Assembly (NCBI GenBank): GCA_030154225.1
Contig: JASKKI010000023.1
Span: forward strand, 1 to 33,410
Direction: 5' to 3'
Source: Clostridia bacterium
GTDB lineage: Bacteria > Bacillota > Peptococcia > Peptococcales > BICA1-8
Length of the DNA: 33,410 bases
This document shows, piece after piece, positions 1 to 33,410 of this stretch. The translations under genes were made by a program, and so were the position numbers. How positions within the stretch are numbered: position 1 is the stretch's first letter; every line of letters starts with the position of its first letter. The notes below the pieces were generated by a model. The model did no database searches, was not told the origin of the DNA, and saw only the letters and a list, made by a program, of their open reading frames with translations.

Positions 1-179
1 ATATCTAATAGTTGACTGAGATCATGGGATTTGTTATTAAATTCTACAAGAATTAATTCTTTTGTATAAAATTTACCTTTATACCAAGAACATGATCCGT
101 TATTAGGTTGTAAATCAGATAATGCATCTTTTATAAATTCATTAGCAACCTGAAAATCGGATATAATTACTGTTTTCAT
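1..179 (-). CDS. Hypothetical protein, N-terminal part only (runs off the left edge)
   Basis: Open minus-strand frame from ATG at 179: MKTVIISDFQVANEFIKDALSDLQPNNGSCSWYKGKFYTKELILVEFNNKSHDLSQLLD...; GGAG-type RBS just upstream. Absent from the supplied ORF track. Confidence 0.5.
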   Translation of the reverse strand, partial: MKTVIISDFQVANEFIKDALSDLQPNNGSCSWYKGKFYTKELILVEFNNKSHDLSQLLD

Positions 180-205
180 AAAAGATGAACTCCTTCGAAG
201 CTAAA

Positions 206-508
206 CTATATATATTTATTAATAATATCCATAAACTCTGTTTTAGACAACCCCTCAATTAATAAAGTTTTATTACGATTTGTTAATCCTGAAGTGATTT
301 TAACATGATTTTTAGGAATTTTTAATAACTGGGCAAAAAAATTTTGGCAGGCTAAATTAGCTGCACCATCAACAGGTGGAGATGTTAAACGAACCTTTAA
401 AGCATTACCCTGCATACCTTTAATCTCATTTTTGCTGGCACGAGGTTGTACTTTAATTTTTACTAATAAACCAGCTTCATTCTCCTTCATCTCTAACAAT
501 AGTCTCAC
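206..508 (-). CDS. DUF167 / YggU family protein
   Basis: 100 aa; '[14 protein letters not shown]...[46 protein letters not shown]' is typical of DUF167. Confidence 0.9.
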
Positions 509-971
509 CTATTTCTGTTATAGAACTCTCTTCATTTCCATTTTCAATTAGTTCAAGTTGTGCTATTAAAAATCCTTTAAACTGGGCTTTAAATTGTTGC
601 ACGGTCTTTTGCAGTTCTTTATATTCAGTTTTTAACTCCATAATCCGTTCTTTAGCTTCGGCGATAATTTCTTCAGCTTTTTGCTTGGCATTTCTAACAA
701 TCAAATCTGCTTCTTTTTCTGCATTTTTCTTTACTTCTTCTGCAGTTTGCTGAGCTAAAATCATGGTCTTATGTAAAGTATCCTCCAAATCTCTATAACG
801 GGAAATATTCTCCTGAAAATTTTCTATCTGGTCTTTTAAATTTAAGTTTTCTTTATAAAGATGTTCATAATCTTTAATTATCTCATCAAGAAATTCATCT
901 ACTTCATCTGCATCATAACCTCTTAAAGCCCTTTTAAACTCTTTATTATGAATGTCTAAAGGTGTAAGCAA
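477..971 (-). CDS. divIVA: DivIVA domain cell-division protein
   Basis: '[30 protein letters not shown]' DivIVA N-terminus plus coiled coil; TTG start at 971 preceded by GGGGAGGG. Confidence 0.93.
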
Positions 972-1108
972 TAAATTTCCCTCCCCACAAAATACTTAGT
1001 GTTTAACCTGATAGGCTACTCAGCATGTCCGTGTAACGGCTACGCAGCTTACTGCATGATAGTGTTAAAAGCTTACGGGATATACAGCATGTCAGTGCTA
1101 CGTTTTGA

Positions 1109-1876
1109 TTATCCATACCTTGTTATAGTAACTTTTAAACGCCCCTTTCTGGTTTCCCCAGTAACTTTCGAAATAACTATTCTGCCTTTACCTCTAAAAG
1201 AAATTACGTCATTTTCCTGGCATTGATAATCAAGGTCTTCAATAACCTGCCAGTTTACTTTAACTTTTCCGCCTTTAATATAACCGGTAACTTTCGTTCT
1301 CGATTGGCCAAATCCACTGGCAACAATTGTATCTAATCGTAAAGAAGATACAGTAGTATTAATTAACTTTCCCGGGGGCTTAGATGGCTGCCATTGGCCG
1401 GGTTCATACTTTTGGGCCTTTAAAGGAATCCCTTTAATCTTTAGGGAATGATAAATTAAAAAATCAGTTAATTCTTGACTAACTATTACTACAAATCCCT
1501 GGTCAATAAGATAGATATCACCTATTTTTTCTCGCTTAATTCCTTGGCCTAATAAGGCACCTAAAAAATCTCGGTGACTATAAGTAATATGTTCTAAGTT
1601 CCCTTTAAATTCTATAATACTTAAATTGGCCATTTCAGATTGAGGTTCTAAATAATATGGACAGATAACTATTCTCTGTCTTTCAGCATCATTAACCCCA
1701 CCGAAGCAAGAAAAATTAATATCAGTCACCTTGTTTAAGTAATGAAAAGCACATTTTCTTAAATAAGGATCGACAAATTCCGTAACTTGTTCCTGATGAC
1801 GTTCTAGAACAATTTCAATTTTATCCTCTAACCTGGCTAAAAATTCCCTAGCCTCAGTAGTTAGCTTTGGAAACAT
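1109..1876 (-). CDS. ylmH: YlmH-type S4-domain RNA-binding protein
   Basis: S4 motif 'LRLDTIVASGFGQSRTKVTGYIKGGKVKVNW'; position between yggT and divIVA. Confidence 0.9.
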   Translation of the reverse strand: MFPKLTTEAREFLARLEDKIEIVLERHQEQVTEFVDPYLRKCAFHYLNKVTDINFSCFGGVNDAERQRIVICPYYLEPQSEMANLSIIEFKGNLEHITYSHRDFLGALLGQGIKREKIGDIYLIDQGFVVIVSQELTDFLIYHSLKIKGIPLKAQKYEPGQWQPSKPPGKLINTTVSSLRLDTIVASGFGQSRTKVTGYIKGGKVKVNWQVIEDLDYQCQENDVISFRGKGRIVISKVTGETRKGRLKVTITRYG

Positions 1877-1888
1877 CTGGATCTTCCT

Positions 1889-2158
1889 TTAATAAATAAT
1901 TCTTTGTAAAATATCAACAACGATGGAATTGATTAATTGTAATAAAAGAATAGCAATAATTGGTGAAAAATCTATTCCCATTCCCCGTATAGGAACAAGC
2001 CTACGTACAGGTCCCATGACTATTTCAGTAACTTCGTAAATAAATCTAAAAATAGGATTATACGGATCGTGTCTTACCCATGATAAAATTACTCTAATAA
2101 TAATCAGCCAGTACATAACATCGAAAACAATATCTACAATATCAATAAGAAGATACAT
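1889..2158 (-). CDS. YggT family membrane protein
   Basis: 89 aa; 'ILSWVRHDPYNPIFRFIYEVTEIVMGPVRRLVPIRGMGIDFSPIIAILLLQ' YggT signature; conserved position. Confidence 0.92.
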   Translation of the reverse strand: MYLLIDIVDIVFDVMYWLIIIRVILSWVRHDPYNPIFRFIYEVTEIVMGPVRRLVPIRGMGIDFSPIIAILLLQLINSIVVDILQRIIY

Positions 2159-2170
2159 TTTAACACCTCT

Positions 2171-2983
2171 TTATTCTTCTAAACCTAATTGCTTAGATTT
2201 AAGATAGGAAGCTTCTACCGCATCCATTACTGTGGCTCGAAAGGCACCTTTTTCCAAAACACTTATAGCTCTAATGGTCGCACCTCCGGGAGAAGTAACC
2301 ATATCTTTTAATTCACCTGGATGAAGTCCTGTCTCTAAAACCATTAAACCTGCCCCAATTACAGTTTGTGCCGCTAAAACATACGATGTCTTCCGAGGTA
2401 AACCTACCTGTACTCCCCCATCTGCTAGAGCTTCAATAAATTGGTAAACATAGGCAGGCCCACTACCACTCAACCCGGTAACAGCATCAATTAACAATTC
2501 ATCTATTAAAATGGTTTTGCCTACAGATTTAAAAATCTTTTCTGCTATAATTAAATGTTCTTCATTAGCATACTGTCCCTTACTTAAGGCGGTCATTCCA
2601 GCTCCTACTAAAGCAGGGGTATTAGGCATAACTCTAATTACAGGAATTTTACCTAATAAATTTTCTAAGAAGGTAGTGGAAATCCCGGCGACAATAGAAA
2701 TGATAATTTTACTATCATCTGGCTTATAAGTCAATTTTTCTAAAGCATGTTTAACATGCTGGGGTTTAATGGCTAAGATTATTGTTTCAGCCTTTGCCAT
2801 AACTTCATTATTATCTTGGGTTGTGATTATATTCAGTTTTCCATTAACCTGAATTAACCTCTGCTCATTTATATCAGAAGCAATAATTTCATGTGCTTTG
2901 TAAATCTCCGATTTAGTCACCCCATTCATTATAGCTTCTGCCATAGCTCCTGCACCAATGAACCCTAATTTATACTGTGACAA
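2171..2983 (-). CDS. proC: Pyrroline-5-carboxylate reductase
   Basis: N-terminal Rossmann 'GFIGAGAMAEAIMNG' and 'VTGLSGSGPAYVYQFIEALADGGVQVGLPR' ProC signature. Confidence 0.96.
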   Translation of the reverse strand: MSQYKLGFIGAGAMAEAIMNGVTKSEIYKAHEIIASDINEQRLIQVNGKLNIITTQDNNEVMAKAETIILAIKPQHVKHALEKLTYKPDDSKIIISIVAGISTTFLENLLGKIPVIRVMPNTPALVGAGMTALSKGQYANEEHLIIAEKIFKSVGKTILIDELLIDAVTGLSGSGPAYVYQFIEALADGGVQVGLPRKTSYVLAAQTVIGAGLMVLETGLHPGELKDMVTSPGGATIRAISVLEKGAFRATVMDAVEASYLKSKQLGLEE

Positions 2984-2986
2984 AAT

Positions 2987-3457
2987 TTATAAATCTCCCT
3001 TCTTACTAAATTTGGAAACCCATGAAAAAACATCTTCCTGTTGGTCAGAATATTTCTCTTTTAATTCTCCACCAATATCAATATTTGGTGGTACAACTAA
3101 AATAATACCTTGTCCTATTTTTTGCATAGTTCCACCAATAGCATATGCAGTTCCACCCACAAAGTCAATTAATCTTTTACCCAATTCGTACTCTGCATTT
3201 TCTAAGTTAATTATTACTGCTTTTTTATTTTTTAGATTATCTGCAATAAGCTGAGCCTCATCAAAATTTTGGGGCTCAATTACTACCACTTTAACATTGT
3301 CCCGGGTATGATTGTGAATAGCTACCAGTTGTCCTTTTCTTCTTTTATTTTCTTCGAAAAATTGCGGTTCATTATATAACCCCTCAGCTTCTTCCTCGTA
3401 TTCATCTTCCTTTTCCAAAAAACCCATTATATCTAAAAACTTATCAACCATTTTCAT
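2987..3457 (-). CDS. sepF: Cell division protein SepF
   Basis: 'VVVIEPQNFDEAQLIADNLKNKKAVIINLENAEYELGKRLIDFVGGTAYAIGGTMQKIGQGIILVVPPNI' SepF core. Confidence 0.95.
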   Translation of the reverse strand: MKMVDKFLDIMGFLEKEDEYEEEAEGLYNEPQFFEENKRRKGQLVAIHNHTRDNVKVVVIEPQNFDEAQLIADNLKNKKAVIINLENAEYELGKRLIDFVGGTAYAIGGTMQKIGQGIILVVPPNIDIGGELKEKYSDQQEDVFSWVSKFSKKGDL

Positions 3458-3475
3458 TGTTATCTCCCCCTTAAA

Positions 3476-4168
3476 TTATCTTGGCCCAAAAATTGCGCTT
3501 CCGATCCTTACTATATTAGCCCCTTCCTCTATAGCAACCTTATAATCATTAGTCATACCCATAGAAAGAAACTTCATTTCAACTGACGGAATTCTAGCTT
3601 CTTTGATACTGGTAAATAATTTAAACATTTCTCTAAAAATTGGTCTCACTTCCTCGGGATCATCTACCTCAGGGGCAATTGTCATTAACCCCTTTATTTT
3701 TACCCAGGGGAACAAGGAAACTTCTTTAATAAAAGGAATGGTTTCCTCTACTTTTAAGCCAAATTTACTTTTTTCCTGAGCTACATTTACCTGAATTAAA
3801 CAATCCATAGGCTTATTTAAAGAATCCATTCTTTTATTTATTTCTTGAGCTAGGGAATAATTCTCCAAAGAATGAATCAATCTAACTTTTTCAGTGATAT
3901 ATTTAACTTTATTCCGCTGTAAATGTCCTATTAAATGCCATTCTACTTCTTGGGGTAATTTGTCGTATTTTTCTTTCAGTTCCTGAACCCTGTTTTCGCC
4001 TAAAATAAAGTGTCCTTCATTCAATATCTCCTTAATTTCAGATATATCCCTATTTTTAGTTACAACAACTAATGTTACGTCATTAGAGGCGCGATTACTT
4101 TTAATTAATGAGGCTGCTATTTCTTCTTTTATATGTTTTAAATTTGATGCAATATCCAAAAAAAACAC
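3476..4168 (-). CDS. ylmE: YggS/YlmE family PLP-binding protein
   Basis: 'LVVVTKNRDISEIKEI...ILGENRVQELKEKYDKLPQEVEWHLIGHLQRNKVKYI...LSMGMTNDYKVAIEEGANIVRIGSAIFGPR'. Confidence 0.95.
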   Translation of the reverse strand: MFFLDIASNLKHIKEEIAASLIKSNRASNDVTLVVVTKNRDISEIKEILNEGHFILGENRVQELKEKYDKLPQEVEWHLIGHLQRNKVKYITEKVRLIHSLENYSLAQEINKRMDSLNKPMDCLIQVNVAQEKSKFGLKVEETIPFIKEVSLFPWVKIKGLMTIAPEVDDPEEVRPIFREMFKLFTSIKEARIPSVEMKFLSMGMTNDYKVAIEEGANIVRIGSAIFGPR

Positions 4169-4219
4169 CTCCCTATAAATATAACGCTAGAATATTGCCC
4201 TACTAGCCTTTGAACATCA

Positions 4220-5197
4220 TTAATATACATACTGTCCTTCTTTGACTAAGCCAGGATTTAAAATAACCTCTGTCAAAGGTTCCAAACCTCCAACTACTAC
4301 ATTTTCATTATCTTCAGAAATTATATTTACAGGTTGCCAGAATACAAATCCTTTTCTGAGCCAAAATACTCCCGTTTTATTAGCTTTTACGACTAATGCT
4401 TTTTTGGGCAATACTATACCTTGATTTCTTTTTAAAACAATTTCTACAGGTTGAACTCGAACATTTATTAGACTATACCAGATTTCGGGAAGCTCAACTA
4501 AAACTTGGGCCGTATTTCCAATCCCTTTTAAATCTATTATGGGTACAGAAATTTCTTTATCAATTTCCGGAAACACTAAGTTTAATTCTTGGCCATTCTG
4601 CAGGGGGTTGTTAAAAATATCTAGTGGAAATTCTATATATATTTGCATTCCTTCTAGATTATTTACTATTTTACCAAACCTTTTTCCTTTTTCTACCACA
4701 TCTTTTTTACTATTGTCAACTATTTCTAATTCTAGTTTTTCAATTTTCTCCATATTTAAAGACTGTAACTCATTGGGACGAAATATTTCTTCCAACCCGT
4801 CAGTCTGATAAGATACAACCCCCGAAATTGGTGCTTTTATTAAAAAAGGATCACCTGATTGTAGAAAAGTACCGCTTGAAGCTTCAATTTCCATTATGGG
4901 CATATCTATACCTACTCTTTCCCCGCTCTGAGCTTTTTTGATTATTCTACCAGTTACGGGGGAACTAAAAGTAATTTCATCCCTAATTATATATCCCTTT
5001 GTTGGATATTTTTCCTCAACAACACTAATTTCAACCAATTGAGTATCAATAAGGATACTTATTAAAAAGTTCAAAAAACTACTACCAAAAAACCAAATAG
5101 CAACAAAAAAAAAGATTAGCTTGTAGATAAAAAATATGGTTTTCCTTCTTTTATTTCTGTTCTTTTTTGTATCTAAATTATCTACCATAATTTTCAC
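4220..5197 (-). CDS. HlyD-like periplasmic-adaptor/membrane-fusion type protein
   Basis: N-terminal TM segment, biotinyl-lipoyl-like halves ('GYIIRDEITFSSPVTGRIIKKAQSGERVGIDMPIMEIE'); no cognate ABC transporter alongside. Confidence 0.75.
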   Translation of the reverse strand: MKIMVDNLDTKKNRNKRRKTIFFIYKLIFFFVAIWFFGSSFLNFLISILIDTQLVEISVVEEKYPTKGYIIRDEITFSSPVTGRIIKKAQSGERVGIDMPIMEIEASSGTFLQSGDPFLIKAPISGVVSYQTDGLEEIFRPNELQSLNMEKIEKLELEIVDNSKKDVVEKGKRFGKIVNNLEGMQIYIEFPLDIFNNPLQNGQELNLVFPEIDKEISVPIIDLKGIGNTAQVLVELPEIWYSLINVRVQPVEIVLKRNQGIVLPKKALVVKANKTGVFWLRKGFVFWQPVNIISEDNENVVVGGLEPLTEVILNPGLVKEGQYVY

Positions 5198-5270
5198 ACC
5201 CTGGTTAGTGTAGGCTATTCATCCTTTTTTTCGACAATTAGCACTAGAAATCCTTCTGATAATAATTAAA

Positions 5271-5291
5271 ATGCCAAGCAAAGCTTGGCAT
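5271..5291 (-). terminator. Rho-independent terminator after IDH gene
   Basis: ATGCCAAGC-AAA-GCTTGGCAT perfect stem; minus strand continues TTTTAATT. Confidence 0.8.
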
Positions 5292-5297
5292 CTTAAA

Positions 5298-6308
5298 TTA
5301 ACAGCTAATTTTTTGAATATAATCACATATATCTTTTGTAACAGAAGTTGTAGTACCTTGTCCACCTAGATCAGGTGTTAGTCTATCTGGATGAGCTAAA
5401 ATATATGCAATTGCTTTTTCAATAGATTGGGCAGCTTTAAATTCTTTCATATAATTAAGCATTAGTACGGCAGATTGTAAAAGAGCCAAAGGATTGGCCA
5501 TATTCTTACCGGCAATATCCAGGGCACTACCGTGAACAGCTTCAAAAACGGCATACTCATTACCTAAGTTTGCCCCGGGAACTAACCCCAAACCACCCAC
5601 TAATCCCGCACACAAATCTGAAACAATATCACCATAAAGATTTGGTAAAACCATAACATCAAACTTTTCAGGTCTTTGTACCAACTGCATGCAAACATTA
5701 TCAACAATTAATTCTTCATACTCTATGTCCGGGAATTGTTTTTTTACTTCTCTAATACTATCTAAAAATAAACCATCGGAATATTTAAGAATATTTGCTT
5801 TATGAACTGCTGTAACTTTTTTTCTCCCCCTCTCTTTGGCATAAGAAAAAGCAAAAAATCCTATTTGTTGAGAAGCCTCTCTAGTTATTATTTTTATTGC
5901 CTCCGCTCTATTATCATCAATTTTACGTTCAATACCTGCATAAAGGTCTTCAGTATTTTCCCTAACAACTACTAGATCTACATTTTCAAAGGGAGTTCTT
6001 ATCCCAGGTAAACTTTTAACCGGCCTGAGATTAGCATATAGCCCTAATTCTTTGCGTAGAGCTACATTTATACTGCGAAATCCTTTACCGATAGGAGTTG
6101 TAACAGGCCCTTTCAGACCAATCTTATTTTTTTTAATAGATTGAATTAATTCATCCGGTAGAGGATTTCCACAAGACTGATATGCTGTTTCTCCCGCCTC
6201 TTTTACTTCCCAATTAATCTTAACTCCCGTACTATCAACCATTTCTTTTACTGCATAGGCTACCTCCGGACCAATTCCGTCTCCTGGTATCAATGTAATA
6301 TCATACAT
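5298..6308 (-). CDS. NAD-dependent isocitrate dehydrogenase-type beta-decarboxylating dehydrogenase
   Basis: 'MYDITLIPGDGIGPEV' start at 6308 (track start 6356 is an N-terminal extension into the aconitase gene); substrate motif 'RSINVALRKELGLYANLRP' is the SxNxxLR type of isocitrate enzymes. Confidence 0.88.
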   Translation of the reverse strand: MYDITLIPGDGIGPEVAYAVKEMVDSTGVKINWEVKEAGETAYQSCGNPLPDELIQSIKKNKIGLKGPVTTPIGKGFRSINVALRKELGLYANLRPVKSLPGIRTPFENVDLVVVRENTEDLYAGIERKIDDNRAEAIKIITREASQQIGFFAFSYAKERGRKKVTAVHKANILKYSDGLFLDSIREVKKQFPDIEYEELIVDNVCMQLVQRPEKFDVMVLPNLYGDIVSDLCAGLVGGLGLVPGANLGNEYAVFEAVHGSALDIAGKNMANPLALLQSAVLMLNYMKEFKAAQSIEKAIAYILAHPDRLTPDLGGQGTTTSVTKDICDYIQKISC

Positions 6309-6309
6309 G

Positions 6310-8244
6310 CTAATCCTCCCAATTTTTTTTGGTATAGTTAAGTAACCCCCCGGCAATAAGAACTTCCACTTGCCGTTTGGTAAGTTCTATTTTAACTGGG
6401 ATTTGAATAGCTCCATCAGCCTCAATTAACCAAGTATTCTTCCCGTATTTTAAGTTGTTTTTTATATCTTTAATATACAATACACTATCTTGCTTAATCT
6501 TTTCATAATCATTGCAATTTTCAAAAGTTAAAGGCAAAATTCCCATATTTATAAGATTATCATAGTGTATTCTGGCAAAGGATTTAGCTAAAACTGCTCT
6601 GATTCCTAAATGACGGGGCACTAAAGCAGCATGTTCACGACTGGATCCTTGACCATAATTTTCACCGGCAACAATAATCCCACTTTCCACTTTTTTAGCC
6701 CTCTGGGGAAAATCCGGATCCATTCCGGTAAAGCAATAATTAGCAAGAAAAGGAATATTGGAACGATAAGGTAAAAGCTTGGCATTAGAAGGCATAATAT
6801 CATCAGTAGTAATGTTATCTCCTGTTTTTAATACAACATGTCCTTTAATTTCCTCTTCCATTTCTTGATATAATTTAAGTGGAACTATATTTGGTCCCCT
6901 TATTACTTCTACGTCTTCTCCATTATCAGGTGGGGGAATTATCAGATTATCATTTATTAGGAATTTCTCCGGCATAGATATTTTAACCGGTTCCCCCCAT
7001 TTGCGGGGATCACTTATCACACCATTTAAAGCAGACACAGCTGCCACTTCAGGACTCACTAAATATACTTGAGCATCTTGAGTCCCGCTTCGACCACAAA
7101 AATTCCTATTATTTGTACGTAAAGATATACCACCGCTTTCCGGTGCTTGCCCCATACCAATACATGGACCACAAGCACATTCTAGTATTCTAGCCCCGGC
7201 ATTTACTATATAGGAGAGACTCCCATTTTCAGCCAGCATGCCTAAAACCTGTTTAGAACCAGGTGCAATAGATAAACTTACATTGGGATGAATACTATTT
7301 CCCCGTAGTATAGTGGCAACTTTCATTAAATCCTGGTAGGAGCTGTTAGTACAACTACCGATAACAACCTGATTAATGGGAATGCCTTCCAATTCGCTAA
7401 TTTTTACTACATTGTCGGGACTATGGGGTTTAGCAATTAAGGGTTCTAATTTATTAAGTTCAATGACTATTTTTTCATCATAACGGGCATCGGCATCTGC
7501 AATTATTTCTCGCCAGCAATCTTCCCTCCCTTGGGCTTTTAAAAATAATTTAGTCTGTTGATCGCTAGGAAAAATTGAAGTAGTTGCTCCCAATTCGGCA
7601 CCCATGTTGGCAATTGTGGCCCGTTCCGGTACCGAAAGTCCTAAAACACCGTCACCGGAATACTCCAGAATTTTGCCTACCCCACCTTTCACCGATAACC
7701 TTTTTAACAACTCTAAAATAATGTCTTTAGCACTGACCCAGTCAGGCAGGGTACCTGTCAATTTAACATTACATATTTTGGGTTTCTTTAAGCAGTAAGG
7801 TTTACCGGCCATACTTACGGCAATATTTAAACCTCCTGCTCCAAAGGCCAACATCCCTAACCCCCCCGCCGTAGGGGTATGACTATCAGAACCTAACAAT
7901 GTAGCACCTGGTACTGCAAATCTTTCCAGAAAAACCTGATGGCAGATACCATTTCCCGGTTTCGAAAAGTAAATACCGTGCTTAGCCGCCACTGTTTGTA
8001 AATATCTATGGTCATCAGCATTTTCATAACCAGTTTGCAAAGTATTATGATCGACAAAAGATAAAGACAACTTAGTTTTTACTTTGGGTATATCTAGAGC
8101 CTCAAATTGCAGATAGGTAAGAGTTCCCGTTGAATCCTGGGTTAATGTATAATCAATTTTTAAAGGCAAGTCATCTCCTACTTTTTTATTTGCCTCTTCA
8201 CTTAAATGATCTTGAAGAATTTTTTCTACAATGTTTAGTGCCAT
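6310..8244 (-). CDS. Aconitate hydratase (single-chain, about 640 aa type)
   Basis: 'VIGSCTNSSYQDLMKVA', 'CACGPCIGMGQAPESGG', 'NRNFCGRSG' Fe-S cluster motifs and 'GENYGQGSSREHAALVPRHLGIRAVLAKSFARIH' swivel domain. Confidence 0.93.
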   Translation of the reverse strand: MALNIVEKILQDHLSEEANKKVGDDLPLKIDYTLTQDSTGTLTYLQFEALDIPKVKTKLSLSFVDHNTLQTGYENADDHRYLQTVAAKHGIYFSKPGNGICHQVFLERFAVPGATLLGSDSHTPTAGGLGMLAFGAGGLNIAVSMAGKPYCLKKPKICNVKLTGTLPDWVSAKDIILELLKRLSVKGGVGKILEYSGDGVLGLSVPERATIANMGAELGATTSIFPSDQQTKLFLKAQGREDCWREIIADADARYDEKIVIELNKLEPLIAKPHSPDNVVKISELEGIPINQVVIGSCTNSSYQDLMKVATILRGNSIHPNVSLSIAPGSKQVLGMLAENGSLSYIVNAGARILECACGPCIGMGQAPESGGISLRTNNRNFCGRSGTQDAQVYLVSPEVAAVSALNGVISDPRKWGEPVKISMPEKFLINDNLIIPPPDNGEDVEVIRGPNIVPLKLYQEMEEEIKGHVVLKTGDNITTDDIMPSNAKLLPYRSNIPFLANYCFTGMDPDFPQRAKKVESGIIVAGENYGQGSSREHAALVPRHLGIRAVLAKSFARIHYDNLINMGILPLTFENCNDYEKIKQDSVLYIKDIKNNLKYGKNTWLIEADGAIQIPVKIELTKRQVEVLIAGGLLNYTKKNWED

Positions 8245-9399
8245 TTAACTTACATCTCCTCTAATCTTTTCCTCTAAATATTCCTCATAAAGATAAACAA
8301 GTTCTTTATCAAATAATGGTCTCTTTAAAGATATAGAAGCATTTCTAACTTTTTCTAATAGGTTTTGGGCTTCTTCTTCAGAAATTTCCGTACCATATTC
8401 TCTGAACTTTTGTTTAATAGCAGCAGTTCCTGAGTGCTTACCAATAACTATCTGTCTTTCTAAACCAACTTCTTTAGGATCTAAAACTTCATATGTTTGT
8501 GGATGTTTTAGAGTTCCATCGGCATGTATTCCTGACTCATGGGCAAACATATTGGTACCTACGATTGCTTTCCAGGCGGGAAGTTCTCTATTAGATGCCT
8601 GGGCAACATACCTGGATAACTCCAGGAATTTTGTTGTATTTAATGTGATTTCATAATCTAACAAATGTTTTAAAGCCATACCTACTTCTTCTAGAGCTGC
8701 ATTTCCAGCCCTTTCTCCCAAACCATTTACTGTTACACCAACATGGGTAGCTCCGGCCATAATTCCCGCAACAGCATTGGCAGTTGCCATACCAAAATCA
8801 TTGTGGGTATGCATCTCAATATCGATATCAATAGCTTCCCGTAGAGCTTTAATTCGTTCAAAGGTATTAATTGGATTTAAAATACCTACTGTATCACAAT
8901 AGCGCAACCGGTTGGCCCCAGCATTTTTAGCAGCTTTAGCAAATTCACAAAGAAAATCAAAATCTGTGCGGGAAGCATCTTCGGCATTTACAGACACATA
9001 TAAACCATAATTTTTAGCAAAATCCGTAGCAGCAATCATATTTTGCAGTACTTTTTCCCTGGTCGAATTTAATTTATGGGTAATATGAATATCTGAGGTA
9101 GAAATGGATATGGCTACAGCATCCACACCACATTTAATAGATTCTTTAATATCCCCAATTACAGCCCTATTCCAAGCCATAATGCTAGCATTCAGGTTGG
9201 ATTTTACAATTTCTCTAATGGCTTCCTGTTCTTCCCCTCCCATTACAGGAATACCTACCTCTAATTGATCTACTCCCAATTTATCAAGCATTTTAGCTAT
9301 TTGAACCTTTTCCCTTAGAGCAAAAACAACACCAGCCGTTTGTTCTCCATCACGTAATGTGGTATCTACAAATATTATTTTTCTTTTCATTTTTTTCAC
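8245..9399 (-). CDS. Homocitrate synthase (NifV/AksA)-like or Re-citrate synthase-like acyltransferase (paralog 1)
   Basis: 'VDTTLRDGEQTAGVVFALREKVQIAKMLDKLGVDQLEVGIP', 'EMHTHNDFGMATANAVAG', 'FAHESGIHADGTLKHPQTYE', all hallmark motifs intact. Confidence 0.85.
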   Translation of the reverse strand: MKKMKRKIIFVDTTLRDGEQTAGVVFALREKVQIAKMLDKLGVDQLEVGIPVMGGEEQEAIREIVKSNLNASIMAWNRAVIGDIKESIKCGVDAVAISISTSDIHITHKLNSTREKVLQNMIAATDFAKNYGLYVSVNAEDASRTDFDFLCEFAKAAKNAGANRLRYCDTVGILNPINTFERIKALREAIDIDIEMHTHNDFGMATANAVAGIMAGATHVGVTVNGLGERAGNAALEEVGMALKHLLDYEITLNTTKFLELSRYVAQASNRELPAWKAIVGTNMFAHESGIHADGTLKHPQTYEVLDPKEVGLERQIVIGKHSGTAAIKQKFREYGTEISEEEAQNLLEKVRNASISLKRPLFDKELVYLYEEYLEEKIRGDVS

Positions 9400-9408
9400 C
9401 TTTCCTTT

Positions 9409-10185
9409 CTATTTTTGTTTAGTATAACCCAAATTTTGGGAAATTTCGTTAGCACTAGTAATTACTAGACTTATATATTTTTTAATATTTTCCTCGGTAA
9501 AACGGGAATCTGGTCCAGAGATACTTATTGCTGCAATAACTGAGCCATTATGATTTCTAATAGGAGCAGCTACTGAAGTTACCCCCACCTCCCTTTCACC
9601 ATTAGAAAATGCATAACCTGCTTTTCTGATATTTTCTAACTCTTGCATAATTGCTTCCAAATCAGTAATAGTTTTTGCTGTCCAAGCTTTAAGACCGGTT
9701 TCTTTTATCACTCTCTTAATTTCATCTTCCGGTTGGTAAGCTAAAAGTAATTTACCTGAAGCACCACAATAAAGGGGTAATAAGTCTCCAATGGCTGAAA
9801 ACCTTCTCAAATGATGAAAGCCTTCAACCTGTTCTATACAAACCCTATCCAAGTCTTTTTTGGCATATAAATTAATTGTTTCACCTGTCTCATCCCTTAA
9901 GTCAATCATAACCGGAAGAGCAGTTTCCTTTAAGTTAAAATTTTTCAAAACTATATTGGACAGTTTAATAAACCTTGTGCCAAGCTGATATCTACCTGTA
10001 ACCCCATTGTGTTCAATAAATCCTTTATTTTCTAAAGTGGAAATCAAGCGATATACTGTACTCTTGGGCATATTTAGAAATTTGCATATCTCAAGCAATG
10101 AAAGCTGGGGTTTATCCTCGGTAAATGCTAAAACTATATCTAATGCTTTTTCCACAGACCTCACCGTATCACATTTTTTTTCCAT
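9409..10185 (-). CDS. IclR family transcriptional regulator
   Basis: 'SVEKALDIVLAFTEDKPQLSLLEICKFLNMPKSTVYRLISTLENKGFIEHNGVTGRYQLGTRF' winged HTH plus IclR effector domain. Likely ATG at 10185 (track 10197), spaced from AGAGGTG RBS. Confidence 0.93.
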   Translation of the reverse strand: MEKKCDTVRSVEKALDIVLAFTEDKPQLSLLEICKFLNMPKSTVYRLISTLENKGFIEHNGVTGRYQLGTRFIKLSNIVLKNFNLKETALPVMIDLRDETGETINLYAKKDLDRVCIEQVEGFHHLRRFSAIGDLLPLYCGASGKLLLAYQPEDEIKRVIKETGLKAWTAKTITDLEAIMQELENIRKAGYAFSNGEREVGVTSVAAPIRNHNGSVIAAISISGPDSRFTEENIKKYISLVITSANEISQNLGYTKQK

Positions 10186-10201
10186 ATTATATTTCACCTC
10201 T

Positions 10202-10249
10202 TTCCCGGAAGTTATTCCCGCATTACGGAACCATATTCCCGTATTATGA
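10202..10249. promoter_or_regulatory. Putative operator array (TTCCCG repeats) upstream of the IclR regulator
   Basis: TTCCCGGAA (10202-10210), then TATTCCCGCATTACGG (from 10213) and TATTCCCGTATTATGA (from 10234), the last two exactly 21 bp apart. Confidence 0.55.
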
Positions 10250-10348
10250 GATTGGTTTATATTTATTCAATACTAATTTAAAAATTCCTGCAAGGGAAAC
10301 TAAAAATACAGTATACTTTTACAAAAATTTTATTTATTATAAATATAA

Positions 10349-10382
10349 AAAGACCGTACTCACTTATCGGAGTCGGCCTTAT
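10349..10382 (-). terminator. Rho-independent terminator of second NifV-like gene
   Basis: Minus strand AAGGCCGACTC-CGATAA-GTGAGTACGGTCTT followed by TTTTATATTT. Confidence 0.7.
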
Positions 10383-10385
10383 TAT

Positions 10386-11516
10386 TTATTTACTTTTTTG
10401 TTCTAGGTATTCTTCATATAGGAAAATTAATTCTTTATCAAAAAGGGATCGCTTCAGAGAAATACATGTTTCCCTAACTCTAGTTAAAAGGTTTTGGGCA
10501 TCTTCATCACTGATTTCTGTACCATATTCCCGGAATTTTTGTTTCAAGGCAGCTGCACTTGAATGTTTACCAATTATGATTTGCCTTTCCAACCCCACTT
10601 CTTTAGGATCAAAAATTTCATAAGCATGGGGACTTCTTGATATTCCGTCACTATATCTACCAGAATGGGTAAACATATTGGAACCTACAATTGCCTTCCA
10701 GACGGGAACTTGCCTATTGGAAGCCTGGGCGACATAATCAGATAATTCACGGAATCTTGTGGTGTTAAGACTAACTTTATAGTCTAGTACATATTTTAAA
10801 GCCATAGCTACTTCTTCCAAAGCAGCATTTCCTGCCCTTTCCCCCAAACCATTTACTGTTACATTTACATGGGTAGCCCCTGCTGTTATTCCTGCTACTG
10901 CATTGGCAGTAGCCATCCCGAAATTATTATGAGTATGCATCTCAATATCTATATCTACAGCTTCTCTTAAAGCCTTAATCCGTTCATAGGTAGTAATAGG
11001 GTCTAATAAACCAACGGTATCACAATACCGCAAACGATTGGCACCTGCCTCTTTGGCTGCCTTGGCAAACCTGACCAAAAAGTCAAAATCAGTTCGAGAA
11101 GCATCTTCGGCACTTACCGATATATAAAGACCATAACTATTTGCATAACCTACTGCTGCCACCATATCATGAATTACTTGAGACTGAGTAGAACCTAATT
11201 TATTGGCAATATGAATATTAGAAGTGGGGATAGAAATAGCAACTGCATCTACTCCACTTTTAATTGCGGCATCAATGTCTTCTATTTTGGGACGATTCCA
11301 AGCCATAATACTTGCCCGGTGATTGGATTCAACAATTTGCTTTATTGCCTCCAGTTCATCGCCTCCCATAATTGGAATACCAACCTCTATCTGGTCTATA
11401 CCTATTTCATCTAACATTTTTGCAATTTGAACCTTTTCCCTTAAAGCAAAAACCACACCAGCTGTTTCTTCTCCATCTCTTAAAGTAGAATCTACAAAAA
11501 TTATCTTTCGCTTCAA
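10386..11516 (-). CDS. NifV/homocitrate-synthase-like protein with altered active-site motifs (paralog 2)
   Basis: Long co-linear similarity to 8245..9399, but RDGEQ is RDGEE, HTHND is HTHNN and HESGIHADG is H-SGRYSDG. Confidence 0.85.
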   Translation of the reverse strand: MKRKIIFVDSTLRDGEETAGVVFALREKVQIAKMLDEIGIDQIEVGIPIMGGDELEAIKQIVESNHRASIMAWNRPKIEDIDAAIKSGVDAVAISIPTSNIHIANKLGSTQSQVIHDMVAAVGYANSYGLYISVSAEDASRTDFDFLVRFAKAAKEAGANRLRYCDTVGLLDPITTYERIKALREAVDIDIEMHTHNNFGMATANAVAGITAGATHVNVTVNGLGERAGNAALEEVAMALKYVLDYKVSLNTTRFRELSDYVAQASNRQVPVWKAIVGSNMFTHSGRYSDGISRSPHAYEIFDPKEVGLERQIIIGKHSSAAALKQKFREYGTEISDEDAQNLLTRVRETCISLKRSLFDKELIFLYEEYLEQKSK

Positions 11517-11620
11517 ATGTGTTCCCCCTTTCTTATTTTTCCATAAATCTGATATTTCTATTATATAACAAATATGCAGATTATAAAGATAATATGTTGA
11601 AATAATACATTATTATAAAA

Positions 11621-11637
11621 GACCAGTCAAACTGGCC
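11621..11637 (-). terminator. Terminator hairpin after small zinc-ribbon-like gene
   Basis: Minus strand GGCCAGT-TTG-ACTGGTC followed by TTTTATAATAAT. Confidence 0.65.
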
Positions 11638-11876
11638 TACATTATTTCCAAAGGAATTAAGATGTGTTTATCAGAATCACATTCCGGACAGGTATACAAA
11701 TGAATGCAATTATTTGGTGATTCTAGTAAAATTGGTATATCATCTTGTTCTTCATATGGACTATAGGGTGCATAAAAATCTTCTATTCTGCCCAAATCCT
11801 CCATTACCTGGTCACAGTTATCACATAATTCATCCATACTCATTAAACCATTACAAACAGGACATCCAAATTCCAT
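11637..11876 (-). CDS. Small Cys-rich (zinc-ribbon-like) protein
   Basis: 79 aa with CPVC..., CDNC and CPEC pairs; own terminator and upstream RBS region (GGAGGGTTT). Confidence 0.7.
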   Translation of the reverse strand: MEFGCPVCNGLMSMDELCDNCDQVMEDLGRIEDFYAPYSPYEEQDDIPILLESPNNCIHLYTCPECDSDKHILIPLEIM

Positions 11877-11946
11877 ATAAGTTTAAACCCTCCTTATTCT
11901 TCTTGATAACTTAGTTTAACCAGGTAAAAAAAATTTATTTAGAAAA

Positions 11947-11961
11947 ACCGACTTCGTCGGT
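11947..11961 (-). terminator. Terminator downstream of response regulator
   Basis: ACCGAC-TTC-GTCGGT stem; minus strand continues TTTTTCT. Confidence 0.7.
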
Positions 11962-12028
11962 CTTTCTGAACCGATAGATAATAGTTATAATTATGGAGGT
12001 TAAATGAAGAAATATTTAGATTTATCTT

Positions 12029-12706
12029 TTATATATCCTTAAATTTGTACCCCACGCCTCGAACAGTTTCAATAACATCGTCCTCTAATTTTTGTCGTAA
12101 ATGTCTGATATGCACATCTACTGTTCTACTATCACCTATATAATCATAACCCCAGACATGTTCTAAAAGAAAATCCCTGGTAAATACCTTGCCCGGTCGC
12201 GAAGCTAATAAATGTAATAATTGAAATTCTTTGGGTGTAAGTTCTAATTTTCGTTCTCCTAAATGGGCTTCATATGTGTCGGAATCAATTATTAAAGAAC
12301 CTCTCACTATTTTTTTATCAAGATCTTTTTCCACTTTTCGGATACGGCGCAATAAAGCCCTAATTCTAGCAACTACTTCCCGTGTACTAAATGGTTTAGT
12401 AACATAATCATCTGCACCCATTTCTAATCCTAAAATTCGGTCTATTTCCTCACTTTTTGCTGTCAACATAATTACCGGAATGGCAGATAACTGGCTATTA
12501 CTTTTCATAATTCTGACGATCTCTAAACCATCTCTCCCAGGTAACATTAAGTCCAGTATGATAAGATCAGGCCATTTCGTTTCTATTTCCTCTAAACCTT
12601 TGATACCATCAGGGGCAGTCTTTACTTCAAAACCTTCCCTTTCTAAATTATACTGTAGGAGTTCTCTAATACTAGAATCATCTTCTACCACAAGGATCTT
12701 GGACAT
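12029..12706 (-). CDS. OmpR/PhoB-family response regulator
   Basis: 'KILVVEDDSSIRELLQYNLEREGFEV...DLIILDLMLPGRDGLEIVR...VIMLTAKSEE...GADDYVTKPF' receiver plus 'LTPKEFQLLHLLASRPGKVFTRDFLLEHVWGYDYIGDSRTVDVHIRHLRQKLE' winged HTH. No histidine kinase adjacent. Confidence 0.95.
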   Translation of the reverse strand: MSKILVVEDDSSIRELLQYNLEREGFEVKTAPDGIKGLEEIETKWPDLIILDLMLPGRDGLEIVRIMKSNSQLSAIPVIMLTAKSEEIDRILGLEMGADDYVTKPFSTREVVARIRALLRRIRKVEKDLDKKIVRGSLIIDSDTYEAHLGERKLELTPKEFQLLHLLASRPGKVFTRDFLLEHVWGYDYIGDSRTVDVHIRHLRQKLEDDVIETVRGVGYKFKDI

Positions 12707-12712
12707 ACATGT

Positions 12713-13552
12713 TCACTCCTCTTTTAACATTATTAAGCCTGCCAAACGCCCAGTTCTACCATTACTGTACCGGTAGGAATATAATAATTCCGGATGACAG
12801 TAAGTACATATTTCAGCCACAGTAATATTTTCTTCAGGTACTCCTTCTTCCATTAACTGCAAACGGTTGGCTTCCCATAAATCCAATTGAGCTTTGTTTT
12901 TATCTTTAATTTTTAATATTTTATCCCACTGTTTAAAACTGTTTTTAACTTGATTAATAACGGAAGTATCTACTTCATAATGACAAGGACCTATAGAAGG
13001 ACAAATAGCCGCTAAAATATTTTCAGATAGACAATTATATATTTCCTGCATCTTGCCAACGGTTTTTCTACCAATTTTTAAAATTGTTCCTTTCCAGCCT
13101 GCGTGGGCAATGGCTATAACTTTTTGAACAGGGTCTAAATACATAATGGGAACACAATCTGCATAAAAGGCGATTAAAGCAACCCCTGGTTTATTAGTAA
13201 TTAAGGCATCTGTATCTTTAATAACCGTTTCTTGGTCTAAAGCACCTTTACCCCGGTCTTCTATACCTGCCTGATAAATCTTGTCCCCGTGGATCTGACC
13301 GGCAGCTACTATATTATCAAGAGAAATTCCTATAGCTTGTGAAAATCTTTTTCTATTTTCCTTAACAAGTTCAACATTATCTCCAGTATGAAAACCTAAA
13401 TTTAATGTATCAAAAGGTTTTTCACTATTACCTCCTATCCGGGTACTAAACCCGTGTTTTACTAGTCCAGTAACGGTAAAAGCAGGTATAGTATAATATT
13501 TAACCCCGTTATTTTCTTTAAGGATAAACTTACTGATTATAGACACCCCCAA
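12713..13552 (-). CDS. pgeF: YlmD/PgeF laccase-domain protein (purine nucleoside phosphorylase-like)
   Basis: 'HGFSTRIGG', 'QIHGDKIY', 'DALITNKPGVALIAFYADCVPIMYLDPVQKVIAIAHAGWKGT', 'AICPSIGPCHYEV'. Confidence 0.93.
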   Translation of the reverse strand: MGVSIISKFILKENNGVKYYTIPAFTVTGLVKHGFSTRIGGNSEKPFDTLNLGFHTGDNVELVKENRKRFSQAIGISLDNIVAAGQIHGDKIYQAGIEDRGKGALDQETVIKDTDALITNKPGVALIAFYADCVPIMYLDPVQKVIAIAHAGWKGTILKIGRKTVGKMQEIYNCLSENILAAICPSIGPCHYEVDTSVINQVKNSFKQWDKILKIKDKNKAQLDLWEANRLQLMEEGVPEENITVAEICTYCHPELLYSYRYSNGRTGRLAGLIMLKEE

Positions 13553-13606
13553 ATTAACTTTATAATACTACAAGAGAAATTTATATTAATTTTTGACTAA
13601 ATATTG

Positions 13607-13951
13607 TTAAATATCTGTAAATATAAAATCATCGATTTGGGCCCTCTTGGCAGCTTCTATCAAATCTTCCCGGGCAGCGCGGGGATTGGCCAGTAAAAGG
13701 TTCACACCAATAGTAGTATTAAAAAGATCCCAAAAGCGCAAAAGCAAATTCACCAGTGTACTTTTCCCGGAACCACTGAGACCAACAATTGCTAAGCGCC
13801 CCCCTTCAGGTAAGTAAAAATCCACCCCATTTAAAGCCCAGGGGTCATCCCCATTATACTGGAAACGTAAGTTTTTTACCACTAGATCAAATTTCTGGGA
13901 TTGAAGGGAAGGAGCAATACTAAAAAGTATATTTTTTGTCATTCTATACAA
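13607..13951 (-). pseudogene. Remnant of an ABC exporter (CydC/MsbA-like) ATP-binding domain
   Basis: Walker A 'GLSGSGKSTLVNLLLRFWD' runs directly into 'LFNTTIGVNLLLANPRAAREDLIEAAKRAQIDDFI'; the intervening segment, the signature motif, Walker B and the TM domain are missing. Confidence 0.75.
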
Positions 13952-13961
13952 AATTGGTATA
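13945..13961. promoter_or_regulatory. TATAC-N7-GTATA dyad (site 1 of 4)
   Basis: TATAC-AAAATTG-GTATA, flanked by C/G to extend the dyad. Confidence 0.5.
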
Positions 13962-13979
13962 GTTAGGGTAAAAATTATT

Positions 13980-14390
13980 CTATATATTTTCAGTCAGCTG
14001 GGCAAAATTACAGCTAGCCAGATCATTTAATAAATTACTCTGAATACCATTTAAGACCTGGTGGATAGGACAATGGTTGGCCCACTTTTTACTACAGTAT
14101 TCAGGTTCAATTAAACAACGGTTAATTTTCACCGGGCCCTCCACCGCCTCCAGTACATCTAATAAGGTAATGTCCTGGGGAGGCTTAGCCAAACTATAAC
14201 CTCCATCAACACCCCGGTAAGACTTAACAATCCCTGCTTTAATGAGAGAACGCATTATTTTTAACAGAAAACGCATGGGAATTTCCTCTTTTTCGGCAAT
14301 AACCTGAGCATTGACAACTTCCTCCGAACCAAACCTGGTTAAATATAAAACTGCTCGAAAAGCATAATCCGTTGCCTGGTTAAGTTGCAT
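13980..14390 (-). CDS. Rrf2 family transcriptional regulator with three-Cys motif
   Basis: 'MQLNQATDYAFRAVLYLTR...VIAEKEEIPMRFLLKIMRSLIKAGIVKSYRGVDGGYSLAKPPQDITLLDVLEAVEGPVKINRCL' and CX6CX7C. Confidence 0.93.
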   Translation of the reverse strand: MQLNQATDYAFRAVLYLTRFGSEEVVNAQVIAEKEEIPMRFLLKIMRSLIKAGIVKSYRGVDGGYSLAKPPQDITLLDVLEAVEGPVKINRCLIEPEYCSKKWANHCPIHQVLNGIQSNLLNDLASCNFAQLTENI

Positions 14391-14410
14391 TCTGATTCTC
14401 CTTTTTAATG

Positions 14411-14427
14411 TATACTATATTTGTCTG
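14411..14427. promoter_or_regulatory. TATAC-N7-GTCTG half-conserved dyad (site 2 of 4) in the Rrf2 gene leader
   Basis: Shares AATGTATACTAT with site 3; lies just downstream of a minus-strand promoter TTGACG-N17-TATATT (14462-14467 / 14439-14444). Confidence 0.55.
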
Positions 14428-14473
14428 GTTTTAATTACAATATATTTTAATTATTTGTTAACGTCAAGAAAAA

Positions 14474-14504
14474 AGAGGTATAAATTTGTAAAAATTATAC
14501 CTCT
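14474..14504 (-). terminator. Terminator after rubrerythrin-like gene
   Basis: AGAGGTATAA...TTATACCTCT inverted repeat; minus strand continues TTTTTTCTT. Confidence 0.8.
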
Positions 14505-14513
14505 AAAATTAGC

Positions 14514-14939
14514 TTATTTAAAATATCTTTGTAATAGTCCTCTCAATGCTTGAGCATGACGGGCTTCATCTTTAGCTGCCTCATCAAAGGAATCATGGGC
14601 TTCATCAATATTATTTTCTTTAGCTACTTTTGCTGCTTCTTTCTTCATTTGATTGGATTTTTGCTCACCCTGTAAAGCCTTTTCCAAATTTTCTTTGGTA
14701 CTGGCTGAAATTTCACCATTTAATTCTCCAAAACGAGCAGCATGTAATGCTTCTTCCCAGGCAATAGTTTTTAAAACCTCTGCTATTTCCGGATAACCTT
14801 CCCTTTGTGCTTGACGGGCTGCCGCTAAATACCAACCTACTTCGCTATTTTCTCCATTGAAGTTAGTACTTACTGCTTCCTCCACTACTGTTCCCTTTGT
14901 AACTCCTAATTGATTTTCTGTCACTAATTTAAGTTCCAT
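14514..14939 (-). CDS. Rubrerythrin-like ferritin-domain protein lacking a rubredoxin domain
   Basis: 'NSEVGWYLAAARQAQREGYPEIAEVLKTIAWEEALHAARFGEL' and 'FDEAAKDEARHAQALRGLLQRYF'; no C-terminal CxxC pairs. Confidence 0.9.
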   Translation of the reverse strand: MELKLVTENQLGVTKGTVVEEAVSTNFNGENSEVGWYLAAARQAQREGYPEIAEVLKTIAWEEALHAARFGELNGEISASTKENLEKALQGEQKSNQMKKEAAKVAKENNIDEAHDSFDEAAKDEARHAQALRGLLQRYFK

Positions 14940-15058
14940 ATTATTTTACCTCCCTGATTTGAATTTTTTTAATATAAAATAGCTTGTGTATTTTAAAGTT
15001 TTAATATGTAGTATTTACATTTTTAAACCTACTCTCACCTTCCTTTCTAATAACAATG

Positions 15059-15106
15059 TATACTATTTAAGTATAGTTTATGGGAAATGTATACTTTTTT
15101 GGTATG
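15059..15106. promoter_or_regulatory. Tandem TATAC-N7-GTATA sites 3 and 4 at the rubrerythrin promoter
   Basis: TATAC-TATTTAA-GTATA (15059-15075) and TATAC-TTTTTTG-GTATG (15090-15106), 31 bp apart. Confidence 0.6.
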
Positions 15107-15112
15107 CTTTTA

Positions 15113-15140
15113 ATTATAATAGATTTGCCAGATTCGTCAA
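15113..15140 (-). promoter_or_regulatory. Sigma-A-type promoter for the rubrerythrin-like gene
   Basis: Minus strand TTGACG (15135-15140), 16-bp spacer, TATAAT (15113-15118). Confidence 0.65.
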
Positions 15141-15321
15141 GTTTTTTTAGTGTATTAATACAAGTCCTTAATTCATATTTTTTATAAAATAAATAAAGGG
15201 ATATGTGTTTAAAAAGATACCTATTAAACTAAAAAAATTTACAAATTGTATTGTATATTTAGTACAGTTTTTTCAAAAGATATATGATGTAAATAATTTT
15301 AAAATAAAGGAGGCTCTAAAT

Positions 15322-15588
15322 ATGCCAAATCAACAAAAATTACAACAAGCTATGCAAGCTGCCCAACAAGCCCAACAAGCAGTGCAGCAGGCACAAACCA
15401 ATGCTAATCCACAACAATTACAACAGGCTCAACAACAACTTCAACAAGCTCAACAACAGTTACAGCAAGTTCAACAACAATTAGGAACTCAAGTAACTGC
15501 ACAACAAATGCAACAGCTACAACAAGCTCAACAACAACTTAAACAAGCTCAACAATCAATGCAACAAATACAAAATAAACTTCAATAA
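15322..15588 (+). CDS. Small Gln-rich heptad-repeat (coiled-coil) protein
   Basis: RBS AAAGGAGG then ATG at 15322; 88 aa MPNQQKLQQAMQAAQQAQQAVQQ...; about half Gln. The track start at 15205 has no good RBS and adds an unrelated N-terminus. Confidence 0.85.
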   Translation: MPNQQKLQQAMQAAQQAQQAVQQAQTNANPQQLQQAQQQLQQAQQQLQQVQQQLGTQVTAQQMQQLQQAQQQLKQAQQSMQQIQNKLQ

Positions 15589-15599
15589 GTTTTAATTTG

Positions 15600-15624
15600 G
15601 GTCCGTATAAATAAAGTATGGGCC
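15600..15624 (+). terminator. Terminator after Gln-rich gene
   Basis: GGGTCCGTAT-AAATAAA... pairing with GTATGGGCCC (with GU pairs), then TAATTATTTTT. Confidence 0.65.
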
Positions 15625-15645
15625 CTAATTATTTTTCGATAATAG

Positions 15646-16995
15646 CTAAAAATAATTAATCAATAAAATAATAATTGGCGCTATAAAAAGCATAATAAAA
15701 GAAAATTTTAGATTATACTTAAAGGTAACGTTTAGTGGTTTTTCTTTTATAGTATCTGCTACTATGATTGTAAAAGGAACAAAAGGAGAAATACTCATAG
15801 CTATATACCAACAGGTAAGTAGGGTTAAAGCAAAAGCTACATTTGACAAGCCTATAAATTCTGGTGTAATGGTGAGAGCTAGGGTAGTCACCGTTATCAT
15901 CATATGAACACCACACAAACTTAAAACAATAGTTAATAATATGAAAAATTGAATGATAAAATATAAAGGTAACGAGTTTAAAGAAAGCAAAATACTTCCA
16001 ATATTATCTTTTAATGGTGTAAAAGATATCATTGAACCTAAGAAACCTGTAGAAATTAAAAAAGGTATAAAACTTTTAAAGTCTAGAAGATTTTTACAAT
16101 ATTTTTTCAACTCATCTCTATACTTATCCAAAGCATTTAGAAAAAAACCCCAAAATGTTGAATAGATTATTATAATTACAGCTATTATATAAAGCTGATT
16201 TGAAAAAGGAATAAAACTTTCGCCTAAAAAAGCTAGAAAAATTAAAACAAATATATGAAATAAAAGTTCATACATTTTTTTGTCATTCCCACTACTTCTA
16301 ATGGAACTTAAAGTGTTATTTAATTGTTGTAAGAGTTTATTATCAATTTTAAGAAAAAAGGCAGATACCATGATGATTAAAATTACCATAGATAATCCAC
16401 TTAAAAAATATTCAGAATATGTTAACGAAGTAAATAGAAGCACCATATTTACTACACCATCATAAGGAGAAAATACCATATAGGAAGAATATCCGGCTGT
16501 ATATAAATGAGCTAAATATTCTTTAGGGAATTTTATTTTTTCCAATAGTTTCTGCATCGTCGGGATAGAACCTATGTTTAAAGGGATAGTCAGAGATAGA
16601 TGTGTTATAGCAAGAAGAGCAAATAAAAAAATAGGTTTTTCACTTTTAGATGCCACATAGTCTTCTACTGACTTCAAATATTGTCCATGTTTTATGGGAA
16701 AAGAAATCATAGGAATAACCACGAATAGCACAGGTATTCCAATACTTTTTATTAAACTACTATACCAAACATTAAAGCCCAAATTATATTTAAATAAAAT
16801 TATATGTCCTAAAGTAAGAGAAATTATTGAAACATACAACTGAAAACCCCTGGTCATAGTGAGAGATGATACTAATAAAAAACAAATACCTACTGAAACC
16901 AAAATTGCAAAATTATTTTGATTTAAATTAAAAAATTCATTTAAATAAACTAAAACAAAAATAAAATACATACTAAAAAAATATATCTTTTTCAT
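15646..16995 (-). CDS. Polytopic membrane protein, DUF401/ion-transporter-like permease
   Basis: Many hydrophobic segments, Pro/Ser motifs in 'GYSSYMVFSPYDGVVNM' and 'MSISPFVPFTIIVADTIKEKPL'; likely start MKKIYFF at 16995 (track 17025). Confidence 0.65.
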   Translation of the reverse strand: MKKIYFFSMYFIFVLVYLNEFFNLNQNNFAILVSVGICFLLVSSLTMTRGFQLYVSIISLTLGHIILFKYNLGFNVWYSSLIKSIGIPVLFVVIPMISFPIKHGQYLKSVEDYVASKSEKPIFLFALLAITHLSLTIPLNIGSIPTMQKLLEKIKFPKEYLAHLYTAGYSSYMVFSPYDGVVNMVLLFTSLTYSEYFLSGLSMVILIIMVSAFFLKIDNKLLQQLNNTLSSIRSSGNDKKMYELLFHIFVLIFLAFLGESFIPFSNQLYIIAVIIIIYSTFWGFFLNALDKYRDELKKYCKNLLDFKSFIPFLISTGFLGSMISFTPLKDNIGSILLSLNSLPLYFIIQFFILLTIVLSLCGVHMMITVTTLALTITPEFIGLSNVAFALTLLTCWYIAMSISPFVPFTIIVADTIKEKPLNVTFKYNLKFSFIMLFIAPIIILLINYF

Positions 16996-17081
16996 ATAAA
17001 GTATCATTCCTTTCGCTACGCTCAAGGCACAAAAATTTAATGAAAGTGCTCTCCCTTAAAACTTCTAATTAGTGCTATACT

Positions 17082-17254
17082 GTATCTGGATGAGCAGATA
17101 CACTACAGAGCACGGGGAGGTGAGTGGTGCAGTCAGCTAAGCTACTGCCCGCATATAAAGATGTGCCGTTTGCTATTTTCAAGAACAAATAAGTGTGCCA
17201 TCGAGCACGTAAACTAATCTTTGTATAAACAGTTCCCGTTTATTATTAGCAAAC
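17082..17254 (+). ncRNA. Candidate IS110 bridge RNA region
   Basis: Stems GTATCTG/CAGATAC (17082-17101), GCAGT/ACTGC (17129-17148), GTTTGCTA/TAGCAAAC (17168-17175 with 17247-17254), GTGC/GCAC (17195-17208), TAAAC/GTTTA (17226-17242), all in the long 5' non-coding end. Confidence 0.5.
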
Positions 17255-17301
17255 AGTCAATGTCTGCTTTATCCACCATAATCTTATGAGGGGACGTGTT
17301 T

Positions 17302-18558
17302 ATGCTAAAAATTGTTTATCCTATTTGCTGTGGAATTGATGTCCACAAAAAGTTTGTTGTCGCAACGGTTGGTACTACTAACAAATCGGGTGTTACAGAG
17401 TACCAAACGAAGCAGTTTTCAACCTTTACTGAAAATCTACATCAACTTTTAGATTGGTTAAAATCTAAAAACTGTATTAACGTTTGTATGGAGTCTACAG
17501 GCAAGTACTGGCACCCCGTTTTTAATATCTTAGAAGAATACTGTGATGTTGTAGTCGCTAATCCAAAGTATGTTAAGGGTATTCGTGGCAAGAAAACCGA
17601 CAAAAAAGATTCTGTTTGGCTTTGCGATCTACATAAGCACGGTTTAGTTCCCAGCAGCTTTATACCACCCTTATTAACCCGTCAAATTCGTGATTTAATG
17701 CGGTATAGGTTTAAACTCATCAACTTTAAATCAAGCGAGAAAAACCGTATTCAAAACTCTCTTACTGTCTCAAACATCATGATTTCCAGTGTTGTTTCTG
17801 ATACTTTTGGTGTAAGCTCCATGAAAATTATTAATCATATCCTTGAAAATCCTGATGTTAAGGATTTCGATGTTTCACCAATGCTGCATAAAAGTATGCA
17901 AGATAAAGCAGAAACAATTACAAAATCAATTAATGGAAATTTGACTAAGCCACAAGCCGATAAAATGCGTGTTTGCCTTGACCATTTTGACAACATTGAG
18001 AAACACATAGCTGATATTGAAAAAGTTGTTTTAGCTTTAGCTCAGCCATATTTACCTCAAATAGAACTAATTTTATCAATGCCTAGTATTAATGACATTT
18101 TTACTGCAATTGCCATAATCGGTGAAATCGGTATTGATATGTCAGTTTTTCATTCCTCCAAACATTTATGCTCATGGGCTGGACTTACTCCACAAAATAA
18201 CGAAAGTGCTGGCAAGAAGAAATCTGTCCGCGTTTCACGAGCTGGCGTGTATATCAAGCCCTTATTAGTTCAATGTGCAAATGCTGCAATTAAAAGTAAG
18301 AAGTTTACCTATTTTAAGGTTCGTTATGATCAGATTAAGAAACGCCGAGGTCACAAAAAAGCCATTATTGCTATTGCCCATATGCTACTGAATTGTATTT
18401 ACCACATGCTTGATAGGAATGAGACATTTAACTATGATTTGTACAAAATTGACTCCAAACCAAAACAAACTTATGCTCCTCAGATTACTGAGGAAATGGC
18501 TGTACGTTACCTGCAAACGTTAGGTTACCAAATACCCGATATGCGTAATACCGTTTGA
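17302..18558 (+). CDS. IS110 family transposase (DEDD)
   Basis: 'CCGIDVHKKFVVATV', 'CMESTGKYWHPVFNILEE', 'VKGIRGKKTDKKDSVWLCDL', 'CSWAGLTPQNNESAGKKKSVRVSRAG'. ATG at 17302 fits the GAGGGG RBS better than the track GTG at 17296. Confidence 0.95.
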   Translation: MLKIVYPICCGIDVHKKFVVATVGTTNKSGVTEYQTKQFSTFTENLHQLLDWLKSKNCINVCMESTGKYWHPVFNILEEYCDVVVANPKYVKGIRGKKTDKKDSVWLCDLHKHGLVPSSFIPPLLTRQIRDLMRYRFKLINFKSSEKNRIQNSLTVSNIMISSVVSDTFGVSSMKIINHILENPDVKDFDVSPMLHKSMQDKAETITKSINGNLTKPQADKMRVCLDHFDNIEKHIADIEKVVLALAQPYLPQIELILSMPSINDIFTAIAIIGEIGIDMSVFHSSKHLCSWAGLTPQNNESAGKKKSVRVSRAGVYIKPLLVQCANAAIKSKKFTYFKVRYDQIKKRRGHKKAIIAIAHMLLNCIYHMLDRNETFNYDLYKIDSKPKQTYAPQITEEMAVRYLQTLGYQIPDMRNTV

Positions 18559-18718
18559 TTTGATATTCTAATAGATTCGTTTTTTAAAGCCGCTTTTCAG
18601 TGGGCTTATTTTGTTATGTCCTCTTTTACGTAATCATGTTTTTTAGATTTCTTTCAAACTATTAACCTGCCTTATATTTTACATTTTCGGATTAGTAAGT
18701 TTAATTACAATTTTCATT

Positions 18719-18768
18719 ATTAAAACAAATTCCCCTTTATATTAACATAGAGGGGAGTGTGTTTTAAT
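18719..18768 (+). terminator. Long imperfect hairpin between IS110 and the patatin gene, terminator-like
   Basis: ATTAAAACA/TGTTTTAAT outer stem, TTCCCCT/AGGGGAG inner stem, TAT/ATA; followed by AATTTTGTTTTTTT. Confidence 0.6.
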
Positions 18769-18888
18769 AATTTTGTTTTTTTACACTACTTCCAATAATC
18801 CCTAAGAATTTGGAAAAGTTTTTTTAAACCACTAATTATGTAAACTCATATTATATATAAGAGATAAATTATTTGGGATGGATTATGT

Positions 18889-19887
18889 ATGGCTAAATTT
18901 AGGATTTTAAGTTTTGATGGCGGTGGTATTAGGGGAGCATTGACGGCAACATTATTAAAAAGATTAATAAAGGAGTATCCTAAATTAATAGAAATAACAG
19001 ATCTGTTTGCAGGTACTTCTACTGGTTCCTTTATAGCTTTAGGCCTGGCATCAGGTTTAAGTATAGAAGAAATTGCTAATTTATATACAGTGGAAAATGC
19101 TAAATATATTTTTTTCTCCAGACATCTCGGGTTATTTAGACCTAAATACAGTCATAGAAATTTAAAAGAAGTGCTATTAAGGGTATTCCCAAAGACACTT
19201 AGATTAATGGATTTAAATAAATTTGTAGTAATACCGTCATTTAGGGTTAAAGGTTCTAATACTGCAAGTTGGAGCCCAATATTTTTCAATAACTTTCCTG
19301 ATTCCAATACTAAACATGCTACTGTTATCGATGTAGCCCTTAGTAGTAGTGCAGCACCTATTTATTTTCCATCCTATAACCATCATATTGATGGTGGTCT
19401 GATAGCAAACAATCCAAGTATAGCAGCCATATCTATAGCAGCTGACCCATATTATGCTAACCAGATTCGTGATGAAATTTGTCTATTATCAATTGGTACC
19501 GGTTTTAATCCTCATAAAATTAAAGGGGATACTGCCAAGTGGGGACTGATACAATGGCTGTTTAATAAAAATCCACCAGTTCCTTTAGAAACAATAATGT
19601 TTGATGGAGCTGTAGAAGCTGATTCATATTTTAGTTATCAATTTTTAAAAGATAGATTTCACCGTTTAAATCCCGAGCTTAATAAATCCATATCTCTAGA
19701 TGATTATCAACAAATACCTTACCTTATTTCTTTAGCTAATAATTATAATATTTGTGAAACAATTGCTTGGATCAAAAATTACTGGTTTACTGATAGTTTA
19801 ATCGCACAATCTAAAAATGAAAAGCAAGATTTTGACCTTTTAAAAGGGAAATATTGGCATAATTTAATCAATAAATTTTACAAATAA
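18889..19887 (+). CDS. Patatin-like phospholipase
   Basis: 'LSFDGGGIRGALTATLL' oxyanion motif, 'FAGTSTGSFIALGLA' GxSxG nucleophile, 'HIDGGLIANNP' catalytic Asp. Confidence 0.94.
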   Translation: MAKFRILSFDGGGIRGALTATLLKRLIKEYPKLIEITDLFAGTSTGSFIALGLASGLSIEEIANLYTVENAKYIFFSRHLGLFRPKYSHRNLKEVLLRVFPKTLRLMDLNKFVVIPSFRVKGSNTASWSPIFFNNFPDSNTKHATVIDVALSSSAAPIYFPSYNHHIDGGLIANNPSIAAISIAADPYYANQIRDEICLLSIGTGFNPHKIKGDTAKWGLIQWLFNKNPPVPLETIMFDGAVEADSYFSYQFLKDRFHRLNPELNKSISLDDYQQIPYLISLANNYNICETIAWIKNYWFTDSLIAQSKNEKQDFDLLKGKYWHNLINKFYK

Positions 19888-19981
19888 GCCCAACACTCCG
19901 AACATTTATATTTAATCACACAACTTTATTGCGACTTATAAAAATATTCACAATATCCCATAAAAATCAATATTGTTTCAC

Positions 19982-20017
19982 AAAAAGCTCTACCATTTAA
20001 AAATGGTAGAGCTTTTT
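19982..20017. terminator. Bidirectional terminator between patatin and nrdG
   Basis: AAAAAGCTCTACCATTT-AAAAATGGTAGAGCTTTTT, convergent genes on either side. Confidence 0.9.
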
Positions 20018-20019
20018 AC

Positions 20020-20529
20020 TTAACTGTTGACTACATTTTTTTCCAAGAAAAATTCTCTAATTTCTCCTGACTCCAAGGATTTGGAAACATCAATAATTCT
20101 CTGATTGCGTGAGCCCCTAAAAACCAGAGAAATATCCTTTTCTTTTATTATAAATGGACCATCTACTAAAACATCAATTAATTCCATGACCGGTAAATCT
20201 TTTACTTCTTCAAAAGTATATCCGGTATATACCCAGATATTTACCCCTGGCTTCCGCTTACGAATAAAAGAAATAACATTGAGGAGTTTTTCCCACTGCA
20301 TTAGAGGGTCCCCTCCACTAAAGGTTAGGCCTGCGTGTTTGGGAGTTAACTTCTTTAAGAGCATTTTAGCCAATTCTCTTTCGGTAATTTCTTGGCCACC
20401 CTCTCGGGGAAGCAAAGAGGGGTTATGGCAGCCCTCACATCTTCTAGGACACCCTTGTAAAAAAGTAACTACTCTAATACCTGGTCCATCTACTATGGAA
20501 TCAGTAATTACATCACCATATCTAATCAT
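20020..20529 (-). CDS. nrdG: Anaerobic ribonucleotide reductase activating protein
   Basis: 'DGPGIRVVTFLQGCPRRCEGCHNPSLLP' CX3CX2C radical-SAM motif, 'GLTFSGGDPLMQ'. Confidence 0.95.
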   Translation of the reverse strand: MIRYGDVITDSIVDGPGIRVVTFLQGCPRRCEGCHNPSLLPREGGQEITERELAKMLLKKLTPKHAGLTFSGGDPLMQWEKLLNVISFIRKRKPGVNIWVYTGYTFEEVKDLPVMELIDVLVDGPFIIKEKDISLVFRGSRNQRIIDVSKSLESGEIREFFLEKNVVNS

Positions 20530-20584
20530 AGTTTCACCTCAATAAGTTAAAGCTTTCTAATACCTGACAATTAGCCATTAGTAA

Positions 20585-22726
20585 CTAATTACTAAATTCC
20601 ATGTGTTTAGTACGGTTCTTTTCTTCGGCTTTTTTAGCATCATTAAACATATCCAGGGTAGAAAGATAACCTGTAATACGTCTTACTCTACTGATTTTAC
20701 CACTGGTACCACAGGCTGGACAAAGATCCGTATCTATTACACCATTAAACCCACATTCTTTGCAAATATCTACCGGAAAATTTACAGCAGCATAACCCAT
20801 ATCGGCTTCATACATAGCCTGTATAATACTCTCAAAAGCTTCTAAATTATTAGTAGGTGCAGATGGTAATTCTACATAGGAAATATGACCAGCATTACAA
20901 AGCTTATGATAAGGTCCTTCTATATTTATTTTTTTAATAGCATCAATTTTATAATCCACCGGTACATGAAATGAATTAGTATACCATTCTTTATCAGTTA
21001 TACCTTTTATTTCGCCGAATAATTCCCTATCCTTTGTGACAAATTTTCCACTTAAACCTTCTGCCGGTGTGGCCAGTAAGGAGAAATTTAAATTATATTT
21101 CTGGGATGCTTCATCACATTTACGTCTTAAATGACTAACAATTGATAAACCTAAAGCTTGTGCTTCGGCGCTTTCTCCATGGTGTTTACCCGTCAATGCC
21201 ATCAAAGTTTCGGCAAGACCAATAAAACCAATACTTAATGTACCATGTCTAATCGCCTTTTCTATAGTATCGTTAGGTTCTAAATCTTCACTGTCCAGAT
21301 ACAGCTTTTGCCCCATTAAGAAAGGAAAATCTTTTACTTTTAACCTCTTTTGAAAATCATAACGGGTTAACAGTTGTTTAACAGTTAAATCAACCATTTT
21401 ATCCAAGCTACTCCAAAAATCCGATAGGTTTCCCTTAGCATTTATCCCTAGGCGAGGTAAATTGATAGTCGTAAAGGATAGGTTACCCCTACCTTCTGTC
21501 ACTTCGGGGCCATGAACATTTCCGATAACCCTGGTACGACAGCCCATGTAAGCTACTTCATCATCAAATATGGAGTTAAAACTGGAATCCTGGAAAGAAA
21601 AATTAGGGAATAATCGCTTACAAGCAACCTGCATACTCAGTTTAAATAAATCATAATTAGGGTCTTCCGGGTCATAATTAATACCATCTTTTATTTTAAA
21701 ACAAATATTAGGGAAAATTGGGGCTTCGCCCTTACCTAGGCCTTTCTCGTAAGCTTTTAAAAGCATTTTGGTAATCATCCTTCCACCCCGGGTCGTATCA
21801 GTACCCAGGTTAATAGAGGAAAAAGGCACTTGGGCACCTGCCCTGCTGTGCATGGTATTTAAGTTATAAACAAAACCTTCCATAGCCTGATAAACTTCAT
21901 CTTCAACCCGTTCTTGAACTAATTGGGCAAATTTCTCCTGGTCAACTTTCACTCCTAATTTATCCAAAGTATCTTTTAATAACTTTTCCTGGCGTTGAAA
22001 TTCTTTTTCTACATAAATACCCAGATCACGGTCAAAAAAAGCAAATGATTGTCCACCATGTTGATCATTTTGGTTACTTTGTAGGATTATTGCTGCTAAT
22101 GCAGCCGCAGTTTTTATGCTTTTAGGAGGTCTTATGTACCCGTGACCATTATTAAAACCTTCTTTTAATAATCTATGTAATGGAATTTGTAAACAAGTTA
22201 AAGTTTTGCCGTACCAGGCCAAATCATGAATATAAAAATCACCGTTAATATGAGCTTCGGCCTGCTCCAGAGGTATAACCCTTTTTAAATAATACTCTTT
22301 TGAAGCAATTTCCGATATTTGTAAAACTTTAGCAGAAGGGGAATTACCCACATTGGCATTTTCCCTATTGGTCTCCCTTAAAACATCGGCAACAGCATCC
22401 ATCATTTCTGAACGGGTTTCTCTAATCCTGGTCCGCTTATCACGGTATAATATGAATGCCTTGGCCGTTTTAGCATGACCCTTTTCTATTAACACTTTTT
22501 CAACAACATCCTGAACATCTTCTACAGTAAAAATATGGCCATTGAAACGGTTTTTTAAAAACCGCAAAACTTCAATTGTAAGTTCCATAGCAGTTTGCCT
22601 ATCTTCACCACCTACTGATTGGGCAGCCTTAAATATTGCATCTGTTATTTTATTTTCATTAAAAGCCACCTCACGGCCATCCCTCTTTCGTATAGTACTA
22701 AACAATTTACTCCCTCCTCTTACCAT
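20585..22726 (-). CDS. nrdD: Anaerobic ribonucleoside-triphosphate reductase, ATP-cone containing
   Basis: ATP-cone 'STIRKRDGREVAFNENKITDAIFKAA'; C-terminal Zn 'CKECGFNGVIDTDLCPACG' and glycyl-radical 'RVRRITGYLS'. Confidence 0.96.
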   Translation of the reverse strand: MVRGGSKLFSTIRKRDGREVAFNENKITDAIFKAAQSVGGEDRQTAMELTIEVLRFLKNRFNGHIFTVEDVQDVVEKVLIEKGHAKTAKAFILYRDKRTRIRETRSEMMDAVADVLRETNRENANVGNSPSAKVLQISEIASKEYYLKRVIPLEQAEAHINGDFYIHDLAWYGKTLTCLQIPLHRLLKEGFNNGHGYIRPPKSIKTAAALAAIILQSNQNDQHGGQSFAFFDRDLGIYVEKEFQRQEKLLKDTLDKLGVKVDQEKFAQLVQERVEDEVYQAMEGFVYNLNTMHSRAGAQVPFSSINLGTDTTRGGRMITKMLLKAYEKGLGKGEAPIFPNICFKIKDGINYDPEDPNYDLFKLSMQVACKRLFPNFSFQDSSFNSIFDDEVAYMGCRTRVIGNVHGPEVTEGRGNLSFTTINLPRLGINAKGNLSDFWSSLDKMVDLTVKQLLTRYDFQKRLKVKDFPFLMGQKLYLDSEDLEPNDTIEKAIRHGTLSIGFIGLAETLMALTGKHHGESAEAQALGLSIVSHLRRKCDEASQKYNLNFSLLATPAEGLSGKFVTKDRELFGEIKGITDKEWYTNSFHVPVDYKIDAIKKINIEGPYHKLCNAGHISYVELPSAPTNNLEAFESIIQAMYEADMGYAAVNFPVDICKECGFNGVIDTDLCPACGTSGKISRVRRITGYLSTLDMFNDAKKAEEKNRTKHMEFSN

Positions 22727-23183
22727 TTCGCAGTAGTCCTTCTATTTCTTTCACAAAAGTATTTATGTCTTTAAATTCCCGGTAAACTGAAGCAAATCTT
22801 ACATAGGCAACTTCATCTAAACCTTTGAGCTTGTCCATAACCAATTCACCAATTAAAGAGGAGCTTATTTCTCTCTCCATTCGATTTTTTAGCTCCCGTT
22901 CAATTTCTTCACTCACCAATTCTAACTTTTGTAAGGCTACAGGTCTTTTTTCACAGGCTTTAATCAGACCATTTAATATTTTTGTTGAATCATACACCTC
23001 TCTCTTACCATCTTTTTTTACAACTATCAGAGGAACATCTTCAATTTTTTCATAGGTAGTAAATCTTTTGGTACACTCTGCACATTCTCTACGCCGCCTA
23101 ATAGAGTTACCATCATCGGTAGAACGGGTATCTAATACTTTGGTATCATAAAAACCACAAAAAGGACAGCGCATTACTTTCAC
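22707..23183 (-). CDS. nrdR: Transcriptional repressor NrdR
   Basis: 'MRCPFCGFYDTKVLDTRSTDDGNSIRRRRECAECTKRFTTYEKIE' zinc ribbon plus ATP-cone. Confidence 0.97.
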   Translation of the reverse strand: MKVMRCPFCGFYDTKVLDTRSTDDGNSIRRRRECAECTKRFTTYEKIEDVPLIVVKKDGKREVYDSTKILNGLIKACEKRPVALQKLELVSEEIERELKNRMEREISSSLIGELVMDKLKGLDEVAYVRFASVYREFKDINTFVKEIEGLLRNGKRRE

Positions 23184-23311
23184 TCCTTGTGTAAGTTCAA
23201 AAAAAGTTAATAATTAATAGGATAAAAATATTTAAAACTATGAACTATTTATCTTTTGTTTTGTTGCAGGGTTTTTATTTTATGGAGTCGAATAGTAGTA
23301 AATATTATAGA

Positions 23312-23353
23312 AAAATAATAACTGTCACTAGATCTAGTGACAGTTATTATTTT
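23312..23353. repeat. Perfect 42-bp palindrome
   Basis: AAAATAATAACTGTCACTAGATCTAGTGACAGTTATTATTTT is its own reverse complement with no spacer (checked base by base). Confidence 0.97.
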
Positions 23354-23377
23354 AATCTACTATATTTAGTATGTCAA
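23325..23377 (-). promoter_or_regulatory. nrdR-nrdD-nrdG promoter with two NrdR-box-like sites
   Basis: Minus strand TTGACA (23372-23377), 17-bp spacer, TAAAAT (23349-23354). Boxes 23357-23372 and 23325-23340, centre-to-centre 32 bp. Confidence 0.75.
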
Positions 23378-23503
23378 ACCATTTCTTTCCCTTTTTATCT
23401 AAACAAAATACATAATAATTTACAAAAAATATAAACCCCGGCTGACACGGACCGTTCTAAATTTAAAATTTTCCACTATCTCACTGTTTCACTCTTCCAC
23501 TAT

Positions 23504-23791
23504 TTACCTGACCCATTCTTCATTTCGTTCTTTACGGGGTATTTCTGTAAATTGTTGGGCTTCTACTAAAATAACATCAATACCTATTCTGATTATTTTT
23601 TCCCAGGGGACAATATAATCTTCTTTTTTTCCAAATATACTTAAGAATCTTCCTGAATACCCAGGAAGTATTAATGCTGCAATTCTCCCAGTCTCTACAT
23701 CTATATCGATATCTTTTATAGGACCCAATCTTCGACCATCAACAACATTGATTATTTCTCTTTCTTGTAAATCAGATATTTTAGCCAGCAT
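23504..23791 (-). CDS. YlmC/YmxH family PRC-barrel sporulation-associated protein
   Basis: 'MLAKISDLQEREIINVVDGRRLGPIKDIDIDVETGRIAALILPG' PRC-barrel; ATG at 23791 follows GGGAGGGG (track 23818). Confidence 0.92.
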   Translation of the reverse strand: MLAKISDLQEREIINVVDGRRLGPIKDIDIDVETGRIAALILPGYSGRFLSIFGKKEDYIVPWEKIIRIGIDVILVEAQQFTEIPRKERNEEWVR

Positions 23792-23863
23792 CAAAACCCC
23801 TCCCTTAATGGTGGACAATATATTTATATTGTTTAAATACTTATTTCATGACAAAAAAATAAA

Positions 23864-23878
23864 TCGCCCTTTAGGCGA
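23864..23878 (-). terminator. Terminator after spoIIR
   Basis: TCGCC-CTTTA-GGCGA stem; minus strand continues TTTATTTTTTT. Confidence 0.75.
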
Positions 23879-24487
23879 CTAGGAAATACTCCAAACTTCT
23901 TTTAAGAGGTTAGTAAGATTTTGCCATATTTTCTCAAAAAAGTATTTTTTATTTATTTTTATCTTGATATTAGCAAAAGCCGGAATGGTTTCGTTATCTT
24001 CAACCCTTGTTTTCTTTTCTTCCCTAATCCACTCACTATGACAGAGGGGAGGATAAAGAACACACCACCAGTTAGCACCTTGACCCTGACCAATTATTAC
24101 TTTTAAGGCTAGATACTTTCCTGCAGGTAAAACAGTTTTACCATATTTCCGTGTAGGAAAATCAGCTTTAGTTAATTCAAGCTTTAGTGGATAGTTAAAG
24201 CCTTGATTTATTATCTTTCTCCTGGCTTTTCTTTCGATAGTATTAAAATGCTCTTCTATATATTCTATCGCTTCTTCACTTTCTTTTAAATGTTCAATCC
24301 CACATAGTTCATTTAAAACAATATCTCTAATCTGTAGTTTCAATTGCTGATCATTTATGCTGTCGGAGTTGGCAATAACATGGAGGCGAATTAGTTCATC
24401 ATTCCTATTATCTGCCCAAACTATTTGATTTAAAAAAAACAATAAAACAACAGAAATCATAAACCACTTTTTTGTCATATGAAGCAC
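23879..24487 (-). CDS. spoIIR: Stage II sporulation protein R
   Basis: 'LIRLHVIANSDSINDQQLKLQIRD' and 'GQGQGANWWCVLYPPLC' SpoIIR signatures. Confidence 0.94.
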   Translation of the reverse strand: MLHMTKKWFMISVVLLFFLNQIVWADNRNDELIRLHVIANSDSINDQQLKLQIRDIVLNELCGIEHLKESEEAIEYIEEHFNTIERKARRKIINQGFNYPLKLELTKADFPTRKYGKTVLPAGKYLALKVIIGQGQGANWWCVLYPPLCHSEWIREEKKTRVEDNETIPAFANIKIKINKKYFFEKIWQNLTNLLKEVWSIS

Positions 24488-24491
24488 CCCG

Positions 24492-25265
24492 TTACATATG
24501 TTTTTTCATATGGTTAAGGGCCGCCTTTTCAAGCCTACTCACTTGAGCCTGGGATATACCTATTTCATCAGCTACTTCCATTTGAGTTTTCCCATCGAAA
24601 AACCTCAAAGTTAAAATTAACCTTTCCCTTTCATTAAGTTTACGTAAGGCTTCTTTAACCGCTATGTTTTCCAGCCAGTTTAAATCGGAATTTTTTTCAT
24701 CACCTACCTGATCCATTACAAAGATTGGGTCTCCACCATCATGGTAGATAGGTTCAAATAATGAAACTGGTTCTTGTATTGCATCTAGTGCAAATACTAT
24801 ATCTTCTCTGGGCAATTTTAATTCATCAGCAATTTCCGTAATTGTAGGTTCTTTAGAATGTTTATTAACTAGGGAATCCCGGACTTGTAAAGCTTTATAA
24901 GCTATATCTCGTAAAGATCTACTAACCCGAATAGGATTATTATCCCTTAAATATCTTCTTATTTCCCCGATTATCATTGGTACAGCATAAGTAGAAAATT
25001 TTACATTTTGGTTTAAATCAAAATTATCTATAGCTTTCATTAAGCCTATACAACCTACCTGAAATAAATCATCAACATATTCCCCTCGGTTAGTAAACCT
25101 TTGAATTACACTTAAAACTAATCTTAAATTTCCTTGAATAAGCTTTTCCCTTGCTTCATTATCTCCTGCTTTTAATTTATTAAATAACTCGCGCATTTTT
25201 GCATTGGATAAAACGGGTAATTTAGCAGTATCGACACCACAAATCTCTACTTTATTTATTATCAA
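24492..25265 (-). CDS. sigG: RNA polymerase sporulation sigma factor SigG
   Basis: 'NKVEICGVDTAKLPVLSNAKMRELFNKLKAGDNEAREKLIQGNLRLVLSVIQRF' SigG N-terminus. Confidence 0.96.
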   Translation of the reverse strand: MIINKVEICGVDTAKLPVLSNAKMRELFNKLKAGDNEAREKLIQGNLRLVLSVIQRFTNRGEYVDDLFQVGCIGLMKAIDNFDLNQNVKFSTYAVPMIIGEIRRYLRDNNPIRVSRSLRDIAYKALQVRDSLVNKHSKEPTITEIADELKLPREDIVFALDAIQEPVSLFEPIYHDGGDPIFVMDQVGDEKNSDLNWLENIAVKEALRKLNERERLILTLRFFDGKTQMEVADEIGISQAQVSRLEKAALNHMKKHM

Positions 25266-25489
25266 CCTAATTTACCCCCTAAGTACAGAACTTATTTTAG
25301 TTATTACCTTGGAAAAGGGGGTTTATTCGATAAAAAGGATTAATATGTTAGCTGAAATAAAGTATTTTCATTCTGAGATTTGTAAATAAAATTAGCTATT
25401 CAGAATAAAACAAAATTATTCTACGTAATACTATAAGTTCATTTGTTGAGATTAATTTCAAATAAGTTATGAGGAATATAATAAAAAAA

Positions 25490-25511
25490 CCCTCAGTTTG
25501 ATACTGAAGGT
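25490..25511 (-). terminator. Terminator after sigE
   Basis: CCTTCAGTATCAAACTGAGG hairpin followed by GTTTTTTTATT on the minus strand. Confidence 0.75.
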
Positions 25512-26246
25512 TCATTCCATGCGCTGAATTTCTTTTTTCAGACGCTTAATTATTCTTTTTTCCAATCTGGAAATATAAGATTGAGAAATACCTAAAAAAT
25601 CGGCAACTTCTTTTTGAGTTTTCTCCTGACCACCTTTTAAACCAAATCGTAGTTCCATAATCTTTTTTTCCCTCGGATTTAATTTTTTCATGGCAGTATG
25701 CAGAAGCTTTTTATCTACCTCTTCCTCCAAAGATTTATAAATTATATCATTTTCTGTACCCAAAACATCGGAAAGTAACAGTTCATTTCCATCCCAGTCA
25801 ATATTTAATGGTTCATCAAAACTGACTTCAGATTTAGTTTTATTACTTCTTCTTAAATGCATCAGAATCTCATTTTCAATACACCTAGAAGCATAAGTAG
25901 CCAGTTTTATTCTTTTTGCAGGATCAAAGGTGTTGACTGCTTTAATTAAACCTATAGTTCCAATAGATACTAGATCTTCAATACCTATTCCCGTATTTTC
26001 AAATTTTCTGGCAATATACACTACTAAACGTAAATTACGTTCGATTAAAATGCTTTTTACATTTTTATCTCCTGCTTCAAGTCTTTCTAACAAGACTCCC
26101 TCTTCATCTTGACTTAATGGTGGAGGCAGGGCCTCACTACTGCCCACATAAAAAACATCTTCAGAAAGTCCCAAAAGTTTAAGTAATTTTATGAGCGTTA
26201 GTTTTATACTCCATTTGAATTTAATAATCTGACCTTCATATATCAA
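25512..26246 (-). CDS. sigE: RNA polymerase sporulation sigma factor SigE (pro-sigma-E)
   Basis: Pro-region plus '[24 protein letters not shown]' and sigma-70 regions 2 and 4. Confidence 0.96.
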
Positions 26247-26312
26247 TTTTGCCCACCTCCCAAATACTTAGTGCGAAAGTATGCTTAGACACTGAAACAA
26301 ATTTTCACAGTT

Positions 26313-27239
26313 TCATTCCCGGGTAAGCATATCAGGATGTACTAAAGCCTGATATGTACCTTGTGGACATAATTTAAGATGATAAATACCAATAACCACT
26401 TTTGAATTGAAATATATCTTATCACCATCCTTTATTTTTACTTTATCCGGTTTTATACCAATTAACATCCCATTTTGGTTGCCTAGAGAACTAAATGGAA
26501 TTAGCCTAACTCTAGTGGTCCAAGGTGATCCAGCTAAAGCATTAATTTGTTCATCTAAAGGTGGTAATTCTTTTTTATCTAACATTTTTATTAACTCCGG
26601 AGGTAAAACTGCTGCTAATTTTTTATGTTCTATAACCATAACCGGTTCTTTACTTATGGGATCATTAAGCTGATTTCCTGTATCAACCAGGGCATCAACT
26701 TCTATAAAATTATTAAATAGCTCAATATATACTCTAACCAGCCATGGACCTTGTTGTAAATTCTTTCTAATATAACTGGCCCCCCATAGTCCCAGAATTA
26801 TGGCAATTATTAAACCTACCAAGAGCCAGGCTGTTTTAAAATTTATTGCATTTACTGCTATGCCGTTCCAGGTTTCAATAAAATCAGGATTATTGTCAAA
26901 AAGATATATTGACCCTAAAACAGCCCCACCCATGATAAAAGATACTAAATAAAAATAGGCGGCAGATTTTAAGAACCGCCTAAAATTGATAAAGCCAAAG
27001 GTTACTAGTACCATAATTAATGAACACAATACTTTTACCAAAAAAGTAGTAACAAAAGGCATATAGGGAAAAAAAATCATTACAGAATAAAGAGCCCCAA
27101 TAAACGCTCCTAAACATAAACGTTTAAAAGAGGTTCTTAATCTTCCTAATTTAGCTGCCGCCCATAAAATAAAAAAGTCCATAGTAAAATTAATTAAAAA
27201 TACCGTATCAAGATAGACATTATTGCTGGGCGACACCAA
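26313..27239 (-). CDS. spoIIGA: Sigma-E processing peptidase SpoIIGA
   Basis: N-terminal TM segments, aspartic protease motif 'VDALVDTGNQLNDPISKEPVMV'; upstream of sigE. Confidence 0.95.
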   Translation of the reverse strand: MVSPSNNVYLDTVFLINFTMDFFILWAAAKLGRLRTSFKRLCLGAFIGALYSVMIFFPYMPFVTTFLVKVLCSLIMVLVTFGFINFRRFLKSAAYFYLVSFIMGGAVLGSIYLFDNNPDFIETWNGIAVNAINFKTAWLLVGLIIAIILGLWGASYIRKNLQQGPWLVRVYIELFNNFIEVDALVDTGNQLNDPISKEPVMVIEHKKLAAVLPPELIKMLDKKELPPLDEQINALAGSPWTTRVRLIPFSSLGNQNGMLIGIKPDKVKIKDGDKIYFNSKVVIGIYHLKLCPQGTYQALVHPDMLTRE

Positions 27240-27364
27240 ATCACCTCCACTTTTATGACTAGATCAAAGCAATAATTTTCTGTCTACATTATAACTTATC
27301 ACCTTTTAGAATTATGTCATTTTTTGCGTATTTTAACATTAATTACTTTTATTTCCATTAAATA

Positions 27365-27388
27365 AAACCACCATAGGTGGCTTTAATA
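27365..27388. terminator. Terminator-like hairpin
   Basis: AAACCACC-ATA-GGTGGCTTT stem with flanking T-rich sequence. Confidence 0.55.
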
Positions 27389-27666
27389 ATTAATCAAATA
27401 TATGTGTTTTCCATAATATTAAACCGATAACATGTCTAACCTCTTGGATAAATTGATCTTTGCCTTCTTTAATTTAAAAATGCTTCAATTTTTTCAGTAG
27501 CCTTTGCCAACTTCATATTACTTTCAGCAATAATAGTCTGTAAATTATTTTTTGCCTCTTCATAAGTATAAATTTCTTTTCTACTTAAATTTAAAAATTC
27601 TATTGAGGGCCGATAATCAAGAGAATATATAAGATTAATGAGAAAAATGATATCATGAGAAAAACC

Positions 27667-27711
27667 GAGATGAGCACCGTATATCTTATACGTTGACAAT
27701 CTCGGTCATTA
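27667..27711 (-). terminator. Terminator of SDR gene with internal secondary hairpin
   Basis: ACCGAGAT...ATCTCGGT outer stem enclosing CGTATA-TCT-TATACG; minus strand continues TTTTTC. Confidence 0.65.
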
Positions 27712-27716
27712 TTTTT

Positions 27717-28460
27717 TTAAAGTACTGCTCCTCCATCTACACAAAGTACTGCACCAGTAATAAAGCCGGCTTCATCTGATGCTAAAAATGCATAAGCATT
27801 AGCAATATCTTCTGGAGTACCCAGTCTTCCTAATGGAGATTTGCTTCTAAGCATATCTAAAACCTTATCGGGAACAGTTTCTAACATAGGAGTCATAGTA
27901 TAACCTGGTGCCACAGCATTTACCCTTATTCCTTTCCGACCTAATTCTTTCGCCCAAGTCTTGGTCATACCTATTACTCCCCACTTGGTAGCTGCATAGT
28001 TAGTTTGACCGAAGTTTCCATAAACACCAACTATGGAACTGGCATTCAGGATAACACCACCTGTCTCTTGTTCTGCCATTACTTTGGCTACTGCTTGACC
28101 GCAGTTATAAACACCCTTTAAGTTAACATTGATAACTTTATCAAATTGTTCCTCAGTCATTTTCAAAAGTTGTGCATCAGCTGTAATTCCCGCATTATTT
28201 ACCAGAATATCAACCTGCCCAAATTTTTTAACAGTTTTGGCTACCATATCATCAACACTTTTTCTATCTGTTACATCAACAATTAAACCTAGTGCTTCCT
28301 GTCCTAATTCTCTAACTTTTTTTACTACACTGTCAATATTTTCTTGATTGACATCAGCTACAACAACACTGGCACCTTCTTGGGCAAATTTGATCGCAGT
28401 ATACTCACCTATCCCTCTTCCACCACCGGTTATAATTGCTACTTTTCCTGTAAGTCTCAT
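27717..28460 (-). CDS. Short-chain dehydrogenase (acetoacetyl-CoA reductase / 3-oxoacyl reductase / 3-hydroxybutyrate dehydrogenase-like)
   Basis: 'VAIITGGGRGIGEYTAIKFA', 'LVNNAGIT', 'SSIVGVYGNFGQTNYAATKWGVIGMTKTWAKELGRKGIRVNAVAPGYTMTPM'. Confidence 0.93.
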   Translation of the reverse strand: MRLTGKVAIITGGGRGIGEYTAIKFAQEGASVVVADVNQENIDSVVKKVRELGQEALGLIVDVTDRKSVDDMVAKTVKKFGQVDILVNNAGITADAQLLKMTEEQFDKVINVNLKGVYNCGQAVAKVMAEQETGGVILNASSIVGVYGNFGQTNYAATKWGVIGMTKTWAKELGRKGIRVNAVAPGYTMTPMLETVPDKVLDMLRSKSPLGRLGTPEDIANAYAFLASDEAGFITGAVLCVDGGAVL

Positions 28461-28623
28461 CTTCGTTACCCCCTTAAATAAATATGGTTAAATATCGATT
28501 ATCGATAGCTAATAGTAATTATTGTAATTCAATTAGCTTTTAGCTGTTTAGTTTAAAAAGTTCGGGAAATGCCCTTGTCAAAAGTAAGGGCAAAACCCAG
28601 ATATGTGAGGAGTACTGAAAAGT

Positions 28624-29799
28624 TTATCTTTCAAATAAGGCAGCAACCCCTTGGCCTCCGCCAATACAGAGGGTAGCCAGACCTTTTTTAGCATCCCGCT
28701 TTTGCATCTCATATAGCAAGGTTACCAGGATTCGGGCTCCACTGGCACCTATGGGATGCCCCAGGGCAATGGCCCCACCATTAACATTGACAATATCCGT
28801 ATCTAATTCTAAATCTTTAACAACTGCCAGTGACTGGGCAGCAAAGGCTTCATTAGCTTCTACCAGGTCTAAATCACTGATTTGCCAGTCCGCTTTAGCT
28901 AAGGCTTTTTTGGTAGCATCAACTGGCCCGATACCCATAATGGCCGGGTCTACGGCAGCAGATGCTCCAGCAACATACCTGGCCAGAGGGGTAACCCCTA
29001 ATTCTTTTGCTTTGTCAGCAGTGGCCAACACTAAAGCAGCTGCACCATCATTAATTCCCGAAGCATTTCCAGCGGTTACTGTACCGTCTTTTTTAAAAGC
29101 TGGTCTAAGTTTGGACAATACTTCCAAGGTTACACCAGCTTTAGGAAATTCATCTACGCTAAATTCTTTAAAATCTTTTTTCACCGGTACTTGGACAGGA
29201 ACTATCTCGTCTTTAAAGCGATTATTTTTTAGGGCTACTTCTGCTTTATTTTGGCTGGCTACAGCAAAAGCATCCTGTTCTTCCCTGGTTATGCCCCACC
29301 TTTCGGCAATATTTTCCGCTGTAATACCCATATGATAATCGGACATAGCACACCAAAGACCATCGTTGATCATGGAATCAACCAGTTCACCATTACCCAT
29401 CCTATAACCAAAACGGGCTTTAGATAATAGATAAGGAGCCTGGGACATATTTTCTGTACCACCTGCAACAACAACATCTGCATCTCCCAGGGCAATAGCC
29501 TGGGCGGCTAGCATAACTGCTTTTAATCCTGAACCACAAACTTTATTTATGGTTAATGCTGGTACATTGATAGGTAAACCGGCTTTTAAAGCAGCTTGGC
29601 GAGCAACATTTTGTCCAAGACCGGCCTGGAGAACACAACCCATTATTACTTCATCAACTGTTTCAGGCCTGGCATTAGCACGCTGTAATGCTTCTTTAAT
29701 CACAATACTCCCTAATTCCTGGGCACTAATATTTGTTAAAGAACCCCCGAAGCTACCGATAGGTGTTCTTACTGCACTTAAAACTACCACTTCTCGCAT
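28624..29799 (-). CDS. Acetyl-CoA C-acetyltransferase (thiolase)
   Basis: '[21 protein letters not shown]', '[19 protein letters not shown]' active Cys, '[28 protein letters not shown]', 'CIGGGQGVA'. Confidence 0.97.
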
Positions 29800-29878
29800 A
29801 CCATATTACCTCCTAAACTATTAAAATCAGTTAAAATCCAATGGTACTGGAAATTCGACACCAGAACCATAACTTTTA

Positions 29879-31444
29879 TTAATTTTTACCTCTTAATCCC
29901 ATTGGTTCCGGTCTAAAAATTCGAGCATCCATTTGTTTTAGAGTACTATCCATCTTAGGATTAAATTTCATTAAATTTAGAATATCTTTTTCAAGATCAA
30001 TACCTGGTGCAATCTCTGTCAAATATAACCCGTCTTCTTTTAATTCAAAGACAGCTCTTTCAGTAATATACATAACAGGTTGATTAACTTCCCTAGCATA
30101 TTTTCCACTAAAAGTAATCTGTTCTACAGCCTCAATAAATTTACTTACTTTACCTTCTTTTTTGATAACCAGATTACCATCCACCACATCAATTTCTAAA
30201 CCTCCGGCAGTAAATGAACCGCAGAAAAATACTTTTTTGGCATTTTGAGTGATATTTATAAAGCCCCCACACCCGGCAATACGTGGACCAAATTTACTCA
30301 CATTAACATTACCTTCCTGATCAACCTGGGCTAATCCTAAATAAGCTAAATCTAAGCCGCCACCATCATAAAAATCAAATTGGTATGGTTGGTCTAAAAT
30401 CACTTCAGGATTAATTGCGGCACCAAAACTCAATCCACCAGCAGGAATACCTCCAATAGGTCCTGACTCAACGGTCAAAGTCATATATTCTCCGATACCT
30501 TCTTCATTGGCAACCATAGCTACTGCCTCCGGAATACCAATTCCTAGGTTGACAATTGTATTTGGTTGTAATTCCATGGCTGCTCTTCGACCAATAATCT
30601 TCCTTTCATCTAAAGGAATACTCTTAACCTGGTTTACAGGTACTTTTATTTCACCGGTATATGATGCATTATACTGTTCAGCAAAAGTTTGCATATGGTC
30701 CTGAGCCTCGGCAACAACAACAGCGTCAACATATATTCCGGGAATTTTCACCAACTTGGGATCTAATGTTCCTGCTTTAACTATTCGTTCCACTTGAACA
30801 ATTACTTTACCACCACTATTCTTTACTGCCTGAGCAATAGCAGTAGCTTCTAAAAATACTGCTTCTTTTTCCAGGGTAATATTACCTTTTTCATCAGCTG
30901 TAGTTCCTCTTATAAAGGCAACGTTGATGGGAAAAGCCTTATATAAAAGCCGCTCTTGCCCATTTATATTGACAAGTTCTACTATATCTTCAGTGGTTTT
31001 TGAATTAAGTTTACCACCTTCAACCCGAGGATCAACAAAAGTTTTTAAACCAACGTGGGTGATTGTTCCAATTTTACCGGCCGCGATATCACGGAAAAGG
31101 TGAGATATTACACCCTGGGGTAAATTATAAGCTTCTATTTTATTTTCTATAGCCAGTTTACCCATTTTAGGGGCCAGATTCCAATGACCACCTATTACCC
31201 TTTTTATTAGCCCTTCATGACCTAAATGGTTTAAACCCTTCTCTTTTCCATCACCTTGACCGGCTGCATAAACCAGGCACAAGTTTTTAGGCTTTCCAGT
31301 TTGTACAAATCTCTGTTCCAAAGCAATTGTTAAAGCTTCAGGATGACCATTACCTACAAAACCACCAGTAACTAAAGTATCACCATCATTTATTAGTTCA
31401 ACAGCTTCTCTTGCAGTTAAAAATTTTAGTGCCATATAAGCCAC
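29879..31444 (-). CDS. Acyl-CoA:carboxylate CoA-transferase (YdiF/propionate CoA-transferase-like)
   Basis: 521-aa fused alpha/beta type; '[46 protein letters not shown]' with catalytic Glu region. Confidence 0.93.
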
Positions 31445-31512
31445 TCCTCAAAAAAGTATATTTAGAAGTAATTAATAGCTTGAATAAAACTTGCAGTTTG
31501 TTTTTCCATTAA

Positions 31513-31540
31513 ACAGCTTCCGGTTTAATCCGGAAGCTGT
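31513..31540. terminator. Strong perfect hairpin downstream of GntP permease gene
   Basis: ACAGCTTCCGG-TTTAAT-CCGGAAGCTGT, 11-bp stem. Confidence 0.7.
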
Positions 31541-31547
31541 GTTAATT

Positions 31548-31598
31548 GGGGACATTCCTCTGACCTCAGTGGCGGGCATAAAGGAGAGGTATGTCCCC
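31548..31598. repeat. REP-like hairpin (GGGGACAT-T-CCTCT ... AGAGG-T-ATGTCCCC)
   Basis: 13-bp interrupted inverted repeat; GAGGTATGTCCCC recurs at 33071-33083. Confidence 0.65.
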
Positions 31599-31606
31599 TC
31601 TCCCCT

Positions 31607-33001
31607 TTATACAATTCCAAACAATGTTGCCAGAATAATTACAATTGCTGTAGAAGCAAATGGAATTACCAAGGATACCATACCAAGGTCAGGATATGAA
31701 GCCTTATGGGTTAATCCGGTAATAGCCAGTAGGGTTATTACAGCACCGTTATGGGGCAGGGTATCAAAACCACCAGAGGACAAGGAAGCAATTTTGTGTA
31801 GTAGTTCCGGGTTCAATCCTACTTGTTGTCCCCATTCCAAATATCTTTGCCCCATAGCTTCCAAGGCAATACTCATACCACCAGAAGCAGAACCTGTAAT
31901 ACCTGCTAGCACGTTAACAGTAATGGCTTCTGAAACCAATGGGGTACCGGGGTCAATACTTAACATAAAATCTCTTACAACTGTAAAACCGGGTAGAGAA
32001 CGGATAACATTACCATAACCAACCTCTGATGCAGTGTTCATAATTGCCAGCAAGGAACCGATTGCACCAGCATTAAGAGCTTTCATTAAGTTAGCTTCAG
32101 TTTTAATGTGCTTCCAACCAAAGACAATTGCTAAAATAATTCCAACAACCAAAGCACTAATTAAGGCCCAGATAGCAACAACACTGGGAATAGATACTTT
32201 AATGCCAACTGCTTCTAATTGAGCTGGATCCCATTTCAGAATTATCTTGGTAAACACATAGTTCAATACTAATACAGAAACCAGTGGCAAAATAGCTAAA
32301 ACTGGGCTCATTAATTCCCCTTCGGAAAATTTGGATTCATCAGGTTCGTTGATAAAGTCATGTTTGGATCCGTAATTTTCACCAGCAGCTATAAATTTGT
32401 TTTTACGGTACTCTAACCAAGCAATACCGCCAATAGCCATGAGTAAACCAGCGATTATACCTGTTACTGGAGCAGCATAACCGGTAGTGCCAAAGTATTT
32501 ACCGGGAATCAAGTTCTGGATCTGGGGAGTTCCCGGTAAAGCTGTCATAGTAAAAGTGAAGGAACCTAAAGCAATACAAGCAGGTATTAAACGCTTTGGA
32601 ATGTCAGCTTCTTTAAAAAGTGCTGCGGCAAAAGGATAAACTGCAAAGGCAACAACGAATAAACTCACACCACCATAGGTTAATACTGCACAAGCTAAAA
32701 CAACAGCAGTAATGGCTTTACCAGCACCTAGCTTTTTAATTATCCAGTGGGCAATAGATTTTGCAGCACCACTTTCTTCCATTACCTTACCAAAAACGGC
32801 GCCTAGCAAGAATACGGGAAAATAACTCTTGGCATAACCCATACCTTTAACCATAAATATCTCGGTATAAGTTCCCAATAAAGGGTAACCGGCTGTAAGG
32901 GCTGCCAGTAATGCCAGAATAGGAGCAAAGAGAATAACCGAATATCCACGATAAGCAACAAACATCAATAAAGCAAGAGAGATAATAATACCTAATACCA
33001 T
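31607..33001 (-). CDS. GntP family permease
   Basis: 'LLGAVFGKVMEESGAAKSIAHWIIKKLGAGKAITAVVLACAVLTYGGVSLFVVAFAVYPFAAALFKEADIPKRLIPACIALGSFTFTMTALPGTPQIQN'. Confidence 0.93.
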   Translation of the reverse strand: MVLGIIISLALLMFVAYRGYSVILFAPILALLAALTAGYPLLGTYTEIFMVKGMGYAKSYFPVFLLGAVFGKVMEESGAAKSIAHWIIKKLGAGKAITAVVLACAVLTYGGVSLFVVAFAVYPFAAALFKEADIPKRLIPACIALGSFTFTMTALPGTPQIQNLIPGKYFGTTGYAAPVTGIIAGLLMAIGGIAWLEYRKNKFIAAGENYGSKHDFINEPDESKFSEGELMSPVLAILPLVSVLVLNYVFTKIILKWDPAQLEAVGIKVSIPSVVAIWALISALVVGIILAIVFGWKHIKTEANLMKALNAGAIGSLLAIMNTASEVGYGNVIRSLPGFTVVRDFMLSIDPGTPLVSEAITVNVLAGITGSASGGMSIALEAMGQRYLEWGQQVGLNPELLHKIASLSSGGFDTLPHNGAVITLLAITGLTHKASYPDLGMVSLVIPFASTAIVIILATLFGIV

Positions 33002-33035
33002 ATAACTCCTCCTAATCTATTTAGATAATGAAAAA

Positions 33036-33083
33036 GGACACACCTCTCTTTGAAGCCTAACTTTGGGGTCGAGGTATGTCCCC
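33036..33083. repeat. Second, degenerate REP-like hairpin in the GntP leader
   Basis: GGACACACCTC ... GAGGTATGTCCCC; shares GAGGTATGTCCCC with the hairpin at 31548-31598. Confidence 0.6.
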
Positions 33084-33148
33084 AATTAGTAAAACACTTT
33101 TTAAAAAGTTCACCTCCCCGATAAAATTAAATACCAGTAATAGGTTTT

Positions 33149-33164
33149 AGCAAAATTCATGCCA
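33149..33164 (-). promoter_or_regulatory. Sigma-54 (-24/-12) promoter of the GntP operon
   Basis: Minus strand TGGCATG-AATT-TTGCT, matching consensus TGGCACG-N4-TTGCW. Confidence 0.75.
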
Positions 33165-33215
33165 ATTAAAAAATACTTTAAAATCAACTTTATCAAATTA
33201 TGTTTTGCATAATTT

Positions 33216-33305
33216 GTCTATATTTTTAGAAAAATATTTAGGATGTAGAATTTACACACAATAATTTTCGTCTAATATTTTAGAAATAGTCTATATTTTT
33301 AGAAA
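33216..33305. promoter_or_regulatory. Three 17-bp repeats, putative enhancer (UAS) sites
   Basis: GTCTATATTTTTAGAAA (33216-33232), GTCTAATATTTTAGAAA (33270-33286), GTCTATATTTTTAGAAA (33289-33305). Confidence 0.65.
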
Positions 33306-33410
33306 TCCCTAGTCCATAGTGAAGCCATAGCCGGCCCTCCACCGACACATAAAGAAGCGCCACCAGTAGTTAAGCCAAGTCTCTCCATTTCATAATAAAG
33401 AGTTACAATA
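33299..33410 (-). CDS. Second thiolase, C-terminal end only (runs off right edge)
   Basis: Minus-strand frame IVTLYYEMERLGLTTGGASLCVGGGPAMASLWTRDF*, similar to the thiolase C-terminus. Confidence 0.75.
   Translation of the reverse strand, partial: IVTLYYEMERLGLTTGGASLCVGGGPAMASLWTRDF

Follow-up and report, generated by a model that had tools for sequence, protein, structure and literature searches.

An NrdR box at the nrdR-nrdD-nrdG promoter of a Clostridia bacterium may double as the terminator of the upstream gene ymxH

The repressor NrdR acts on ribonucleotide reductase (RNR) operons through tandem boxes and uses ATP and dATP for this purpose. Tandem NrdR-box operators of RNR genes have been described for E. 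coli nrdHIEF and nrdDG, L. monocytogenes nrdDG and S. coelicolor nrdRJ (PMC12176259, PMC12051234, PMC9110341), and boxes that overlap the RNA polymerase site are on record for other bacteria (PMC12051234, PMC12176259). Spacers of 14-18 bp are bound tightly by L. monocytogenes NrdR and spacers of 15-18 bp by E. coli NrdR, and a class of long-spacer operators (24-27 bp) occurs in Streptococcus (PMC12051234). The words "terminator" and "roadblock" are absent from the main text of PMC12176259, as are "terminator" and "hairpin" from that of PMC12051234. A partial literature search for operator/terminator overlap and for NrdR in connection with terminators returned nothing relevant, although such cases may exist elsewhere. 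The locus analysed here is like the known tandem operators in that two palindromic boxes of 16 bp, spaced 16 bp apart, lie over an RNR promoter, the operon in this case including nrdR. Unlike in those operators, a much longer inverted repeat with a U-tract has box 2 at its core.

The DNA under study (the window, 33,410 nucleotides in full) lies on contig C28 of a 2.68-Mb genome, G000. Its minus strand carries, in this order, sigG, spoIIR, ymxH, the promoter region, nrdR, nrdD and nrdG, and family models match all of these genes. The upstream gene ymxH/ylmC occupies 23504..23791 (TIGR02888, 89 bits). It is followed by nrdR (22707..23174; TIGR00244, 215 bits), with an ATG start behind AAGGAG, by nrdD for the class III ribonucleotide reductase (20585..22726; NF005497, 1077 bits; TIGR02487, 638 bits) and by nrdG for the activating enzyme of NrdD (20020..20529; TIGR02491, 146 bits). 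A long perfect minus-strand hairpin with A-rich and U-rich ends (19982..20017) adjoins the 3' end of nrdG and is likely the operon's own terminator. Just past this end of the operon the plus strand carries genes for a patatin-like phospholipase (18889-19887) and an IS110-family transposase (17296-18558).

An earlier note on this DNA had placed a promoter, TTGACA-N17-TAAAAT, on the minus strand at 23377-23349, together with two NrdR boxes 32 bp apart centre to centre and separated by 16 bp. All of these elements are present. Box 1, ATACTAAATATAGTAG (23357..23372, 15.4 bits), fills the spacer between the -35 hexamer TTGACA (23372..23377) and the -10 hexamer TAAAAT (23349..23354, from sequence and promoter scan), and relatives have TTGAC at this position with respect to box 1. 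Transcription is predicted to start at 23342, 7 nt past the -10 and within 2 nt either way, a placement by position convention only, and box 2, TCACTAGATCTAGTGA, covers 23325..23340 (15.8 bits). In the 4.8-kb region that was scanned, the nrdR promoter is the top sigma-70-type match (11/12), promoter-like sites overall not being above chance there. Both boxes match the NrdR consensus and keep the conserved C4 and G13. When scored with a position matrix built from the boxes of other genomes, the window left out, the pair reached 31 bits, far above the 7.6 bits of the next-best pair in the window. No other such pair turned up in about 320 kb of G000, window included. The operator precedes an RNR operon, and its genome encodes NrdR. 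The 16-bp spacer falls inside the published ranges (PMC12051234), and both boxes are conserved in relatives, the tandem layout being kept in four of five same-family genomes. A strict pattern of TTGAC, box 1 and box 2 occurs in 40 of 398 genomes of the phylum, with 42 matches against about 8 for a reversed control pattern. An arrangement that places box 1 within the promoter spacer and box 2 over the start site is widespread across the phylum, in many genera. Score, gene context, spacing and conservation strongly support the reading as a tandem NrdR operator, and as such it is of the ordinary type.

Several further observations concern NrdR sites and the nrdR leader. The other RNR gene of G000, nrdJ, is preceded by an operator (contig C32, L196:546-602) with two strong boxes of 16.4 and 15.3 bits, 41 bp apart centre to centre. 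Its 25-bp spacer is like that of the Streptococcus class, which the nrdRDG operator does not resemble, so that G000 combines a short spacer at nrdRDG with a long one at nrdJ. Two NrdR-box-like pairs, each 31 bp apart, lie away from RNR genes (L195:1498-1544 on contig C103 and L032:198-244 on contig C65). One of them precedes an ORF of at least 459 aa without Pfam match, the other stands just behind a helicase-like ORF resembling Cas3, and both may be due to chance. In the nrdR promoter of the same-family relative L001, box 1 is weak at best and box 2 cannot be recognised, although its NrdR is 83% identical to that of the window. A motif, CTATATTCG, followed by AAAACCC(T), is found on the minus strand of the window at 23267-23300 and in the nrdR leaders of L006, L008, L012 and L014. 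All five genomes of the family that have the boxes thus share it, its distance from box 2 being variable, and the sequences of L008 and L014 allow it to pair with box 2 RNA. The motif had no Rfam match. We rejected it as a third NrdR box, given that it lacks the G at position 13 and that its distance from box 2 varies from about 33 to 48 bp (hand count).

The gapless, perfect 42-bp palindrome that the earlier note had drawn around box 2 and over the -10 is likewise there. AAAATAATAACTGTCACTAGATCTAGTGACAGTTATTATTTT (23312..23353, minus strand) equals its own reverse complement and overlaps the -10 with its left end. Its length far exceeds chance expectation, no other gapless palindrome in the window being longer than 14 bp, and an imperfect inverted repeat extends wider still (23296-23371, 87% self-match). 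We considered a dispersed repeat or mobile element and rejected it, as the 88-bp region is single in the genome and matches only itself and its own reverse complement. The palindrome is oriented correctly for a hairpin downstream of ymxH, with 131 bp from ymxH to box 1, and read-through RNA is predicted to fold at -26.5 kcal/mol (60-nt segment). Its U-rich end, TATTATTTTT (23311..23320, minus strand), is largely paired with the A-rich left end and was found by a search that allows tract and stem to overlap. A standard terminator scan did not list the palindrome, likely because such a scan expects a loop of 3-8 and a U-rich stretch that starts outside the stem. This absence counts against a terminator, as does a stem that is A/T-rich and holds part of the U-tract. 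Like intrinsic terminators with A-rich and U-rich ends, the element is a hairpin 3' of a gene with a U-rich tract, here lying largely within the stem, in the style of the hairpin after nrdG. Unlike them, it has no designed loop and extends over the -10, the start site and the repressor site of the operon that follows; the missing spacer is explained by the palindromic nature of the operator. Long mirror-image hairpins, A-rich at the left end and U-rich at the right, are a repeated feature of G000. About 320 kb of this genome contain 19 perfect hairpins with arms of at least 13 and up to 25 bp, among them the one after nrdG, and the palindrome fits this style. The other hairpins are candidate terminators.

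We propose a fusion of NrdR box 2 with the intrinsic terminator that would end the transcript of the upstream gene ymxH, and assign this reading a probability of about 0.65. It is built on sequence, gene context, conservation, paired covariation and the lack of a separate terminator wherever the hairpin occurs, and from it we infer the start site, NrdR binding, termination and escape. The comparison ran from same-family relatives outward, above the level of the genus, and all terminator calls in it are computed. Four same-family relatives keep the boxes, lack the palindrome and have a separate terminator after ymxH, although a small inverted repeat still lies over box 2 in one of them, L006. 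Across 60 tandem-box promoters, pairing of the 13 bases flanking box 2 was mostly 2-9 of 13. The window pairs at all 13, and so does L017 (G008), which belongs to a different family of the same order, with 11 Watson-Crick and 2 G-U pairs. L038 (Candidatus Formimonas warabiya), from another class, pairs at 11 of 13. All three hairpins continue into a U-tract, and the stretch from ymxH to box 1 holds no separate terminator in any of these genomes. The Formimonas class supplied three further box-2 hairpins, again without separate terminator. Of these, L199 has 13/13 pairs, with arms that take in TATAAT, L198 has only 8/13 pairs and a shorter yet perfect 26-bp palindrome, and L200 is the third. 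A box-2-centred hairpin with U-tract occurs in six genomes from at least two independently placed groups, with differing letters, and the double use as operator and terminator probably recurs in at least two other bacterial lineages. When the flanks of 40 promoters were shuffled, 60 rounds gave a mean of 0.3 and a maximum of 2 box-2 terminators, compared with the six observed.

Within the flanks the letters change and the pairing stays. Over flank positions 9-18 of the six genomes, 55 of 60 cells are paired in register and only 21-27 of 60 when one arm is slid by 1-3 bases. Cells in which both bases differ between two genomes and both genomes still pair number 54, as opposed to 5-9 in the slid registers; these cells were counted over related genomes and are not independent events. 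The whole stem contains 7 G-U but 2 A-C pairs, a small-number excess that leans towards RNA in the nrdR direction. Since flank letters vary while pairing is kept, a folded strand is favoured over a sequence read by protein. This bears on the idea that the extension acts as DNA, as a larger site for NrdR or another dimeric protein or as a cruciform. Perfect dyad symmetry centred on an operator is what such a site would display, but a protein site would be expected to conserve letters, G-U pairs occur in the stem, and NrdR boxes without extension are the rule in most relatives. A role at the DNA level therefore seems very improbable to us. In the earlier note, the palindrome was given a part in repression; such a part is supported for the NrdR operator at its core, and the extension is dispensable for operators of this kind in general, because most relatives keep box 2 without it.

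An effect on the operon's own mRNA, either as a 5'-terminal stability hairpin or as an attenuator in the nrdR leader, would be compatible with the predicted transcript of the window, which opens with a hairpin of 8 bp (segment at -11.1 kcal/mol). The earlier note had expected the whole operator to be carried as a 5'-terminal hairpin. However, the predicted start near 23342 lies inside the left arm, so that most of this arm is left untranscribed and the operon's own RNA would keep the 8-bp hairpin, not the whole palindrome. The fold of the operon's own transcript is weak in L038, L199 and L200, and the values at the 5' end range from -5.7 to -13.9 kcal/mol in the six genomes rather than staying constant; nothing in the comparison speaks specifically for mRNA stability. 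As for attenuation, no Rfam leader or riboswitch family matched at gathering score in the window or its relatives, and no alternative antiterminator pairing emerged. We therefore regard a role on the operon's own mRNA as improbable.

The fused terminator is favoured by its association with the upstream gene. We compared 40 ymxH-nrdR gaps that contain tandem boxes, and in 22 of them ymxH has a separate terminator. A box-2 terminator is found in none of these 22 and in 6 of the 18 gaps without a separate one (Fisher p = 0.005). The sign of this exclusivity was the same at every threshold tried, with p from 0.005 to 0.07, the latter under the strictest terminator definition. Neither kind of terminator is seen in 12 of the 40 gaps, hence ending ymxH at the nrdR gap is not always needed. 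On the NrdR protein tree the hairpin requires three changes, at least two of them on well-supported branches, and these 2-3 independent contrasts are too few for a relatedness-aware test. In this tree, the branches of the window and L017 lie outside the four same-family genomes with the separate terminator. In one simple history, the fused form would be old in the order and would have given way to a separate terminator among the sister genera. Among the three roles that the earlier note had offered for the palindrome, the comparison thus points to the ending of ymxH transcription.

The palindrome could also be a functionless by-product at a plain tandem NrdR operator, left by template-switch correction of a quasi-palindrome that the box had seeded. 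Such correction would leave a perfect palindrome without spacer, as found in the window. Moreover, the next conserved leader motif lies at nearly the same distance from box 2 as in L008 and L014, so that the right arm looks replaced in place, and the left arm resembles L006. Nevertheless, five more genomes have a like anatomy in other letters, with paired changes and always a U-tract, and the hairpin appears only where ymxH is without separate terminator. A mutation of this kind may have perfected the palindrome, but its upkeep by chance in several lineages is unlikely, and we consider the by-product explanation improbable as a whole.

If box 2 is indeed fused with the ymxH terminator, the locus would work as follows. 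An NrdR tetramer with ATP and dATP would hold box 1 and box 2, about three helical turns apart, and in this state exclude RNA polymerase from the promoter, a mode of action established for NrdR in other systems. Box 2 is extended into the long inverted repeat that ends in the U-tract. Polymerase reading through from ymxH would copy both arms, and consequently the read-through RNA could form a hairpin of about 19 bp, then U's, and terminate. Transcripts from the operon's own promoter would begin within the left arm, retain only the short hairpin at some distance from the U-rich end, and so escape. With both arms in the read-through RNA and the 8-bp hairpin in the own transcript, polymerases from ymxH would be stopped and those from the own start would pass. 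NrdR would control initiation, and a single stretch of DNA would be -10 element, start site, repressor site and ymxH terminator.

Should this hold, the bases shared by repressor site and terminator would have to satisfy both protein binding and RNA folding, and which transcripts stop would depend on promoter geometry. A long palindrome at an operator may then be something other than an additional protein site, and fixed loop rules would make terminator predictors miss fused cases of this kind. We give about even odds to the wider proposal that several Clostridia-like lineages have fused an NrdR box with the -10, the start site and the terminator of an upstream sporulation-cluster gene. In these lineages the hairpin would screen the RNR operon from read-through and let its own transcripts pass, and NrdR occupancy could alter ymxH read-through.
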